Assembly (NCBI RefSeq): GCF_028737205.1
Contig: NZ_JAQZAL010000009.1
Coordinates: forward strand, 124,001 to 188,000
Length of the DNA stretch: 64,000 nt
Reading direction: 5' to 3'
DNA from: Actinomycetospora lutea
GTDB lineage: Bacteria > Actinomycetota > Actinomycetes > Mycobacteriales > Pseudonocardiaceae
The translations under genes were made by a program, and so were the position numbers. This document shows positions 1 through 64,000 of this stretch, in pieces. The notes under the pieces were generated by a model that had not been told where the DNA came from, ran no database searches, and saw nothing but the letters and a program-made list of their open reading frames with translations. Positions within the stretch are counted from its first letter, which is position 1. Each line of letters starts with the position of its first letter.

Positions 1-7
1 TTCGCCG

Positions 8-33
8 CGCAACCGGCCTCTTTACCGGTTGCG
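8..33. other. 9-bp inverted repeat at left edge
   Basis: Arms CGCAACCGG and CCGGTTGCG (8-16 and 25-33) enclose an 8-nt loop. The hairpin lies about 40 bp before the CsbD-like gene. It may be the terminator of a gene outside the window or an operator. No T-tract follows it, so a classical terminator is not shown. Confidence 0.35.
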
Positions 34-70
34 GACGACTGGTTGCGCACGACCGGGGCATCTCGATCAC

Positions 71-223
71 ATGAGTGCCGACAAGACCGCCAAGAACCGG
101 ACGCAGCAGGTGAAGGGGAAGGCGAAGGAGGTCACCGGGCAGGCCACGGGCAACAAGAAGCTCGAGTACAGCGGCAAGAAGGACATGGCCGCCGGTGAGG
201 TCAAGCAGCGCAGCGGGAAGTGA
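71..223 (+). CDS. CsbD-like stress protein
   Basis: A 50-residue, strongly hydrophilic Lys/Gly-rich protein with the CsbD pattern: an N-terminal KGKAKEVTGQATGNKKLE stretch followed by a short charged tail ending in EVKQRSGK. CsbD proteins are small general-stress proteins of unknown biochemical role, often under alternative sigma factors. I start at the ATG at 71 because the family normally begins with M-S/N-ADK. An upstream in-frame start at 29 would add 14 atypical residues. No strong ribosome binding site is visible before either start. The next gene points the other way and its stop lies 12 bp away. Confidence 0.8.
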   Translation: MSADKTAKNRTQQVKGKAKEVTGQATGNKKLEYSGKKDMAAGEVKQRSGK

Positions 224-235
224 CCCGCCCGCGGG

Positions 236-508
236 TCACGCCCGGCGGCGACGGTAGACGTTGCCGCCGGCGTGGCTCGCGATGTCGGCGAACAGCGCCA
301 GCGCGAGCCAGAGGAAGTCGAGCCCGACGACCCCGCCGGGCACCACGAGCACGTACATCAAGGTCGTCCACGGCAGGATCAGGAAGCCGAGGATCGGCAG
401 GAGCAGCGTGCCGCCGAAGGCGACGCTCCAGGTCAGGGGAGCGAGCAGCCACCAGACGACGATGACGGCGCGGGGCCCGAGGATCAGCAGCAGGATGAAC
501 AGGCACAC
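236..508 (-). CDS. small three-helix membrane protein, unknown function
   Basis: A 90-residue, very hydrophobic protein with about three predicted membrane spans (roughly residues 2-22, 26-45 and 50-75) and a basic C-terminal end (YRRRR), which suggests the C-terminus is cytoplasmic. Small proteins of this shape occur widely in actinobacteria without known function. It converges on the CsbD-like gene. No motif supports a specific role. Confidence 0.6.
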   Translation of the reverse strand: MCLFILLLILGPRAVIVVWWLLAPLTWSVAFGGTLLLPILGFLILPWTTLMYVLVVPGGVVGLDFLWLALALFADIASHAGGNVYRRRRA

Positions 509-569
509 GCGTCGGTCCTAGCCGTGGTCCCGGGCCCGCGTCCCCACCCGCGGAGGATGATGTGCACCG

Positions 570-598
570 TTGACGTGATCTGGGCCACATCATAGCGT
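570..598 (+). promoter_or_regulatory. putative promoter of the MetE-like gene with embedded GTGA-type palindrome
   Basis: TTGACG (570-575) and TAGCGT (593-598, fitting the actinobacterial TANNNT -10 form) are separated by 17 bp, about 45 bp before the MetE-like start. The spacer carries the near-palindrome GTGATCTGGGCCAC (575-588), so a repressor bound there would block RNA polymerase. Similar 14-mers occur at two other promoters in the window. Confidence 0.5.
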
Positions 599-642
599 CG
601 GCGACAGGCTCCCCCGATCACCGAGGAACTGGAGCATTCGCC

Positions 643-1815
643 ATGGTCGACTACGACCCCCGTACGAGTACCGGCATCCCGACCGAGCCGGTCGGTTCGA
701 TGCCGCGGCCCGCGAAACTCCAGGAGGCGTACGCCGCGTACGACGAGGGCAAGATCGACAAGGCAGCCCTCGAGGCGGAGCAGGAGGCCGCCGTCGACGA
801 CACCCTCGCCCGCTACGAGGCGACCGGTGCACCGATCATCTCCGACGGCGAGCAGCGGTGGTCGTCGTTCGCGACCTACCCGATCACCGACACCCTCGCC
901 GGCACCGGCCTCGCGCCCTCGCTCGGCCCCGGCGGGCAGTTCTTCGCGATCTTCGCCGACGGGCACGGCCGCCAGCTGCCGAAGCTCGTCAAGGGCCCCT
1001 TCGAGTACGTCAACTACGCCGCCGACTCGCTGAAGAAGTCGATCGGCAAGACGCGGACGCCGATGAAGCAGGCGGTCATCGCGCCGTCGATGCTCGCCCT
1101 GCTCTACCCGCTGCGCGACCCGGTGGAGGGCTACAGCCGCGAGGACTTCGAGGCGAAGCTCATCGACGAGTGCGAGAAGGACATCCGCCTCGCCTTCGAC
1201 GCGGGCGCCGCCCGGGTGTCGGTCGACTTCACCGAGGGCCGTCTGGCCACCCGCGAGGATCCGCGCAACCCGTGGACCGGCGCGGGCCTGCTGCCCCACT
1301 TCATCGAGCTCATCAACGGCGTGATGGCCCGGTTCTCCCCCGAGGAGCGCACGAAGATCGGCATCCACACCTGCCCCGGCGGCGACCGCGACTCGGTGCA
1401 CTCCGCCGATGTGCCCTACAACAACCTGCTGCCGGAGATGTTCAAGATCAACGCCGGCTACTTCCTCATCCAGCTCGCCAGCGAGCGGGAGAAGGACCCG
1501 GTCTACGAGTCGATCGGCGAGCACCTGCGCACGGACGCCGACGGCGTGAGGCAGATGGCGTACCTCGGGGTGATCAACCCCGGCAACCCCCGCGTGGAGA
1601 GCGCCGAGGAGGTCGCCGACCGGCTCGTCCGCGCCGCCGACTTCATCGACCGCCAGCAGATCGGCTCCACCGACGACTGCGGCTTCTCCCCCTTCTCGAT
1701 CGACGAGAAGCCCAACCACGGCTCGCCGGACTACGCCCGCGAGGTGGCCTTCCAGAAGATCACCAACCGGGTCGCCGGGACGCGGATGGCGGCCGAACGG
1801 CTCGGGGTGTCCTGA
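643..1815 (+). CDS. cobalamin-independent methionine synthase-like protein (MetE catalytic-domain type)
   Basis: The 390-residue protein matches only the catalytic half of MetE (about 750 residues), the 'core MetE' type that transfers a methyl group to a thiol. Visible motifs are GSMPRP near residue 19, SDGEQ near 67-71, and a zinc site formed by His242 and Cys244 (IHTCPGG) plus Cys346 (STDDCGFSPF). All metal ligands appear to be retained, so the enzyme should be active. The missing N-terminal half normally helps bind polyglutamyl folate, so the methyl donor may be another folate, a methylated corrinoid protein or a small methylated compound. That choice cannot be read from sequence. An acetyltransferase gene follows after 7 bp. 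Confidence 0.8.
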   Translation: MVDYDPRTSTGIPTEPVGSMPRPAKLQEAYAAYDEGKIDKAALEAEQEAAVDDTLARYEATGAPIISDGEQRWSSFATYPITDTLAGTGLAPSLGPGGQFFAIFADGHGRQLPKLVKGPFEYVNYAADSLKKSIGKTRTPMKQAVIAPSMLALLYPLRDPVEGYSREDFEAKLIDECEKDIRLAFDAGAARVSVDFTEGRLATREDPRNPWTGAGLLPHFIELINGVMARFSPEERTKIGIHTCPGGDRDSVHSADVPYNNLLPEMFKINAGYFLIQLASEREKDPVYESIGEHLRTDADGVRQMAYLGVINPGNPRVESAEEVADRLVRAADFIDRQQIGSTDDCGFSPFSIDEKPNHGSPDYAREVAFQKITNRVAGTRMAAERLGVS

Positions 1816-1822
1816 GCCGCCG

Positions 1823-2281
1823 GTGACCCTGGAGTTCCGCGCCGAGCGGGCCGACGCCCCGCCGGGCCGGGAGCTGCTCGCCGACCTCAACGCGCTGCTC
1901 GACGCCCAGTACCCCGGGCGCTCCGCGCGCCCGGGGTCGGTGACCACCCCGGACGAGCTGGCGCCGCCGCGCGGCCGGTTCCTGGTGGGCTACGACGACG
2001 GGGTGCCCGTCGCGGTCGGTGGGCTGCGGCCGCTCGGGGAGCAGGTGGCGGAGATCAAGCGGATGTACGTCGTCCCGCCCGCGCGGTCCCGGGGTGTGGG
2101 CCGCGCGCTGCTCACCGCGCTCGAGGACGCCGCCCGCGAGCTGGGCTACGCCCGCGTCCGCCTCGACGCGGGGGCCGAGCAGCGGCACAGCCGGGCGCTG
2201 TTCGCCGCCGCCGGCTACCGGTCCATCCCGCCGTACAACGGCAACCACATCGCCGCGTTCTTCGGTGAGAAGGAGCTCTAG
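1823..2281 (+). CDS. GNAT family N-acetyltransferase
   Basis: A 152-residue single-domain GNAT protein. The acetyl-CoA pyrophosphate loop is the R-S-R-G-V-G-R-A segment near residue 93, after a beta-strand (AEIKRMYVVP), and the C-terminal RALFAAAGYRSIPPYN region is typical of the fold. The start is GTG, 7 bp after the MetE-like stop, so the two are probably co-transcribed. The substrate is unknown; the family acetylates amines on small molecules or proteins. Confidence 0.8.
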   Translation: MTLEFRAERADAPPGRELLADLNALLDAQYPGRSARPGSVTTPDELAPPRGRFLVGYDDGVPVAVGGLRPLGEQVAEIKRMYVVPPARSRGVGRALLTALEDAARELGYARVRLDAGAEQRHSRALFAAAGYRSIPPYNGNHIAAFFGEKEL

Positions 2282-2382
2282 GGGGCGAGCTGCTCGCCAC
2301 GTCGGCCGTGGGCAACCGTTCGGCCTGCTGAATCGCCGGGGCCCCGATACCGTGATGGCCGTCACGGTCGGGGGTGGTCAGG

Positions 2383-3048
2383 ATGGTGTCGACGTCCGAG
2401 ACGCCGGTGCGTCCCGACCGGTTGTTCGACCTGGTCACGGGTTTTCCGCCCGACGACGCCATCGACCTCGTGGTGCCGGTGCCGCTGTCGCTCGCGATCT
2501 ACATGACGATGCTCGAGTCGACCGGCCACGCCGCACCCGTGGCGGCCCTGCGCAAGATCCACGACCACGAGGCGTCGGTGACCGCGCGGGCGGTGCAGGC
2601 GACGGTCGGCTTCGTCCACGGCCCCGACGGCCCCGAGCCGGCGCGTCTCGCCCTCGCGCACGTCGTGGAGGAGCGCGTCCCCCGCGTCAACGGGGTGCGT
2701 CCGCACCTGCACGTCTACGTGGGCGGCACCGCCGTCGCCCTCGCCGACGGGCGCCGGGCCCCGATCGACATCGACCTCCTGGCGGCCCGCGCCGACTCCG
2801 ACCTCTTCCCCGACCACCGCGACCGCCTGGCCACGGCGTCGGCGGAGCGTCTCGGGCTGGTGTGGGGCGAGGCGTCGGCCGGGTCGCTGGAGATCCTCGA
2901 GCCGGCGTGGCTCGCGGAGCGCGCGGGCCAGTTGCTCCGCGACGGCGAGCCGTTCTGCCCGGGCCCGTTCGCCCGGCGCCGGGTCGTCGCCGGCGAGCGC
3001 CACCTGCGCCGGGTCGGCGAGGAGCTCCGGGACGCGCCGGGCCCCTGA
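2383..3048 (+). CDS. hypothetical protein, weakly TrwC-relaxase-like segment
   Basis: About 221 residues, soluble, without signal peptide or membrane segment. The middle (HDHEASVTARAVQATVGFVHG, later RPHLHVYVGGTAVALADGRRAPID) loosely recalls the N-terminal domain of TrwC/MobA conjugative relaxases, where a His-rich strand binds metal. Only two of the expected histidines are present, and no helicase part or mobility neighbours exist. It may be a stand-alone derivative of that fold. Start candidates are GTG 2374, ATG 2383 and GTG 2386; I chose the ATG. Confidence 0.55.
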   Translation: MVSTSETPVRPDRLFDLVTGFPPDDAIDLVVPVPLSLAIYMTMLESTGHAAPVAALRKIHDHEASVTARAVQATVGFVHGPDGPEPARLALAHVVEERVPRVNGVRPHLHVYVGGTAVALADGRRAPIDIDLLAARADSDLFPDHRDRLATASAERLGLVWGEASAGSLEILEPAWLAERAGQLLRDGEPFCPGPFARRRVVAGERHLRRVGEELRDAPGP

Positions 3049-3068
3049 GGGCACTTCACCCGCGGCGG

Positions 3069-4379
3069 ATGATGGCGCGCGGCACCCGACTCGTGAGGGT
3101 CCACAGCGTGTCCGCCGTCGATGACCTCACCGAACTCGTCGAGCGCGCCGGTGCGGCCGAGCGCGAAGCGCTCGCGTCGAAGTGGAAGGAGCGGGCGGAC
3201 GTCGAGGCCCTGCGACGTCACGTCCGGGGCGTCCTCGACGACCAGCGGGCGGCGGAGCGCCGGGAGCCCCTCGGGTCCGGGAGCGACGAGCGGCGGTTGC
3301 GGGTGCGCTCGGCGCTGATCGAGGAGACCGTCGACGTCCCCGCCCCGGCGGAGGGCCCGGTGACCCACGCCGACGCCGCCCGCGCCGAGGCGGACGCGGC
3401 GGCCGCCGTCACCGTGGCCCGGCTCGCGCTCGTCGAGGCCCACCTGGCCGTGCTCGACGCCCGACTCGCGCGCCTCGACGCCGGCGAGGACGGGCCCGCG
3501 GCGGCGTCGGTCGACGGCCAGGCCGTGCTCTCGGGGCGCACCGCGGTCGGGCGGCACGGCCCCGCGCTCGCCCACGGCCTGCGCGGCGAGATCGGCTACA
3601 TGATCACGCGCAAGCCGCGCACGCTGCTCACGAGCCTCGCGGTCAGCCTGGCGCTCGGGCTGCTCTACCTCGGCGTGATCCGCCTGTTCCAGTGGGACAC
3701 CAAGGCGCAGTACCTGCCCTACCTCGGGCTGTGGGCCGTCTCGGTCGTCATGGGCGGCGCGGTCTGCCTCAACGCGATGAGCTTCGACGGCATGCGCGTG
3801 CGCGCGGCCCTGGAGAGCGGCGCCCGCCTCTGGCACCTCCTGGTGACCAAGAACCTGGCCCTGGTCTGCCTGGTCGCGCCGATCGGGTTCCTCATCAGCG
3901 CGCTGCTGTCCTGGCGCGCCGGGAGCTGGGAGGCGTTCCTGCGGGCCTGCGCGCTGATGATCTCGTTCATCCTGCTGTGGCTCGGCGTCGGCAACATCGC
4001 CTCGGTGATCGTGCCGATCCGCGACGAGCCGATCTGGCACCGCCGCCGCGACGGCACGCTCAAGCAGTTCGCGGTGGTCTTCGCGGTGTCCTACGTCCTC
4101 GGCTACGCCGTGAACCTCATGCTGATCGTCCGCGTGTTCGCCGCGCAGCAGTGGGCGGAGCGCTCCGGCGTCATCATCCTGCCCGCGATCTTCGTCGTCC
4201 TCAGCAGCGTGGTGATGTGGGTGCTGCTCACGATCGTCGCGGTGGCGCTGTCGCAGCAGCCGAAGGTCCGGCGGGGGCTGATGAAGGAGCTCGCGGACGC
4301 CCCGCCGGAGCCGGTGGCCGCGCCGCGCGAGGAGACCCCCGAGGAGACGTCCCGGAGGACTCCTCAGACGACCACGTAG
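3069..4379 (+). CDS. multi-span membrane protein with Ala-rich helical N-terminal region
   Basis: About 436 residues. The first 170 are charged and Ala/Glu/Arg-rich, likely helical or coiled-coil and cytoplasmic. The C-terminal half has roughly six membrane spans, beginning with a segment after MITRKPRTLLTSL and ending near the VVMWVLLTIVAVAL stretch, followed by a Pro/Glu-rich tail. There is no recognisable catalytic or transport motif. Tandem ATGs at 3069/3072 and a GTG at 3108 (VSAVDDL) are all possible starts; the GTG would remove a basic leader. It follows the previous gene by 20 bp and may share its transcript. Confidence 0.6.
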   Translation: MMARGTRLVRVHSVSAVDDLTELVERAGAAEREALASKWKERADVEALRRHVRGVLDDQRAAERREPLGSGSDERRLRVRSALIEETVDVPAPAEGPVTHADAARAEADAAAAVTVARLALVEAHLAVLDARLARLDAGEDGPAAASVDGQAVLSGRTAVGRHGPALAHGLRGEIGYMITRKPRTLLTSLAVSLALGLLYLGVIRLFQWDTKAQYLPYLGLWAVSVVMGGAVCLNAMSFDGMRVRAALESGARLWHLLVTKNLALVCLVAPIGFLISALLSWRAGSWEAFLRACALMISFILLWLGVGNIASVIVPIRDEPIWHRRRDGTLKQFAVVFAVSYVLGYAVNLMLIVRVFAAQQWAERSGVIILPAIFVVLSSVVMWVLLTIVAVALSQQPKVRRGLMKELADAPPEPVAAPREETPEETSRRTPQTTT

Positions 4380-4431
4380 ACCGGCCGTGTCCGGGGTGTC
4401 ATCGGGCCGATCTTCCTGGCACGGTGCCATC

Positions 4432-5400
4432 GTGCGCCGCGTGCTGTGCCGGGAGTTCGGCCCGACCGACAACCTCGAGGTCGTCGACGAGCCGGATCCC
4501 GCTCCCGGGCCGGGTCAGGTCGTCGTCGCCGTCGAGGCCGCCGGCGCGAGCTTCGTCGACGCGCTCATCGTGCGCGGCGGCTACCAGCTGCGCCCCGAGC
4601 TGCCCTTCACGCCCGGGACCGCGGTGGCCGGGCGCGTGGTCGCCGTCGGGGAGGGCGTCGACGGCCGGGCGCGGGGGTGCCGAGTGGCGGCGCTGATGAT
4701 GGGCTTCGGCGCGTACGCCTCGCACGTGGTGGTGCCCGCCGAGGAGATCGCGCCGCTGTCCGAGGACGTCGACGCCGCGGTCGCGGCGACCGCGCTCGAG
4801 AACTACAGCACCCTGCTGTTCGCCACCACCCACCGCCTGCCGATCACCGCGGGTGAGCGCGTCGTGGTGCTGGGCGCGGGCGGCGGGATCGGGCTGGCGG
4901 CGGTCGACGTCACCCGGGGCCTCGGTGCGCGGGTGCTGGCGGTGGCGTCGAGCGACGAGAAGCGCGGCGCCGCTCTGGCCGCCGGCGCCGAGGACGCGAT
5001 CGGCTACGACGCGCTCAGGGACACGATCCGCGCGCACACCGACGGCGGCGCCGACGTCGTGATCGACCCGGTGGGCGGCGAGGCCGCCGAGTCGGCCCTG
5101 CGCGCCCTGCGGCCCTACGGGCGCTACGCGGTGCTCGGGTTCACCGCCGGCACGATCCCCCGCCTGCCCGCCAACCGGGTGCTGATCGGCAACCACACCG
5201 TGGTCGGCGTCGACTGGGGCGACTGGGCGCGCACCGCGCCGGCCGCGGCGACCGCGCTCGTCGGGACCCTGCTGGCGCGGGTCGACGGGGGCGAGCTGCA
5301 CCCGCCGGAGCCCGCCCGCCGCCCGCTCGACGAGGCCGGCACGGTGCTCGGGCTGTTCGCCGAGCGCGCCGTCACCGGGAAGATCGCGCTCATCCCGTGA
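4432..5400 (+). CDS. zinc-independent medium-chain dehydrogenase/reductase, quinone oxidoreductase type
   Basis: About 322 residues. The GroES-like N-terminal domain (GQVVVAVEAAGASFVDALIVRGGYQ) carries no structural-zinc cysteines. The Rossmann domain has VVLGAGGGIGLAAVDV in place of the usual AAGGVG. This is the NADPH:quinone oxidoreductase / acryloyl-CoA-reductase-like branch, which reduces quinones or enones with NAD(P)H in the cytoplasm. GTG 4432 gives the usual VRRVLCREFG start; an upstream GTG at 4387 would add an atypical leader. Its 3' end overlaps the convergent amylase gene by 11 bp. Confidence 0.8.
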   Translation: MRRVLCREFGPTDNLEVVDEPDPAPGPGQVVVAVEAAGASFVDALIVRGGYQLRPELPFTPGTAVAGRVVAVGEGVDGRARGCRVAALMMGFGAYASHVVVPAEEIAPLSEDVDAAVAATALENYSTLLFATTHRLPITAGERVVVLGAGGGIGLAAVDVTRGLGARVLAVASSDEKRGAALAAGAEDAIGYDALRDTIRAHTDGGADVVIDPVGGEAAESALRALRPYGRYAVLGFTAGTIPRLPANRVLIGNHTVVGVDWGDWARTAPAAATALVGTLLARVDGGELHPPEPARRPLDEAGTVLGLFAERAVTGKIALIP

Positions 5401-6673
5401 GGAGCCGCCATCCGTGCGGCGGCAGGAGCAGCGGGTCGTCGGTGGCCTCGGACTCGGCGAGCGTCTTGCCGTGCGGCAGGTCCGGGAGCCGCTGCGGTGC
5501 GTCGTCGGTGGAGAGCAGGACGAGCACCGAGGCGTCGGGACCGGTGCTGCGCAGGGCGAGCGTCGTGTTGGACAGGTGCTCGACGCCCGTGCGGGCGTGG
5601 GTGAGCCAGGGGTGGCGGCGCCGGACCCCGATGAGGCGCTGGTGCAGCTCGCGCACCGGGGCGCCGAACGTGGCGAGCCCGGTGGGGTCGTCGGGGAACG
5701 GGGGCCGGACGGCGTCGTCGCCGAACTCGTGCTCCTCCTTCACACCGGTGAACGCCTGCTCGTCGCCGGCGTAGATCGACGGGACGCCACCGACGCCCAG
5801 GAGCACCGCGAGCGCGTGCCCGAGGTGGTCGTCGCGCTCGAGGCGGCTCGCGATGCGCGTGACGTCGTGGTTGCCGAGGAAGGTGAGCGGGGCGAACGTG
5901 TCGAGCATCGCCGAGTGACGCTCCACCGCGTGGGCGAGCTCGTAGAAGTTGCGGTCGTTGAGCGCGCTCCAGACGGCCTTCCAGAGCTCGTACTGGGTCA
6001 CCGAGTCGAGGCCGGCCTCGATGACGAACGCGGCGTAGTCGCCGTGGATCACCTCGCCGACGAACCACGCGTCGGGGTGCTCGGCCCGCACACCGGGCAG
6101 GACGGCGCGCCAGAACGCGTGCGGCACCTGGTAGGCCGCGTCCAGCCGCCACCCGTCGGCGCCGCGGTCCAACCAGTGCCGCATCACCGCGCCGACGTGG
6201 TCCTGCACCGCGGGCTCGGCATGGTCCAGGGCGACGAGCAGGTCGTGGCCCTCGAAGGACGCGGGCCCGTCGTCGCCCCAGCGGAACCAGCGGCGCGCCT
6301 CGGGATCGCCCTGCTCGGCGAGGCGGAACATCGGGAAATCGCGGCCGACGTGGTTGAACACGCCGTCGAGCAGCACGCGGATGCCCCGGTCGCGGCAGGC
6401 GCCCACCAGGGCGTCGAAGTCCTGCTCGTCGCCCAGGCGCGGGTCGATGCGCAGGAAGTCGGTGGTGTCGTAGCCGTGGCTGCCCGCGGCGAACACCGGA
6501 CCGAGCGCGAGCCCGGAGCAGCCGAGCTCGAGCAGGTAGTCGAGCCAGTGCTCGAGCTGCCCGAGGCGGTGGACCGGGGCGCTGTCGGGCGGGAGCGCCT
6601 CGCGCTCGGCGCCGACGAAGCCCAGGGGGTAGACCTGCCACCAGATCGCGTGGTCGATCCACGTCGCACTCAT
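5390..6673 (-). CDS. alpha-amylase family (GH13) glycosidase
   Basis: A 427-residue (beta/alpha)8 glycosidase with all four GH13 conserved regions: GVFNHVGRDF, GWRLDAAYQVP (Asp nucleophile), FVGEVIHGDY (Glu acid/base) and FLGNHDVTR. The opening WWQVYPLGFVGAE is typical of alpha-glucosidase or cytoplasmic maltodextrin-acting members. There is no signal peptide, so it probably acts inside the cell on short alpha-glucans. I start at the ATG at 6673 (MSATWIDHAIWWQVYP); an upstream in-frame extension to 6934 has no family similarity. The substrate is not predictable. Confidence 0.85.
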   Translation of the reverse strand: MSATWIDHAIWWQVYPLGFVGAEREALPPDSAPVHRLGQLEHWLDYLLELGCSGLALGPVFAAGSHGYDTTDFLRIDPRLGDEQDFDALVGACRDRGIRVLLDGVFNHVGRDFPMFRLAEQGDPEARRWFRWGDDGPASFEGHDLLVALDHAEPAVQDHVGAVMRHWLDRGADGWRLDAAYQVPHAFWRAVLPGVRAEHPDAWFVGEVIHGDYAAFVIEAGLDSVTQYELWKAVWSALNDRNFYELAHAVERHSAMLDTFAPLTFLGNHDVTRIASRLERDDHLGHALAVLLGVGGVPSIYAGDEQAFTGVKEEHEFGDDAVRPPFPDDPTGLATFGAPVRELHQRLIGVRRRHPWLTHARTGVEHLSNTTLALRSTGPDASVLVLLSTDDAPQRLPDLPHGKTLAESEATDDPLLLPPHGWRLLTG

Positions 6674-6964
6674 GGGGGAGCAGCATGCAGGTTCGTCGCG
6701 ACATGATCGACCCCGACCTGCGCCGGCGTGGCGCGCTGGTGGCACGTACGTCGCGCCCCAGCCGTGATCGGTCGGCATGCCGGAGATCACGGGCGACCTG
6801 GTGCACCGCATCGGGCCCACCGAGGTGACTGAGCCGCTCCTGATCTCCGGGGACACGCGCGCCCGACCCCGACCCGGCGTGTCGCGCGAGCGAGCATGTG
6901 GCGATCCTGGCGTCACATGCCAGCGATGCCGCATCGCTCGTACACCGGCATCTCGTCGCGGGCC
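6674..6964. other. 290-bp intergenic region between amylase start and LysR stop
   Basis: It must hold the amylase promoter, but no clear -35/-10 pair stands out. It contains two inverted repeats: GCATGTG...CACATGC (6894-6920) and a tight hairpin at 6922-6938. A plus-strand ATG at 6777 opens a frame whose first 28 codons have coding-like composition (MPEITGDLVHRIGPTEVTEP). The frame then loses that character and runs antisense into the LysR gene, so I do not call it a gene. Confidence 0.4.
6922..6938 (-). terminator. putative hairpin terminator downstream of LysR gene
   Basis: Perfect 7-bp stem AGCGATG / CATCGCT with a 3-nt loop, 26 nt past the LysR stop. There is no U-tract, as is common for actinobacterial terminators, so the call rests on position and stem quality only. 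Confidence 0.4.
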
Positions 6965-7888
6965 TCAGGCCGCGTCGACCGGGCCGAGGCCTTGCGCGGT
7001 GGCGGCGCGGGTCAGGGCGTCGATCACCGCGCGGACGGTCGGGCGGTCGTCGGCGTGCGGGAGGTGGGCGACGACGACCGTGCGGCGCAGCGGCTGCTCG
7101 AACGGGACGATCCGCACGCCGTCGGGCGGGGCGAACACGCGCCCGAGGTCGCTGGCCAGCGTGACGCCCAGGCCCGCGGCGACCATGGACAGGGCGGTCG
7201 CGAGGCCGTCGACGTGGTGGCGCACCACGGGATCGAACCCCGCGCGGCGGCAGGCGGTGCGCACCGCGCGGCCGTAGTAGGTCCGCGGCCCCGAGATGAT
7301 CCAGTTCTCGTGGGCGAGCTCGCCGAGGTCGACCCCGGGCTCGTGGGCGCTGTCGGCGGGGGCGGCGAGGTGGATGCGGTCGAGGCCGAGCGGGACGACC
7401 GCGAGGTCGCCGGCCCAGGGCTCGGGGGCGTCGGGGTAGTCGAGCAGGAGCGCGAGGTCGAGCTGGCCGTGGCGCAGGTCGGTGACCGCGTCGTCGGTGT
7501 CGATCTCGACGCTGTCGAGGGTGATGCCCGGGTGGTGGGTGTCGAGGTCGGTGATGACGGCCGGCAGCAGCGAGGCGGCCGCCGCGGCGAACACGCCGAG
7601 CTCGAGGCGCGCCGTGAGGGTGTGACGTGCCTCCTCGACCGCCGCACAGGCCCGCTGCTCCGCGGCGAGCAGGATGTCGGCGTGCTCGATGAGCACGCGC
7701 CCGACCGGGGTCAGCCGCACGCCCCGCCCCCGGCGCTCGACGACCCCGGCCCCGACCTCGGCGCTCAGGGCCTCGAGCTGCTGCGACACCGCCGACGGCG
7801 AGTAGTGCAGCGACGCGGCGGCGGCGTTGACCCCGCCCCGGCGGGCGACCTCGCGCAGGGTCCGCAGGCGGCGCAGCGACAGCTCCAT
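6965..7888 (-). CDS. LysR family transcriptional regulator
   Basis: 307 residues. The N-terminal winged helix-turn-helix starts MELSLRRLRTLREVARRGG and continues with ASLHYSPSAVSQQLEAL, the classic LysR recognition-helix region. It is followed by a periplasmic-binding-protein-like effector domain ending in the usual GLGVTLASDLG region. It is divergent from the sulfatase gene, with 78 bp between the two ATG starts. LysR regulators usually control the adjacent divergent gene, so it probably regulates the sulfatase, perhaps in response to a sulfate ester or sulfur status (inference). Confidence 0.85.
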   Translation of the reverse strand: MELSLRRLRTLREVARRGGVNAAAASLHYSPSAVSQQLEALSAEVGAGVVERRGRGVRLTPVGRVLIEHADILLAAEQRACAAVEEARHTLTARLELGVFAAAAASLLPAVITDLDTHHPGITLDSVEIDTDDAVTDLRHGQLDLALLLDYPDAPEPWAGDLAVVPLGLDRIHLAAPADSAHEPGVDLGELAHENWIISGPRTYYGRAVRTACRRAGFDPVVRHHVDGLATALSMVAAGLGVTLASDLGRVFAPPDGVRIVPFEQPLRRTVVVAHLPHADDRPTVRAVIDALTRAATAQGLGPVDAA

Positions 7889-7966
7889 GCGGCCGAGCTG
7901 AACACCTCCGTGCGCGAACGTCCAGTGGACACGAATGATCGGCGCACCGAAGCTGGTCCCGTGAGC

Positions 7967-10321
7967 ATGCCGAACGATCGTCGTGTCCTGCCCGAGCCCA
8001 CCGTGCGGCAGGACGTGGTGACGGCGCTGGGCGTCGACGAGCAGCAGGGCGCGTTCGAGCCGGTGCGCCCGACGGCCGCCCCCGACGGTGCCCCGAACGT
8101 CGTCCTCGTGGTGCTCGACGACCTCGGCTTCGGCAGCTCCAGCGCCTTCGGGGGCCCCTGCCGGATGCCCACCGCCGAACGCCTGGCCGCCGACGGCCTG
8201 CGCTACACCCGGTTCCACGTCACCGCGCTGTGCTCGCCGACCCGCCAGTCGCTGATGACCGGCCGCAACCACCACTCCGTCGGCATGGGCGCCACCACCG
8301 AGATGGCGACCTCGGCGCCCGGCTACACCGGCTTCCGCCCGCGCAGCGCGGCGACACTGGCCCGGACACTGCAGGGCAACGGCTACAGCACCGCCGCGTT
8401 CGGCAAGTGGCACCAGACCCCGCCGGCCGAGATCAGCCCCGTCGGCCCGTTCGACCGGTGGCCGACCGGCGAGGGGTTCGACCACTTCTACGGCTTCATG
8501 GCCTGCGAGATGAACCACTGGTACCCGCTGCTCTACGAGGGCACGACGCCCGTCGAGCCGACCCGGCTGCCCGAGGAGGGCTACCACCTCTCCGAGGACC
8601 TGGTGGACCGCGCCGTCGACTGGGTGCACACCCAGCGCACGATGACCCCCGACCGCCCGTTCTTCACCTACCTCGCCTTCGGCGCCTCGCACGCCCCGCT
8701 GCACGTCACCCCGGAGTGGCGCGAGCGCTACCGCGGCGAGTTCGACGACGGCTGGGACCGCCTGCGCGAGAAGACGCTCGCGCAGCAGAAGGCCCTGGGG
8801 GTGGTGCCCGGGCACACCGAGCTCTCGCCGTGGCCGGACGGCGTGCCGCACTGGGACGACCTCGACGACGACCGGCGCCGTCTCGGGGCGCGCTTCATGG
8901 AGACGTTCGCGGGGTTCACCGAGCACGCCGACGCCCAGCTCGGGCGCTTCGTGGCCGAGCTGGAGGAGCTCGGCGAGCTGGACAACACGCTGTTCCTCTA
9001 CCTGCTCGGCGACAACGGCGCGTCGGGCGAGGGCGGCATCGAGGGCACGCACGTCGAGCACCGCCTCGGGCACGGCCTCGTCGACGACCCCGCCGACATG
9101 ATCGGCCACCTCGACGAGATCGGCGGGCCGGCGAGCTACCCCATCGCCCCGGTGGGCTGGGCGCTCGCCATGAACACGCCGTACCAGTGGACCAAGCAGG
9201 TCGCCTCCCACTTCGGCGGCACCCGCGACGGGCTCGTCGTGCACTGGCCGCGCGCCATCGAGGACGGCGGCGGGCTGCGCCACCAGTTCCACCACGTCGT
9301 CGACGTCCTGCCCACGATCCTCGACTGCGCGGGCATCCCCCAGCCGACCAGCGTCGACGGCGTCGCCCAGCAGCCCGTCGAGGGCACGAGCATGCGCTAC
9401 TCGTTCCTCGACCCGCAGGCCCCGGACCGCCGGCGCACGCAGTACTTCGAGATGTGCGGCAACCGCGGCATCTACCACGAGGGCTGGACGGCGGTGACCC
9501 GTCACGGCATCCCGTGGGAGATGGTGCCGACGCGGCACGGCGCGTTCCGCGAGGACGTCTGGGAGCTCTACGACACCACCGCCGACCCGAGCCAGGCCCA
9601 CGACGTCGCCGCCGATCACCCCGAGGTGCTCGCCCGGCTGCGCGACCTGTTCCTCACCGAAGCCGCGAAGTACCAGGTGTTCCCGCTCGACGACCGGGTC
9701 ACCGAGCGGGAGAACCCGCAGCTCGCGGGCCGGCTCGACCTCGTCGGCGACCGCCGGTCGGTGACCTACCGGGGCTCGACGCGCCGCCTCATCGAGGAGA
9801 CCACCCCGAACGTCAAGAACCGCTCGCACGCGGTGGTCGCGGACATCGAGGCGCCCGGCTCGGGCGGCGAGGGCGTGCTCGTGGCCCAGGGCGGGCGGTT
9901 CGGCGGCTGGGCGCTCTACGTGCTGGGCGGGCGCGCCTGCTACGTCTACAACTTCTTCGGCAAGCGCCGGCACACGGTCCGCGCCGAGCACGCCATGGGC
10001 GCGGGACGCCACGAGGTGCGGATGGACTTCGCCTACGAGGACGACGAGGCCGGCGCCGTCGGCCGGGGCGGCGTGGCGACCCTGCGCGTCGACGGGCTCG
10101 AGGTCGGGGCGGTGCGGGTCGACGAGACGATCCCGTACTACTTCTCCTTCGACGAGACCTTCGACGTCGGGGTCGACCTCGGCACCCCGGTGTCCGACGA
10201 CTACGGCGCGGGCGACAACGCCTTCACCGGCCGCGTGCACACCGTGCGGGTCGACCTCACGGCCACGTCCCCCGCGCAGGACGCCGAGGGGCTGCGGCGC
10301 CGGGTCATGGCCTCACACTGA
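7967..10321 (+). CDS. type I (formylglycine) arylsulfatase
   Basis: 784 residues. It hydrolyses sulfate esters using a formylglycine made from Cys89 in the CSPTR motif (ALCSPTRQSLMTGR region). Metal-binding Asp51-Asp52 (VVLDDLGF), the GKWH box and a GDNGAS motif are all present. The length and the C-terminal beta-rich domain match large cytoplasmic actinobacterial arylsulfatases. No signal peptide is seen, so it may act on imported sulfate esters. An in-frame GTG at 7961 is an alternative start. The gene converges on its own maturation enzyme, with only 1 bp between the two stops. Confidence 0.9.
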   Translation: MPNDRRVLPEPTVRQDVVTALGVDEQQGAFEPVRPTAAPDGAPNVVLVVLDDLGFGSSSAFGGPCRMPTAERLAADGLRYTRFHVTALCSPTRQSLMTGRNHHSVGMGATTEMATSAPGYTGFRPRSAATLARTLQGNGYSTAAFGKWHQTPPAEISPVGPFDRWPTGEGFDHFYGFMACEMNHWYPLLYEGTTPVEPTRLPEEGYHLSEDLVDRAVDWVHTQRTMTPDRPFFTYLAFGASHAPLHVTPEWRERYRGEFDDGWDRLREKTLAQQKALGVVPGHTELSPWPDGVPHWDDLDDDRRRLGARFMETFAGFTEHADAQLGRFVAELEELGELDNTLFLYLLGDNGASGEGGIEGTHVEHRLGHGLVDDPADMIGHLDEIGGPASYPIAPVGWALAMNTPYQWTKQVASHFGGTRDGLVVHWPRAIEDGGGLRHQFHHVVDVLPTILDCAGIPQPTSVDGVAQQPVEGTSMRYSFLDPQAPDRRRTQYFEMCGNRGIYHEGWTAVTRHGIPWEMVPTRHGAFREDVWELYDTTADPSQAHDVAADHPEVLARLRDLFLTEAAKYQVFPLDDRVTERENPQLAGRLDLVGDRRSVTYRGSTRRLIEETTPNVKNRSHAVVADIEAPGSGGEGVLVAQGGRFGGWALYVLGGRACYVYNFFGKRRHTVRAEHAMGAGRHEVRMDFAYEDDEAGAVGRGGVATLRVDGLEVGAVRVDETIPYYFSFDETFDVGVDLGTPVSDDYGAGDNAFTGRVHTVRVDLTATSPAQDAEGLRRRVMASH

Positions 10322-10322
10322 G

Positions 10323-11189
10323 TCAGACCGGGTCCCCGGCCGGCCCGGCGCACCGGAAGCCCAGGTTCCCCGAGCTCGACTCCGGGGTGTTCGAGGTGCG
10401 CGCCGCGACCCGGTAGCGGTTGCAGTAGGAGTCGTGGCACAGGTAGGAGCCGCCGCGCATGACGCGCGCGTCGCCGTCGTCCGGACCGGCCGGGTCCTGC
10501 TCCGGGGACCGGGCGTACCAGTCGGCGGCGAAGCGGTCGGCGCACCACTCCCAGACGTTGCCGACGGTCTGCCAGAGCCCGTACCCGTTGGGCCGGTAGG
10601 TCTTCACCGGCGCCGTGGTGAGGTGGCCGTCCTCGCGGGTGTTGTGGGTCGGGAAGCGGCCCTGCCAGATGTTGAGGCGCCACGTGCGCCCGAGCTCGTC
10701 GCCCCACGGGAACCGCGCGCCCTCGAGCCCGCCGCGGGCGGCGTACTCCCACTCCGCCTCGGTCGGCAGGCGCTTGCCGGCCCAGGCGCAGTACGCGACG
10801 GCGTCGTTCCAGGAGACGTGCACGACGGGGTGGTTGGCCCGGTCGCCGATCGACGACCCGGGGCCCTCGGGCCGCCGCCAGCACGCCCCCCGCACGGACA
10901 GCCACCAGGGAGCGCCCTCGACGCTGGTCAGGACGTCGGCGCGGTCGCCGGTGAACGCCAGGTGGAACACCCCCGACGACCCCCAGCGCTCGGCGTCGGT
11001 GACGAACCCGGTGTCCTTGACGTAGCGCGCGAACGACGCGTTGGTCACCGCGGTGGCGTCCACGGCGAACGTCGACACGCTCACCCGGTGCACGGGGCGC
11101 TCGCCGTCGGCCGGGTCGCCGTCGCCGAGGTGGTCGCCCATCGCGAAGGTCCCGCCGGGGATCACCACCTGGCCGCGCGCGGGCGTCAC
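10323..11189 (-). CDS. formylglycine-generating enzyme (sulfatase-modifying factor)
   Basis: 288 residues. It oxidises the sulfatase motif cysteine to formylglycine using O2 and copper. The fold signature GGTFAMGD, the HPVVHVSWNDAVAYCAWAGKRLPTEAEWEYAARGG block and the C-terminal GGSYLCHDSYCNRYRVAAR region are all present. Cys251 and Cys256, five residues apart, correspond to the two essential cysteines of true FGEs, unlike mere structural relatives. GTG 11189 is the start and overlaps the upstream SGNH gene stop as GTGA, implying translational coupling. Its target is most likely the adjacent CSPTR sulfatase. Confidence 0.93.
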   Translation of the reverse strand: MTPARGQVVIPGGTFAMGDHLGDGDPADGERPVHRVSVSTFAVDATAVTNASFARYVKDTGFVTDAERWGSSGVFHLAFTGDRADVLTSVEGAPWWLSVRGACWRRPEGPGSSIGDRANHPVVHVSWNDAVAYCAWAGKRLPTEAEWEYAARGGLEGARFPWGDELGRTWRLNIWQGRFPTHNTREDGHLTTAPVKTYRPNGYGLWQTVGNVWEWCADRFAADWYARSPEQDPAGPDDGDARVMRGGSYLCHDSYCNRYRVAARTSNTPESSSGNLGFRCAGPAGDPV

Positions 11190-11950
11190 ACCCCCGTCCG
11201 CTCGGGCACGGGCACGGGCACCCACGCGCCGTGCTTGCCGTCCCGGCCGTCGCCCGACGAGTGGCCCCGCAGGCGCCGGCCCACCCACGGGACCACGTGC
11301 TCCCGGTAGTAGCGCAGCTCGCCGCGCGGGGTGCGCGCCGGGTCGCCGCCGTCCGCGACCTCGGGCACCGGGCCCTCCCCCATCGCCGCGAGGATCAGCC
11401 CGGCGGCGCGGCGATGGCCCGCGGGGCCGAGGTGCAGCCGGTCGGGCGACCAGTACCCGGGGCGCCGGATCTCGGCGTCGTGGAACACGTCGACGACGTC
11501 GGTGCCGTACCGGTCGGCGAGCTCGGCGATGCCCGCGGTGAGCACCTCGCCGCGGCGCCGCACGACACCGCCGAGCGGGAGGCGTGCGGACGGGTCGGCC
11601 CCGGAGATGAGCACGACCCGCACCCCGGCGTCGCGGCAGCGCCGCACGGCCCGCTCGGTGAGCGCGACCAGGTCGGCGACCTCGATGCGGCGGCGCAGCA
11701 TGTCGTTGCCGCCCCCGTTGAGGGTCAGCAGCGTCGGGAGCGGGTCGAGCGACAGCGCCGCGTCGAGCTGCTCGGTGACGATCGGCGCGAGCAGGCGGCC
11801 GCGTACGGCCAGGTTGGCGTACCCGATCGGCTCGCCCCGCGTCCGCGCCAGGCCGGCCGCCACGAGGTCGGCCCAGCCGCGGGGGGACCCGTCGGGGAGC
11901 TCGTCGCCCACGCCCTCGGTGAAGCTGTCGCCGATCGCCGCGTAGTGCAC
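11186..11950 (-). CDS. SGNH/GDSL hydrolase
   Basis: 254 residues. The nucleophile block is AIGDSFTEGVGDE (Ser9) and the GGNDM block supplies Gly and Asn. A late DRLHLGPAGHRR segment supplies Asp and His. These are the four SGNH blocks of esterases/acyl hydrolases. No signal peptide is visible, so it is probably cytoplasmic. It lies between the sulfite-exporter-like permease and the FGE gene on the same strand, so it may take part in processing the same sulfated or esterified substrate. That link is inferred from position only. Confidence 0.85.
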   Translation of the reverse strand: MHYAAIGDSFTEGVGDELPDGSPRGWADLVAAGLARTRGEPIGYANLAVRGRLLAPIVTEQLDAALSLDPLPTLLTLNGGGNDMLRRRIEVADLVALTERAVRRCRDAGVRVVLISGADPSARLPLGGVVRRRGEVLTAGIAELADRYGTDVVDVFHDAEIRRPGYWSPDRLHLGPAGHRRAAGLILAAMGEGPVPEVADGGDPARTPRGELRYYREHVVPWVGRRLRGHSSGDGRDGKHGAWVPVPVPERTGV

Positions 11951-11960
11951 GGGACCGTTT

Positions 11961-12773
11961 CTACGTGCCCCGGCGGCGGCGGGCCAGCGCGACGATCTCC
12001 CGCACCGCCATGAGCAGCGCGAACGTGCCGAACACGAGGCCGAGCACCTCGGTGTCGAGGGCGAGCCCGAGCAGGGCGCCGGCGATCACGCCCGGCACCG
12101 AGGCCAGCCCGAGCAGCCAGCCCCACCGCGCGGACGCGGTGCCCTGGCGGACGTGCACCCACGAGCCGACGATCGAGTTGGGGATGAACATCAGCAGCGA
12201 CGTCCCGGCCGCGACGTGCAGCTCCACCCCGAACAGCAGGACCATCGCCGGGACGGCGAGCAGCCCGCCCCCGAGACCCATGGCCCCCGACCACGCCCCG
12301 ATCACCACCCCGACGAGGACGGCGGTCGGCAGGAAGAACCACGGGTCGGCGAGCAGGCCCGGCGACACCAGCGCCTGGGTCAACAGCGGCGCGCCGGCGG
12401 CGTCGATCCCGAACTTGAGCGCGGTGAGCACCAGGATCGCGATGAGCAGCACCCGCAGCACGGTCTCCCGCGTGCGGGCGAGCACCCACGGCCCGAGGAA
12501 CCCGCCGAGCGTCCCGCCGATCATCATCGGGATCCCGGCGCGCAGGTCGATCGCCCCGCCCCCGACGGCGTAGGCGGCGACCCCGGCCACGCACAGGCCG
12601 ATCTGCGCGATCGTGGACGTGCCGTGCACCCGCGCCCGGGTCATCCCGGTGAAGCGGTCCAGCGCCGGGACGTAGAGCACCCCGGCGCCCCCGCCGATCA
12701 GGCCGCCGACGACGCCGCCGGCCGCACCGATGGTCGCGATCCCCGTCGTCGAGCCCCGTTCCCGTGACGCCAC
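11961..12773 (-). CDS. sulfite exporter TauE/SafE family permease
   Basis: 270 residues with about eight membrane spans and the duplicated Gly-rich loop typical of the family (GLIGGGAGVLYVPAL in the first half, GAMGLGGGLLAVPAM in the second). TauE/SafE proteins move sulfite, sulfoacetate or related anions. Start is GTG 12773. It is 10 bp upstream of the SGNH gene and therefore likely heads an operon permease-SGNH-FGE, whose link with the facing sulfatase fits a role in sulfur-compound handling. Confidence 0.85.
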   Translation of the reverse strand: MASRERGSTTGIATIGAAGGVVGGLIGGGAGVLYVPALDRFTGMTRARVHGTSTIAQIGLCVAGVAAYAVGGGAIDLRAGIPMMIGGTLGGFLGPWVLARTRETVLRVLLIAILVLTALKFGIDAAGAPLLTQALVSPGLLADPWFFLPTAVLVGVVIGAWSGAMGLGGGLLAVPAMVLLFGVELHVAAGTSLLMFIPNSIVGSWVHVRQGTASARWGWLLGLASVPGVIAGALLGLALDTEVLGLVFGTFALLMAVREIVALARRRRGT

Positions 12774-12789
12774 GGGGAAGGAATCTGCC

Positions 12790-12889
12790 CTACCCGGTGC
12801 CGTGCAGCCGCTCGGCGTCGACGAACCCCGGCATCTCCGGCTCCCGCTCGACCACCATGTCCGAGATCAGCGCCTGTTTGACGGGCGCC
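12790..12889 (-). other. short coding-like stretch, possible gene remnant
   Basis: On the minus strand about 32 codons (APVKQALISDMVVEREPE, then MPGFVDAERLHGTG and a TAG stop at 12792-12790) have nearly all G/C third positions and natural protein composition. No start codon with useful length lies upstream, because the frame runs into the antisense of the folate gene. It could be the C-terminal remnant of a lost gene. I do not recognise the family. Confidence 0.25.
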
Positions 12890-12911
12890 CCGGAGCGGGC
12901 ATCGCGGCCCG

Positions 12912-13979
12912 GTGAACGACGACGGCTCCACCACCGCGGCCGCCGCCCCCGTCGCCCTCGCCGGCTGCCCCAAGCGCATGGTCTTCGGGCCCTGCGGCGG
13001 GGTGCGCCACGACGGCGCGTGCGAGCTCGACGCGACGATCCCCTGCCCCTGGGCCGACGATCTCGACCCGGCCCGGGTGCCCCCGTGGCCCGGCCCGGCG
13101 GTCGGGGTCCGCGCGGCGACCACGCCCGCGGGCCTGCTCCTCCGCTCCCGCGAGGCCCCGGTGGTGCTCACCGACCTCAGCGTGCCGTCCTTCGACCTCG
13201 CGGCCCTGCGGACGGCCGCGCAGATCGTCGCCCCGGTGTCGGACGCCGTCCTCTCCGGCGACATCCACCACCAGCCGACCTTCCCCCCGACGTTCGTCGC
13301 GGCGGAGCTGCTGTCGGTCGGCGCGCACCCGTGGATGACCCTGACGTGCCGCGACCGCAACCGCGTGGTGCTCGAGCAGGAGCTCGCCGGCCTCGCCGCG
13401 CTCGGCGTGGAGGGGGTCCTCTGCGTCACCGGCGACATCCGCGGCCCCGACGTGCGGCCCGGCGTCACGCAGGTCTTCGACCTCGACGCGACCCGCCTCG
13501 TCCACCTCGCCGCGACCTCCGGGCTCGCCGCGACGGTGGCGATCACCCCGTCGGCGCCGCCGCGGGAGGCCAGGAGGCGGGTGCTCGTCGAGAAGCAGCG
13601 CGCCGGTGCCTCGCTGGCGGTGTCCAACCACGTCGCCGCGCCCGGCGAGCTCGACGACTTCCTGCGCGACGCCCGCGCCCACGGCGCCGACCTGCCCGTC
13701 CTCGGCGCGGTGGCGGTGTTCACCGACGAGCCCGCCGCCGAGTCGCTGCTCGCGTTCCCGGGGCTGGCGATGGACCCCGTGCGGGTCGCCGCCGTCCTCG
13801 ACTCCCCCGACCCGGTCGCGGCCGGCATCGACGCCGCCGTCGAGGAGGCCGAGGCGCTGCTCGCGGTGCCCGGCGTCGTCGGGGTCAACCTGTCCGGGCG
13901 GGCCTCCTCGGCCGGTCACGTCGAGGCCGCCGAGGTGCAGGCCGAGATCGCCCGGCGCATCCGGAAGGTGACACGGTGA
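12912..13979 (+). CDS. methylenetetrahydrofolate reductase-like protein with N-terminal Cys-rich MTHFR_C motif
   Basis: 355 residues. The N-terminus carries CPKRMVFGPCGGVRHDGACE, the signature of the 'MTHFR C-terminal' domain, followed by a TIM-barrel region resembling methylenetetrahydrofolate reductase (PWMTLTCRDRN, GVLCVTGDIRGPDVRPG, then ASLAVSNHV). In most relatives the Cys motif follows the reductase domain, so the order here is permuted. Predicted role: reduction or oxidation of C1-tetrahydrofolate, possibly with an iron-sulfur or zinc partner at the Cys motif. The start is GTG 12912. It is translationally coupled (GTGA) to the following methyltransferase. Confidence 0.7.
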   Translation: MNDDGSTTAAAAPVALAGCPKRMVFGPCGGVRHDGACELDATIPCPWADDLDPARVPPWPGPAVGVRAATTPAGLLLRSREAPVVLTDLSVPSFDLAALRTAAQIVAPVSDAVLSGDIHHQPTFPPTFVAAELLSVGAHPWMTLTCRDRNRVVLEQELAGLAALGVEGVLCVTGDIRGPDVRPGVTQVFDLDATRLVHLAATSGLAATVAITPSAPPREARRRVLVEKQRAGASLAVSNHVAAPGELDDFLRDARAHGADLPVLGAVAVFTDEPAAESLLAFPGLAMDPVRVAAVLDSPDPVAAGIDAAVEEAEALLAVPGVVGVNLSGRASSAGHVEAAEVQAEIARRIRKVTR

Positions 13980-14752
13980 GCGAGACCGGCACGACGCCGA
14001 TGGAGGCCGAGTTCGACACGGTCGCCGCGTGGACCGAGCAGGCGATCGGCGAGCTCGGGCAGGCGCACGCCATCCCCGCCGCGTGCCGCGGCAGCGGGTC
14101 GCCGCCCGAGCTGGCCTGGCTCGCGGAGGGCCTCGGCCTCGAGGGCGACGACCCGTTCCTCGACGCGGGCGCGGGCCTCGGCGGGCCCGCCGCCTGGCTG
14201 ACCGGCTACCTCCACGACCGCTGGCGCGGCACCGCGCTGCTCGCCGAGCCGATGACCCACGCCGCGGCGGCGGCCCGGCGCCTGTTCGACCTGCCCAGCG
14301 TGGCCGCCTGGTCGCAGGACCTCCCCCTGCCCGACCGGTCCGTGGCCGCCGCCTGGCTGCTCGGGGTGCTGTGCACGACGCCGGACAAGCGCGACGTGCT
14401 CACCGAGCTGCACCGCGTCCTGCGACCGGGCGGGCGTCTCGGTCTCCTGGTGCTCGTGGCCGACCGCGAGCTCACCGAGAGCCCGGAGGGCAACGACTTC
14501 CCGACCCGCGCCTCGCTGCGCGCCGACCTCGAGGCGACCGGCTTCACCATCGACGACCAGGTCGACGGGGCCGAACTGCCCGGCGCGCCGGAGGACTGGG
14601 TCGCCCGGGCGGACGCCGTCGACGCGGTGGTGCGCCGCGACCACGGCGACCACCCGCAGTGGCAGCAGGCCCACGCCCAGGAGGAGGTCCTGGGCCGGGT
14701 GATGGAGCGCGGCGACGTGGTGACGGTGCTGCTGCACGCCACCGCGCGGTGA
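13976..14752 (+). CDS. class I SAM-dependent methyltransferase
   Basis: 258 residues. Rossmann-type methyltransferase with motif I DPFLDAGAGLGGPAAWL near residue 60 and the post-motif LHRVLRPGGRLGLLVLV typical of the Methyltransf_11/25 group. The acceptor is unknown. The GTG start overlaps the folate gene stop by 4 bp, so the two products are made in a fixed ratio. A shared job in C1 metabolism is likely but not proven. Confidence 0.8.
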   Translation: MSETGTTPMEAEFDTVAAWTEQAIGELGQAHAIPAACRGSGSPPELAWLAEGLGLEGDDPFLDAGAGLGGPAAWLTGYLHDRWRGTALLAEPMTHAAAAARRLFDLPSVAAWSQDLPLPDRSVAAAWLLGVLCTTPDKRDVLTELHRVLRPGGRLGLLVLVADRELTESPEGNDFPTRASLRADLEATGFTIDDQVDGAELPGAPEDWVARADAVDAVVRRDHGDHPQWQQAHAQEEVLGRVMERGDVVTVLLHATAR

Positions 14753-14842
14753 CGGGGTTTCTGCACGTGGCGAACCGATCTTGACCGGCGGCGCCCGTCC
14801 TCACGACGATGACGGGCGCCGACGCCGTCGAAGGAGCCCCGG

Positions 14843-15166
14843 ATGATCCTGATCAACATCGTGATGCCCATCCGTCCCGAGAAGATGGACGACTGGCTGG
14901 CGCTCGCCGACTCCTACGCGAAGGACGTCAACGCCGAGGAGGGCTGCCTGTTCTTCAAGTTCTCGCGCAGCCTGACCGACGAGAACGAGTTCGTCTGCAT
15001 CGAGGGCTTCCGGGACGCCGACGCCGGTGCGACCCACGTGGCGCAGCCGTACGTCAAGAACTTCTTCGACCGCGCCCCCGACCTCGTCTCGGCCCAGCCG
15101 CAGATCCTCTACATCGACACGCCGCACGACGGCTTCGGCCCGATGGGCGAGATCCAGCCGCGCTGA
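14843..15166 (+). CDS. antibiotic biosynthesis monooxygenase (ABM) domain protein
   Basis: 107 residues with a single ABM-type ferredoxin-like fold (ILINIVMPIRPEKMDDWLAL, later NEFVCIEGFRDADAGATHVAQPYVKNFF). Such proteins are cofactor-free oxygenases, haem-degrading enzymes or simple quinone/aldehyde-modifying proteins. A GGAG ribosome binding site precedes the ATG. It is 90 bp after the methyltransferase gene. No biosynthetic cluster is nearby, so a role in general detoxification is as likely as antibiotic synthesis. Confidence 0.75.
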   Translation: MILINIVMPIRPEKMDDWLALADSYAKDVNAEEGCLFFKFSRSLTDENEFVCIEGFRDADAGATHVAQPYVKNFFDRAPDLVSAQPQILYIDTPHDGFGPMGEIQPR

Positions 15167-15259
15167 CCCACGTACCCGCCACCCCGGTGGCGCGTACGGC
15201 CGCGCGACGCCGGAGCCGGTGACGGCCGCGCGGCACGCCGAGGGGACGCGACCTCCGCG

Positions 15260-15289
15260 TTGAGACGGATCGCGAGCACCTTGTACGCT
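15260..15289 (+). promoter_or_regulatory. putative promoter of first GAF-ANTAR gene
   Basis: TTGAGA (15260-15265), an 18-bp spacer and TACGCT (15284-15289) with a TTG extension just before it. The expected start of transcription is about 75 bp before the ATG. The second ANTAR gene has a similar TTG-TACCGT box. Confidence 0.45.
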
Positions 15290-15369
15290 CAGAACGGGTC
15301 AAACAGACGCCCTCCTGGTCGGCCCTCGTGCTCGGCCGTCGGCGTCGGATCCCGCGAAGGGCGCTGCCC

Positions 15370-16140
15370 ATGACCTCGCACGGCCTGCACGTCCGGGAGA
15401 ACGACCTGCTCGTGGCGCTGCGCGCGGCCTCGCGCGACCTGATCACCCGCCGCAGCATCCGTGACCGGCCGACCCTGCTCGCGCAGCTGGTCGTGTGCGC
15501 CGTGGACCTCGTGCCGGCGGCCGTCGGCGGCGGCATCTCGCGGACGTCGGACCGCGACGTCCGGACGAGCCACGCCACCACCGCCGCCATCGACGAGCTC
15601 GACCTGCTGCAGAGCCGACTCGGCGAGGGTCCGTGCCTCGAGGCCGCCGACCGGCCGCCGGAGAACGGCGTCATGCTCGCCCGCGACCTCGGCGGGGACG
15701 ACGCGCAGCGGTGGCCGCACTTCGCGCCCCGGGCGGTCCAGGCCGGCTTCCGGTCCGTGCTCTCGGTGTCGCTCTCGGGCCCGAAGGACGGGACCCGCGC
15801 CGCGCTCAACCTGTACGCCGCCGCGGCCGATGCGTTCGACGCCTCCGCCGTCGTCACCGCGGGTCTCTTCGCCGGCCAGGCCGCCGCGCTGCTCTACGGC
15901 GCCGACCACGTCCACGACCTCGGCGTCGCGCTCGAGAGCCGGGACGTCATCGGCCAGGCGAAGGGCATCCTCATGGAGCGCTTCGCCGTCGACGGCGCCG
16001 AGGCCTTCGCGATGCTCGTCCGGTCCTCGCAGGACACGAACATGAAGCTGAACGACGTCGCCCGCTGGCTCGTCGACGAGACCGAGCGACGGTGGTTGCC
16101 GACGGACACCCCGCGAACGTCGACACGACCGCTCGGGTAG
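15370..16140 (+). CDS. GAF and ANTAR domain RNA-binding regulator (copy 1)
   Basis: 256 residues. An N-terminal GAF sensor domain (about 30-175: GGGISRT, SRLGEGPCLEA, WPHFAPRAVQAGFRSVLSV) is joined to a C-terminal ANTAR domain (about 185-245: LESRDVIGQAKGILMERF, then AEAFAMLVRSSQDTNMKLNDVA). ANTAR domains bind paired hairpins in mRNA leaders and prevent termination. GAF-ANTAR proteins are abundant in actinobacteria and need no phosphorylation receiver. Copy 2 follows at once, which indicates a tandem duplication. Confidence 0.9.
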   Translation: MTSHGLHVRENDLLVALRAASRDLITRRSIRDRPTLLAQLVVCAVDLVPAAVGGGISRTSDRDVRTSHATTAAIDELDLLQSRLGEGPCLEAADRPPENGVMLARDLGGDDAQRWPHFAPRAVQAGFRSVLSVSLSGPKDGTRAALNLYAAAADAFDASAVVTAGLFAGQAAALLYGADHVHDLGVALESRDVIGQAKGILMERFAVDGAEAFAMLVRSSQDTNMKLNDVARWLVDETERRWLPTDTPRTSTRPLG

Positions 16141-16165
16141 ACACGCCGCGCAGAGGTTGTACCGT
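16138..16165 (+). promoter_or_regulatory. putative promoter of second GAF-ANTAR gene
   Basis: TAGACA (16138-16143) reuses the TAG stop codon of copy 1 as part of the -35 element. It is followed by a 16-bp spacer and TACCGT (16160-16165), preceded by TTG as in the first promoter. The spacer is short, so the call is tentative. Confidence 0.35.
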
Positions 16166-16247
16166 CGGCGAGAGGCCGACACCACGGCCCGCCCGCGACC
16201 GGGGTCGGCGACGGCCCGGTCGACCTGCCGACCCCGAGGACGCGGTC

Positions 16248-16991
16248 ATGCACGACCCCGACCACGAGCGACTGGTCAAGTCGCTGCGCTCCGCCGCCGA
16301 GCAGCTCACCGAGAACCGGAGCATCCGCGACCTGGAGACGACGGTCAGCAAGCTGGTGCAGGCCGCGGTGGACACGATCCCCGGGATCGACGGCGGCGGC
16401 ATCTCCCGGACCGAGCAGGGCACGGTGCGCTCGAGCCACGCGACGACCCCGGTGGTCTACGAGCTCGACCAGCTCCAGTCGGAGCTCGGCGAGGGCCCGT
16501 GCATCACCGCCGCCGACGAGCCGCCCGCCGCGGGCATCGTCACCGCGCAGGACCTGGCCGGGCCGGACGGGCGGCGCTGGCCCGCGTTCTCCCCGCGGTG
16601 CGTGCAGGCGGGCTTCCGGGCGATGCTGTCGGTGCAGCTGTCCCTGCACGGGCGCCGGCGCTCGGCGCTGAACCTCTACAGCCACGAGCCGGACGTCTTC
16701 GACGCGTCGGCCGAGCTGACCGCCGGCCTGTTCGGGGTGCAGGCGGCGACGCTGCTCCACGGGGCCGACCACGCCGCCGACCTCGGCCGCGCGCTCGCGA
16801 GCCGCGACGTCATCGGGCAGGCCAAGGGCATCCTCATGGAACGCTTCACCGTCGACGACGACGAGGCGTTCCAGATGCTGGTCGAGTCGTCGCAGGAGAC
16901 GAACGTCAAGCTCGTCGAGGTCGCCACCTGGCTGATCGGCGAGGCGCGCGCGCGGCGCGCGGACTCGGGCCCCCGCCCGCGCCGTCAGTAG
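16248..16991 (+). CDS. GAF and ANTAR domain RNA-binding regulator (copy 2)
   Basis: 247 residues, the paralogue of the preceding gene with the same layout: GAF domain with GGGISRTEQG, SELGEGPCITAADEPP and CVQAGFRAMLSVQLS, then ANTAR domain with ASRDVIGQAKGILMERFTVDD and an MLVESSQETNVKL helix. The ANTAR halves are nearly identical between the copies while the GAF halves diverge. This suggests the same RNA targets but different signals (inference). About 107 bp separate the copies and hold a possible own promoter. Confidence 0.9.
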   Translation: MHDPDHERLVKSLRSAAEQLTENRSIRDLETTVSKLVQAAVDTIPGIDGGGISRTEQGTVRSSHATTPVVYELDQLQSELGEGPCITAADEPPAAGIVTAQDLAGPDGRRWPAFSPRCVQAGFRAMLSVQLSLHGRRRSALNLYSHEPDVFDASAELTAGLFGVQAATLLHGADHAADLGRALASRDVIGQAKGILMERFTVDDDEAFQMLVESSQETNVKLVEVATWLIGEARARRADSGPRPRRQ

Positions 16992-17015
16992 CTCCCGCAG
17001 CTCTCGCGCGAGACC

Positions 17016-17849
17016 TCAGGGCTTGCGCCCGACGCCACCGACGATGCAGCGCTGCACGGGGGCCAGCGGCTTGAGCAGCGGCCCGTCCGGCCACCAGCTC
17101 GCGCAGATCACGAGGCCCGGCTCGACCATCTCGAGTCCGGGGAACATCGCCTGGACCTCGGCGCGCGTCCGGAACACCCCGCTGCCCATGGGGCTGTGCA
17201 CGAACACGTCCTCCATGCGGCGGGCGAGGGGGCTGTCGCCGTCCTCGGGGTCGAAGAAGTGCGCGAGCACGACGAACGAGCCCGGGGCGAGGGCGTCGAC
17301 GTAGGCCTGCATGATGCTCTGCGGCGAGCGGGACGGGTCGTCGTGGTGGTGCAGTGTGCCGTTCTGGATCAGCGCGACCGGCTGCTCGAAGTCGAGGAAG
17401 CTGCGGATCGACGGGTCCTCGAGGACGCTGCGCGGGTCGAAGATGTCCGCCGGGCTGAACATCGTGAACTCGTTGTCCTCGAGCAGCGCCCGACCGTGCG
17501 CGACCACCGAGGGGTCGTTGTCGACGTAGACGACGCGGGACTCCGGCCGGAGCCGCTGCACCACCTGATGGGTGTTCTCCGCGGTCGGGAGGCCGGACCC
17601 GAGGTCGAGGAACTGGGTGACGTCGGTCTGCGTCGCGAGGAAGCGCAGCGCGCGGACGAGGAACGCGCGGTTGTCGACGGCCAGGAGCGGGACCTCGGGC
17701 GCGACCCGGCGCACCTGCTCGATGGTCTGCCGGTCGGCCTCGTAGTGGTCCTTGCCGCCCAGCGCGTAGTCGTAGACCCGGGCGATGCTCGCCACGCTCG
17801 TGTCCACGTTCGCGGGGGCGCGACCGTCACCGGTCCTCGAGACGGCCAT
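17016..17849 (-). CDS. SAM-dependent methyltransferase, DUF574/Methyltransf_19 family
   Basis: 277 residues. Family features are the N-terminal VARVYDYALGGKDHY-like segment (here ARVYDYALGGKDHYEADR), the SAM site QFLDLGSGLPTAENTH and VVYVDNDPSVVAHGRALL. These proteins are numerous in actinomycetes and of unknown substrate. I start at ATG 17849 because GAGGG stands 8 nt upstream. The other in-frame ATG at 17864 lacks a ribosome binding site. It converges on the second ANTAR gene. Confidence 0.85.
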   Translation of the reverse strand: MAVSRTGDGRAPANVDTSVASIARVYDYALGGKDHYEADRQTIEQVRRVAPEVPLLAVDNRAFLVRALRFLATQTDVTQFLDLGSGLPTAENTHQVVQRLRPESRVVYVDNDPSVVAHGRALLEDNEFTMFSPADIFDPRSVLEDPSIRSFLDFEQPVALIQNGTLHHHDDPSRSPQSIMQAYVDALAPGSFVVLAHFFDPEDGDSPLARRMEDVFVHSPMGSGVFRTRAEVQAMFPGLEMVEPGLVICASWWPDGPLLKPLAPVQRCIVGGVGRKP

Positions 17850-17995
17850 CCTTCGATCCCTCATCACACGTCGTGGTTCACCCGGCTGGTCCCACGATAG
17901 CGGGCGCGGTGATCGACTCCGCGGCCTCGCCCGAGCACGGCGGCAGCCACCCATGGCCTCGGGGGCCCCGGACCGGTAGAAGCAGACCGGTACCG

Positions 17996-19129
17996 ATGCG
18001 CCGAGGGTCAGGGGGGCGGGCCGTGAGGGCTGTCCGGTCGCCGCGCCACGTCCTCGCCGTCGTCCTGTTCCTCGGCCTGGCGGTGGAGGCGACCCACCAG
18101 ATCCGGACGAGCGGTCCCCACTCCTCCGACCTGCCGATCGTCGACGACTGGCTGCACTCGGCGCTGATCCTCGCCGCCGCCGGGGTGTGCCTCCGGGGCG
18201 CCCGCCTGCGTCCGGCCGGCGGCCCGGCGCGGCGGGCCTGGTACTGCTTCACCGCCGCGCTGCTCGTGTTCGGCGCCGCCGAGATCACCTGGAGCGTTCT
18301 CTACTCCGGCGGCGGCGACGTCCCCACCCCGAACCCCACCGACCCGCTCTACCTCGCGACCTATCCGATGTTCATGGCCGGGCTGGTGTTCATGGTGCGG
18401 GCCCGGGTGATCGACGTCCCGTGGCACCGCTGGCTCGACGGCTTCGTCCTGGTGCTCATCGTCGCGACGCCGGGCGTCCTGCTGGTGATCGTCCCGGTGG
18501 CCGCGGCGGCGCCGATCGACCCCCTCGGCCAGTTCATCACCGTCGCGTACCCGCTCGGCGACGTGCTGCTGTTCGGCGGGCTGCTCGGCACCCTGCCGCT
18601 GATCTCCTGGCGGCTGGTGGGCAGCTGGCCCTGGGTCGGTCTCGGGCTCCTGTGCCTGACCGTCGCCGACTCCGCCTACGCCCTGACGGCCGCCGACGTC
18701 GTGTCCCACGACGGTCCCTACGACTTCCTCTGGAGCGCGGGCGCGCTCGCGTTCGCGGTCGGCGCCATGAAGCCCCCCGCGGGGGCACGCCCGTCGCGGG
18801 AGATCACCGGGTTCCCCGCGATCGTGCTGCCGCTGGGCGCCCAGCTGGTCGCCCTCGCCACCCAGGTCTACGGCTGGTACCGCCCGCTGCCGCCCGTCGA
18901 GCGGCTGCTGACCATCGCCGTGCTCGCCGTCGGGATCGCGCAGATCATCGTCTCCCGGCCCCGTCCCTCCCCCGCGGTGTCCGTGTCGGTGTCGGAGACC
19001 GCGTCCGCGACGGAGACCGCGGCCGGGACGTCCGTGTCCCTCTCCGAGACAGCGACCGAGACCGAGACACGCACCGAGACAGGGTCGGAGACGGCGACCG
19101 GGCCCGGAGCCGCGTCGCGGCCCCCGTGA
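17996..19129 (+). CDS. multi-span membrane sensor-like protein with Ser/Thr/Glu-rich tail
   Basis: 377 residues. About eight to nine membrane spans occupy residues 20-320. The block PTPNPTDPLYLATYPMFMAGL is typical of the membrane module that precedes GGDEF/EAL or other output domains in actinobacterial signalling proteins. Here no output domain follows; instead the last 55 residues are a low-complexity repeat of Ser, Thr and Glu (SVSVSETASATETAAG and so on), encoded by a matching repetitive DNA tract. It may be a truncated sensor or a membrane protein with a disordered tail. Alternative start: GTG about 27 bp downstream. Confidence 0.6.
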   Translation: MRRGSGGRAVRAVRSPRHVLAVVLFLGLAVEATHQIRTSGPHSSDLPIVDDWLHSALILAAAGVCLRGARLRPAGGPARRAWYCFTAALLVFGAAEITWSVLYSGGGDVPTPNPTDPLYLATYPMFMAGLVFMVRARVIDVPWHRWLDGFVLVLIVATPGVLLVIVPVAAAAPIDPLGQFITVAYPLGDVLLFGGLLGTLPLISWRLVGSWPWVGLGLLCLTVADSAYALTAADVVSHDGPYDFLWSAGALAFAVGAMKPPAGARPSREITGFPAIVLPLGAQLVALATQVYGWYRPLPPVERLLTIAVLAVGIAQIIVSRPRPSPAVSVSVSETASATETAAGTSVSLSETATETETRTETGSETATGPGAASRPP

Positions 19130-19186
19130 TCACGACGTGCCGTCCGGGACGTACCCCCGGCGGCCGGGGGCTGGCAGGCTGGCCGC

Positions 19187-19738
19187 GTGCTCTCGGGAGT
19201 GGGTGACGAGGCGCCCGTCGAGGGCGGCGCGCCGGCGGATCCCGACCTCGTGGCGTGGGCCCGCGGCCTGGGCGCGCTGCAGGAGGCCGAGCGTCTCGGC
19301 TCGTCGCGCATCGGCACCGAGCACCTGCTGCTGGCGAGCCTGCTCGACCCGGTCGCCCGGCGGCTGGCGCACGACGCCGGGATCGACTTCCGCACCGTGC
19401 AGCGCCACCTCGGGCCGCCCGTGCGCGCGGGCATCGGCGCGCGGCCGGGCCTGCTCCCCACGACCGCGCAGATGTACCTGAGCGACGGCGCGGGCCGGGC
19501 CCTCGCGGCGGTGCGGGACGGCGCGGCCGGCGAGGCGCTGTTCGCCGACTGGGTGCGCCCCGACCTCAGCACCGACCCCCGGGCGCGCAGCGTCCTGCGA
19601 CGACGCCTGCTCGCGCTGCTGGTGGCGGGTGAGGGGGCGGACGCGGCCCGGTCGGTGCTCGCCCGCCTCGAGGTCGAGCCCCGCCGCGACTGGCTCGTCG
19701 CGCGGCTGGCCGACCCCGACGACCCGCGGCCCCGCTGA
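19187..19738 (+). CDS. Clp N-terminal (Clp R) repeat domain protein
   Basis: 183 residues, starting at GTG. The region LGALQEAERLGSSRIGTEHLLLASLLDPVARRLAHDAGID matches the Clp amino-terminal repeat (A-x2-EA-x3-G-S-x2-I-GTEHLLL-x-L), which binds substrates or adaptors in ClpA/ClpC unfoldases. The protein has no AAA+ module, so it may be a small adaptor or decoy for ClpC, or be involved in a different process. The C-terminal 90 residues are Ala/Arg-rich and unclassified. Confidence 0.7.
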   Translation: MLSGVGDEAPVEGGAPADPDLVAWARGLGALQEAERLGSSRIGTEHLLLASLLDPVARRLAHDAGIDFRTVQRHLGPPVRAGIGARPGLLPTTAQMYLSDGAGRALAAVRDGAAGEALFADWVRPDLSTDPRARSVLRRRLLALLVAGEGADAARSVLARLEVEPRRDWLVARLADPDDPRPR

Positions 19739-19770
19739 TCCCGTGCGGCGGGGTCGGCGGCGGTGGGGTC

Positions 19771-20481
19771 TCACCCGCGCAGGTGCCGGCCCAGGAACGC
19801 GAGGGTCTGCGCCCACGCCGCCTCCGCGGCCGCGGCGTCGTACATCGACGGCGCGTCCCAGTTGGAGAAGGCGTGCCCGGCGTCGTGGTGCGCGACCGTG
19901 ACGTCCGGCCGGCCCGCGACCGCGGCCTCGACCGCCGCGATCTGCTCGGTGGAGATGAACGGGTCGTGGTCGCCGTAGTGGAAGAGCGTCGGGCACCGCA
20001 GGTCGCCGGCGCGGTCGAGCATGTCGTGGATGCCCGAGCCGTAGTAGGGCACGGCCGCGTCGATCCCGGCACCGTCCACGCGCGCGCTCGTGGCGCAGAG
20101 GAACGTCAGGGTCCCGCCGAGGCAGAACCCGATCGCCCCGACCTTCCCGGTGCACTCCGGCATCGCCCGCAGGTGCGCGAACGAGGCGGTGATGTCGCCG
20201 ACCGCGGCCCCGAAGTCGAGGCGCTGCACCATCGCCATGCACGCCTCGATGTCCGACTCGTCCTTGCGCTCGAAGCGGCGCTCCAGCCGCCAGAACATGT
20301 CGGGGGCGAGCGCGACGTAGCCCTCGCCGGCCAGCCGGTCGCCGATCCCCCGGATGTTGTCGTTGATCCCGAAGATCTCCTGGAAGACGAGGATGCCGGG
20401 ACCGCTGCCGGAGGCGGGCAGCGCGAGGTAGGCGTCGAACTCGCCGCCGTCGGGGGCCGACACGGACTCGTAGCGGGTCAC
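19771..20481 (-). CDS. dienelactone hydrolase family protein
   Basis: 236 residues, alpha/beta hydrolase of the dienelactone hydrolase type with the cysteine nucleophile Cys120 (GAIGFCLGG), Asp171/173 (YGDHDPF) and His203 (HDAGHAF). The FQEIFG glutamate that tunes the Cys is present. It hydrolyses dienelactone or related esters in the cytoplasm, a step in ortho-cleavage pathways for chlorinated or plain aromatics. Start GTG 20481. It lies 40 bp downstream of the FAD monooxygenase gene on the same strand, so it may be the last gene of that catabolic operon. Confidence 0.85.
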   Translation of the reverse strand: MTRYESVSAPDGGEFDAYLALPASGSGPGILVFQEIFGINDNIRGIGDRLAGEGYVALAPDMFWRLERRFERKDESDIEACMAMVQRLDFGAAVGDITASFAHLRAMPECTGKVGAIGFCLGGTLTFLCATSARVDGAGIDAAVPYYGSGIHDMLDRAGDLRCPTLFHYGDHDPFISTEQIAAVEAAVAGRPDVTVAHHDAGHAFSNWDAPSMYDAAAAEAAWAQTLAFLGRHLRG

Positions 20482-20521
20482 GGGGTCATGATGTCCGAGC
20501 CGTGCTCCCGACGACAGCGCG

Positions 20522-22057
20522 TCAGCCGCCGCAGGCCCGCGCGATGATCTCCGCCGCCGCACCCGGCCGGGCCTCGCCGCGCCACGCGACGTGCTGGTCG
20601 GGGCGCACGAGCACCAGGTCGCCGGGCCCGGCGCCGGGGCGGTCGAGCACGCGGAGGTCGACGCCCCGGTCCCGGGCGGCGGCGGCGAACGCGTCCGCCG
20701 CGGAATACGGATCGCGGTGCACCAGCAGCGTGAGCTCCGGGCCCAGGTCGTCGTAGAGCGAGTGCCCGGGCGCGAGGACGGCGTGGGGCAGGCGCTCGCC
20801 CGCGCCGCCGGCGACCACCGGCGAGCGGTCGTGGACGACGTCCAGGACGAGGTCGAGCGCGTGGAACTCGGCCGCCTTGGTGTCCTGGATGCGCTCGTGC
20901 GCCGCGGCGCGGGCGCGCTCGCCGGCGGCGTCGTCGCGGTCGAGGTCGTCGTCGAGCAGGTCGGTGGACAGCGTCTTCATGTTCTCCTCGGCCGCGCGGA
21001 TCACCCGTTCCTGCACGGGGCGGCGTTCGGCCTCGTAGCTCGCGAGCAGCCCGGGGCCGCCCCAGCCGCGCAGGACCGCGGCGAGCTTCCAACCGAAGTC
21101 GACCGCGTCGCCGACGCCGGTGTTGAGCCCGTGCCCGCCGAAGGGCGGGTTGAGGTGCGCCGCGTCGCCGGCCAGGAACACCCGCCCGCGCCGCGCGGTG
21201 TCGACGAGCTGCATGCGAGCGGTCCACGGGTCGGTGGAGAGCACCTCGGCCTCGACCGGGACCCCCGCCACCGCGTCGACGACCTCGCGGGCCCGCGCGT
21301 GCCCGGCCTCGCGCTCGACGCCGAAGGCGATGACCCACCACGTGCCGTCGCGGTCGAGCGGGCCCATCAGCGTCGGGGCGACCGGGTTCACCGTCCAGTA
21401 CTGCACCGCGGGGCCGTGGCGCACGTGGCGCCACAGGTCGGGGGCGCGCACGACCATCCCGAAGTTCGGGCGCAGCGCGTGCTCCCCGGCGTAGTCGGCG
21501 CCGATCCGCGCGCGCACCACGCTGCGCGGCCCGTCGCACCCGACGACGAAGTCGGCGACGACCGTCCGGGTGGCCCCCGCCTCGTCGGCGACCTCGACCC
21601 GCACCTCGTGCTCGTCCTGGTCGAGCGCGACGACCCGGTGGCCGGTGGCGAGGGTGGCCGGCGCGAGCTCGCCGACGACCTCGCGCAGGAGCTCCTCGAG
21701 CACGTACTGCGGCGCCTGCTGCCCGGGCTCGGCGCAGCGCCCCGCCTCCGGTGCGAGGCCGAGCACCCCGTGGAAGCGGGAGAGCTCGTGGCCGGACAGC
21801 GAGGTGCAGAACACCACGTCCTGCGACCACGCCACCGGCAGCGGTGCCCGCTCCCGCAGCCGGTCGGCGATCCCCCACCGGCGCAGGTGCTCCATCGTGC
21901 GGACGTTGACGGTCTTGCAGCGCGGGCGGCTGTGCGAGACCGCCGTCCGCGGCTCGACGACGACGCAGTCGACGCCGCGCCGGCCGAGCTCGACGGCGGT
22001 GGCGAGCCCGACCGGCCCGCCACCGGCGACGAGGACCTCGCAGCGATCCGGGAGCAC
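20522..22057 (-). CDS. FAD-dependent aromatic monooxygenase (MhpA/PheA type)
   Basis: 511 residues, class A flavoprotein hydroxylase. Motifs: FAD-binding VLVAGGGPVGLATAVELGRRG near the N-terminus, the DG motif (VGCDGPRSVVR) and the GD motif GDAAHLNPPFGGHGLNTGVGDA. The C-terminal thioredoxin-like extension is as in 3-(3-hydroxyphenyl)propionate hydroxylases. It adds oxygen to a phenolic ring using NAD(P)H. Start GTG 22057, 4 bp after the stop of the dioxygenase gene. Its place beside an extradiol-type dioxygenase fits hydroxylation of a phenol to a catechol before ring opening. Confidence 0.87.
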   Translation of the reverse strand: MLPDRCEVLVAGGGPVGLATAVELGRRGVDCVVVEPRTAVSHSRPRCKTVNVRTMEHLRRWGIADRLRERAPLPVAWSQDVVFCTSLSGHELSRFHGVLGLAPEAGRCAEPGQQAPQYVLEELLREVVGELAPATLATGHRVVALDQDEHEVRVEVADEAGATRTVVADFVVGCDGPRSVVRARIGADYAGEHALRPNFGMVVRAPDLWRHVRHGPAVQYWTVNPVAPTLMGPLDRDGTWWVIAFGVEREAGHARAREVVDAVAGVPVEAEVLSTDPWTARMQLVDTARRGRVFLAGDAAHLNPPFGGHGLNTGVGDAVDFGWKLAAVLRGWGGPGLLASYEAERRPVQERVIRAAEENMKTLSTDLLDDDLDRDDAAGERARAAAHERIQDTKAAEFHALDLVLDVVHDRSPVVAGGAGERLPHAVLAPGHSLYDDLGPELTLLVHRDPYSAADAFAAAARDRGVDLRVLDRPGAGPGDLVLVRPDQHVAWRGEARPGAAAEIIARACGG

Positions 22058-22061
22058 GGGC

Positions 22062-22667
22062 TCAGTAGACCTCGGGCAGCAGGAGATCGGCAGGCGGGTT
22101 CTCCGGCTTGTACTTCCCGGCCCGGGCACCCTCGTGGATCTCCTCCGGGGAGACGCCCTGGGCGCGGGCCTCGACGAGCTGGTCGGGGTCGAACCACTCG
22201 CCGATGGGGTTCTCGGCGAACTCCCGCGACGCCCAGATCCACTCCTTGGACACCGCCCAGTCGCCGAACGCGTCGAACTGGATCTCCACGCCGTTGCCCT
22301 CGGGGTCGGCGTAGTACATCGACATCGTGATGCCGTGGTCGAGGCACATGAACGGCGTGATCCCGTGGTCGCGCAGCCGCTCGTAGTTGTCCAGCCACTG
22401 GCCGAACGAGTCGTACTCGAACGCCGTGTGGTGCAGGCCCGCGCTGGTCGGCTTGTTGACCGGCTTGTGCACCGCGGGGTGGGCGATGAGCGCGATGCGG
22501 TGGTTGGCCGCGTCGTTGGTCAGCCAGGCCGCGGTCTCGGCGTAGTGCACCGGGTAGAGCCCGCACACCAGCCCGTACCAGCGGACCATCTCGTCCAGCT
22601 TGAGGGTCAGGAACGTCGCGTGGTGCAGCTTCGGCGGGATGATCGGGGACTGCTTGTGCTCGTTCAT
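22062..22667 (-). CDS. VOC-family extradiol ring-cleavage dioxygenase
   Basis: 201 residues. Likely Fe(II) ligands are His15/16 (KLHHATFLTL), His79/80 (GLHHTAFEYDS) and Glu128 (GNGVEIQF), the 2-His-1-Glu set of type I extradiol dioxygenases. YYADPEGN is also typical. It would cleave a catechol next to its hydroxyl groups. The preferred substrate is unknown, but 2,3-dihydroxyphenyl compounds are common for this group. ATG 22667 overlaps the hydrolase stop as ATGA, so it is translationally coupled within the operon. Confidence 0.8.
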   Translation of the reverse strand: MNEHKQSPIIPPKLHHATFLTLKLDEMVRWYGLVCGLYPVHYAETAAWLTNDAANHRIALIAHPAVHKPVNKPTSAGLHHTAFEYDSFGQWLDNYERLRDHGITPFMCLDHGITMSMYYADPEGNGVEIQFDAFGDWAVSKEWIWASREFAENPIGEWFDPDQLVEARAQGVSPEEIHEGARAGKYKPENPPADLLLPEVY

Positions 22668-23680
22668 CGGGGGTCCTCTCGGTCGGGGGACACGGAGCGC
22701 AGCGGAGCTGGACCCGTGACCTGCGTCGCGACCCAGTCCAGGACGGTCTCGACGTACTGCTTCGGGGCGTGCTCGTGCATGGAGTGCGGCATGTCCGGGA
22801 ACGAGCGGTAGTCGACCCGCTGCCCGGCCTCGGCGACCAGCTCGCAGGCGCGGCGGGCCTGCGCGTCGGTGGACGCGCCGATCAGGCGGCCGGTCTGCTC
22901 GTCGACGGTCCGGAAGTGGTGGGTGAACAGCACCGGGACACGGACCCGGCGCAGCATCGTCTCGTGGTCGCAGGACGCCGTCGCGGCGCCGGAGACGAAC
23001 GCGCGACCCCACTCCGGGTCGTACTCGCGCAGGTTCTGGCCCGGCGGCGGGTACGCGTCCGGAGCGGGCGGCGGGATCATCGACACCATCGCGCGCAGGA
23101 TCTCGGGCGGCAGCGCTGTCGGCAGGGCGCGCATCAGCCCCTCGAGGTCGCCGACCTTCCACTGGTCGCCGAGCCAGGTGTTCCACGCGGTGAACACCGG
23201 TCCGATGGCCTGCCGGATGCCCGGGCCGATGGCCGGCGTCGTCTGGCTGGCGAACACCGGCGGGTCCTCCCACACGGCGCCCCGGATCACCCCCGGCTTG
23301 GCGAAGGCCGACAGCCACGCCGAGAGCACCCCGCCCGACGACATGCCGCTGACCAGCGTCGGGCGACCGATCACCAGGTCGATGAACCGCTCGAGGTCGC
23401 CGCCGAACGTGTCGATCGTGTACCGGCCCGGCGTCCACGTGGAGCGCCCCTGTCCGCGCAGGTCGACGGCGTGGACCCAGAAGTGCTCGGCGAGCAGCGG
23501 CATGGCCGCCTCGTAGCCCCACCACGACTCCGACTGCCCGGGGATCAGCAGCAGCGGCGGCGCCGCGGGGTCGCCGGCGGTCGCGTGGTTCATCCGGATC
23601 TCGCCGAGGTCGACGAGGTGCTCGTCGAACCCGTGGGACACGAAGGTGCCCTCGCGGTCGGTGGCCTCGAGGTAGGTCAC
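22664..23680 (-). CDS. alpha/beta hydrolase, probable meta-cleavage-product or ester hydrolase
   Basis: 338 residues. Alpha/beta hydrolase with oxyanion region LLLIPGQSESWWG, VDLRGQGRS and nucleophile elbow SGMSSGGVL (GxSxG variant with Ser), and a late His in DMPHSMHEH. In this operon the expected job is C-C bond hydrolysis of the ring-opened product, as in MhpC/HsaD/BphD, though ester hydrolysis is also possible. GTG 23680 overlaps the upstream stop (GTGA) and its own stop overlaps the dioxygenase start (ATGA). Confidence 0.8.
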   Translation of the reverse strand: MTYLEATDREGTFVSHGFDEHLVDLGEIRMNHATAGDPAAPPLLLIPGQSESWWGYEAAMPLLAEHFWVHAVDLRGQGRSTWTPGRYTIDTFGGDLERFIDLVIGRPTLVSGMSSGGVLSAWLSAFAKPGVIRGAVWEDPPVFASQTTPAIGPGIRQAIGPVFTAWNTWLGDQWKVGDLEGLMRALPTALPPEILRAMVSMIPPPAPDAYPPPGQNLREYDPEWGRAFVSGAATASCDHETMLRRVRVPVLFTHHFRTVDEQTGRLIGASTDAQARRACELVAEAGQRVDYRSFPDMPHSMHEHAPKQYVETVLDWVATQVTGPAPLRSVSPDREDPR

Positions 23681-24564
23681 GAGGCACCTCCCACGAAACG
23701 GTGCTGCATCTGTCCCAGCCCCGAGCACCAGCTGACGAGCTCGTCGCCGTCGCCGAGGAAGCGGGGCGGGCTCATGCCCGCGCCGATGCCGGCGGGCGTG
23801 CCGGTGAACACGACGTCGCCGGGCAGCAGCGTCACGATCGCCGACAGGCGCGCGACGATCTCCCCGACGCCGAACACCATGGCCCCGCTGCGGCCCTTCT
23901 GGACGCTCTCGCCGTTGACCAGGCACCCGAGCTCGAGGTCGTCGGGGTCGTGGCCGGCGGCGCGCAGCTCGTCGACGGTGACGAGCGCCGGCCCGACCGG
24001 GCTGAAGCCGGGGTAGGACTTGCCCAGCCCGAACTGGGCGGGCGGTGCCGCGAACTGCGTCGTGCGGTCGGAGAGGTCCTGGCCGATCGTCAGGCCGGCG
24101 ACGTGCTCCCAGCCCCGGGCCGCCGGGATGTCGTGCCCGCCCTCGCCGATCACGGCGACCAGCTCGACCTCCCAGTCGACGTTCCCCGGCGAGAGCCGGA
24201 TCGCGCCGCGCGGGCCGGTGAAGCTCGACGCGTACTTGGTGAAGACCACGGGCTCGGTCGGCACCCCCATGCCCGACTCGGCGGCGTGGTCGCGGTAGTT
24301 CAGGCCGATCGCGAAGACCTGGGGCGGGCGCGGGGTGAGCGCGCCGAGCCGGTCCGGGTCCAGCGGCGCCGCGTCGGCGAGCGACGCCGTCGCGGCCCAG
24401 TCGCGGAACTCCGCCCACCGGTCGTAGACCGCCTGGGGGTCGGCGGCGAAGCGGCCGCCGCTGGCGCGCCCGACGTCGACGCCCCGCAGGTCGTCGGGGC
24501 CTCCGTGATCGTCCGGGGCCGGGTCCAGCAGGGTGAGTCGCCCGTCGTGGTTGACGATGCGCAC
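23677..24564 (-). CDS. fumarylacetoacetate hydrolase family protein
   Basis: 295 residues. The C-terminal FAH domain has FAIGLNYRDHAAESG, PVVFTKYASSFTGP, a metal site (DWEVELVAVIGEGG) and the final GDVVFTGTPAGIGAGMSPPRFL. The family includes hydratases, decarboxylases and C-C hydrolases of meta-cleavage pathways (such as HpaG- and MhpD-like functions). In this operon it probably acts after ring opening. Start GTG 24564, 17 bp after the monooxygenase stop. Confidence 0.85.
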   Translation of the reverse strand: MRIVNHDGRLTLLDPAPDDHGGPDDLRGVDVGRASGGRFAADPQAVYDRWAEFRDWAATASLADAAPLDPDRLGALTPRPPQVFAIGLNYRDHAAESGMGVPTEPVVFTKYASSFTGPRGAIRLSPGNVDWEVELVAVIGEGGHDIPAARGWEHVAGLTIGQDLSDRTTQFAAPPAQFGLGKSYPGFSPVGPALVTVDELRAAGHDPDDLELGCLVNGESVQKGRSGAMVFGVGEIVARLSAIVTLLPGDVVFTGTPAGIGAGMSPPRFLGDGDELVSWCSGLGQMQHRFVGGAS

Positions 24565-24581
24565 GGGAGTACGTCCTCTCT

Positions 24582-25838
24582 CTAGACGAGCGCTGTGACG
24601 CCGTCGGTCAGGCCGAGCAGGGCCCGGCCGTAGACCTCGGTGGAGATCGCCGGGCTGATGACCGCGTGGCGCGAGGCGACCTCGGAGTCGCGCCAGATCC
24701 GCTGCAGGGGGCTCGCCTCGGCGAACGACCCGGCGCCGTGGGCCGAGACGAGCGTCCGGATCGCCTCGCGCGCGTTCTCGATCGCCGCGCCGGTGTCCAT
24801 CCGCACCCGGGCCCGGGCCGCGTAGTCGGGGTACACGCCGTCGGCGGCCGCCTGGTCGATGTCGGCGGCGGCGCGGTAGGCGAACAGGTGCGCCGCGTCC
24901 ACGAGCGAGGCCGCCTTGGCCACGGCGAGCTGGAACGTCGGGGCGTCGGTCTGGACGTCGTAGAAGGTGTAGGAGACCGACCGCTTCGGCGCCTTCTCGA
25001 TGACGAGGTCGAGCGCGGCCTGGGCGAGCCCGAGCTGCGGGCCGGCGAGGACGAGCGCGGCGACCGGGACGAACGCCGAGCGGTAGAGCACCTCGTCGGT
25101 GTGCTCGGTGGCGTAGCGCCCGCCGATCGCGGCCGGGACCGAGACGACCCGGTGCTCCGGGATCAGCACGTCGCGCGCGACCAGGGTGTTCGAGCCCGTG
25201 CCGCGCATGCCGGCGACGAACCACGTGTCGGTGATCGTGAGCTCGCTCATCGGCACCAGCGCCAGGCCCTGGTCGACGACCTCGCCGCGCTCGTCGGGCA
25301 CCGGGAAGCCGACCACGGCCCACTGCGCGTGCAGGCAGCCCGACGCCCAGCCCCACGACCCGGTCACGCGGTAGCCGCCGTCGACCTTCGTCGCCTCGGC
25401 CGACGGGGCGAGCACGCCGGCGATGCGGGTGCCCGGCGTGTCCTCCCACAGGTCGCGCTGGGCGCGGTCGCCGAAGAGCCCGGCGAAGAACGAGCAGACG
25501 TTCATCAGCGTCGTCACCCACGCCGTCGAGCCGCAGCCGCGGGCGAGCTCGCGGGACACCTCGAGCTTGGTGCGGATGTCGGTCTCGAGGCCGCCGAGAC
25601 GCCGCGGCTTCATGATCGAGAAGAGGCCGGCCTCGTCGATCAGCGCGATGACCTCGTCCGGGACCCGTCGGTCCTCCTCGGTGCGGGTCGCGTGACGCGC
25701 CAGCTCCGGGACGATCGCGCGCGCCCGGCCGACCAGGTCGGCGCGCAGGGCGCGGGCGGCGTCGGACGTGCCGGGGCGGTCGAGCGAGAACGTGGACAGA
25801 GCGGGTGCGGACATCGGGGGCACGGACGTCGTGGTCAT
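24582..25838 (-). CDS. acyl-CoA dehydrogenase-like flavin-dependent monooxygenase (group D)
   Basis: 418 residues with an acyl-CoA dehydrogenase fold but the features of two-component flavin monooxygenases (HsaA/DszC/HpaB-like): GCGSTAWVTTLMNVCS, VTGSWGWASGCLHAQW and ISPAISTEVYGRALLG near the C-terminus. The base Glu of true dehydrogenases is not apparent. It would hydroxylate an aromatic or heteroatom using reduced flavin delivered by a separate reductase, and no reductase gene is in this operon. ATG 25838 has a GGAGG site 8 nt upstream. It is the first gene of the operon and divergent from the GntR gene. Confidence 0.82.
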   Translation of the reverse strand: MTTTSVPPMSAPALSTFSLDRPGTSDAARALRADLVGRARAIVPELARHATRTEEDRRVPDEVIALIDEAGLFSIMKPRRLGGLETDIRTKLEVSRELARGCGSTAWVTTLMNVCSFFAGLFGDRAQRDLWEDTPGTRIAGVLAPSAEATKVDGGYRVTGSWGWASGCLHAQWAVVGFPVPDERGEVVDQGLALVPMSELTITDTWFVAGMRGTGSNTLVARDVLIPEHRVVSVPAAIGGRYATEHTDEVLYRSAFVPVAALVLAGPQLGLAQAALDLVIEKAPKRSVSYTFYDVQTDAPTFQLAVAKAASLVDAAHLFAYRAAADIDQAAADGVYPDYAARARVRMDTGAAIENAREAIRTLVSAHGAGSFAEASPLQRIWRDSEVASRHAVISPAISTEVYGRALLGLTDGVTALV

Positions 25839-25859
25839 GGGTTGAACCTCCGGGTGAGC

Positions 25860-25873
25860 GTGACCTGGGCCAC
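25860..25873. promoter_or_regulatory. GTGA-N6-CCAC near-palindrome
   Basis: GTGACCTGGGCCAC lies just downstream of the promoter of the monooxygenase operon and just upstream of its ribosome binding site. This is a typical repressor position. It matches 12 of 14 positions of the perfect palindrome at 36272 and nearly equals the one at 575. The half-site spacing resembles CRP/GlxR sites. Confidence 0.4.
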
Positions 25874-25880
25874 GAGCCGG

Positions 25881-25910
25881 ACGCTACGGTGCTAAGTTAT
25901 AAGATGTCAA
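25881..25910 (-). promoter_or_regulatory. strong putative promoter of the five-gene catabolic operon
   Basis: On the minus strand a perfect TTGACA (25910-25905), an 18-bp spacer and TAGCGT (25886-25881). This is the best -35/-10 pair in the window. The spacer includes the AT-rich core TTATAACTTAG, unusual in this GC-rich DNA and a good candidate for the GntR operator. The GntR start lies 21 bp away on the other side, so autoregulation is likely. Confidence 0.6.
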
Positions 25911-25930
25911 CGCGCGCTACGATGCCGCGC

Positions 25931-26695
25931 ATGCCGGATCAGCAGGGGGTGGCGGTGGACGGTGGCCTGCGCTCGGTCGCGTCGCGCAAGGCGTCGGCCG
26001 TGGACCTCGTGCTGCACGAGATCCGCCGGTCGATCCTGTCCGGCGAGCTGCCGCCGGGGCGCCCGTTCACGGTTCCGGCGCTCACCGAGCAGCTCGGGGT
26101 CAGCCACGTGCCGGTGCGCGAGGCGCTGCGCCAGCTCGAGGCCCAGGGGCTGATCACGCTGAGCCCGTCGCGCAGCGCGATCGTCACCCCGCTCGACCCC
26201 GACGACCTGCGCGCGATCTACCGGCTGCGCATCACCGTCGAGCCCGAGCTCGCCGCGCTGTCGGCCCCGCACCGCACCGACGAGGAGATCGCCCACCTCG
26301 ACGCCCTGGTGCGCGAGACGTTCGGCGAGGTGCTCCAGGAGGCGTTCTGGGCGCCGCACCGCGCGTTCCACGCGGCGATGATCGAGCCGGCCGCGAGCGA
26401 CTGGGACCGGCGGATGCTCGCCCCGCTCTGGGACGCCTCCGAGCGCTACACGCGCCTGGTCTTCGACCCGGTCGAGGCGCCCGAGTCGTTCGCGGCCCAC
26501 CGCGCGCACGTCCACGACGCGCTCGTCGACGCCGCGCGCTCCCGGGACCCGCAGCGCGTGCGCGACGCCGTGCGCGAGCACCTCGAGAACAACCTCGCCA
26601 CGATGCTGCACGAGATGCGCACGCTCGACGCCGCGCGCCGGCAGCGGTGGAGCGGCCGCGATCAGGAGCCCGGGGGCAGGCTCGCCACCTCGTGA
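25931..26695 (+). CDS. GntR family transcriptional regulator (FCD subfamily)
   Basis: About 254 residues. N-terminal winged helix (VLHEIRRSILSGELPPGRPFTVPALTEQLGVSHVPVREALRQLEAQGLI) and C-terminal all-helical FCD ligand domain with metal/ligand residues in the FHAAMIEPA and RAHVHDAL-RD-REH segments. Regulators of this type repress catabolic operons and release DNA on binding the substrate or an intermediate. ATGs at 25904, 25922 and 25931 are in frame; the first lies within the divergent promoter's -35 region, so I use the last. It is divergent from the monooxygenase operon. Confidence 0.82.
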   Translation: MPDQQGVAVDGGLRSVASRKASAVDLVLHEIRRSILSGELPPGRPFTVPALTEQLGVSHVPVREALRQLEAQGLITLSPSRSAIVTPLDPDDLRAIYRLRITVEPELAALSAPHRTDEEIAHLDALVRETFGEVLQEAFWAPHRAFHAAMIEPAASDWDRRMLAPLWDASERYTRLVFDPVEAPESFAAHRAHVHDALVDAARSRDPQRVRDAVREHLENNLATMLHEMRTLDAARRQRWSGRDQEPGGRLATS

Positions 26696-27384
26696 CGCCA
26701 GGCGGTGTCGAGGGTGAAGCCGCCGCCGAGGTCGGGGAGCTCGGCGAGGTCCTCGGGCGGCAGCTCGCGGGGGATGCCGCCGGCGCGGGCGACGGCGAGC
26801 GTCATCGCGGCGAGGGTGTCGACGCTGCGGGCGCGCAGCACGGCCTGCTCGACCGAGCGCCCGGTCGCGGTCAGGCCGTGGCCCCGCAGGAGCACGACGG
26901 GCCGGTCGCCCAGCGCCGCCACCATCGCGCCCGCCAGCTCCCGGTTCCGCACGAGCACCGCCCGCGGGTACACCGGCACCCCGCCGGCGGCCAGGTGCGC
27001 GCCGGGAATGTCGAAGGCGCCGACGATCGGGCGCAGGACGAGGCCCGCGAGGTCGGCGGCGACGGTGTCGGACGGGTGGGCGTGCACGACGGCGTCGACG
27101 TCGGGGCGCGCGCGCAGCACCTCGGTGTGCAGCGGCAGCTCGTTGGGGACCGCGTAGCCCTCGTCGGCGCCGTCGAGGAGCTCCCCCTCCAGGGTCACCG
27201 TGCGCACGTCGTCGGGCGTGGTCCACGCCAGCCCCCGCTCCCGCGGGCCGCGGCACCGGACCAGGGCCCGGTCCTCGCCCACCCGCAGGCTGACGTGCCC
27301 GAGCACCCCCGGCGCGAGCCCGCGGTGGGCGAGCACGCGGCACGCGGTGGCGACGAGGGCGCGCCGCTCGTCGAGATCGCTCAT
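26662..27384 (-). CDS. class II aldolase/adducin family protein, possible aromatic dicarboxylate decarboxylase
   Basis: 240 residues. Class II aldolase fold with metal ligands in HAHPSDTV and GHGL and the ELPLHTEV glutamate. The family includes fuculose aldolases and also PhtC-type 3,4-dihydroxyphthalate decarboxylases, which occur beside ring-hydroxylating dioxygenases. The position directly after a dihydrodiol dehydrogenase in a Rieske operon favours the decarboxylase role (inference). It overlaps the SDR gene as ATGA and the GntR gene tail-to-tail by 34 bp. Confidence 0.75.
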   Translation of the reverse strand: MSDLDERRALVATACRVLAHRGLAPGVLGHVSLRVGEDRALVRCRGPRERGLAWTTPDDVRTVTLEGELLDGADEGYAVPNELPLHTEVLRARPDVDAVVHAHPSDTVAADLAGLVLRPIVGAFDIPGAHLAAGGVPVYPRAVLVRNRELAGAMVAALGDRPVVLLRGHGLTATGRSVEQAVLRARSVDTLAAMTLAVARAGGIPRELPPEDLAELPDLGGGFTLDTAWRHEVASLPPGS

Positions 27385-28160
27385 CCCTTGACCCCGATCC
27401 CGCCGTCGGGGTGCACGACGTCACCGGTGATCCCCCGCGAGCGCTCCGAGGCGAGCGCGACGTAGCTCCACGCGTGGTCCTGCGCGGTCAGCGCCACCTG
27501 CAGCGGCACGCGCGCGGCCAGCTCGGCGGCGCGGTCGGGGGTGTCGGCGAGGCGCCGGTCGGCCTGCCCCAGGCTCGCGGCGCCGCGCAGGTCGGTGTGC
27601 ACCGTGCCGCCCGGCGCGACGGCGTTCACCCGCACCTCGGGGGCGAGCTCGTGGGCCAGCGCGGTGACCAGCCCGCGCACGGCGAACTTCGAGCCGACGT
27701 ACAGCACCCCGCCGCGGCCCGGGTAGAACGACGAGGTCGACGCGGTGAGCACGACCGCGCCGCGGTGGGTGCGCAGCTGGTCGAGCGCCGCGCGCACGCC
27801 GTGCAGGTGGCTCTTGACGTTGACGGCGAACACCTCGTCGAAGGCGGCGTCCAGCACGTCGGGGTCGATGTCGGCGAGCCCGCGGTAGAAGTCGAAGATC
27901 CCGACGCAGCTGACGAACAGGTCCAGCCCGCCGAACGCCTCGACCGTCGTGGCGACCGCGCGCTCGTTGTCGGCGCGGGTGGTGGCGTCGCCGGTGACGA
28001 CAGGGACCGCGGCGGACCGCAGCGCGGCCGCCTTGTCGGCGTCCTTCTCCAGGGCGGCGACCCGCGCGCCCTCGGCGTGGAACGCGTCGACCACGGCCCG
28101 CCCGATGCCCGACCCCGCGCCCACGACGAGCGCGCGGCGCCCGGCGAGCCAGTCAGTCAT
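27381..28160 (-). CDS. SDR-family dihydrodiol dehydrogenase-like protein
   Basis: 259 residues. Short-chain dehydrogenase with NAD(P) motif GAGSGIGRAV near residue 14, catalytic Ser in VVLTASTSSFYPG, and YVGSK (Tyr and Lys). It probably oxidises the cis-dihydrodiol made by the adjacent Rieske dioxygenase to a catechol, using NAD+ (family and context). Start ATG 28160 overlaps the preceding small gene by 8 bp. Confidence 0.8.
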   Translation of the reverse strand: MTDWLAGRRALVVGAGSGIGRAVVDAFHAEGARVAALEKDADKAAALRSAAVPVVTGDATTRADNERAVATTVEAFGGLDLFVSCVGIFDFYRGLADIDPDVLDAAFDEVFAVNVKSHLHGVRAALDQLRTHRGAVVLTASTSSFYPGRGGVLYVGSKFAVRGLVTALAHELAPEVRVNAVAPGGTVHTDLRGAASLGQADRRLADTPDRAAELAARVPLQVALTAQDHAWSYVALASERSRGITGDVVHPDGGIGVKG

Positions 28161-28380
28161 CGGCGTCGGTGACCAGCGGGCCGTACGGGTTGCCGATCAT
28201 CGCCGAGAACACGTCGTCGGACTGCCATGTCAGCGCCTCGAGCTCGAGGGGGCACAGCGACACCCACTGCCCGGAGCGCGGCGACTCGATGAGCAGCCGC
28301 GCCCCGTTGCGCGTCTCGACCTTGCGCACGCGGACCTCGGCGAACTCGTTGCCCAGCACGATGGGCTCGTCCCCGCTCAC
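28153..28380 (-). CDS. 75-residue protein of unknown function in the Rieske operon
   Basis: A small acidic protein (LGNEFAEVRVRKVETRNGARLL, then SGQWVSLCPLELEALTWQS) with no cysteine pattern, so it is not the missing ferredoxin. GTG 28380 overlaps the beta-subunit stop as GTGA and its end overlaps the dehydrogenase start. It therefore sits in a fully overlapped operon and is surely translated. Composition suggests a small beta-rich fold. I do not recognise the family. It could be an assembly or accessory factor of the dioxygenase. Confidence 0.75.
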   Translation of the reverse strand: MSGDEPIVLGNEFAEVRVRKVETRNGARLLIESPRSGQWVSLCPLELEALTWQSDDVFSAMIGNPYGPLVTDADD

Positions 28381-28943
28381 AGGAAGATCGCCAGGTTCTG
28401 GGTGCGCAGCACCGACTCGTCGACGCTGACCGTGCGGCGCGCGAGCATCCAGTGCCCCGCCGACGGGGCGGCGCGCGTGGGGTCCCGGCGCAGCACGTCC
28501 TCGCGTCCCGCCGAGATCAGCGAGGGCTCGCGGACGTCGCCGCGGCTGCGGAAGAGCAGCACCGCGGACTCGACGACGATCTCGTCCTCGGTGTGGTCCA
28601 GCGGGAACGTGCGCACGTTGCCGACGTGGTGGCGCAGGCGCGAGGGCGGGTCCTCGGTCCAGGCGTGCTCGGTGGCGAACCGGGCCACGCGCCGGGAGAG
28701 CGAGTAGTGGTCCTCGTCGAAGTGGGCCATGCCGGGCGCGGTGTCGAACCCCGCGCCGCGCGCCGTCGAGACGCGCACCGGCATCAGGTAGCGGACGTCG
28801 GCGGTGAGCAGGGACATCCAGGTGTCGTAGTCCTGGGTGTCGAGCAGCGCGGCCTCGTCGACGAGGAACTGGTGCGCCTCCAGGTGGCGGGGGTCGCCGA
28901 ACGACAGGCAGCGCGCGACGGTGCGGGGCGACGGCGCGGTCAC
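28377..28943 (-). CDS. aromatic-ring-hydroxylating dioxygenase beta subunit
   Basis: 188 residues of the NTF2-like beta-subunit fold: HQFLVDEAALLDTQDYDTWMSLLTADVRYLMPVR near the start, then FDEDHYSLSRRVARFATEHAWTEDPPSRLRHHVGNVRTF. The beta subunit is structural and forms the alpha3beta3 hexamer with the catalytic subunit. GTG 28943 overlaps the alpha-subunit stop (GTGA), which fits equimolar synthesis. Confidence 0.88.
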   Translation of the reverse strand: MTAPSPRTVARCLSFGDPRHLEAHQFLVDEAALLDTQDYDTWMSLLTADVRYLMPVRVSTARGAGFDTAPGMAHFDEDHYSLSRRVARFATEHAWTEDPPSRLRHHVGNVRTFPLDHTEDEIVVESAVLLFRSRGDVREPSLISAGREDVLRRDPTRAAPSAGHWMLARRTVSVDESVLRTQNLAIFL

Positions 28944-30337
28944 GGCCGTGTTCCCTGCTCGAGCCCCCCGAGGTCGCCACTGCCGAGATCGACCGTGCCG
29001 ACGGCCGGTGGCGGCGCCTCGAGGGCGTCGGCCCAGGCCCGGAGCATGGCGCGCTGGTTGTGCTCGCCGAACCCGACGTGGGCGACGCCCGGCCCGGAGA
29101 AGTGCGCGAGCGGCGGCGACACGGGCTTGTCGTCGGCGAGCAGGCCCATCCGGCTGTTGAGCCGCAGGCGCCGCGCCATCGAGCCCGCCGCCGTCGAGGT
29201 GATCGACACCCAGTTCTCGACGTCGTCCTGCTCGAACATCCCGGTCGACCCGAAGCACATCAGGTACGCCTTGTACGAGAGCTCCTTGAACCGTTCCGGG
29301 GCGCCCCGGTCCACCGCGAACCACGAGAGCACCTCGGTCTCGTCGGCCGCGACCGGCTGCCACTGGCGCAGCGAGATGAACGGGACCACCTCGTCGGAGT
29401 CGGTGTTCTCGACCTTGGGCCAGTTGTGCACCAGCGAGAGGTTCGGGAACACCGAGGCCGCCGAGACCATGAAGCCGTCGTCGCCGACCATCGCCAGGTG
29501 CGCGTCGCTCCACGTCGCGCGCATCCGGGCGATCATCTCGTCGGGGTAGCCGACGTAGCGCAGGCGCTCGTCGAGGGTGCCGGGCGGGAGCTTGTAGGTG
29601 GTCCCGCCGCCGCGGCCCGCCCAGTAGAGCGCGCCCTCCTTGCGCTTCGACGCCTTCGGCTCGCGGAAGAGCCCGATCTCCACGACGCTCGAGTGCGTGT
29701 GCGGCGTGTGGTAGCTGTCGCCGGCGAAGTTCTCCGCGCCGATCTTCCAGTTGGCCTTCACGCGCCACCGCTGCGGCCCGACGAGCTCGATGCCCTCGGG
29801 GCTCTGCTGCGTGTAGAAGTCCAGGTAGAACGCGAAGTCGCCCAGGTACTCGCGCAGCGGCGGCGCCGCGGGGTCGAGGCTGACGAAGATCAGCCCGTTG
29901 TAGGTGTCGAGCGACGGGGCGGGCAGCAGGGCCTGTCCCTTCTTGCGGAACCCCTCCTCGCCGCCGTAGGCCTCGCCGTGGAAGGGCAGCCCGACGAGGC
30001 GGCCGTCGTTCTTATACGACCACCCGTGGTACGGGCAGCGGAAGTGCGACGCGTTGCCCATCTCGGCGCGGCAGACCTGCATCCCGCGGTGCAGGCACAT
30101 GTTGAACATCGCGCGCACCACGCCGGACTCGTCGCGGCTGACGATGAACGAGTCGTCGACGACCCGGCGCACGACGTAGTCGCCCGGGCGCGGGATCTCC
30201 GACTCGTGCGCGAGGAACAGCCACGAGCGCCCGAAGACGCGCTCCCGCTCGAGGGCGAAGATCTCGTCGTCGTTGTAGATGTGCGCGGGGATCATCCCCT
30301 GCCGCACGTCCTCGAGGACGGCTCCCTGATCCCGCAT
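28940..30337 (-). CDS. Rieske non-haem iron dioxygenase alpha subunit
   Basis: 465 residues. Rieske [2Fe-2S] cluster: Cys81 and His83 (NMCLHRG) and Cys101 and His104 (CPYHGW). Mononuclear iron: Asp207-x2-His210-x4-His215 bridge region (ENFAGDSYHTPHTH), with the third ligand Asp in FEQDDVENW. It dihydroxylates an aromatic ring with O2 and electrons from a ferredoxin, but no ferredoxin or reductase gene is in the operon. The start at ATG 30337 is backed by GGAG 8 nt upstream. An IclR-type palindrome lies immediately before it. The substrate may be an aromatic acid, judged by the neighbours. Confidence 0.9.
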   Translation of the reverse strand: MRDQGAVLEDVRQGMIPAHIYNDDEIFALERERVFGRSWLFLAHESEIPRPGDYVVRRVVDDSFIVSRDESGVVRAMFNMCLHRGMQVCRAEMGNASHFRCPYHGWSYKNDGRLVGLPFHGEAYGGEEGFRKKGQALLPAPSLDTYNGLIFVSLDPAAPPLREYLGDFAFYLDFYTQQSPEGIELVGPQRWRVKANWKIGAENFAGDSYHTPHTHSSVVEIGLFREPKASKRKEGALYWAGRGGGTTYKLPPGTLDERLRYVGYPDEMIARMRATWSDAHLAMVGDDGFMVSAASVFPNLSLVHNWPKVENTDSDEVVPFISLRQWQPVAADETEVLSWFAVDRGAPERFKELSYKAYLMCFGSTGMFEQDDVENWVSITSTAAGSMARRLRLNSRMGLLADDKPVSPPLAHFSGPGVAHVGFGEHNQRAMLRAWADALEAPPPAVGTVDLGSGDLGGLEQGTRP

Positions 30338-30351
30338 GCGGAGCTCCTTTT

Positions 30352-30364
30352 CTGCTCAGCAGAT
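30352..30364. promoter_or_regulatory. TCTGC-N3-GCAGA operator at the Rieske operon
   Basis: Perfect palindrome TCTGCTCAGCAGA, 15 bp before the alpha-subunit start. A second dyad CCTCT-N4-AGAGG lies at 30373-30386. The same half-sites with the same spacing occur before the IclR gene (31228-31240) and, with one mismatch, before the permease/ThDP pair (32642-32654). Confidence 0.55.
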
Positions 30365-30422
30365 AGCTTCTCCTCTGTGTAGAGGTTGCGGGACAGACGG
30401 CGGGGTCGTCAAGCCGTGCACG

Positions 30423-31208
30423 TCAGAGCAGCAGCGCGTCGATCTCCCGCGCGGCCTCGCGCACGGCCTCGAGCATCGCCGACCAGCGCGGCTCCCCGAG
30501 CCGGCTCACCGGCCCCGACGCGTTGACGGCGTGCCGGGGTGTGCGGGCGGCGGAGAGCGCGACGGCGATCGAGCCGACCCCCTCCTCGCTCTCCTCCTGG
30601 CTGGTCGCGTAGCCGGCGCGGCGGATCGCCTCGAGGTGCTCGAGCAGCTCGGTGCGCGTGCCGATCGAGTGCGGCGTCATCTGCACGAGCGCCTCGTCGG
30701 GGTAGAGCGCGCGCACCTCGTCGTCGGTGAGCGTGGCCAGCATCGCCTTGCCGTTCGACGTGCAGTGCGCCGGCACCGACCGGCCCAGACGCCCGCCGAC
30801 GCGCAGGGCCCGGCTGCTCTCGAGCGAGTCGATGAAGTGCACGTGGTCGCCCTCGAGCCGCCCGAGGTGCACGGTCTCCTCGAGCGTCGCGTTGAGCTTC
30901 TCCAGCACCGGGCGCGCCTGGGTGCGCACGTCGAGGCGGCGCAGGATGCCGAGCGCGACGTCGTCGAGCGACGGGCCGGGCACGTAGCTGCGCGTCGCGG
31001 CGTCCTGCCGCACGAACCCGCGGTACTGCAGCATCGCGAGCAGCCGGTGGGCGGTCGAGGTGGCGACCCCGAGGTACTGGCTGACGTCGGTCAGCCGCAG
31101 CCGCGGCTGGCTGCCCAGCAGCAGCAGCACCTTGAGGGCGTTGTCGACCGAGTCGATCGGGTACTGCGGCGTCGACCCGTACTCGGGTGCCGGCGCGGCG
31201 CGGTCCAT
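30423..31208 (-). CDS. IclR family transcriptional regulator
   Basis: 261 residues. N-terminal winged helix (SVDNALKVLLLLGSQPRLRLTDVSQYLGVATSTAHRLLAML) and C-terminal GAF-like effector domain (ETVHLGRLEGDHVHFIDS, SVPAHCTSNGKAMLA, SIAVALS). IclR proteins usually control aromatic-acid operons and sense the substrate. It lies between the Rieske operon and the permease, all on one strand. The palindrome 20 bp upstream of its start suggests autoregulation. Confidence 0.88.
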   Translation of the reverse strand: MDRAAPAPEYGSTPQYPIDSVDNALKVLLLLGSQPRLRLTDVSQYLGVATSTAHRLLAMLQYRGFVRQDAATRSYVPGPSLDDVALGILRRLDVRTQARPVLEKLNATLEETVHLGRLEGDHVHFIDSLESSRALRVGGRLGRSVPAHCTSNGKAMLATLTDDEVRALYPDEALVQMTPHSIGTRTELLEHLEAIRRAGYATSQEESEEGVGSIAVALSAARTPRHAVNASGPVSRLGEPRWSAMLEAVREAAREIDALLL

Positions 31209-31227
31209 GCGCCGAGCCTACGGACAC

Positions 31228-31240
31228 TCTGCTGTGCAGA
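31228..31240. promoter_or_regulatory. TCTGC-N3-GCAGA operator at the IclR gene
   Basis: Perfect palindrome TCTGCTGTGCAGA in the 38-bp gap between the permease stop and the IclR start. It has the same half-sites and spacing as the site before the Rieske operon, so it is probably autoregulatory. Confidence 0.55.
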
Positions 31241-31246
31241 AGACGG

Positions 31247-32620
31247 TCACGACGCCGGCAGGATGAACGCCACCCAGCAGAGCACCGGCGCCACGACGAT
31301 GAGCGTGAGCCCCCACGCCAGGAGCGTCCGGAACACCTGCGGCCGCCCCTCCTCCGGGGCGTTGGCGAGGGTCAGCGCGCCGACCGAGGAGAACGGCGTC
31401 GAGTCGACGACGGTCGCCGAGATCGCGAGCGCGACGATCACCCCGGCCGCCCCGATCTCCCCGCTGACCAGGAACGGCGCCGCGAGCGGGATGAGCACCC
31501 CGAGCAACCCCGCACTGGACGCGAACGCCGACGTCGCCGCGCCGACCAGGCAGAGCAGGAACGCGACGAGCAGCGGCACGCCGAGCCCGGAGATGCCGCG
31601 GCCGACGGCGTCGATCGTGCCGTAGCGCTCGAGCGCCTCGACGTAGGTGACGACGCCGCAGATCAGCAGGACGACCGACCAGACGATGCGCTTGTCGGCG
31701 CCCTTGACCCGCTCCGGGAACGCGAGGTGCAGCAGCGCGGCGCCGAGCAGCGCGAGGAACCCGATCTCGGCACCGAACACCAGCGCGCCGACCGCGACCG
31801 CGACGACCACGGCCAGCGAGATCCACTGGTCGACGCGCAGGGTGGTGCGGGGAGCGACGGTGTCGGTGAGGGTGCCGGTGGAGCCGGCCGTCGCCGTCGC
31901 GACGGCACCGTCGGGGCGCGGCGGGGCCGGGGTGGCGCCGGGACCCGAGCCCGTGGCGGCCACGGTCTCCCCGACCGGCCCCTCGGGCCGCACCGTGCCC
32001 CGCTCGTGACGCAGGCGCAGGCCGCCGAACAGGACGTAGGCGACGGCGCCGAGCACCAGGTTGGCGGCGAGGTTGCCGAAGAACAGCTGCGCCGGCGCGA
32101 CGTCGAGCCCGGCGGCCCCGGCGGCCCGGTTGACGATCACCGCGAGCCCGTTGAGCGGCGAGAAGTTCCCCGCCGACGAGCCGTGGATGACCATCAGCGC
32201 GGACAGCCGGCGGTCGATGCCGTAGCGCTCCCCCAGCCCCATGCACAGCGGGGCGAGCATGGCCACGCCCGCCGGACCGAGCGCGCCGGCCAGGGTCGGG
32301 ATCGCCGCGAACAGGAAGATCAGCCAGGGCACCAGCGCCGGCCGGTCGCCCAGCAGCCCGCAGGCGCGGTCGAGCAGCCAGGCGAGCGTGCCGTTCACCG
32401 TGACCAGCCCGAACAGGTAGGTCACGCCCACGAGCAGCACGAACAGGTCGGGAGGGAAGCCGGACAGCAGGTCGTCGACGCCCTCGCCGGCCACCAGCGT
32501 CCCGACGAGGAACGTGGCGATGAGGGCGAGGACGCCGATGTTGACCGGGCGCAGCGTGCCGATCACGAAGACCAGCACCAGGCCGACGACCCCGATGACG
32601 TGGATGGACACGATCACCAC
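31247..32620 (-). CDS. SLC13/ArsB-superfamily permease (MatC-like dicarboxylate carrier)
   Basis: 457 residues, about twelve membrane spans in two halves joined by a long cytoplasmic loop (roughly 205-265, Thr/Pro/Ala-rich). The conserved motifs GSSAGNFSPLNG in the first half and VDSTPFSSVGALTLANA in the second are the paired substrate loops of the DASS/MatC type, which carry di- or tricarboxylates. It probably imports the aromatic or aliphatic acid handled by the cluster (inference). Start GTG 32620; the divergent ThDP gene begins 57 bp away. Confidence 0.82.
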   Translation of the reverse strand: MVIVSIHVIGVVGLVLVFVIGTLRPVNIGVLALIATFLVGTLVAGEGVDDLLSGFPPDLFVLLVGVTYLFGLVTVNGTLAWLLDRACGLLGDRPALVPWLIFLFAAIPTLAGALGPAGVAMLAPLCMGLGERYGIDRRLSALMVIHGSSAGNFSPLNGLAVIVNRAAGAAGLDVAPAQLFFGNLAANLVLGAVAYVLFGGLRLRHERGTVRPEGPVGETVAATGSGPGATPAPPRPDGAVATATAGSTGTLTDTVAPRTTLRVDQWISLAVVVAVAVGALVFGAEIGFLALLGAALLHLAFPERVKGADKRIVWSVVLLICGVVTYVEALERYGTIDAVGRGISGLGVPLLVAFLLCLVGAATSAFASSAGLLGVLIPLAAPFLVSGEIGAAGVIVALAISATVVDSTPFSSVGALTLANAPEEGRPQVFRTLLAWGLTLIVVAPVLCWVAFILPAS

Positions 32621-32641
32621 TCCCGTCCAGCAGAAAGGTTC

Positions 32642-32654
32642 TCTGCGGTGGAGA
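32642..32654. promoter_or_regulatory. degenerate TCTGC-N3-GCAGA operator between permease and ThDP gene
   Basis: TCTGCGGTGGAGA differs from the two perfect sites by one base in the right half. It is placed centrally in the 57-bp divergent promoter region. An additional GCAGA half-site is at 32630-32634. Confidence 0.4.
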
Positions 32655-32677
32655 AGAGTGTCTGGCAGGCTCGACCC

Positions 32678-34345
32678 GTGTCAACCGTCACAGGGAGCAC
32701 CGGTGCCGACCTGGTCGTCGCCTGCCTGGCCGCCGAGGGCGTCGACGTCGTCGCCGGCGTGCCCGGCACGACGGTCATGGACGTGATCGACGCGATCGCC
32801 CGCCACGACCGCGTCCGCTACCTGGCGACGCGCCACGAGCAGGTGGCGGGGTTCCTCGCCGACGGGCTGTCGCGCGGGGGCGGGCTCGGCGCGTGCCTGG
32901 TCTCGCGGGGACCGGGCGCGGCGAACGCGGCCATCGCCGTGCAGAACGCCTACGACGAGTCGGTGCCGATGCTGCTGCTCGTCGGGCAGGTCGCCGACCG
33001 GATCGTCGAGCGCCGCGCCTTCGAGGAGGCCGACGTCGTCGCCACCTTCCGGCCGATGAGCAAGTGGGCGGTCGAGGTCCGGCGCGCCGACCGCATCCCC
33101 GAGCTGCTCCAGCGCGCGGTCCGCACCGCGGTGACCGGGCGGCCCGGGCCGGTCGTGGTGTCGCTGCCCCTCGACGTCCTGCAGGACACGGTCGAGGGCG
33201 TCGCTCCCGCCCGCCGGTGGCGCGCCCGGCCGCCGGCACCCGACGCCGAGGGCGTCGCCGCGGCGGCCGCGGTGATCGCCGAGGCGGCCCGTCCGCTCGT
33301 GATCGTCGGCGGCGGGGCCGCCGGGGCGCCCGGGGTGCTGACGGCGCTCGCCGACCGGGCGGGCGCACCGCTGGTGACCACCTGGCTGCGCCAGGGCGCG
33401 GTGTCCCACGACCACCCCGCGTACCTCGGGTCGCTGGGCTACGGGGTCCACGACGTCACCTGGCGCGCCGCCGCGGAGGCCGACGTCGTGGTGGCGCTGG
33501 GCTGCCGGTTCTCCGAGTTCAGCACCCGGCGCTGGACGCTGCTCGCCGAGGACGTCCGCCTCGTGCACGTCGACGTCGACCCCGTCGAGCTGGGTCGCGT
33601 GTACGTGCCCGAGATCGGCCTGGTCGCCGACGCCGCGGCGGCCGCGACCGCCCTGACCGCGGCCCTGCCGGCGCCGCCGGCGGAGCGCCTCGACCGGCGG
33701 AAACGGCTGCGCGTGGAGTACGAGGAGGCGTCGTCGCCCGACTCCCCCGTGCTCGACGCCGACGACCCCCGCGGCGGGGTGAGCAGCCGCGCGGCCGTCG
33801 CGGCCCTGCAGCCCCTCGCCGAGCGCGACGACGTCCGGCTCGTCCAGGACGCGCCGAGCTTCGGGCCGTGGACCCACCGCTACCTGCGCCTGCCCGGGCC
33901 CGGGCGCTTCTCCGGCTCCGCCGGTGGGGCGATGGCGTGGGGCCTGCCCGCCGCCATGGGCCTGACGCTCGCCGACCCCGCGCGCCGCGCGGTGTGCGTC
34001 AGCGGCGACGGCAGCTTCTGGATGGTCGCCCAGGACCTCGAGACCTGCGTGCGCGAGGGCATCCCGGTCGTCAACGTCGTGATGAACAACAACGCCTACG
34101 GCAACACCCGCGACCGCCAGCGCCTCGCCCACGAGGAGCGCTACCTCGGCGTCTTCTACGGCAACGCCGACCTCGCGGCGTTCGCGCGGTCGCTGGGCGG
34201 GTTCGGGGTCCGCGTCGAGCGCGACGAGGAGCTCGCCCCGGCGCTGCGCGCGGCCCTCGACCAGGACCTGCCCGCGGTGATCGACGTCATCCAGGACCCG
34301 ATGTACGGGCTGCCGCCCGGCCTGGTCCCGCCGGCGTCGCGGTGA
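32678..34345 (+). CDS. thiamine-diphosphate enzyme, acetolactate synthase/benzoylformate decarboxylase superfamily
   Basis: 555 residues with three domains: pyrimidine-binding (GVPGTTVMDVIDAI and the activating Glu in ATRHEQVAGFLADG), central DHS-like domain, and pyrophosphate-binding (GDGSFWMVAQDLETCVREG ... NNNAYGN). Members decarboxylate 2-oxo acids or join aldehydes. There is no FAD-site certainty, so acetolactate synthesis is not implied. Start is GTG 32678. It is divergent from the permease and followed by a decarboxylase-like gene after 8 bp. A role on a 2-oxo acid product of the aromatic pathway is plausible. Confidence 0.8.
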   Translation: MSTVTGSTGADLVVACLAAEGVDVVAGVPGTTVMDVIDAIARHDRVRYLATRHEQVAGFLADGLSRGGGLGACLVSRGPGAANAAIAVQNAYDESVPMLLLVGQVADRIVERRAFEEADVVATFRPMSKWAVEVRRADRIPELLQRAVRTAVTGRPGPVVVSLPLDVLQDTVEGVAPARRWRARPPAPDAEGVAAAAAVIAEAARPLVIVGGGAAGAPGVLTALADRAGAPLVTTWLRQGAVSHDHPAYLGSLGYGVHDVTWRAAAEADVVVALGCRFSEFSTRRWTLLAEDVRLVHVDVDPVELGRVYVPEIGLVADAAAAATALTAALPAPPAERLDRRKRLRVEYEEASSPDSPVLDADDPRGGVSSRAAVAALQPLAERDDVRLVQDAPSFGPWTHRYLRLPGPGRFSGSAGGAMAWGLPAAMGLTLADPARRAVCVSGDGSFWMVAQDLETCVREGIPVVNVVMNNNAYGNTRDRQRLAHEERYLGVFYGNADLAAFARSLGGFGVRVERDEELAPALRAALDQDLPAVIDVIQDPMYGLPPGLVPPASR

Positions 34346-34353
34346 GATCGGCG

Positions 34354-35346
34354 ATGACCCGCATCCCGGTCACGCTGGCCTGCTGGGACTACGACCGCAC
34401 CCGCGCGCTCGAGGACGGCACGGTCACCGTCGACGGCGTCGACCTCACCTACCTGCGGCTCCCGGTCGAGGAGACGTTCTTCCGCATGCTGCGCCACGGC
34501 GAGTTCGACGCGGCCGAGATGTCGCTGGCGTCCTTCGTGACGCGCGTCGCCGCCGGGGACCGCCCCTTCGTCGCGATCCCGGTCTTCCCCTCGCGCGCCT
34601 TCCGCCACCACGGGATCTACGTGCACACCGGCGCCGGCATCCGCGAGCCCGCCGACCTGGCCGGGCGCGTCGTCGGCGTGCCCGAGTACCAGCTGACGGC
34701 GTGCGTGTGGATCCGCGGCATCCTCGCCGACCACCACGACGTCCCCGTGGCCTCGGTGCGCTACCGCACCGGCGGCATGCACGCCCCGGGCCGCGTCGAG
34801 AAGCAGGCGCTCGCCCTGCCCCCGGAGATCGACGTCGCGCCGATCCCGCCGGACCGCACGCTCGCGGACATGCTCGTCACCGGGGAGATCGACGCGCTCT
34901 ACGCCCCCCGCACGCCGCGCCCGCTGCGCGAGGGGAACCCGGCCGTCGCGCGCCTGTTCGCCGACCCCCGCGCCGCCGAGGAGAACTACGCCGCGGCCAC
35001 CGGCATCTTCCCGATCATGCACGTGATCGTCCTGCGCGCCGACGTGCACGAGCGCGTCCCGTGGCTCGCCCGCTCACTGACCGACGCGTTCTGCCGCGCC
35101 AAGGCCGTCACCGAGGAGCGGCTCGACGAGGTCGCGGCGAACCCGACGATGCTGCCCTGGCTCTACGACGAGATCGCCCGCGTGCGCGCCCTGCTCGGGC
35201 ACGACTTCTGGCCCTACGGGCTCGAGCCCAACCGGCACGTGCTCACCACGTTCCTGCGCCACGCGCACGAGCAGGGGCTGACGGCGCGACGCCTCACCCC
35301 CGACGAGCTGTTCGTGCCCTCGACGCACGAGGCGCACGTGGTCTAG
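34354..35346 (+). CDS. 4,5-dihydroxyphthalate decarboxylase-like protein
   Basis: 330 residues. The opening VTLACWDYDRTRALEDGTV, followed by VEETFFRMLRHGEFDAAEMSLASF and FVAIPVFPSRAFRHHGIYV, matches the Pht5-type 4,5-dihydroxyphthalate decarboxylases, whose fold resembles periplasmic binding proteins. No signal peptide is present, so it is cytoplasmic and not a transporter component. An in-frame GTG at 34342 overlaps the ThDP stop (GTGA) and is an alternative start. Its TAG stop shares the CTAG palindrome with the convergent AraC gene. Confidence 0.75.
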   Translation: MTRIPVTLACWDYDRTRALEDGTVTVDGVDLTYLRLPVEETFFRMLRHGEFDAAEMSLASFVTRVAAGDRPFVAIPVFPSRAFRHHGIYVHTGAGIREPADLAGRVVGVPEYQLTACVWIRGILADHHDVPVASVRYRTGGMHAPGRVEKQALALPPEIDVAPIPPDRTLADMLVTGEIDALYAPRTPRPLREGNPAVARLFADPRAAEENYAAATGIFPIMHVIVLRADVHERVPWLARSLTDAFCRAKAVTEERLDEVAANPTMLPWLYDEIARVRALLGHDFWPYGLEPNRHVLTTFLRHAHEQGLTARRLTPDELFVPSTHEAHVV

Positions 35347-36227
35347 CGCTGGGCGCGGATCGTCCCCGGGGTGGCGCCGAGGCGCTTCTTGACGACCCGG
35401 TTCATGTGGCTCTGGTCGGCGAACCCGCAGGTCCGGGCGATCTCGGGCAGCGGCGTGCTCGTGCGTTGCAGCAGCAGCCGCGCGCGGTCGAGGCGCCGGC
35501 GCAGGACGAACTCGTGGGGCGTCGTCCCGGTCGAGCCGCGGAACTGGCGCGCGAAGTGGAACTTGGACAGGCCCACGGAGGCCGCGAGGTCGTCGAGCGT
35601 GAGCCGCTGGTGGAGATGGGTCTGGATGTAGTCGCGGACGAGGTGCTCCTGGCGGAAGTTCAGGCACTCGGGCGCGTCGGGGCTGCGGAACAGGATGTTC
35701 GCGTGCCGGCGCAGGATCGTCACCGAGAGCTGGGTGGTCAGCGCGTCGACCAGCAGCTCGCTGCCGACGCCGCCCTGCGCCGCCTCCTGGGCGATGGTCA
35801 TCGCGGTCCGGTGGATGGCGGGGTCGTCGGCCTTGATGGTGTCGTGCAGCTCGACGTCCTCGACCTCGCGGTCGTACATCTCGCGGCAGGTCGCCGCGAG
35901 CTGCTCGTGGGTCAGGTAGACGTGCACGACCTCGATCGGCGTGTCCCACGTCCAGTGCGACTCGGCCGCCCGTGTCAGCAGCGACACGTCCCCGGGGCGC
36001 AGCTGCTCGTGGTGCCAGGTGCTGTCGATCCGGCGGCGCATGTCGGTGACGCCCCGCCGATAGGCGACGACCATGAAGTCGCGCATCGCGGGGACCTCGA
36101 CGTCCGAGTCCTCGTAGCGGTAGCCACGGACCGAGACGCCCCGCCAGCTGTCGTCCGGGCTGCACACGGTGAGGTCGCCCGGCACCCAGGTCGGCAGTTG
36201 GTCGGGGACGATGAGCTCGTCGGTCAT
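35343..36227 (-). CDS. AraC family transcriptional regulator
   Basis: 294 residues. N-terminal cupin-like sensing region and C-terminal double helix-turn-helix: LTLDDLAASVGLSKFHFARQFRGSTGTTPHEFVLRRRLDRARLLL, then LPEIARTCGFADQSHMNRVVKKRLGATPGTIR. It is divergent from the Baeyer-Villiger monooxygenase gene across 272 bp, and two direct repeats 21 bp apart in that gap are good binding-site candidates. It probably activates the ketone-oxidation operon on sensing a ketone or alcohol (inference). Confidence 0.88.
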   Translation of the reverse strand: MTDELIVPDQLPTWVPGDLTVCSPDDSWRGVSVRGYRYEDSDVEVPAMRDFMVVAYRRGVTDMRRRIDSTWHHEQLRPGDVSLLTRAAESHWTWDTPIEVVHVYLTHEQLAATCREMYDREVEDVELHDTIKADDPAIHRTAMTIAQEAAQGGVGSELLVDALTTQLSVTILRRHANILFRSPDAPECLNFRQEHLVRDYIQTHLHQRLTLDDLAASVGLSKFHFARQFRGSTGTTPHEFVLRRRLDRARLLLQRTSTPLPEIARTCGFADQSHMNRVVKKRLGATPGTIRAQR

Positions 36228-36271
36228 CTGCTCGACCCCTCACCGTTCGTGCCTGCCCCATCACGGTAAGC

Positions 36272-36285
36272 GTGACCCGGGTCAC
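36272..36285. promoter_or_regulatory. perfect GTGACCC-GGGTCAC palindrome
   Basis: A 14-bp perfect dyad, 45 bp before the AraC start and 215 bp before the monooxygenase start. The GTGA-N6-TCAC form fits CRP/GlxR-type sites, suggesting carbon-source control of the regulator gene. Confidence 0.45.
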
Positions 36286-36307
36286 GGGACCAGGGGACAG
36301 CAAGGGT

Positions 36308-36336
36308 GTCCAACGCCCGGTTGCGCACGTCCAACG
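36308..36336. promoter_or_regulatory. direct repeat GTCCAACG spaced by 21 bp, candidate AraC-type sites
   Basis: GTCCAACG at 36308-36315 and again at 36329-36336. The 21-bp period places both copies on the same DNA face, as expected for an AraC dimer bound to direct repeats between the regulator and its target operon. Confidence 0.5.
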
Positions 36337-36499
36337 TCCTTCTCGCGCCCGTCGCGGGCCGTCTGAGCTGCGACGACGCCGGTGCTGCGCGATCGGCACC
36401 GCAAGCCCGTCCCATCGCGGCGGCGGATCGTCCAAGCCCGCGCCCGCCCGCCGGCCCCACCGTGCTCCCACCACCCCTGCGGGACGAGGAGCGACGCCG

Positions 36500-38182
36500 A
36501 TGTCCACCACCACGGAGAGCCCACCCGGGAGCGGCACCGACACGGTGGACGCGGTGATCATCGGCGCCGGCTTCTCGGGCCTCTACATGCTGCACAAGCT
36601 GCGCGACGAGCTCGGCCTGCACACGCGCGTGGTCGAGGCCGGCGACGGGGTGGGGGGCACCTGGTACTGGAACCGCTACCCGGGCGCGCGGTCGGACTCG
36701 GACTCCTACATCTACGGCTTCACCTTCGACCGCGACCTCTGGGAGTCGTGGGAGTGGAGCGAGCGGTACCCGGAGTCGCACGACATCCGCCGCTACCTCG
36801 AGCACGTCGCCGAGCGCTTCGACCTCGCGAAGGACATCACCTTCGGCACGCGGGTGACCGCCGCGACCTGGGACGACGAGCACGCCCACTGGACGGTGAC
36901 CACCGACGGCGGGGAGACCGTCGTCGCCACCTACGTGATCTCCGCGGTGGGCGCGCTGTCCGCGTCGAATACCCCGCAGTTCGCGGGCATCGACACCTTC
37001 GCCGGCCCGATCTACCACACCGGGGAGTGGCCCCACGAGGACGTGGACTTCCGCGGCCGGCGGGTCGGCATGATCGGCTCCGGCGCCAGCGCCGTACAGG
37101 CCACGCCGCTGATCGCGGCGCAGGCCGCCGAGCTGACGGTATTCCAGCGGACCGCGAACTACATCGTCCCGGCCAACAACGGACCGGTCGACGAGGACGT
37201 CAAGGCCGAGCGTCTGAAGGACTGGGCCGGCATCCGCGAGCGCATCCAGAACTCGAACTTCGGCTTCGAGCTCTACCTGCAGGAGAAGGGTGCGGCCGAC
37301 GCCTCCGACGAGGAGCGCGAGGCGCTGCTCGAGGACTTCTGGAACCGCGGCGGCTTCCACATCTGGCTGGGCTCCTACGCCGACATCTTCTTCTCCACCG
37401 AGGCCAACGACCTGGTGCGGGGGTTCCTCGACCGCAAGATCCGGGAGAAGGTGCACGACCCCGCGACCGCGGAGCTGCTCGTCCCGAAGGGCCATCCCTT
37501 CGGCTGCAAGCGCAACCCGCTGGACTCGGGGTACTTCGAGACCTTCAACGAACCCCACGTCCACCTCGTGGACGTGAAGTCGAACCCGATCGCGGCGATC
37601 ACCGAGCACGGGCTGCGGCTCTCCGACGGCACCGAGTACACGGTCGACGCCCTGGTGTTCGCCACCGGCTTCGACGCGATGACCGGGCCGCTGCACCGCA
37701 TCGACCTCCGCGGTCGCGGCGGGCAGCTGCTCCGCGAGAAGTGGGCGGAGGGCCCGCGCACGTACCTCGGGCTGATGAGCCACGGCTTCCCGAACCTGTT
37801 CACGGTGACCGGCCCGCAGAGCCCGTCGGTGCTGTCGAACATGCCGGTGTCGATCGAGCAGCACGTCGACTACATCGGCCGGATCATCGACGACCTGCGC
37901 GCGCGGGGCGCCGCCCGGATCGAGCCGACCAGGGAGGCCGAGGACGGCTGGTGCGCCTACAACCAGGAGATCGCGAACGCGACGCTCTTCCCGACGGCGG
38001 ACACCTGGTACATGGGCGCGAACATCCCCGGCAAGCCGCGGCAGTTCCTGCCGAACCTCGACTTCGTCGGCCCGTACCGGGCCAAGTGCGACCGGATCGC
38101 CGAGAACGGCTGGGAGGGCTTCGCCATCGACAGGCAGGCCGTGCCGCCCGGCGAGCACGTGTACACCTGGGCGGTGGCGTGA
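36500..38182 (+). CDS. Baeyer-Villiger monooxygenase (flavin-containing)
   Basis: 560 residues. FAD site GAGFSG (22-27) and NADPH site MIGSGASAV (191-199) flank the Baeyer-Villiger fingerprint FAGPIYHTGEWP (167-178). The GGTWYWNRYPGARSDSDSYIYGF block is typical of cyclohexanone/acetone monooxygenase relatives. It inserts oxygen next to a ketone, giving an ester or lactone. A GAGGAG ribosome binding site precedes ATG 36500. It is the first gene of a three-gene operon with an esterase-like protein and an alcohol dehydrogenase. Confidence 0.92.
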   Translation: MSTTTESPPGSGTDTVDAVIIGAGFSGLYMLHKLRDELGLHTRVVEAGDGVGGTWYWNRYPGARSDSDSYIYGFTFDRDLWESWEWSERYPESHDIRRYLEHVAERFDLAKDITFGTRVTAATWDDEHAHWTVTTDGGETVVATYVISAVGALSASNTPQFAGIDTFAGPIYHTGEWPHEDVDFRGRRVGMIGSGASAVQATPLIAAQAAELTVFQRTANYIVPANNGPVDEDVKAERLKDWAGIRERIQNSNFGFELYLQEKGAADASDEEREALLEDFWNRGGFHIWLGSYADIFFSTEANDLVRGFLDRKIREKVHDPATAELLVPKGHPFGCKRNPLDSGYFETFNEPHVHLVDVKSNPIAAITEHGLRLSDGTEYTVDALVFATGFDAMTGPLHRIDLRGRGGQLLREKWAEGPRTYLGLMSHGFPNLFTVTGPQSPSVLSNMPVSIEQHVDYIGRIIDDLRARGAARIEPTREAEDGWCAYNQEIANATLFPTADTWYMGANIPGKPRQFLPNLDFVGPYRAKCDRIAENGWEGFAIDRQAVPPGEHVYTWAVA

Positions 38183-39234
38183 TGATCGACAATCCCTACT
38201 ACTCCCCCGAGTTCCACGGCGAGTACGAGCTGGTCGGCGTCGGGCGGCTGGATCTCGAGGAGGGCGGGGCGATCCCCGACTGCCGGCTCGCGGTGGCGAC
38301 CTTCGGCTCGCCCGGCAACCCGCCGATCCTGGTGCCGACGTGGTACTCGGGCACCCACCAGATCTTCCGCGAGCTGTACATCGGCGAGGGCCATGCGCTC
38401 GACCCGTCGCGGTACTTCATCGTCGTGGTCGACCAGATCGGCAACGGGCTGTCGACCTCGCCGCACAACGCCGCGGGCGCCAACGAGGGGATCGCGATGT
38501 CGGCGTTCCCCCACGTCCGCATCGGGGACGACGTCGTCGCGCAGGAGCGGCTGCTGCGCGAGCACTTCGGGATCGAGCGCCTCGAGCTCGTCGTCAGCGG
38601 GTCGATGGGCGCGCAGCAGACCTACGAGTGGGCGGTGCGGTTCCCGGACAAGGTGCGCCGCGCCGCCCCGATCGCGGCCACCGCGCAGAACACCGATCAC
38701 GACTTCCTGTTCGCGCGCACCCTGATCGAGGCGATCACCTCGGATCCCGGGTTCGCCGGGGGCGAGTACGCGTCGAACGCCGAGGTGGTGGCGGGGCTCG
38801 AGCGCCACGCCCGGATGTGGGGCGTGATGGGCTTCTCCACGGAGTTCTGGAAGCAGCGCGTCTACACCGCGCTGGGCTTCGAGGACATGGACGCGTTCCT
38901 CTCCGGGTTCCTGCAGCCCTACTTCACCGCCATGGATCCCGACGACCTGCTCGCGATGGCCTGGAAGTGGCAGCGCGGCGACGTCGCCCGGCACACCGGC
39001 GGCGACCTCGCGGCGGCCCTCGGGCGGATCACCGCGAAGACGTTCGTCATGCCGATCAGCGAGGACATGTTCTTCCCGGTGCGCGACTGCGCCGCCGAGC
39101 AGGCCCTGATCAAGGGCTCCGAGCTACGGGTCGTCGACGACGTCCTGGGCCACCTCGGGCTCTTCGCCGTGAACCCCGAGTTCATGCCCCAGATCGACAC
39201 CCACCTGCGCGAACTACTGGACACCCCGGTATGA
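38182..39234 (+). CDS. alpha/beta hydrolase of the homoserine acetyltransferase (MetX-like) type, probable esterase
   Basis: 350 residues. Nucleophile elbow VVSGSMGAQQTYEWAVRFPD, Asp in MPISEDMFFP and His in VLGHLGLFAVNPEF. The sequence is of MetX type, but the operon (Baeyer-Villiger enzyme before, alcohol dehydrogenase after) argues that it hydrolyses the ester or lactone formed by the monooxygenase instead of making O-acetylhomoserine. The ATG overlaps the upstream stop as TGATG, a tight coupling. Confidence 0.8.
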   Translation: MIDNPYYSPEFHGEYELVGVGRLDLEEGGAIPDCRLAVATFGSPGNPPILVPTWYSGTHQIFRELYIGEGHALDPSRYFIVVVDQIGNGLSTSPHNAAGANEGIAMSAFPHVRIGDDVVAQERLLREHFGIERLELVVSGSMGAQQTYEWAVRFPDKVRRAAPIAATAQNTDHDFLFARTLIEAITSDPGFAGGEYASNAEVVAGLERHARMWGVMGFSTEFWKQRVYTALGFEDMDAFLSGFLQPYFTAMDPDDLLAMAWKWQRGDVARHTGGDLAAALGRITAKTFVMPISEDMFFPVRDCAAEQALIKGSELRVVDDVLGHLGLFAVNPEFMPQIDTHLRELLDTPV

Positions 39235-39247
39235 GGAGGACGCGACC

Positions 39248-40309
39248 ATGAGCGACACGATGAAGGCCCTGGCGTTCCTGGGCTCGGGCAAGGTCGGGCT
39301 CGTCGAGCGGGCGATCCCGCACGCGGGCCCGGGCGACGCGGTCGTGCGGACCACGGCCTCGCTGATCTGCACGTCCGACGTGCACACCGTCGCCGGCCTG
39401 CTGCCGGTGCCCGAGGGCCGGCTCCTCGGGCACGAGAGCGTCGGCGTCGTGCACGAGATCGGCGAGGGCGTGACGTCGGTGCGGGTCGGCGACCGCGTGG
39501 CCGTCAACGCCGTCACCCCGGACGGGACGTGCGACAACTGCCAGGCCGGCTACACCTCGCAGTGCCGCGGCGCGCTCGGCGGCTACCGGTTCACCGTCCA
39601 GAAGGACGGCAACATGGCCGAGTACTTCCACGTGAACGACGCCGACTACAACCTCGCGCCGATCCCGGAGGGTCTCGCCGACGAGGTCGCGGTCTACGCC
39701 TGCGACATGCTCTCGACCGGCTTCATCGGCTCCGAGAACGCGAACATCCCCATCGGTGGGACGGTCGCGATCTTCGCCCAGGGCGCGGTCGGGCTGTCCG
39801 CGACCATCGGCGCGAAGCTGCGCGGCGCCGGGCTCGTCATCACGGTCGAGGGCATCCCCGGCCGCCAGGAGCTGTCACGGCGCTTCGGCGCGGACGTCGT
39901 CCTCGACCCGGCGTCGGGGAACGTCGCCGAGCAGATCGTCGAGCTGACCGACGGCGGCGCGGACTCGACGGTCGAGGCGCTGGGCAACCAGGTCACCTTC
40001 GAGGGCGCGCTCTACGCCACCCGGCCCGGCGGCACGCTGTCCAACGTCGGCTACCACGGCGAGTCGGGCCCGACGGTGACGATGCCGCTCGACGCCTGGG
40101 GTCTCGGGATGGCCGGCAAGAAGATCGTCACCGACCTCTGCCCGGGCGGCCGGTTGCGGATGGAACGCCTCATGCGCCTACTGGTCAACGGCAAGGTCGA
40201 CCCGACCCCGATGACCACGCACCGGATGGGGATCGACCAGGTCGAGGAGGGCTTCGCGATGATGAGCGAGAAGCGCGACGGGATCGTGAAGCCGCTGATC
40301 ACGTTCTGA
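39248..40309 (+). CDS. zinc-dependent secondary-alcohol dehydrogenase (isopropanol dehydrogenase-like)
   Basis: 353 residues. Medium-chain dehydrogenase with catalytic zinc ligands near the N-terminus (ICTSDVH, GHESVGVV) and a cofactor domain (VAIFAQGAVGLSATIGAKLRG). The DNCQAGYTSQCRGALGGYRF block resembles bacterial isopropanol/secondary-alcohol dehydrogenases, which do not carry the usual four structural-zinc cysteines. It likely interconverts a secondary alcohol and the ketone used by the monooxygenase. AGGAGG is 7 nt before the ATG. It lies 13 bp after the esterase gene. Confidence 0.87.
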   Translation: MSDTMKALAFLGSGKVGLVERAIPHAGPGDAVVRTTASLICTSDVHTVAGLLPVPEGRLLGHESVGVVHEIGEGVTSVRVGDRVAVNAVTPDGTCDNCQAGYTSQCRGALGGYRFTVQKDGNMAEYFHVNDADYNLAPIPEGLADEVAVYACDMLSTGFIGSENANIPIGGTVAIFAQGAVGLSATIGAKLRGAGLVITVEGIPGRQELSRRFGADVVLDPASGNVAEQIVELTDGGADSTVEALGNQVTFEGALYATRPGGTLSNVGYHGESGPTVTMPLDAWGLGMAGKKIVTDLCPGGRLRMERLMRLLVNGKVDPTPMTTHRMGIDQVEEGFAMMSEKRDGIVKPLITF

Positions 40310-40443
40310 GCGCGGTGCCGTGTCCGGCGGGGTCGTCGGCGTGCGCGTCGGCCTGACGATCCTGCCGGAGCACGACCCGTCTATAAGTGCGTGCTGATAT
40401 CGTCGGAGTGCCCTTCTCGCCGGCAGACCGGGAGCGCTCCGCC

Positions 40444-40932
40444 ATGAGGTACACCGTCTCGATCGAGCTCGGCCTGCCGCGGGAGAGGGCGGTCCAGCTG
40501 CTCGCCGACTCCGCGCACCTGCCGAAGTGGCTACGAGGCCTGGTGCTGCACGAGCCGCGGAACGGGATGCACGGGCAGGTCGGCACCCAGTCCCGGGTCG
40601 TGCTGCGGATGGGGCAGCAGGAGATGGAGTGCACCGAGACCATCACGCGCCGGGAGCCGGCGAGCCTGCACGGGATCCCGAGCGACCGCGTCGTCCACTT
40701 CGACCGCGAGATCGTCGCCGAGGGCATGTGGAGTGCCGTGCGCGACCGGCTGACCGAAGCCGGTCCGGAGACGACGCTCTGGGAGAGCGAGAACGAGTAC
40801 CGGTTCACGGGCCTGCCGATGCGACTCATGGCGCCCGTCATGCGCGGCGCCTTCCGCAAGCAGTCGCGCCAGCACCTGCAGGACTTCAAGGCGTTCGCCG
40901 AGCAGGGAACGGACGTCCGCGAAGCAGGTTGA
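40444..40932 (+). CDS. SRPBCC (START-like) domain protein
   Basis: 162 residues. Single SRPBCC domain: YTVSIELGLPRERAVQLLADSAHLPKWLRGL at the start and a long C-terminal helix (HLQDFKAFAEQ). Such proteins bind hydrophobic ligands or act as cyclases and stress proteins. ATG 40444 follows GGGAGC; upstream in-frame GTGs (40387 and others) give atypical leaders. Its stop abuts the convergent HNH gene stop in a shared TGATCA. Confidence 0.7.
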   Translation: MRYTVSIELGLPRERAVQLLADSAHLPKWLRGLVLHEPRNGMHGQVGTQSRVVLRMGQQEMECTETITRREPASLHGIPSDRVVHFDREIVAEGMWSAVRDRLTEAGPETTLWESENEYRFTGLPMRLMAPVMRGAFRKQSRQHLQDFKAFAEQGTDVREAG

Positions 40933-42426
40933 TCAGAGGGGGACGTGGGGTCGTCCGCCGGGTCTGGGGCGCTGTGCGGGGTCGATGAACCCGGGAGGGG
41001 TGAACCAGGGCCGGCCGTCGATCATGTGGATGGTCCAGTGGCCGTGGTGGATCAGCTGGTGGTGGTAGCGGCAGAGCAGGCACATGGTGTGCACCGCGGT
41101 GGCGCCGCGGTCGAGCCAGCTCTGCACGTGGTGGGCCTGGCAGCGCCGCGGGGCCCGGTCGCAGCCGGGGAACGCGCAGCCCCCGTCACGCGTGTTGAGG
41201 GCGCGGCGGATGGCGTCGGGGGCGGTGCGCTGGGCGCGACCCACGTCGAGGGGCTCGGACCGGGAGCTCAGGATCATGGGGACGATGTCGGCGTCGCAGG
41301 CCCACCGGCGCACCGTGGCCGCGTCCACCGCCAGCCCGGAATCGAGGGTGCCGTAGCCGCCCCGCCCGGCCAGCGCCGCGCACAGCCAGCGGTGATCGAT
41401 CGTGACCGTCAACAGAGCGCGGCCGGGCCGCTCGGTCCAGCCCCGTTCGGGGGCGGGGCGGCGCGGCTCGGGGATCAGCGCCAACGGCGCGTCGCCGTGG
41501 ACCTCGTCCTCGGCCTCGTCCCCGTCGTGGCGGGAGGCCTCGTTGCCGACCTCGGCCGACCCGTCGACGGCGTGATCGGGGGGCTCGTGGCTGCTCGCCT
41601 CATCGTCGTCGGTCGCGCCGTCACCTTCGCTCGGCGCGTTCGCTGCCGGCGAGCCGCCATCGCGGTCGGGCTCGTCGTGTCCTGCGCGGACGTCGGTGGC
41701 CAGACCGCGGGGGCCGCGGGCGTCCTGGACGAGGTCCTTGAACGCATCGGCGTTGCGCTTGACCATCCCGCGCTCGTCCTCGGAGCCAGCAGGCGCACTG
41801 AGGACCCCGAACACCTCGAGGACCATCTCGGCGTCCATCGGATCCCCGAGCCGCCCGGTGAACACCAGCGACCCGTCACGGCGGCGGTGCAACCGCAGCT
41901 CGTCGAAGTCGTCCTGCCCGTCGGGCGGGGCGGCGCCGTCGGGATCGTAGAGGTCGACCAGCCGCTTCGCGAGCCGGCGCAGCAGCCGCGGCGGCAGCGC
42001 CTGGGCGTGCTCGGCGAGGGTGCGCTCCACCCCGACCCACTCGTCGGGCGGGACCCGGTCGAGACGGTCCAGGTACGCCATCGTCTCCCGGATGATCTTC
42101 ACGTGGGCCGGGTCGATCACCCCCGCCGCCAGCGCCTCCCCGGTGGTGGGCAGCCGCGCGGGCAGCGGCTCACCGAGAATCGAGGACCGCGCGCACAGAT
42201 CCGCGGCCTCGGCCACCAGACGCTTCGCCTCGGCGGGGTCGAGGTTGTCCCGATCGGCCAGCAGCGACTCGGTGGAGCGGTAGCCGGTGGTCCCTGCCGT
42301 GCCGAGGTCGGTCAACGTCGCGATGGCTTCCAGTCGCGCGTGGTAGGCGCGACGCTGGGCGATCACGCACGCCGTAGCGCGGTCGAGAGCCTCACGCTCC
42401 ACCGCCCCGACCCCGCGTTCGCTCAT
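40933..42426 (-). CDS. DUF222 and HNH endonuclease domain protein (13E12 repeat family)
   Basis: 497 residues. N-terminal DUF222 region (residues 10-220), a long acidic low-complexity spacer (about 280-345, rich in Asp, Glu and His) and a C-terminal HNH nuclease with CAFPGCDRAPRRCQAHHVQSW and CLLCRYHHQLIHHG. This is the 13E12-type family of mycobacteria, often multi-copy and SOS-induced. A LexA-like box overlaps the start codon. Its target is unknown. No transposase or integrase is near, so it is not evidence of a mobile element by itself. Confidence 0.87.
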   Translation of the reverse strand: MSERGVGAVEREALDRATACVIAQRRAYHARLEAIATLTDLGTAGTTGYRSTESLLADRDNLDPAEAKRLVAEAADLCARSSILGEPLPARLPTTGEALAAGVIDPAHVKIIRETMAYLDRLDRVPPDEWVGVERTLAEHAQALPPRLLRRLAKRLVDLYDPDGAAPPDGQDDFDELRLHRRRDGSLVFTGRLGDPMDAEMVLEVFGVLSAPAGSEDERGMVKRNADAFKDLVQDARGPRGLATDVRAGHDEPDRDGGSPAANAPSEGDGATDDDEASSHEPPDHAVDGSAEVGNEASRHDGDEAEDEVHGDAPLALIPEPRRPAPERGWTERPGRALLTVTIDHRWLCAALAGRGGYGTLDSGLAVDAATVRRWACDADIVPMILSSRSEPLDVGRAQRTAPDAIRRALNTRDGGCAFPGCDRAPRRCQAHHVQSWLDRGATAVHTMCLLCRYHHQLIHHGHWTIHMIDGRPWFTPPGFIDPAQRPRPGGRPHVPL

Positions 42427-42434
42427 GTGTTCGA
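42419..42434 (-). promoter_or_regulatory. LexA (SOS)-like box overlapping the HNH start codon
   Basis: TCGCTCATGTGTTCGA has the perfect right half GTTCGA of the actinobacterial SOS box (TCGAAC-N4-GTTCGA) and matches 4 of 6 in the left half. Family members in mycobacteria are known LexA targets, which supports the call. Confidence 0.4.
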
Positions 42435-42715
42435 ATCTAGCCGACACCCCCGACAACCCCGACCCGCGAAACTGAGACCGTCTCAGAGACCGCTCGCGGC
42501 AGGAACACGCGTGCACCCACCCTCCGGCGTCGGCCCCATGACCGTGGCGCCTGACCCGTACCTGGAGCTCGGCAGCACGTCGGCACAACGAGCTGGTCCT
42601 CGTCCCGCCTGCATGCCGACCTCGCCTCCCTGGCCGCGATGGTCAGCACTCGCAGCACCGGCTCGCCGGCTCGCCGGCGCCGAGGTCGCCGACCCGGGCC
42701 CGTTCCGCGCGACGA
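42427..42715. other. 289-bp intergenic region upstream of the HNH gene
   Basis: It holds the HNH promoter region, a 15-bp palindrome and the LexA-like box. The remainder (about 42490-42715) has several open frames but no family-like protein and no convincing start, so I see no gene there. Confidence 0.5.
42472..42486. promoter_or_regulatory. 15-bp palindrome CTGAGAC-C-GTCTCAG
   Basis: Perfect 7-bp half-sites around one central base, 46 bp upstream of the HNH start. It is a candidate operator for an unidentified dimeric regulator. Confidence 0.4.
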
Positions 42716-43180
42716 TCAGCCCGCGGGGCGGTCGTCGACGCGCGCGAGCACGGCGTCGGCGATCTCCGCCCAGGTCTCGACCTGTGCCGCGTCGAGGCCG
42801 TCGAACACGAGCGACTGCACCGCCTCGACGTGCGCGGGTGCGGCCTGCTCGATCGCGGTGCGTCCCGCAGCGCCGAGGACGACGAGGGCGCCGCGGGCGT
42901 CGTCCGGGCAGTCCTGGCGCTCGACGAGGCCGCGTCGCTCCATGCGCGAGAGCTGGTGGGACAGGCGGCTCTTCTCCCACTGCAGGTGGTCGGCGAGCTC
43001 CTGGACGCGCAGGGGGCCGTCCCGCTCGCTCAGGGCCACGAGCACGTCGAAGTCGGCCAGCGACAGCCCCGAGTCGGCCTGGAGCCGCCGGTTGAGCTGG
43101 GCGTGCAGCCGCGCCTGCATGGCGAGGTGACCGCGCCACGCGCGCTGCTGGTGGTCGTCGAGCCACCGGGGGTCTGCCAT
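42716..43180 (-). CDS. MarR family transcriptional regulator
   Basis: 154 residues. Winged helix with DFDVLVALSERDGPLRVQELADHLQWEKSRLSHQLSRMERRGLVERQDCPDDARGALVVLGAAGR, the full MarR core. It is divergent from a VOC-family gene over 49 bp containing a TGACATGTCA palindrome, so it probably represses that gene and itself, responding to a phenolic or similar ligand (family knowledge). Confidence 0.88.
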   Translation of the reverse strand: MADPRWLDDHQQRAWRGHLAMQARLHAQLNRRLQADSGLSLADFDVLVALSERDGPLRVQELADHLQWEKSRLSHQLSRMERRGLVERQDCPDDARGALVVLGAAGRTAIEQAAPAHVEAVQSLVFDGLDAAQVETWAEIADAVLARVDDRPAG

Positions 43181-43192
43181 GACGCCATCATA

Positions 43193-43237
43193 GTTGACAC
43201 ATCACCCAAGGACGAGCACAGTAGATGACATGTCAAC
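43193..43237. promoter_or_regulatory. MarR-type operators between MarR and VOC genes
   Basis: The perfect palindrome TGACATGTCA (43226-43235) covers the VOC start codon, and an inverted half GTTGACA lies at 43193-43199 with its partner TGTCAAC at 43231-43237. TTGACA at 43194-43199 could also be the -35 of the VOC promoter, in which case repressor binding would block initiation. Confidence 0.5.
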
Positions 43238-43712
43238 GATCACCGAGACCCGCGACCGCATCCGCGACACCTACCTCAAGCCCCTCGGCGAGCGGCCGGC
43301 GTCGACGGCGCGCGGGCTGCACCACACGGCGCTGGTGTCGAGCGACGTCGAGCGGACCGTGCGCTTCTACCAGGACGTCCTCGGGTTCCCGCTCACCGAG
43401 CTGATCGAGAACCGCGACTACCCCGGGTCGTCGCACTTCTTCTTCGACATCGGCAACGGCAACCTCATCGCCTTCTTCGACTTCCCGGGCCTCGACGTCG
43501 GCCCGTACGCCGAGGTCCTGGGCGGGCTGCACCACCTGGCGATCAGCGTGGAGCCCGCGCGCTGGCAGGAGCTCGTCGAGCGCCTCGCGGCCGCCGGGGT
43601 CGAGCACGAGGTGCACAGCGGGGTGTCGGTGTACTTCCGCGACCCCGACGGCGCGCGCATCGAGCTCATCGCCGACCCGCTCGGCGAGATGTACGGCCAC
43701 CAGGTGCTCTGA
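43230..43712 (+). CDS. VOC (glyoxalase/dioxygenase) family protein
   Basis: 160 residues with a single VOC domain: LHHTALVSSDVERTVRFYQDVLGFPLTELIE, then GGLHHLAISV and VYFRDPDGARIELIA. The His (LHH), His (GLHHLA) and Glu (RIELI) positions fit a metal site. The family includes extradiol dioxygenases, fosfomycin-resistance enzymes and glyoxalases; the true substrate is unknown. Start ATG 43230 lies inside the palindromic operator. Control by the divergent MarR is likely. Confidence 0.8.
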   Translation: MSTITETRDRIRDTYLKPLGERPASTARGLHHTALVSSDVERTVRFYQDVLGFPLTELIENRDYPGSSHFFFDIGNGNLIAFFDFPGLDVGPYAEVLGGLHHLAISVEPARWQELVERLAAAGVEHEVHSGVSVYFRDPDGARIELIADPLGEMYGHQVL

Positions 43713-43716
43713 GGGC

Positions 43717-44625
43717 CTACCGCTCCAGCGCCGCCCGGTCCCAGGAGCCGCGGTCGGCGGCCGCCTCGTAGGTGTCCTGGAGGAAGTCGAGGAGGGTGCC
43801 CTCGGGGTCGGCGCTGGTGCGCACGGCCTCGTAGGGCAGCAGGAACTGCCCGCCCGCCTCGTAGTAGTACGCCTCCGACGGGCGCACCGGGTGCTGGGCG
43901 AACCCCGCCGGCTCCGGGTAGGCGTAGGCGTAGAACGCGCCCTCCTCGCCGCCGCCCGGCCAGAACCCGGCGCTGGACAGCTCGTGCGAGTAGCCCTCGA
44001 CCATCACCCAGTCCCCGCAGTTGGGCGCGCCACCGGGGTGCTCCGGGGCGGTCCGGCCCGAGAAGCGGGTGACGGCCATGTCGAAGCTGCCCCAGAAGAA
44101 GTGCACCGGGCTGACCTTCCCGACGAACCGCGACCGGAAGGTCGACAGCACGCGGTCGGTGGCGACGAGCTGGCCCCAGAACCGGTGCACGGCGTCGGCG
44201 TCGTAGCTCGCGTGCTCGGTGTCCTCCTCGAACGGGATCGCGCGCACGACCTCGACGGGCCGCGTGCGGATCGGGATGTCGAGGCCGAGGTCGTCGAGGG
44301 CGCGCCGGGTCTCCTCCCAGAACGCGGCGACGGGCTTGGGCTCGAGGGCCACCGTGCGCTCCTCGCCGCTGCTCACCCGCAGGCGCAGGCGGTGCTCGAC
44401 GAAGTCGAACTCGGCGTCGAACAGGCGCCGGCCCCACGGCACGGAGGACGTCGTGAGCCCGCGCGGCGAGACGTAGAGCGGGACCTGCCACCAGTGGTTG
44501 ACCATCGGCGCCGCGGCCAGCCGGAGCTTGCCGATCACCTGGGTCCACATGTGCAGCGTGTCCCGCGTGTCCTCCCAGTCGGCGACGCGCAGCGAGGGCC
44601 AGGAACCGTCCGAGGTCATGGTCAT
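43717..44625 (-). CDS. DUF5996 family protein
   Basis: 302 residues. It begins WPSLRVADWEDTRDTLHMWTQVIGKLRL and carries PMVNHWWQVPLYVSPRGLTT and HFFWGSFDMAVTRFSGR, the conserved blocks of the DUF5996 family (function unknown). Soluble, no signal peptide. ATG 44625 overlaps the peptidase stop as ATGA, so the two are coupled; ATG 44619 is an alternative. It converges on the VOC gene. Confidence 0.75.
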   Translation of the reverse strand: MTMTSDGSWPSLRVADWEDTRDTLHMWTQVIGKLRLAAAPMVNHWWQVPLYVSPRGLTTSSVPWGRRLFDAEFDFVEHRLRLRVSSGEERTVALEPKPVAAFWEETRRALDDLGLDIPIRTRPVEVVRAIPFEEDTEHASYDADAVHRFWGQLVATDRVLSTFRSRFVGKVSPVHFFWGSFDMAVTRFSGRTAPEHPGGAPNCGDWVMVEGYSHELSSAGFWPGGGEEGAFYAYAYPEPAGFAQHPVRPSEAYYYEAGGQFLLPYEAVRTSADPEGTLLDFLQDTYEAAADRGSWDRAALER

Positions 44626-46151
44626 GAACGTACGCGGTCGGCGCCGGTCGCCTCGGCGACGAAGCGGGCGATCGCCGCCGTGAACGCGCGGCGGCTCTCG
44701 GTCCAGGCGTAGAACATGTGCCCGCCCTCGAAGTGGTGCACGGTCAGGCGCTCGGCGGTGCCCGGGTCGAGGCGCATGAGGTTGCACAGGCGGTCGGTCG
44801 CGAAGTACGGCGTCTGCAGGTCGTGGCGGCCGTGGGTGATGAACGCCCGCGTGTGCGGGTTCAGCGCCATCCCGTAGCGGAAGTCGTCGGTCGCGCCGGG
44901 GATCGGCTGCAGGTACACGCCCGCGGCGTCGTTCTTCCACGCCGAGACCACCTCGACGTTGAGCAGCTTGTACTCGCGGTCGGTGTCGACGCCGATCTCC
45001 GAGCGCAGGATGCGGTTGACCCCCGCGGTGAAGACCGGGCCGATGCCGGTCAGCGTGGGATCGCCGCCGGCGAACACGTCGCGGTCGGGGAACGGGTCGG
45101 TGGTGGTCACCGTCGCGTCGTACCGGCCGACGACCCGGCCCTCGTCGCGCAGCAGCTCGCGGGTGAACTGGGCGACCCGCACCCGCCCCGCGACGCGGGT
45201 GACGAACGCCGGCGCCAGCCCGAGCAGGTCCGCGAGGCGCTGCATGACGCGCTCGCGCTCCTCGACCGGCATCGAGGCACCGCGGGTGAGGAACACGGCG
45301 TACTCGCCGGTCGCGAACTCCTCGGCCGCGCGGCGGACCTCGGCGAGCGGCGTCTCCGGCGTGGACGCCCGCGAGCGCCCGTGGTGGTGCGCGGCGAGGA
45401 CCATGGTGGGTAGCACGTCGACCCACGGGACGACGTCGTAGTCGCCACCGCCGAGCGCCCCGACGGCGAGCCCCGCGAACTCCAGCGCCGGCGAGATGAG
45501 GATCGAGCCGGTGATGCCGATGCCCGCGCTCTCCTGCAGGACCCGGGTGAGCCGTCCGACCCGGTAGCCGCCGTAGCTCTCGCCCGCGAGGAACACCGGC
45601 GAGCTCCACCGGCCGTTCTCGCTGAGCCACCGCCCGATGAACTCGGCCATGGCCGCGAGGTCGCGGTCGGTGCCGAAGTAGGCGTTCGGGTCGGCGTCCT
45701 TCGACGCCTCGCCGTCGCCGTCCTTGTCGATCATGCGGCTGAACCCCGTGCCGACCGGGTCGACGAACACGAGGTCGGTGAACGCGAGCCAGGAGTCGTC
45801 GTTGGTCACGAGCCGCGGCGGCGGGGCGGGCATCGTGCCGTCGCCGGGAACGTCGACGCGCTGCGGGCCGAGCGCGCCGACGTGCAGGTACGCCGACGAC
45901 GCGCCCGGGCCGCCGTTGAACACGAAGGTCACGGGCCGCTCCTCGCCGTCGCCCACGACGTAGGCGACGGAGAAGACCTCGGCGGTGGGCTTCTCGTCCT
46001 TGCGGAGCACGAGCCACCGCGCGGTCGCCGCGTACTCGACGCCGTTCCAGGTGCCGGTGGTCGAGGCGCCCTCGGGCGGCGCATGGGTGGTGCCGGTGCT
46101 GCTCGGTGCCGCGCCGGACGGTGCGGACGTGGCGGCGTCGCCGCTGCTCAT
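44622..46151 (-). CDS. S10 serine carboxypeptidase-like protein
   Basis: 509 residues. Peptidase S10 features: oxyanion NGGPGASS, nucleophile in FLAGESYGGYRV, Asp in THGRHDLQTPYFAT and His in HFEGGHMFYAW. There is no obvious signal peptide; the N-terminus is a flexible Ser/Thr/Ala-rich segment, so the protein may be cytoplasmic, unlike typical S10 peptidases. AGGAG stands 6 nt before ATG 46151. It is preceded by a TTGACC-type dyad promoter shared with the S9 peptidase and GPP34 genes. Confidence 0.82.
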   Translation of the reverse strand: MSSGDAATSAPSGAAPSSTGTTHAPPEGASTTGTWNGVEYAATARWLVLRKDEKPTAEVFSVAYVVGDGEERPVTFVFNGGPGASSAYLHVGALGPQRVDVPGDGTMPAPPPRLVTNDDSWLAFTDLVFVDPVGTGFSRMIDKDGDGEASKDADPNAYFGTDRDLAAMAEFIGRWLSENGRWSSPVFLAGESYGGYRVGRLTRVLQESAGIGITGSILISPALEFAGLAVGALGGGDYDVVPWVDVLPTMVLAAHHHGRSRASTPETPLAEVRRAAEEFATGEYAVFLTRGASMPVEERERVMQRLADLLGLAPAFVTRVAGRVRVAQFTRELLRDEGRVVGRYDATVTTTDPFPDRDVFAGGDPTLTGIGPVFTAGVNRILRSEIGVDTDREYKLLNVEVVSAWKNDAAGVYLQPIPGATDDFRYGMALNPHTRAFITHGRHDLQTPYFATDRLCNLMRLDPGTAERLTVHHFEGGHMFYAWTESRRAFTAAIARFVAEATGADRVRS

Positions 46152-46195
46152 GCTCACTCCTCGTGCCGGGTCCGTCGGGGTGCTCCCGGTCATCG

Positions 46196-46222
46196 AAGGC
46201 CATGCCGCCACGGCATGGTCAA
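46196..46222 (-). promoter_or_regulatory. TTGACC dyad promoter upstream of the S10 gene
   Basis: On the minus strand TTGACC (46222-46217) is followed by a dyad, CCATGCCG-TGG-CGGCATGG (46218-46200), with perfect 8-bp arms. A dyad in an over-long spacer after a TTGACC -35 box is the layout of MerR-family promoters. The element lies 66 bp before the ATG. Related copies occur at 51814 and 51870. Confidence 0.5.
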
Positions 46223-46225
46223 GAG

Positions 46226-47410
46226 CTACAGCAACCGGTCCTCCACCGGCGCGTGCGAGATCAGCTCCGGCGCGCCGTCGGTGACGATGATCTGCTCCTC
46301 GAACTTTGCGCCGACCGTCCCGCCCGGGCGGCCGGTGTAGCCCTCGACGCTGATCACCATGCCGGGCAGCAGCTCGCCGTCGTGGTGCCCGTCGACGACG
46401 ATCGCGGGGTACTCGTCCGCGGCGCCGCAGCCGTGGGCGATGAAGGGGTAGCGCAGCTGCCGGTACTCGGCGGGCAGCCGCGGACCGAGCAGCGCGCCGA
46501 GCTCGCGGAAGCTGCGCCCGGCGCGGAACTCGGGGATCGCCTCGTGCACGAACCCGTGCGCGGCGCGGTAGACCTCGCGCATCTCGCGGGTGGGTTCCGC
46601 GTCGCCGCACACGTAGCTGCGCGAGATGTCGGTGAGGTACCCGTACGGGCCGACGAGGTCGGTGTCGAAGGCGACCATCTCGCCGTCGCCGACGACCCGG
46701 TGGGTCGCCTCCTGCATCCACGGGTTGGTGCGCGGCCCGGAGCTGAGCAGGCGGGACTCGGCGTGCAGGGCACCCTGCGACACGGTCTCCTGCGCGAGGA
46801 CCGCCCACAGCTCGAGCTCGGTCATGCCGGGCTTCATGCGCTCGAGGAACCCGCGGACCGCGAGGTCGGTGAGCCGGGCGTTCTCGCGGTGGATCGCGAG
46901 CTCGGTCGCCGACTTCACCGCGCGCGCCGACTCGATCGCGGGCACCGCGTCGACCACGCGCCGACCGAGACCGGCGAGGGCGAGGAACACGACGGTCTCG
47001 GCGCGGTCGACGCCCAGCGGCGCGTCGCCGAGCCCGCGGGAGCGCAGCTCGTCGTCCACCGCGGCCATGGCCACCGTGGCGTCGCCGGCGCTGTTCGGCC
47101 CGGAGCCGAAGAACGTGAAGGCGTGCGCGGGGCGGATGTCCCCGTGGGGCCAGCGCTCGCGCGCGACGTGCATCGCCTCGGCGGACTCCCAGAGCACCGG
47201 CGCGGACTCGGCGAACACGAGCGCCCAGCGGTACGAGCAGTGCAGGTTGGCGACGAGGAAGGGGCCGTCGCAGGTCACGTAGCGGACGTTGCCCGGGTCG
47301 AAGAGCACGGCCGCGGCGATCCCGGCGTCGGCGAGCGAGGCCCGGGCGCGCGCGAGCCGTTCGGCGCCCAGCGCGGGGACATCGACCGTGAACGCCGCCA
47401 TGCCGCGCAT
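46226..47410 (-). CDS. M24-family metalloenzyme with the DddP (DMSP lyase)-type residue set
   Basis: 394 residues: N-terminal creatinase-like domain and C-terminal 'pita-bread' domain. Metal ligands are Asp249, Asp251, Asp261, His326, Glu356 and Glu371. The extra Asp of the DTD motif (normal M24 peptidases have DxG) together with Tyr321 and Asp332 reproduces the arrangement and spacing that I recall for the DMSP lyase DddP (D295, D297, D307, Y366, H371, D377, E406, E421). It is therefore either a DddP-like lyase or a related M24 hydrolase; ordinary Xaa-Pro peptidase action is less likely. ATGs at 47410 and 47401 are both possible. Divergent from a cupin gene. Confidence 0.65.
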   Translation of the reverse strand: MRGMAAFTVDVPALGAERLARARASLADAGIAAAVLFDPGNVRYVTCDGPFLVANLHCSYRWALVFAESAPVLWESAEAMHVARERWPHGDIRPAHAFTFFGSGPNSAGDATVAMAAVDDELRSRGLGDAPLGVDRAETVVFLALAGLGRRVVDAVPAIESARAVKSATELAIHRENARLTDLAVRGFLERMKPGMTELELWAVLAQETVSQGALHAESRLLSSGPRTNPWMQEATHRVVGDGEMVAFDTDLVGPYGYLTDISRSYVCGDAEPTREMREVYRAAHGFVHEAIPEFRAGRSFRELGALLGPRLPAEYRQLRYPFIAHGCGAADEYPAIVVDGHHDGELLPGMVISVEGYTGRPGGTVGAKFEEQIIVTDGAPELISHAPVEDRLL

Positions 47411-47459
47411 CGTGCGGCCGCCGACCCGTCACGTCCATCGACGGCGCGGACACACCACC

Positions 47460-47476
47460 GTGTACGCCGGGTACAC
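47460..47476. promoter_or_regulatory. inverted repeat GTGTAC-N5-GTACAC
   Basis: Perfect 6-bp arms in the 166-bp divergent region between the DddP-like gene and the cupin gene, 50 bp before the former. It is a candidate operator (TetR-like geometry) that could control both genes. Confidence 0.45.
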
Positions 47477-47576
47477 GATCAGCCCTCGGGGTCCCGTCCT
47501 GGCCGTGGCGACCGGTGGAGGCGGACCGGACGCCGAGGGGTAGAGACGGCGAGGACGGACGCCGCACGCTGGGCCC

Positions 47577-47996
47577 ATGAGCGAGACGAGCATCGAGCGC
47601 GCCGGCGAGGGCGGCTTCCCGTACCTCCTGCACGAGGGCGAGGCGCCCGTGCAGGCGCAGTGGTACTTCCGCACGCAGACGCGGCTGCCGGTCGCCGTGC
47701 ACCGCTGGGTGTTCCCGCCCGGCGCGACCGAGGGCAACCACGCCCACGGCCCCGATCACCCGCTGGACGAGCTCTACCTGCTCGTCACGGGCCGGGCGAC
47801 GATGACGCTCGGCGCGGAACGCGTCGAGATGGTGGCCGGCGACGCGCTGCTCGCCCCCGCGGGCGTCGAGCACGGCGTGCGCAACGACGGCCCGGAGCCC
47901 GCGGAGTTCGTCGTCGTGTGGGGCGAGCCCGGCGAGGGGTTCGACTGGAGCCCGTACGGCACGGGCCGCGCCGCGGAGGCCGCCGCGGAATCCTGA
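47577..47996 (+). CDS. cupin domain protein (1)
   Basis: 139 residues. One cupin barrel with motif 1 (AHGPDHPLDELYLLVTGRATMTLG: His, His, Glu) and motif 2 (GDALLAPAGVEHGVRN: His). Metal-binding small cupin of unknown reaction. It is divergent from the DddP-like gene. Several DMSP lyases (DddQ, DddW, DddL) are cupins, but the tyrosines and histidines diagnostic of those enzymes cannot be confirmed here, so no such role is claimed. Confidence 0.75.
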   Translation: MSETSIERAGEGGFPYLLHEGEAPVQAQWYFRTQTRLPVAVHRWVFPPGATEGNHAHGPDHPLDELYLLVTGRATMTLGAERVEMVAGDALLAPAGVEHGVRNDGPEPAEFVVVWGEPGEGFDWSPYGTGRAAEAAAES

Positions 47997-48010
47997 TCGC
48001 CGCACAGCAC

Positions 48011-48481
48011 TCACCTCGTCACGGGCACCGGACCCAGCAGCTCGATGCCGTGCCGTGCGGCGACCTCGAGGACGTCCTCCATGCGCGGCTCGCCGTCGGC
48101 GGTGAGGGCGTGCGCCGCGCGCGTGAAGGCCTCCATCGGCCCGGCCGGGGCGTGGACGCCGAACGCGACCGCGTCGACGTCGGCCTCGTTGCGGATGGTG
48201 TGCGGCGTCCACCCGGCGAGCGGGACCACGTCACCGAGCCCGGCGACGACGCGCTCGACGGGGTCGTCACCCACGTAGAAGGTGAGCTCGCCCGAGATCA
48301 CCGAGTAGACCTCGCTCGGCTCGTGGCGGTGCATCACCGGCGGGCCGCCGCCCGGTGGCATGCGGAGCTGCACGGCGAACAGCGCGCCGCCGGTCTGCTC
48401 GCCGCTCGCGAGGATGACGACCTCGTCGGTCCCCAGCCGCAGGCACTCGCAGGTGGCAATATCGACAGGTAGCTTGTCCAT
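48011..48481 (-). CDS. cupin domain protein (2)
   Basis: 156 residues. Cupin motif 1 is PPVMHRHEPSEVYSVISGELTFYVG and motif 2 is GDVVPLAGWTPHTIRNEADVDA. Small metal-binding cupin, function unknown. ATG 48481 faces the MarR gene at 48510 across 28 bp. Two near-identical 15-bp operators lie in and beside that gap, so MarR control is very likely. It converges on cupin 1. Confidence 0.78.
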   Translation of the reverse strand: MDKLPVDIATCECLRLGTDEVVILASGEQTGGALFAVQLRMPPGGGPPVMHRHEPSEVYSVISGELTFYVGDDPVERVVAGLGDVVPLAGWTPHTIRNEADVDAVAFGVHAPAGPMEAFTRAAHALTADGEPRMEDVLEVAARHGIELLGPVPVTR

Positions 48482-48507
48482 ATACCGAGTCAGACAGGAG
48501 ACTTGTC
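48464..48507. promoter_or_regulatory. paired MarR operators GACAGG-N4-TTGTC
   Basis: GACAGGTAGCTTGTC (48464-48478) and GACAGGAGACTTGTC (48493-48507) share GACA...TGTC dyad ends, and their centres are 29 bp apart. One overlaps the cupin start codon, the other the MarR ribosome binding site. This is the classic arrangement for an autoregulated, divergent MarR pair. Confidence 0.6.
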
Positions 48508-48509
48508 GA

Positions 48510-48974
48510 ATGTCAAGACCCCGGCCCGTGACCGACGGGCGCGAGCGCCCCGTCAACCTCGCCGTGCTGATGCGGGACGGGTTCAAGGCCCTCAACGACC
48601 GCGTGCTGCACCGGCTCGCCGCGGAGGGCCACGAGGCCGTGCGACCGGCGCACAGCGCGGTGTTCGAGTTCCTCGACGAGACCGGGACGACCGTGAGCGC
48701 GCTCGCCGACCGCGCCCAGATGACCAAGCAGGGGATGGCCGAGCTCGTGCGCCACCTCGAGGAGCACGGCTACGTCACGCGCGAGCCCGACCCCGACGAC
48801 CGCCGGGCGAAACTCGTCCTGCTCACACCCGCCGGCCGCGAGGTGGTCCGGATCGCCCAGCGACTCGTCCCGGAGCTCGAGCAGCAGGTCGCGGACCTGG
48901 TCGGCCCGGAGCGCGCCCGGGCCCTGCGCGAGGACCTCACGGCGATCGGACGGCTCGGCGCGACCGACCCGTGA
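48510..48974 (+). CDS. MarR family transcriptional regulator (2)
   Basis: 154 residues. MarR winged helix: HSAVFEFLDETGTTVSALADRAQMTKQGMAELVRHLEEHGYVTREPDPDDRRAKLVLLTPAGREVV. It starts at ATG 48510 with AGGAG 9 nt upstream. It is divergent from cupin 2 and followed 50 bp later by a ferredoxin gene with its own promoter. It probably represses the cupin gene and itself. Confidence 0.87.
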   Translation: MSRPRPVTDGRERPVNLAVLMRDGFKALNDRVLHRLAAEGHEAVRPAHSAVFEFLDETGTTVSALADRAQMTKQGMAELVRHLEEHGYVTREPDPDDRRAKLVLLTPAGREVVRIAQRLVPELEQQVADLVGPERARALREDLTAIGRLGATDP

Positions 48975-48986
48975 CGTTCTACAGTC

Positions 48987-49016
48987 TTGCCACGCATCGA
49001 GGTTCTTTTGTAGATT
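48987..49016 (+). promoter_or_regulatory. putative promoter of the ferredoxin gene
   Basis: TTGCCA (48987-48992), an 18-bp spacer and TAGATT (49011-49016) in an unusually AT-rich stretch. Transcription would start almost at the ATG at 49025, so the mRNA may be nearly leaderless. Confidence 0.5.
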
Positions 49017-49024
49017 TTCGTGCC

Positions 49025-49369
49025 ATGCCGTTCGTCATCGCCGACCCCTGCATCGACGTCACCGACAAGTCGTGCATGGAGGAGTGCCCCGTCGACTGCA
49101 TCTACGAGGGCGCCCGGAAGCTCTACATCAACCCGTTCGAGTGCATCGACTGCGGCGCCTGTGAGCCCGCGTGCCCGGTCGAGGCGATCACCGAGGACCG
49201 GCACGTCGCCGAGGGCAGCGAGGCCTTCGTCGACGACGGCGCCGCGTTCTTCACGATCGTGCTGCCGGGGCGCGACGAGGCGCTCGGCGAGTACCCCGGC
49301 GGCGCCCGGGGCGTGGGCGCCGTGCCGGCCGACACCGCCCTGGTCCGCGACTTCCCGCGCCGGGGCTGA
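49025..49369 (+). CDS. fdxA: 7Fe ferredoxin (FdxA type)
   Basis: 114 residues. It begins MPFVIADPCIDVTDKSCMEECPVDCIYEG, which supplies Cys9, Cys17, Cys21 and Cys25, and continues ECIDCGACEPACPVEAI with Cys40, 43, 46 and 50. This matches actinobacterial FdxA ferredoxins holding one 3Fe-4S and one 4Fe-4S cluster. It carries electrons at low potential to cytochrome P450s and other oxygenases. Any link with the Rieske enzyme or monooxygenases elsewhere in the window is not shown; Rieske dioxygenases usually need a [2Fe-2S] partner. Confidence 0.9.
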   Translation: MPFVIADPCIDVTDKSCMEECPVDCIYEGARKLYINPFECIDCGACEPACPVEAITEDRHVAEGSEAFVDDGAAFFTIVLPGRDEALGEYPGGARGVGAVPADTALVRDFPRRG

Positions 49370-49370
49370 C

Positions 49371-49487
49371 ACGGTCGTGCAGGCGGCCCTCGCGGGGCAG
49401 GGTGTCGCCCTCGGCCGGCACCACCTGGTGCACGGGGCTGATCGAGGACGGGCTGCTGGCCCCGCGACGGCCCGCGAGGACGGCTGA
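49371..49487 (+). pseudogene. remnant of a LysR-family regulator C-terminus
   Basis: About 30 codons (TVVQAALAGQGVALGRHHLV) match the end of the LysR effector domain, where A-A-L-A-G-x-G-V-A-L is very common. After a GGGG run at 49434-49437 the frame shifts by one and continues LIEDGLLAPRRP, again like a LysR tail. There is no N-terminal part upstream, since the ferredoxin gene ends just before it. It is a decayed fragment and should not be annotated as a gene. Confidence 0.6.
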
Positions 49488-49506
49488 ACCCGCCCGTCAG
49501 CCCCCG

Positions 49507-51774
49507 TCAGCCACCGGTCGTCCCCGCCGCCGTCGGCAGCGGGAACGGCGCGAGCCGGTGGGACGGCGGCTCGGTGCCGTGCAGGTGGCGGGCGGACGAA
49601 CCAGTCCCAGGTCCGGCGCGTCGTGTAGTGCCGGCGACCGAACAGCGAGTGCTCGACACCGGGCACGATGAGCATGTCGACGTCCTTGTCCGCCGCGATC
49701 AGCGCGTCGACCAGCCGCAGGGTGTGGAACGGCAGCACGTTGTCGTCGAGCTCGCCCTGGATCAGCAGCAGCTTGCCCTGCAGGTCCGCGGCGAGCTCCG
49801 GGGTCGACAGCGCCCGGCGCGCCTCGTCGTCGACGGTGCCGTGGTACCACTCGATCCACATGGGGACGTACCAGCCGACGTCGTGGTTGCCGGCCGAGGC
49901 GACGCCGACCCGGTAGAGCTCCGGGTGGGCGACCAGGGCCCGCGCGGTCGCGAACCCGCCGCCGGAGTGCCCGGTGATCCCGACCCGTTCGGTGTCGATC
50001 CACGGGTGGCGCAGGGCGAGCTCGCGGATCGCGGCGACGTGATCGACCAGCGCGCCGGCGTCGTCCAGCGCGCCCCACGACGCGTCGTGGAAGGCCTTGC
50101 TGCGGCCCGGCGTGCCCCGCCCGTCGACGGTGACGACGGCGAACCCGAGCGCGGCGAACGCCTCGGCCTCGCCCGGGATCACGGTGTCGAAGCCCGGCGA
50201 CGACCGGTGGATCTGCGGGCCGGGGTAGATGCAGTCGATCACCGGGTAGCGCCGCTCGGGGTCGAGCCCGTGCGGCTTCCAGAGCAGCCCGTGGATCGGG
50301 GTCCTCCCGTCGGCCGCGGTGGCGCGGAACCGCTCGGGCGGCTCCCACCCGAGTGCGCGCAGCGCGTCCGCGTCGGGCGCCTCGAGCTCCACCAGGACCT
50401 GCCCGTCGCCGCCGCGCACCACCGCGCGCGGCGGGGTGGCGACGTCGGACGCCCGGTCGACGAGGTGGCCGCCCTCGGGCGGGCTGACCGCGTCGTGGTC
50501 GAGCGCGTCGTCGGTGAGGCGGGTGAACCCGGTGCCGTCGAGGCCGATCCGGCAGATCTGGCGTACGTAAGGGTCGTCGACGAGCCCGGTGGCGAGGAAC
50601 CACACCTGCCGGCGCTCCTCGTCGACCCACAGGACCCGGCGCACCAGCCACTGCCCCCGGGTGACCTGCGTGGCCTCGTCGCCGTCGTACCGGTACAGGT
50701 GCCCCCACCCGTCGCGCTGCGACCGCCAGAGGACCTCGCCGGTCGCGAGGACGTGGACCATCGGCGTCTCCCCGAGCACCGGGGTCGGGTCGACGCGGGT
50801 CGCGCCGCGCTCGCTCACCAGCGTGGTGATCTCCCCGGTGGACGGGTCGAGACGGCGCAGCTCGAGGGTCCGGACGTCGCGCGAGCGGTGCACGAGGTGG
50901 ACGGCGTCGCCCGTGTCGCCGGACGACCACCAGACCGACATGAGGGCGCCGGGGTGCATGAGCGGCTCGGGCGCGGCCTGCTGCTCCACCGCGGTGCGCG
51001 AGGGCACGTCGAGCACGACCCACGCCAGCGTCGGCTGGGCCTCGTCGCCGGGCACCGGTAGCGGATGCGGTGCGCGACCGGGCGGCCGCCGCCGACGGGC
51101 GACGACTCCACGAGCACCTGTTCGGGCAGGTCGCGCTGGTCGATGCGGGGCACGAGCAGCCGGGTGGAGTCCGGGGACCAGTGCACGATCAGCGGCTCGA
51201 GACCGAACCGCCGCATGAGCATCCCCGAGTTCAGCGGCTCGGGCAGGAAGCCGTAGCCGTGGTCGGGCTCGGCGTCGTCGGTCAGTGCGAACTCCTGCTC
51301 GCCGTCGCGGGAGCGGACCCAGATGTCGCGGTCGCGGCGGAACGCCACCCACGCCCCGTCCGGCGAGACGACCTCGGTCGGCCCGACCTCGGGCTCGTCG
51401 ACGCGCACGCACGTCCCGGCGCGGTCCGACCACTCCCACAGGGCGTCGAACGCGGCAAAGCGCACGGCGTCGGGCTCGCCGCCCTCGCGCGGCGGGACCT
51501 CGGGGTCGATCGCGGGGAACGGGAGGTCGTCGGCGGACAACGGCGTGCCCGCGGCCACCGAGAGCGCCGCGGCGAGGCGGTCGTGGTCGAACGCGTCGCG
51601 GCGGCTGCCCTCGCCCGGGTCGACCAGCACGAAGCGCGAGCCGACCCGGTACCAGAAGCGCGTGCCGCCGGCGAACCACTGCGGGTCCACCGCAGCGCCG
51701 GGCACCCGGCGCGCTCGGTACGGGGCGAGCATCTGCTCCGCGCGGGCGTAGTCGGCGTCGTGCAGCTCGGTCAC
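49507..51774 (-). pseudogene. S9 prolyl oligopeptidase / dipeptidyl peptidase IV-like, two frameshifts
   Basis: Full-length product would be about 755 residues. N-terminal beta-propeller (TRFWYRVGSRFVLVDPG, SPDGAWVAFRRDRDIWV) and C-terminal alpha/beta hydrolase with YPVIDCIYPGPQIH, VDGRGTPGRSKAFHD, Ser in ITGHSGGGFATAR, Asp in GELDDNVLPFH and His in VEHSLFGRR. One base seems to be missing near 51053-51060, and one extra C is present in the GC-rich run at 49586-49595, before the expected end HLHGTEPPSHRLAPF. With those corrected the gene is intact, so sequence error is possible. Start is GTG 51774. It is divergent from GPP34. Confidence 0.75.
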
Positions 51775-51813
51775 GGTGCGTCCTCGGGGTCTCGGCGTCG
51801 TCGGGACCGACGG

Positions 51814-51840
51814 GACACCCGGCCGCCGCGGCACGGTCAA
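51814..51840 (-). promoter_or_regulatory. TTGACC dyad promoter upstream of the S9 gene
   Basis: On the minus strand TTGACC (51840-51835) is followed by GTGCCGCGGCGGCCGGGTGTC. The element is 23/27 identical to the plus-strand copy at 51870 and lies 61 bp before the S9 start. Confidence 0.5.
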
Positions 51841-51869
51841 GAGCACCGACCGGGTGATCCAGGACATGC

Positions 51870-51896
51870 TTGACCGTGCCCTGGCGTCAGGGTGTC
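51870..51896 (+). promoter_or_regulatory. TTGACC dyad promoter upstream of GPP34 gene
   Basis: TTGACC (51870-51875) is followed by GTGCCCTGGCGTCAGGGTGTC, 61 bp before the GPP34 start. With its mirror copy at 51814 it forms a 12-bp perfect inverted repeat, GGCACGGTCAAG (51830-51841) and CTTGACCGTGCC (51869-51880). Confidence 0.5.
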
Positions 51897-51935
51897 GGCT
51901 GCCGTCGTCAGCACCTCCGCCCGTGGGGAGACGAC

Positions 51936-52586
51936 ATGACCCTCCCGCTGCCCCAGCAGATGCTCCTGCTCTCCGCCGAGACCGCCCGCCACCGGCTCGA
52001 CGTCGCGAGCGTGCTCGTCCGCGGCCCGCTCCTGCGCGCCGCCGCGGCCGCCGACCTGGCCCTGCACGGCGCGCTGCGCCCGTCCGGACGCCGCGGGCGG
52101 GTCGAGCGGACCGGCGCCGGGGACGCGGGCGGTGACCCGTTCCTCGCCGCCGTCCTCGACGCCGTGCCCACCGACCGCGAACGCCGCTGGTTCGGCGTGG
52201 TCGACGAGGACTTCCACCTCGCCGAGGACGCGGTGCTCGACGGGCTCGAGGCCGACGGGACGATCACGACCGAGCGGCGCCGGGCGTGGGGCCTGTTCCC
52301 CGTGCGGCGCACGACGGTCACCCGGCCCGCGCAGGTGACGGAGCTGCGCGAACGGGTGCGCGACGCGGTCCTGGGCGGGCACGACCCGGCCGAGGTCGCG
52401 ATCGCCGATGCCGTGCTCGCGGTGCTCGCCGCCGACGGCGGGGTCGGCGTCGCGTTCGGGATCCGCGAGCAGCACCGCCACCGCGCGGCGTTCAAGGATG
52501 TCGCCGACCGCGTCGAGGCGCGCCTGCCCGGCTTCCGCGAGGGCACGCTCTACGCGATCGCCGCGCGCCGGGCCGCCGCGTCCTGA
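51936..52586 (+). CDS. GPP34 (GOLPH3-like) family protein
   Basis: 216 residues, helical, matching the GPP34 family: LLLSAETARHRLDVASVLVRGPLLRAAAAADLALHG, later VLGGHDPAEVAIADAVLAVLAADGGV. Eukaryotic GOLPH3 binds phosphoinositides on Golgi membranes. In actinobacteria these proteins are numerous and of unknown function, perhaps membrane-associated. GGGGAG precedes ATG 51936. It shares a mirror-image promoter element with the divergent S9 gene. Confidence 0.85.
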   Translation: MTLPLPQQMLLLSAETARHRLDVASVLVRGPLLRAAAAADLALHGALRPSGRRGRVERTGAGDAGGDPFLAAVLDAVPTDRERRWFGVVDEDFHLAEDAVLDGLEADGTITTERRRAWGLFPVRRTTVTRPAQVTELRERVRDAVLGGHDPAEVAIADAVLAVLAADGGVGVAFGIREQHRHRAAFKDVADRVEARLPGFREGTLYAIAARRAAAS

Positions 52587-52608
52587 GCCGCGCGGTCGGT
52601 CAGCCGCC

Positions 52609-52743
52609 GTGCACCAGCAGCACACCTACGCCACGGGCGAGGACCTGGCGCACCAGCACCGCCCGGCGGCGACGCAGCGTCTGCACCGGCGCCTCCGCGA
52701 GATCGCGAGCCGGGACGTCCCCTCCGCCGTATCCAACGTATAG
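52609..52743 (+). CDS. possible 44-residue small protein
   Basis: GTG-started frame HQQHTYATGEDLAHQHRPAATQ... ending EIASRDVPSAVSNV, rich in His, Gln, Arg and Ala, with about 93% G/C at third positions. It begins 22 bp after GPP34 and its TAG stop lies in the HelD-like leader just before the RAE-like palindrome. It could be an amphipathic small protein or a leader peptide. No family is recognised. Confidence 0.35.
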   Translation: MHQQHTYATGEDLAHQHRPAATQRLHRRLREIASRDVPSAVSNV

Positions 52744-52750
52744 CGGAGAG

Positions 52751-52770
52751 GGGGACTTGCCACAAGCCCC
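52751..52770. promoter_or_regulatory. inverted repeat resembling the rifamycin-associated element (RAE)
   Basis: GGGGACTTGCCACAAGCCCC, 44 bp before the HelD-like start: outer GGGG/CCCC and inner CTTG/CAAG arms around CCA, with one unpaired A. As I recall, the RAE found before rifamycin-inactivation and HelR genes is a GC-rich inverted repeat with CTTGC/GCAAG cores and G4/C4 ends. The match in both motif and target gene is striking, but I could not compare against the published consensus. Confidence 0.6.
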
Positions 52771-52814
52771 GGGCCGTTCTGCACCATTCTGCGGTCGCCG
52801 TCGCGAGGAGGCCT

Positions 52815-55010
52815 GTGTCGGACCAGGGGCATGACCGGGAATTGCAGGACGAACGGCGCTACGTCGCCGATCTGTACGCGCGTCTCGACGAGCAGCGCCG
52901 CGCGGCACGGGAGGCGTACCGGGCGGCGCTGGGGAACGAGGAGTCGCCGACGGACCGCGACGTGACGGTGCGGGCCACGGCTGCGCAGGTGAGACGCCTG
53001 GACGTCGCGGACAACGGGCTCTGCTTCGGCCGGCTGGACGGCCTGTCCGGCGAGCGCTCGTACATCGGACGGATCGGGATCCTCGATGAGGAGAACGACC
53101 ACGAGCCGCTGCTGATGGATTGGCGGGCCCCGGCCGCTCGACCATTCTACACCGCGACCGGCGCGAATCCGGAGAACACGCGTCGTCGTCGCCGGTTCCA
53201 CACCCGCGGGCGCCGGGTGGTCGATTTCACCGACGAAGTGCTGGGCCGTCCGGGAGAGGGCGACGGCACCGACACGGACGCGGCGCTCCTGGCCGCGGTG
53301 AACGCACCGCGCGGCGAGGGCATGCGCGACATCGTCGCCACGATCCAGGCCGAGCAGGACGAGATCATCCGGCTCGAGCACCCGGGGGTCACGGTCATCG
53401 AGGGCGGCCCCGGCACCGGCAAGACCGTGGTCGCGCTGCACCGCGTCGCGTACCTGCTCTACACCCAGCGCGAGCGCATCGAACGCCACGGCGTCCTGGT
53501 CGTCGGGCCCAACCCGGCGTTCGGGGACCACATCGGCCAGGTGCTGCCCTCGCTGGGCGAGTCCGACGTCGTGTTCGTGACGCCGGGCGACCTCGTCCCC
53601 GGCCTGCACGTCACCGCCGAGGACGGCCCGGTGGCGGCGCGGGCGAAGGGGTCGCTCGCGATCCTCGACGTGCTCGCCGGCGCGATCGCGGACCGTCAGC
53701 GGTTGCCCGACGAGCCGCGGGAGATCGAGCTCCAGGACCTCAGGGTGCGCATCGACGCCGCGACCGCGCAGTGGGCGCGCGAGGAGGCGCGGGCGACCGG
53801 CCTGCCGCACAACGAGGCCCGCGCCACGTTCCGCGAGATCGTGGTCTACGTGCTCACCGAGCGGGCGATCGGGCGCATCGGCCGGGGCTGGCTGACGCGC
53901 GACGACACCGCGGCGTGGGAGCAGATGCGCACGGAGCTCCTCGACGAGCTCGCCGAGCACGAGGGTTTCGCGGCCGCGCTCGACGCGCTGTGGCCGGTCC
54001 TCACGCCCGAGGACGTGCTGGGGCGGCTCTACGAGTCCCCGCAGCGGCTGCGCGCCGCGGGCGCGGACCCCGCGCTGTTCCGCCCCGACGGCGCCGCGTG
54101 GACGGTGTCGGACGTCCCGCTGCTCGACGAGCTCGTCGACCTCCTCGGCCGCGACCCGGCGGCGGCACGGGCCGAGGACCGGGCCGCCGCGGCCGAGCAG
54201 GCCGCCGCGACCGAGTACGCGGCGGGCGTCATGGAGATCCTGACGCTGGACCGCGAGGAGCTGGACGAGGATCTCGGGGTGCGGGTCGAGGACCTCATCG
54301 CGGCCGAGGGCATCGCGGACCGGTTCGAGGAGACCGACACCCGCGAGCTCGCCGAGCGCGCCGCCGCCGACCGCGACTGGACCTACCGCCACGTGGTCGT
54401 CGACGAGGCCCAGGAGCTGTCGGCGATGGACTGGCGGGTGCTGATGCGCCGCTGCCCGGCCCGCGCGTTCACCGTCGTCGGCGACCTCGCCCAGCGCCGC
54501 TCCCCCGCCGGCGCGAGGTCGTGGGGCGCGATGCTCGACCGGTACGTCGCCGACCGCTGGGTGTACCGGTCGCTGACGCTCAACTACCGCACGCCGGCGG
54601 AGATCATGACCGTCGCCGCGGCCCTGCTCGCCGAGTTCGCGCCGGGGGTGACACCGCCGGAGTCGGTGCGCGCGAGCGGTGTCGTGCCGTGGGCGCGGCG
54701 GGTGGATTCCGCGGGGCTGTCCGCGGGCGTCGAGGAGTTCGTGCTCGCCGAGGAGCCGGTCGAGGGGACGAGCGTGGTGATCGGTCCCCCGGAGGTCCCC
54801 GGGGCGGTGGCGCCGTCGGCGACCAAGGGGCTCGAGTTCGACGCCGTGCTGGTGGTCGAGCCGGAGCGCATCCTCGCCGCGGGCCCGCAGGGTGCCGCCG
54901 ACCTCTACGTCGCCCTCACCCGTGCGACCCAGCGGCTGGGCGTCCTGCACACGGGCCCGTTGCCGGCGGCGCTGACCGGGCTCGCCGAGACTGCCAGGGT
55001 GGGGACGTGA
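52815..55010 (+). CDS. HelD-family RNA polymerase-associated helicase-like protein (HelR candidate)
   Basis: 731 residues. N-terminal charged coiled-coil arm (residues 8-40), SF1-type ATPase with Walker A GGPGTGKT (197-204), Walker B VVVDEAQELS, then LTLNYRTPAEIM, ATKGLEFDAVLVVEPE and YVALTRATQRL. HelD proteins push arms into RNA polymerase channels and release it from DNA. The HelR branch confers tolerance to rifamycins. The RAE-like repeat upstream supports HelR over a general housekeeping HelD. GTG 52815 has a GAGGAG site. The next gene overlaps by GTGA. Confidence 0.85.
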   Translation: MSDQGHDRELQDERRYVADLYARLDEQRRAAREAYRAALGNEESPTDRDVTVRATAAQVRRLDVADNGLCFGRLDGLSGERSYIGRIGILDEENDHEPLLMDWRAPAARPFYTATGANPENTRRRRRFHTRGRRVVDFTDEVLGRPGEGDGTDTDAALLAAVNAPRGEGMRDIVATIQAEQDEIIRLEHPGVTVIEGGPGTGKTVVALHRVAYLLYTQRERIERHGVLVVGPNPAFGDHIGQVLPSLGESDVVFVTPGDLVPGLHVTAEDGPVAARAKGSLAILDVLAGAIADRQRLPDEPREIELQDLRVRIDAATAQWAREEARATGLPHNEARATFREIVVYVLTERAIGRIGRGWLTRDDTAAWEQMRTELLDELAEHEGFAAALDALWPVLTPEDVLGRLYESPQRLRAAGADPALFRPDGAAWTVSDVPLLDELVDLLGRDPAAARAEDRAAAAEQAAATEYAAGVMEILTLDREELDEDLGVRVEDLIAAEGIADRFEETDTRELAERAAADRDWTYRHVVVDEAQELSAMDWRVLMRRCPARAFTVVGDLAQRRSPAGARSWGAMLDRYVADRWVYRSLTLNYRTPAEIMTVAAALLAEFAPGVTPPESVRASGVVPWARRVDSAGLSAGVEEFVLAEEPVEGTSVVIGPPEVPGAVAPSATKGLEFDAVLVVEPERILAAGPQGAADLYVALTRATQRLGVLHTGPLPAALTGLAETARVGT

Positions 55011-55894
55011 GCACCCTCGACTGGTACGGCTGCGCGACGTTCCGCCTGCGCACCGCGGAAGGCCTCACCGTCTGGCTCGACGCCTACCTGGACCGGGTCC
55101 CGGACGCCGAGCAGAGCGGTGTCGGCGTCGACGACGTCACCGCCGCCGACTGGATCCTCGTCGGGCACAGCCACTTCGACCACCTCTGGGGCGCCGAGCG
55201 CATCGCGGTCCGGACCGGGGCGACGGTCGTCGGGTCCTACGAGTCGGTGCGCGTGCTGGCCGCGGCCGGGGTGCCCGAGGAGCAACTGCTCGCGGTGGGC
55301 GGCGGCGAGCGGGTGGCCCTGGACGCGAGCACGTCGGTGCGGGTGCTGCCCAGCCTGCACTCGTGCGTGTGGTCGTCGCAGCCGATGCCGCCCGCCGACG
55401 AGGTCTGCCTCGGCGAGACGGGGCTGACGCTGCAGGAGCGCAGCGAGCGGATGCGCGCCCTCTGGGCGGGCTTCGGCGCGCTGGGCGACGACGTGCGCGC
55501 CCACATGCAGGCCGCGGACCAGGGCGAGCGCGGCGACGGGGGCGCGCTGGTGTTCGTCGTCGAGACCTCCGAGGGCAGCGTGCTGTTCCAGGACACCATC
55601 GGCTGCTGGAGCGGGGTGCTGGGGCAGCAGTCGCCGGACGTCGCGATCCTCGCCGTCGCGGGACGCGGCAACCGCGACGGCGAGCCGGTGCAGGGCAGCA
55701 CCGCGGACTTCGTCGCCGAGCAGGCCGCGGCCCTCGGCGCGCGCACGGTCGTGCCGTGCCACCACGACGACTGGCTGCCCGGCTTCTCGCGGGCGATCGA
55801 CACGGCGCCCATCCGCGCCGCCGTCGCGCGGGCCGCGCCGGGCACGACGCTCGTCGACCTGCCCTACGCCTCGGGGTACGCGCTGTTCCGGTGA
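55007..55894 (+). CDS. metallo-beta-lactamase fold hydrolase
   Basis: 295 residues. The VGHSHFDHLWG motif provides the HxHxDH dinuclear-metal site, with later VLPSLHS, the FQDTIGCWSG Asp and a VVPCHHDDW C-terminal His. The opening LDWYGCATFRLRTAEGLTVWLDAYLDR is typical of L-ascorbate-6-phosphate-lactonase/UPF0173-like members. Substrate unknown. The GTG start overlaps the helicase stop, so it is translated together with it; a role linked to rifamycin is possible but purely contextual. Confidence 0.8.
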   Translation: MSTLDWYGCATFRLRTAEGLTVWLDAYLDRVPDAEQSGVGVDDVTAADWILVGHSHFDHLWGAERIAVRTGATVVGSYESVRVLAAAGVPEEQLLAVGGGERVALDASTSVRVLPSLHSCVWSSQPMPPADEVCLGETGLTLQERSERMRALWAGFGALGDDVRAHMQAADQGERGDGGALVFVVETSEGSVLFQDTIGCWSGVLGQQSPDVAILAVAGRGNRDGEPVQGSTADFVAEQAAALGARTVVPCHHDDWLPGFSRAIDTAPIRAAVARAAPGTTLVDLPYASGYALFR

Positions 55895-55985
55895 CCCGGC
55901 CACGGTCGCCACCGGCCACGGTCGCCACCGGCCCGCCCGTCGACGCGCACGTGTGGGACCGGCGCGGACGGGAGAGGCTGGGGGC

Positions 55986-57933
55986 ATGGCCGCAGACGGG
56001 CCCGTCGAGCAGCCGGCGGGCATCCCCTCCGACGTCGTCGCGGCCTTCGAGGACATCCCGGCGGTGCTCTGGGCGTTCGAGGGGCCCGAGCACCGCGTCG
56101 TCGCCGCCAACCGCGCCGCGCGGGCCAGCATGGGCTTCCGTCCCGACATCGTCGGGCGCCCGATCCGGGAGGTCGCGCCGGAGCTCGAGGGCCAGCAGGT
56201 GTTCGAGACCCTCGACGAGGTGTGGGCCCGCGGGGAGCCGGTGATCGGCGACGAGCGGCGCATCCTCGTCGACCGCGACGGCGACGGCCGCCTCGAGGAG
56301 GACTTCTACTCCTACACGTTCGTCCCCACCCACCACGCCGACGGCTCGATGCGGGGCATGACGGTGCACATCGGGCGGGTCACCGACGAGGTGCTGCGCC
56401 GGCGCGTGGCCGAGACCTCGGCCGCCGAGTCGGAGCGCCGGCTCCACGCGGCGCAGGACATCGTGCTCACCCTGCAGCGCTCGCTGCTGCCCGCCGCCCT
56501 GCCGGTGCTGCCCCGCGCCCGCCTCGCCGCGCGCTACGTCGTCGCCGGCCAGGAGCTCGCGGCCGGCGGCGACTGGTTCGACGCGGTGCCGCTCGCCGAC
56601 GGGCGGCTGGCGGTCGCGGTCGGCGACGTCGTCGGCCACGGCGCGGCCGCGTCGGCGGCCATGGGCCGGTTGCGGGCGGTCGGCGCCAACGCGCTCGCGG
56701 CCGACCGCGGCGTGGCGGGGACCCTCGCCGAGCTCGACCGCTTCGCGGCCCGCGAGCGCGCCACCCGCGCGGCCACCGTCTGCGTCGCGGTGCTCGACCC
56801 GGGCACCGGCGAGCTCGAGCTGGCCGCCGCCGCGCACCCGCCGCCGTTCGTGGTCACCGCCGGGGGCACCGCCCGCTGGATCGACGTCGCCCCCGGCGCG
56901 CCGCTGGGGACCGGGGCGCCCGTCCCGACCCCGACGCTCGACCGGCTCGGCCCCGGCGACGTGCTCGTCCTCTACACCGACGGCCTGGTCGAACGGCCCG
57001 GGCACCCGCTCGGCGACGGGCTCGAGGCGCTCGCCCGCACCGCGGTCGCCGCCGGCCACGAGCACGTCGAGGACGACACGACGGTGCCGACCGCGCAGGT
57101 CGACCGGATCGCCGCCCTCACCGTCGAGCGCCTGGGCTGGACCGGCGGCGGTCACACCGACGACGCGACCCTGCTCGCGGTCCAGCGCACCGCGGAGCCG
57201 ACGGCGCCGTTCACGCTCGACATCCCGGCGCACCCCCGCGGCCTGCGCACCCTGCGTCGCGGGCTCGACGCCTGGCTCGACGCGGCCGGGGTCGGCGAGG
57301 ACGACACGGTGGCGCTGGTCCACGCCGCCGGGGAGGCCGCCACCAACGCGATCGAGCACGCCTATCCCGATCCGCCCGCCGACGGCGACGGCGTCCGGAT
57401 CACCGCCGGGCTCGACGACGGCGGAGGCGTCACCGTCACCGTCGCCGACACCGGGAGCTGGCGCGCTGCCGCCGAGGAGGCGGGCGGCCGCGCGCGCGCT
57501 GATGATGATGCGCGGCCTCGTCGACCGGGTCGACGTCGCCACCGGGCCCGACGGCACCACGGTGACGCTGTCGACGCCGGCGCGGCGCGACGTCCTCGTC
57601 AGCGCCTTCGGCGACGACAGCACGCCCGCCGCCCGCGGCGTGCCCGAGGACCTGAGCACCGAGACGCGCGGCGACGTGCTCGCGGTGACCGGCCCGATCG
57701 ACACCGGCACCGTCGAGCGCTTCCGTCACCGGGTGCTGGAGGTCGCCCGCGGCGGGGCACGCAAGCTGACCGTCGACCTCGACGGCGCCTCGGTGTTCTC
57801 GAGCTCGGCGGTGCAGGCCGTGCACGAGCTGCGCCGCGACCTCCCCGGCCTGCGCCTGCACGCGGCGGGCATGAGCGTCGCGGGACGGGTCCTCGCCCTC
57901 ACCGGCCTCGACGACCTGCTCGACGACACCTGA
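55986..57933 (+). pseudogene. PAS-PP2C-HATPase-STAS sigma-regulator protein, frameshifted in a CG repeat
   Basis: Expected product of about 648 residues: PAS-like sensor (residues 20-145), SpoIIE/RsbU-type PP2C phosphatase (GGDWFDAVPL, VGDVVGHGAAASAAM, LYTDGLVERPG, GHTDDATLLAV), anti-sigma-type HATPase (HAAGEAATNAIEHAYPD, VTVADTGSWR) and a C-terminal STAS domain (VLAVTGPIDTGTVERFRHRVLEVARGGARKLTVDLDGASVFSSSAVQAV). The frame is lost at a CGCGCGCGCG run near 57488-57498; adding one CG unit restores it. Such four-domain proteins join partner switching in one chain and control stress sigma factors. As sequenced, the STAS part would only be made as a separate ORF beginning with MMM (57502). Confidence 0.75.
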
Positions 57934-58014
57934 CCCCGGGCGCTCGGTCCCGCCCGGCCATGGCCGCGGTGCTCGTCGTCGCCGTGGTGCTCCTGCCGCG
58001 CTCGATGATGGTGC

Positions 58015-58203
58015 TCAGGTCGTCCGCGGACGGCTCCCGCCGCGGGGACGCAGGGTGACGCCCGCGTCGAGGAGCAGGCGCCGGACGTGGCCGAAGCTGC
58101 GGCCGGTGTCCTCGGCGAGACGCATGAGGCTCGCACCCGCCGCGTAGCGCTCGACGACGTACCCCGCGAGCGCCGCCCGATCGTTCGCCACCGTCTTCGA
58201 CAC
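58015..58203 (-). CDS. small helix-turn-helix protein
   Basis: 62 residues with one HTH: YVVERYAAGASLMRLAEDTGRSFGHVRRLLLDAGVTLRPRGG. This short family is common in streptomycetes and relatives and has an invariant S-x-G-x-V-x-R-x-L recognition helix. It is probably a DNA-binding protein or nucleoid factor. GTG 58203 is chosen because AAGGAG lies 7 nt upstream. Confidence 0.7.
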   Translation of the reverse strand: MSKTVANDRAALAGYVVERYAAGASLMRLAEDTGRSFGHVRRLLLDAGVTLRPRGGSRPRTT

Positions 58204-58282
58204 CTGGCATCTCCTTCCGTCGGTTGCGGGGGACGGTAGGCACGCGCGGACGCCGGTGCGCCGAACCGTCCAGGATTGAGAC

Positions 58283-59106
58283 ATGACCTCCCCCCGACCC
58301 GGACAGCTGTGGCCGGAGCAGCCGGCGCCCACCGAGGACGAGATCGCCGCGCGCGTCCGGACCGAGCGCCACGGCCACGACGGCCACGTGCTGTCGGTGA
58401 CGATGACCCGCACCGACAAGCGCAACGCCGTCGACCTGCCGATGACGACCGCGCTCGACCGCGCGCTGGGCACCCTCGACGACGACCCCGGGCTGCGCTG
58501 CGGCGTGCTCGGCGGCGGGCCGACGGTGTTCTGCGCGGGGACCGACATCGCGGTGGGTCCCGGCGCGCCGACCCCGCGGGGCGGCAACTACGGGGTCGTC
58601 GCCCGGCAGCGCACGACGCCGCTGGTCGCGGCGGTCGAGGGCATCGCGTTCGGCGGCGGCTTCGAGATCGTGCTGGCGTGCGACGTCGTCGTCGCGTCGC
58701 GCACCGCGCGGTTCGGGCTGCCGGAGGTCGGGCTCGGGCTGGTCGCGAACTGCGGGGCCCTCTTCCGCGGGCCGCGCGCACTGCCGCCGATGGTGGCGCG
58801 CCGGATGCGCTCACCGGCGACCCGCTCGACGCGCCCCGGGCGTACGAGCTGGGGCTGGTCAGCGAGCTCGTCGAGCCCGGCGAGGCGCAGGAGCGCGCCC
58901 TCGAGCTCGCCGAGCGGGTCGCCGCGCGCTCCCCCGTCGCCGTCACGGCCACGCTCGCCGCCCTCGACGCCGCGCTGCACGACGCCGACGCGCAGGGCTG
59001 GGCGGACACCGACGCCGCGGTCGCGCGGGTCGTCGACAGCGAGGACCGCGTCGAGGGCGTGGCCGCGTTCTTCGCGAAGCGCCCGCCGGTGTTCCCGGGA
59101 CGCTAG
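58283..59106 (+). pseudogene. enoyl-CoA hydratase/isomerase family protein, single frameshift
   Basis: Expected product of about 275 residues. Crotonase fold with DKRNAVDLPM, oxyanion region VFCAGTDIAVG and AFGGGFEIVLACDVVVA, then GLPEVGLGLVANCGALF. Near 58805-58808 one G seems to be lost (ATGCG for ATGGCG). After it the frame continues in the other register as ALTGDPLDAPRAYELGLVSELVEPGEAQERAL, the usual crotonase C-terminus, ending at 59106. Apart from the shift the gene looks intact. Confidence 0.8.
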
Positions 59107-59118
59107 CGCGCGGCCCGG

Positions 59119-60285
59119 TCAGTACGAGCGCTCGAGCCCGAGCACCGACTGCGCCAGGTAGTTCAGCGCCATGGCCTGCGGCAGCGGCGCGAGGCGCTGC
59201 AGGCGCGCCTCCCGGAAGTAGCGCTCCACGTGGAACTCCTCGGCGTAGCCGAAGCCGCCGTGGGTCTGCACGGCGGTGTCGGCGGCGAAGAACCCGGCCT
59301 CGGCAGCGACGAACTTCGCGGTGTTCGCGGCCTCGCCGGCCGGGTCGCCGCGGTCGACCCGCCACGCGGCCTCGGCGACCACGAGCGACGCCGCGTGCAG
59401 GCGCGCGTGCGCCTCGGCCAGCGGGTGCGCGACCGCCTGGTTGGCGCCGATGCTGCGCCCGAACACCCGGCGCTCCTGCGCGTACGCGACCGCGCGGCGC
59501 AGCGCCGCCCGCCCGGTGCCCAGCGCCTCCGCGGCGATGAGCACGCGCTCGGCGTTGAGGCCGTCGAGCAGGTAGCGGAACCCGCGGCCCTCCTCGCCGA
59601 CGAGGTCGTCGCCCGACACCGCGAGTCCGTCGTAGGACACCTCGCACGACGCGACGGCGTTGCGGCCCATCTTCGGGATCGGGGTGATCGTCACCGCCGG
59701 GTCGCGCAGGTCGGCCAGGAGCAGGCTCAGGCCCTCGGTGCGCCGCGTGACCTCGGGGAGCGGCGTCGTGCGCACCAGCAGGAGCACCTTCTCCGACTCG
59801 AGCGCCTTGGACGTCCACACCTTGCGCCCGTGCACGCGGTAGCCGTCGCCGTCGCGGACCGCGCGCGTCGTGATCGCGGTGGTGTCGAGCCCCGCGTCGG
59901 GCTCGGTGACACCGAACGCGACGTGCAGGTCGCCGGTCGCGATCCGCGGCAGGTAGCGCTGCCGCATCGCCTCGCTGCCGTGCAGCACGACCGGATGCAT
60001 CCCGAAGATCGACATGTGGATGGCGCTCGCGCCGTTCATGCACGCGCCCGACGCGGCGACCTCCTCGAGCACGATCGCGGCGACCGCGATGCCCTGCCCG
60101 CCCCCGCCGTACTGCTCCGGGATGGCGACGCCGACCCAGCCGCCCGCGGCCATGGCGTCGTAGAACGCCCGGGGGAACGTGTGGGTGCGCTCGCATGCGG
60201 CCCAGTAGTCGTCGTCGAAGCGGGCGCAGAGGTCGCGGACGGCCTCGCGGACGAGCCGGTGGTCCTCGGGTTCGCGGAAGTCCAC
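59119..60285 (-). CDS. acyl-CoA dehydrogenase
   Basis: 388 residues, full-length ACAD: FREPEDHRLVREAVRDL, FGVTEPDAGLDTT, WTSKALESEKVLLLVRT, RVFGRSIGANQAVAHPLAE, and the C-terminal QTHGGFGYAEEFHVERYFREARLQR. It oxidises an acyl-CoA to the enoyl-CoA with FAD and passes electrons to ETF. The adjacent convergent gene is an enoyl-CoA hydratase (next beta-oxidation step), separated by 12 bp. Start is GTG 60285. Confidence 0.9.
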   Translation of the reverse strand: MDFREPEDHRLVREAVRDLCARFDDDYWAACERTHTFPRAFYDAMAAGGWVGVAIPEQYGGGGQGIAVAAIVLEEVAASGACMNGASAIHMSIFGMHPVVLHGSEAMRQRYLPRIATGDLHVAFGVTEPDAGLDTTAITTRAVRDGDGYRVHGRKVWTSKALESEKVLLLVRTTPLPEVTRRTEGLSLLLADLRDPAVTITPIPKMGRNAVASCEVSYDGLAVSGDDLVGEEGRGFRYLLDGLNAERVLIAAEALGTGRAALRRAVAYAQERRVFGRSIGANQAVAHPLAEAHARLHAASLVVAEAAWRVDRGDPAGEAANTAKFVAAEAGFFAADTAVQTHGGFGYAEEFHVERYFREARLQRLAPLPQAMALNYLAQSVLGLERSY

Positions 60286-60324
60286 GAGGTCACGCTACGG
60301 GCTGCGCCGCCGACGCCGGGACGA

Positions 60325-60768
60325 TCACCGCGCCTGCTGCGCGCGCTCCGCCTCCCGCGCCGCGACGTCGGCCGCCGAGCAGAAACCCCGCCGGCTGCGC
60401 TTGAGGCAGAGCAGGCCGAGCAGGGTCCCGCGCGGGTCGACGACGGCGAGGCGCCGGCCGGTCATCGCGCGCCACGTGGCGTCCAGGTCGGCGTCCGGGC
60501 CGACGACCCGGCCGAGCAGCTGCCCGCGCTCCACCGCCGGCGCGTCGGGGGGCGCGCCCTCGAGGTCGGCGCGCTCGACCACCGCGAGCAGCACGCCGCG
60601 GGCGACGACGAGCAGCGCGTGCACGTGCCCGTCGGCGAAGACGTCCCACGCCTGCGCGACCGTGGTCTGCGGCGGGCACACCTTCGGCCGGCGCAGCATG
60701 GCGTCGGCGACCGTCGTCCCCGGCGGCCACGTCCCGCCGCGACAGGGCGCGACGGACGGGACGGTCAT
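60325..60768 (-). CDS. tandem CBS domain protein
   Basis: 147 residues with two CBS motifs (VADAMLRRPKVCPPQTTVAQAWDVFADGHVHALLVV; LGRVVGPDADLDATWRAMTGRRLAVVDPRGTLLGLLCL). CBS pairs bind adenosine nucleotides (AMP, ATP, SAM) and regulate partners. The Ala/Glu/Arg tail is helical. It stands alone, so its partner is unknown. Confidence 0.8.
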   Translation of the reverse strand: MTVPSVAPCRGGTWPPGTTVADAMLRRPKVCPPQTTVAQAWDVFADGHVHALLVVARGVLLAVVERADLEGAPPDAPAVERGQLLGRVVGPDADLDATWRAMTGRRLAVVDPRGTLLGLLCLKRSRRGFCSAADVAAREAERAQQAR

Positions 60769-60917
60769 GGCGGACCTCCCCGAGCTCGTCGTGGTCTCCC
60801 CCCGACTGTCTCATCCCCGCGGGCTGCGGGCTTGTCGCAGACGGACGGATTCGCCGGCTCACCGCCGTGGCGGCGATCGTGGCGCCGATCGTGATGCACG
60901 CCCGGCCCGCGGTCCCG

Positions 60918-62297
60918 TCAGCTCGGGCGACGGCCCCGCGCCCCCGGCGGGAGGACCATCGGCTCCGGGGCGTCGGGCAGCGCCGCGGTGGGCCGCGTGG
61001 TGGCGCGGTGGCCCAGGAACGCGGCGCGGTTGGCGTGCCCGAGCAGCAGCGGCAGCAGCTCGCGGGCCTGCAGCGCGCCGTACCAGCCGGCGGCCGCCGG
61101 TCCCTCGCCGAACGCCGTCACCGCGTCCTGGCGCACCGTCGGGCCCGCGACGACGAGCGGGGTGGGGTCGCCGGTGTGCAGGACGCCGCCGGTCGAGGGC
61201 GTGGCGTGGTCGCCGGTGACCGCGACGATCGCGCGCCCGGCGAGTTCGTGCAGCCCGGCCAGGCCGGGGTCGGCGGCCTCGAGCACCTCGAGCTTCGCGC
61301 GCGGCTGCTTCGTGTGCCCGGCGTCGTCGGTGGCCTTGGTGTGCACGTGGACGAACGCGGCGCCGCCGGCGAGGAGCTCCTGCGCGGCGGCGAGCCGGTC
61401 GGCGAGCTCGGTGCCGAGGTCGCGGCGCGGGTCGAGGTGGGGCGGCAGGTGCCGGGCGCGCATGTCCAGCAGCGCGGCGAGACCGCGGTAGAGCCGGGTG
61501 CTGGTGACGGCCGCGCCGGGCACGCCGACGTGCTCGGCGAACCGCGGGACCGCGCCCCGCGTGCCCGACCACTTGGTGGTCAGCACGTCCAGCGGCGGGC
61601 GGTCGCCGTCGCGGCGGGCGACGTTGACGGGGTGCTCGACGAGCACGGCACGGGCCTCGAGCAGCAGCGACTCCAGCGCCTCGGCGGTACCGGACGCGGA
61701 CTCCTCGCACGCCAGCACCCGCAGCCAGGGGTGACGGTCCTCGAAGAACGGATCGGAGTCGGTCACCGCCCCGTCGGCGTGGTCGGGCAGGACGAGCAGC
61801 GCCTCGCCCCGGCCCCCGAGCGTCTCCAGCCGCGCCCCGTGCGCCTCCGCCACGGGCACGAGGGCCTCGAGCAACGCGGCCGCGTCGTCGCCGTCCCACC
61901 CCGCCGTGCGCCCCGTGATCCACACGCGCCCGTCGGGCCCGAGCGACGACGTGCGCAGCGCCGCGTGCGTGACCGCGACGTCCGCCGGCACCTCGATCCC
62001 CGCGCCCAGGGCCTCGAGCACCGCGCGCCCCGGGAACGGCACGTCGGCGTAGCCGAACATCGCCCAGTGCGCGAGCTCCGAGGACGGCGCGCGCCCCCAG
62101 CCGAACGGCAGGTGCCAGCCGGAGGACCCCCGCGCGGCGAGCGCGTCGAGCACGGGCGTGTGCGCCGCCTCGGACGGCGTGCGGTCGCCGAGCCCGGGGA
62201 CGGGGCGGTCACCCAGGCCGTCGAGGACCACGAGCACCACCGGCAGCCGGTCGTCGTCGAGCCGCGGCTGGCCCTCGCCGTAGCCGGGCCCCCTCAC
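60918..62297 (-). CDS. 2,3-bisphosphoglycerate-independent phosphoglycerate mutase-like (alkaline phosphatase superfamily)
   Basis: 459 residues. The VVLVVLDGLGDRPVPGLGDRTPSEAAHTPVLDALAARG opening and a Ser nucleophile in GRAPSSELAHWAMFGY are of the archaeal-type (ApgM) mutase, with FVHVHTKATDDAGHTK and VTGDHATPSTGG giving the metal-binding Asp/His sites. In this position, coupled by GTGA to a nucleotidyltransferase, it may act as a phosphoglycerate mutase or as a phosphodiesterase of a nucleotide. The GTG start is at 62297. Confidence 0.78.
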   Translation of the reverse strand: MRGPGYGEGQPRLDDDRLPVVLVVLDGLGDRPVPGLGDRTPSEAAHTPVLDALAARGSSGWHLPFGWGRAPSSELAHWAMFGYADVPFPGRAVLEALGAGIEVPADVAVTHAALRTSSLGPDGRVWITGRTAGWDGDDAAALLEALVPVAEAHGARLETLGGRGEALLVLPDHADGAVTDSDPFFEDRHPWLRVLACEESASGTAEALESLLLEARAVLVEHPVNVARRDGDRPPLDVLTTKWSGTRGAVPRFAEHVGVPGAAVTSTRLYRGLAALLDMRARHLPPHLDPRRDLGTELADRLAAAQELLAGGAAFVHVHTKATDDAGHTKQPRAKLEVLEAADPGLAGLHELAGRAIVAVTGDHATPSTGGVLHTGDPTPLVVAGPTVRQDAVTAFGEGPAAAGWYGALQARELLPLLLGHANRAAFLGHRATTRPTAALPDAPEPMVLPPGARGRRPS

Positions 62298-62827
62298 CGG
62301 CGCTCCAGGAGCGCCGAGAGCACCGGCACCGTGGCCGGCGGCACGAGCCCGGCCCACGTGCCGTCGCGGAACCCGGCGCGGATCGTCCCGGCGTCGAGCT
62401 TGCTGGCCGGGTCGCCGTCGACGACGACCACCGCGTAGCCCCCGGCGGCGAGCCGCTCGGCCTTGTCGGACTCCCACGCCGAGTACGCCCGCACGTAGTG
62501 GACGGCGCCGCGCGGGACGTACTCCGGCCACACCTCGGGGCGGGTGAGGTCGAAGGGGACGACGGTCGCGCGGTCGGCCATCCCCGCCCCGGCCAGGGCC
62601 GCGACGAGCAGCCTCGTGCGCTCGAAGTAGGTGAACGGGTTGGCGTCGTCGGTGTGGCGGTGCGTCGAGGTGGACGCGACGTGGCGGGCGCCGGTGTCGG
62701 GGTTGGTGACCGCGACGACGAGGTGGTCGTGCTCGGCGAGGGCGAGCGCGAACAGCTCGAGGTGCTGGTCGTGCACGGGCTGGAAGCGTCCGGTGACGGC
62801 CGCCAGGGTGACGGGGCGCAGCCTCAC
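62294..62827 (-). CDS. nicotinamide/nicotinate-mononucleotide adenylyltransferase-like nucleotidyltransferase
   Basis: 177 residues. HxGH-type signature is modified: VTGRFQPVHDQHLELFALAL (His19, His22; the canonical motif is GRFQPLHxGH). C-terminal PASKLDAGTIRAGFRDGTW resembles the ISGTxIR loop. It transfers AMP from ATP to a mononucleotide or phosphate ester, as in NadM. Start GTG 62827 overlaps the dehydrogenase stop (GTGA) and its own stop overlaps the mutase start. Confidence 0.75.
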   Translation of the reverse strand: MRLRPVTLAAVTGRFQPVHDQHLELFALALAEHDHLVVAVTNPDTGARHVASTSTHRHTDDANPFTYFERTRLLVAALAGAGMADRATVVPFDLTRPEVWPEYVPRGAVHYVRAYSAWESDKAERLAAGGYAVVVVDGDPASKLDAGTIRAGFRDGTWAGLVPPATVPVLSALLERR

Positions 62828-64000
62828 CGGCCCACCCCGCGACGCAGCAGGCCGCGGGCGATCGCGTTCCGCTGGATCTCCACCGTGCCGGCCGGGATCT
62901 TGAGGTTGCGGGCGAGCCGGAAGAGCTTCTCCTCGGGCGAGCCGAGGCGCAGGCCGGTGCCGCCGTGGACCTGTACGGCACGGTCGGCGACCCGGAAGAA
63001 CGCCTCGTCGTTGATCACCTTCACCAGGCTCGTCAGCCGCGGCGCGTCCGGGTGCAGCGGCATGCCGTAGGGCCCGCCGGGCAGCGCGTCGAGCTCGGTC
63101 TGGGCCTGCAGGGACGCCGCGCGCGCCGCGTACACGTCGGCGTCCATGTCGGCCAGCATGTGCTGCACCGACTGCAGCTCGGCGATCGGCGCTCCGCCCG
63201 AGGTGCGGCGCTGCGCGCGGTCGAGCGCCCGCTCGAGCAGCCAGGTGCCCCAGCCCGCGCACATCCCCCCGCGGCACAGGCGGCGCCAGTTGATCCAGGC
63301 CATGGCCAGCGCGAACCCGTCGCCGACCTCGCCCACGAGGTTCCCCGCCGGCACCCGGACGCCCTCGAGGTGCAGCTCGCCGGTCAGCCCGTCGTTCAGC
63401 ATCGTCGGGATGTCGCGCCCGCGCGTGAAGCCCGGGCTGGTCGCGTCCACGAGGAACATCGACAACGACCGGGAGCCGGCACCGGGCTCGGTGACGGCCA
63501 CGACCTGGACGACGTCGGCGAAGTGCGCGTTGGTGATCCAGGCCTTGGTGCCGTCGAGGATCCAGTCGTCGCCGTCGCGGCGCGCCGTGGTCTCCATGGC
63601 GAGCACGTCGGTGCCGACGGCGGACTCGGTGTTGGCGAACGCCGTGGTGATCTCGCCGGCCATCAGCGGCTCGAGCCACTCCTTGCGCGCGCTCTCCGAG
63701 CAGTGCTCGATCGCCGGGTTCGCGCCCTCGGTCCAGCCGAGCGCCGCGAGCCCCAGCCCGAGCCCGGAGCGCCGGTAGACGAACTCCTCGACGTGCTGCA
63801 TCTCCGCGCGCGTGAACCCGCCGCCCCCGACCGCGGCGGCGACGTGCGGGTTGTAGAGCCCGGCGGCCGCGGAGCGGCGCTGCACCTCCCGGCGCGCCTC
63901 CCAGACCGCGGCGTGCATCCGGCCGTCCTCGTCGAGGCGCGGGTTGAACGCGGTGCCGACGTCGCGCGCGGCGAGCTCGGCCTCGAGCGGCGCGACCTCC
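62824..64000 (-). CDS. acyl-CoA dehydrogenase family protein, 5' end beyond the window
   Basis: At least 391 residues seen in frame to the window edge (earliest in-window ATG at 63918; the open frame continues upstream, so the true start is probably outside). ACAD features: NTESAVGTDVLAMETT, LDGTKAWITNAHFADVVQVVAV, GGAPIAELQSVQHMLADMDADV and QVHGGTGLRLGSPEEKLFRLARNLKIPAGTVEIQRNAIARGLL. It belongs to the branch acting on short or aromatic acyl-CoAs. It is coupled to the nucleotidyltransferase gene by GTGA. Confidence 0.88.
   Translation of the reverse strand, partial: EVAPLEAELAARDVGTAFNPRLDEDGRMHAAVWEARREVQRRSAAAGLYNPHVAAAVGGGGFTRAEMQHVEEFVYRRSGLGLGLAALGWTEGANPAIEHCSESARKEWLEPLMAGEITTAFANTESAVGTDVLAMETTARRDGDDWILDGTKAWITNAHFADVVQVVAVTEPGAGSRSLSMFLVDATSPGFTRGRDIPTMLNDGLTGELHLEGVRVPAGNLVGEVGDGFALAMAWINWRRLCRGGMCAGWGTWLLERALDRAQRRTSGGAPIAELQSVQHMLADMDADVYAARAASLQAQTELDALPGGPYGMPLHPDAPRLTSLVKVINDEAFFRVADRAVQVHGGTGLRLGSPEEKLFRLARNLKIPAGTVEIQRNAIARGLLRRGVGR

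Follow-up and report, generated by a model that had tools for sequence, protein, structure and literature searches.

The stretch of DNA analysed here (64,000 nucleotides, called the window hereafter) probably contains a rifamycin-response unit, made up of a helR gene and a rifamycin-associated element (RAE) that would act as the core of two competing, mirror-image promoters, with rifamycin shifting the outcome to the sense promoter. To judge from sequence, the locus is a further example of the known RAE-helR type, and its mirror-promoter architecture appears to be new. How the RAE senses rifamycins is stated to be unknown in the consulted sections of a 2022 review (PMC10719064) and of a 2026 paper (PMC12802891). 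The module described below predicts exact bases, namely those of the antisense start, of two -10 boxes and, in many lineages, of a 5' hairpin. If the mirror-promoter reading is true, it offers a concrete route to studying bacterial rifamycin sensing. Since known actinobacterial rifamycin-resistance genes lie behind RAEs, the mechanism would bear on a clinically important drug class.

A preliminary description of this DNA had pointed to a 20-bp palindrome 44 bp before a 731-residue HelD-family gene and had proposed that it is an RAE. The 20-mer GGGGACTTGCCACAAGCCCC is indeed found at 52751-52770, 44 bases before the GTG start codon at 52815 of a 731-residue open reading frame. It occurs only once in the 64,000-nt window when up to three mismatches are allowed, and 0 of 100 shuffled sequences contained a match. 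The repeat itself thus stood up, but the element that aligns with those of relatives is the 19-mer GGGACTTGCCACAAGCCCC, the arms of which harbour an A.C mismatch. We then looked for other copies, as had been proposed. The loose RAE pattern CTTGCN{0,2}CAAGNCCC matched three times, at two places, in the complete genome of 6,531,507 bases, the second place being on contig C62, ~50 bases before a gene for a rifampin monooxygenase (NCBIfam, 848.2 bits; cut-off 800). As the only other genomic place precedes this gene, and the copies of relatives precede helR, rox, rgt, rph or arr, the window palindrome is on sequence grounds a true RAE, a 19-bp inverted repeat before a rifamycin-resistance gene. In Mycobacterium abscessus, the RAE is described as rifamycin-inducible, and induction is lost when the repeat is broken (PMC10719064). 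Two other structures were considered and discarded. An RNA hairpin formed by the RAE in the sense leader is foldable for the window copy (z -2.46), but its pairing is not kept among 116 aligned sites, since the fourth position of the arms most often holds G on one side and A on the other. An inverted repeat overlapping the RAE (CCCTCCGC/GCGGAGAGGG) is, by eye, clear in some members of the genus and absent in others.

Table 1. Coordinates of the features of the RAE-helR locus in the window.
Feature	Position	Strand	Basis or remark
GPP34-domain gene, upstream	51936..52586	+	Same direction as helR; predicted antisense promoter points at its 3' end
Predicted antisense RNA, first 50 bases, without the 5' hairpin of relatives	52679..52728	-	Fold compared with shuffles
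Predicted antisense transcription start (GG)	52727..52728	-	Sequence conservation
Antisense -10 box TACGTT	52735..52740	-	Starts 21 bases from RAE centre, opposite side
RAE, 19-base inverted repeat GGGACTTGCCACAAGCCCC	52752..52770	+	Centre 52761; aligned with 116 sites
Putative sense -35 TTGCCA, inside RAE	52757..52762	+	19-base spacer to -10; presumed role
Putative antisense -35 TTGTGG (minus strand), overlapping sense -35	52760..52765	-	Mirror position; presumed role
Sense -10 box CACCAT	52782..52787	+	Starts 21 bases from RAE centre
Ribosome binding site GAGGAGG	52805..52811	+	Sequence
helR, 731 aa, class II HelD/HelR	52815..55010	+	NCBIfam profiles, alignment to M. smegmatis HelD
MBL-fold metal-dependent hydrolase	55007..55894	+	GTGA overlap with helR; not a conserved partner

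The product of the gene behind the RAE is, by its sequence, HelR (class II HelD), as had been suggested. It passes the NCBIfam model motor_HelR_2 (NF041258) with 1265.1 bits for a cut-off of 1100. In the proposed alignment with a characterized HelD, its residues 1-726 align to residues 1-724 of M. smegmatis HelD (6yxu_H) with short gaps only; the residues of the primary channel loop were not located in this alignment. The DWRAP motif and the Walker A motif GGPGTGKT are visible, and orthologues with 70-86% identity are encoded in 14 of the 17 other genomes of the genus. Class II HelD/HelR proteins enter RNA polymerase and release rifamycin and stalled complexes. Protection of the polymerase by HelR is described in PMC10719064 and PMC11464796. 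A housekeeping HelD preceded by a palindrome that matches the RAE by chance is a very improbable reading. In its favour, the recycling of stalled polymerase is another activity of HelD proteins, and the window protein passes HelD_MYCSM too (NF041465, 1253.2 bits; cut-off 1051). Against this stand the score with motor_HelR_2, the absence of matches in the shuffled sequences and the fact that the only other RAE place of the genome precedes rifampin monooxygenase. In addition, the pattern GGGNCTTGNNNCAAGNCCC is common: of 298 genomes sampled from the order, 178 contain it, and of 394 from the class, 168 (the two samples overlap), whereas its reversed control is much rarer in both. Finally, a separate HelD paralogue (~50% identity) is encoded elsewhere in the same genome, and no RAE module was found in the surrounding DNA examined. 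By eye, an ORF resembling a different MBL-fold hydrolase (L005:3886-4854, minus strand) precedes this RAE-less paralogue, and the C-terminal end of that ORF seemingly also lies before the paralogue in genus loci L021-L024.

To describe the surroundings of the element, we aligned 116 sites selected by their RAE core (118 were found and two dropped for short flanks) and oriented by their flanks; GGG, CTTG, CAAG and CCC are fixed in these sites and in the 24 later ones because they were chosen by the core. Eighteen of the 116 sites come from the genus of the window, 12 of them from loci first obtained via the HelR protein. The 24 later sites, one per genome, were taken from 40 sites in 24 genomes preselected by the pattern scan of the class. 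Larger sets comprise 188, 186 or 184 sites, since those too close to a contig end were dropped.

Distinct modules are almost always followed by genes of rifamycin resistance: 184 of 188 sites precede a gene similar to those for HelR (two types), Rox, Rgt, Rph or Arr. By similarity, these are the window-type HelR (72), the other NCBIfam-type HelR (68), Rox (19), Rgt (13), Rph (8) and Arr (4). Among representatives scanned against NCBIfam cut-offs, Rox, the second HelR type and Arr pass, and Rgt (511 of 800 bits) and Rph (798 of 999, the gene being ended by the locus end) fall below. Conversely, 56 of 80 HelR loci found by protein homology have a module within 500 bases before helR. Thirteen of the other 24 have it further upstream, and in 11 none was found in the upstream DNA examined; HelR-group genes without a clear RAE are also noted in PMC8655204. 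The 13 distant modules lie before a full-length Rgt-like gene in nine loci, a short Rgt fragment in two (L160, L173) and a fused Rgt-HelR frame in one (L165), and ~500 bases before helR in L204.

The RAE is flanked by two boxes placed in mirror image. On the helR side, the box spans +21 to +26 relative to the RAE centre, and its A at +22 and T at +26 are each present in 115 of 116 sites. At the same distance on the other side, the antisense strand reads TAnnnT, with T21 in 113, A22 in 115 and T26 in 112 of the 116 sites. These A and T positions are those that matter in a -10 element, and TAnnnT is its usual actinobacterial form. Both boxes are present in the window copy and in all 24 later loci, which come from four families new to the locus set. 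The same box columns are found at 53-56 of the 56 modules in HelR loci found by protein, and TAnnnT occurs at antisense +21 in 178 of 186 sites, with none of the other offsets between 12 and 44 giving more than three; conservation of the boxes in the 188-site and 56/80 sets is partly by construction, because the matrix was trained on the 116 sites. The sites are also related by descent; filtering out similar ones at 55% ungapped identity leaves 136 of the 186, both boxes being present in 127 of these. A simple promoter and terminator scan around the RAE, limited to spacers of 16-18 bases, gave no match.

Because sense and antisense -10 boxes each start 21 bases from its centre, the RAE appears to be a -35 core common to two promoters arranged back to back, and we regard the two-box architecture of the module as well supported by sequence. 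The upstream box might instead be the -10 of a first of two tandem sense promoters, P1 and P2, in keeping with the two sense starts reported for M. smegmatis helD (PMC10719064). We find this improbable. On the sense strand, the box reads TATAGC; its position 6 is C in 111 of 116 sites and is never T among 184 classified ones, so the T required in a -10 is missing. In addition, a -10 at -22 to -17 is not consistent with the P1 start as described, which lies ~20 bp before the RAE. Nor does the predicted antisense promoter appear to be that of a divergent gene: in 183 of the 188 sites (five were excluded), a crude gene caller made the upstream gene co-directional in 116 and divergent in 63, and found none in four.

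Conservation extends to the predicted start of the antisense RNA. The antisense -10 is followed by six further bases and then GG, seen as C at -33 in 113 of 116 sites and at -34 in 102 of 116, and GG is present in all 24 later-locus rows. Where the antisense box is shifted by one base towards the RAE, as in three sites, GG is shifted by one base along with it. At the same place, the antisense strand tends to form a stem. As the pair types come from stems that had been chosen for pairing and are biased accordingly, the position profile of the stem score is the fairer test. Averaged over 165 sites from other genera, the stem-forming score of the antisense strand peaks exactly at +33 (9.48, vs a background of 4.20 with sd 0.52). 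In the 24 later loci, it is 9.7 at +33, compared with 3.8 at +60 and with 4.9 for the sense side. A strong stem at the antisense start was found in 76 of 186 sites vs 13 after shuffling; of these 76, 73 belong to the 167 sites outside the genus and three to the 19 within it. The nine bases past the stems hold on average 3.88 T in the antisense and 2.76 in the sense direction, for a background of 1.51.

The 19 sites of the genus have no clear hairpin peak (5.74 vs 5.13 for the background), and the antisense stretch of the window folds no better than its shuffles (z 1.17; 179 of 200 at least as good). MAFFT alignment and consensus folding of the hairpin region gave no structure, loop lengths being variable. 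Rfam at gathering scores gave no match for the antisense RNA in seven loci, and two weak matches in window positions 52400-56000 both lie away from the RAE. The main text of the M. smegmatis transcription start paper (PMC6448022) does not name MSMEG_2174. We also observed a second hairpin, GTCCG...CGGAC, farther along the antisense strand, for instance in L150, L160, L173 and L183, followed by CCTCC in several cases. A regular expression for it matched 15 of 186 sites and 4 of 186 shuffled ones; hence, it is a feature of a subset.

The RAE might alternatively be the operator of a rifamycin-responsive dimeric regulator, with the upstream box as part of its site or as a second activator site and no functional antisense promoter. 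The RAE is conserved across both arms, GGG and CCC included, with positions -8, -7 and +8 conserved in 56 of 56 HelR-locus modules. A transcription factor is suggested in PMC12802891 and PMC10719064, and the 20-bp pseudo-palindrome of the DriD activator also overlaps a -35 (preprint PMC12340889). However, the upstream box is an antisense TAnnnT at the exact mirror position, with its middle bases free, and a regulator site would predict neither a conserved GG at the right distance nor a peak of hairpin potential there. We consider this explanation unlikely, though not negligible.

In the mirror-promoter reading, the polymerase would use the RAE as its -35 and either 52782-52787 or 52735-52740 as its -10, hardly both together. 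In drug-free cells, it would favour the antisense direction, because the antisense -10 is the better one (TAnnnT vs CAnnnT), and it would perhaps be placed by a dimeric RAE-binding protein. The antisense RNA, hairpin-headed in many relatives, may be a short stub. Rifamycin would tip the balance to the sense promoter; helR would then be made, and its product, a class II HelD/HelR, would release rifamycin and stalled complexes from RNA polymerase. We infer the activity of the antisense promoter, the competition of both promoters and the effect of rifamycin on its outcome.

The RAE is conserved over 17-19 bases, which exceeds what a -35 requires; a DNA-binding protein is therefore likely to be involved, and the polymerase alone may not suffice. 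We consider it about as likely as not that such a protein performs the switch, and less likely that the polymerase senses the drug alone. Simple competition would not predict induction, because an antisense polymerase arrested by rifamycin would also cover the RAE and block the sense side. Several points speak against the mechanism. No module was found upstream of helR, in the DNA examined, in 11 of the 80 HelR loci, the window copy is devoid of the 5' hairpin, and a strong hairpin is present in a minority of sites. P1 and P2 of M. smegmatis helD are described as sense-oriented (PMC12802891, PMC10719064), and the five Escherichia coli bidirectional promoters tested in PMC12825309 are reported to show little competition at basal activity.

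Bacillus subtilis is described as sensing rifampicin through interference of an antisense promoter with its sense counterpart (PMC12802891). The polymerase itself might likewise be the sensor at the RAE, as in this dual-promoter alarm, with no RAE-binding protein. Like the helD/pps alarm of B. subtilis, the RAE locus is a rifamycin-response gene with a (here predicted) antisense promoter; that of Bacillus is reported to be stronger than the sense one, and that of the RAE has the better -10. In contrast, the Bacillus promoters are separate and convergent, with ~39 bp between them, and are no longer induced once this distance is shortened by 17 bp (PMC12802891), whereas those predicted at the RAE diverge, overlap and share a palindromic -35 core. 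Together with an RAE that is more conserved than a -35, this makes a purely polymerase-based sensor rather unlikely in our view. Bacillus helD is described as being without an RAE (PMC10719064). A broader reading, which we put forward only tentatively, is that the RAE is the palindromic -35 core of a mirror bidirectional promoter making a short antisense RNA, hairpin-headed in many lineages, and that rifamycin is sensed via the orientation of the polymerase; the system would then be an independently evolved actinobacterial counterpart of the Bacillus alarm.

The locus otherwise resembles the RAE-controlled helR of M. abscessus, M. smegmatis and Streptomyces venezuelae, with a 19-bp inverted repeat and a class II HelD (PMC10719064, PMC8655204). 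As in promoter 2 of M. smegmatis helD (PMC10719064), a -35 lies inside the RAE, putatively so in the window, and as reported for S. venezuelae, a second RAE precedes rox, here the rifampin monooxygenase gene. The antisense mirror promoter and the 5' hairpin predicted for the module are not mentioned in the descriptions of RAE-helR loci consulted. No description of an antisense promoter at an RAE was found in the RAE/HelR literature searched, a set that did not include Spanogiannopoulos 2014, Surette 2022 and Hurst-Hess 2022. E. coli bidirectional promoters similarly have pseudo-symmetrical DNA that holds polymerase in two orientations (PMC12825309), but they are described as sharing their -10, whereas the RAE module would share the -35 core and have a separate -10 per direction; hence, the architecture appears to be new. 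Activation of the DriD/WYL type likewise involves a palindrome over a weak promoter's -35 (preprint PMC12340889), with DriD as the activator; for the RAE, a binding protein is postulated.

The preliminary description had also envisaged that the MBL-fold hydrolase gene next to helR forms a second part of a rifamycin-response operon. The coupling is present, in that the helR stop overlaps the start of this gene as GTGA (55007-55010), and the two genes are probably co-transcribed in the window, but the hydrolase is not a conserved partner. Its best NCBIfam model scored 54.3 bits, below the cut-off of 144. The gene is present in nine of 18 genomes of the genus (that of the window included) and lies beside helR in three, upstream of it in one of these; the two others than the window genome are G016, where it is directly downstream of helR, and G012, where it is upstream. 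Among 14 orthologue loci of the genus with 1.5-kb flanks, it was found beside helR in two, and it was found in 0 of the 80 HelR loci within the locus DNA examined. It is present without window-type HelR in G002 and G005, and in the fragmented G010 the match is partial and its neighbourhood not visible. A role of the hydrolase in rifamycin response is not supported.

Additional observations were made on the genes behind RAE modules. In L148, L155, L158, L164, L175, L192, L194, L209 and L220, a full-length Rgt-like gene lies between the module and helR, and this order suggests RAE-rgt-helR operons. In L165 (Mycobacterium deserti), a single frame of 1130 residues (1783-5172) encodes an Rgt-type glycosyltransferase fused to HelR, which may reflect either a genuine gene fusion or a sequencing error. 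In L148, L154, L158, L160, L170, L174, L187, L195, L202, L205, L215 and L223, where no module is found there, the region upstream of helR contains, by eye, another conserved leader, made up of a TTGACA-like box or an AT-rich stretch, a CGGCG inverted repeat, GTGAGGGG and the start. The four modules followed by genes outside the six classes include one before an esterase-like hydrolase gene and one before a gene for an MFS transporter of the drug-efflux type. In L194 (Nocardia brasiliensis), a macrolide-esterase-like hydrolase gene (5196-6086, minus strand) next to rgt-helR has a weaker RAE module of its own (score 36.2) and is a possible new rifamycin-response gene. In L077, a DHA2-type MFS transporter gene (870-2495, minus strand) lies behind a strong RAE module (score 78.6) and is possibly a rifamycin efflux gene.
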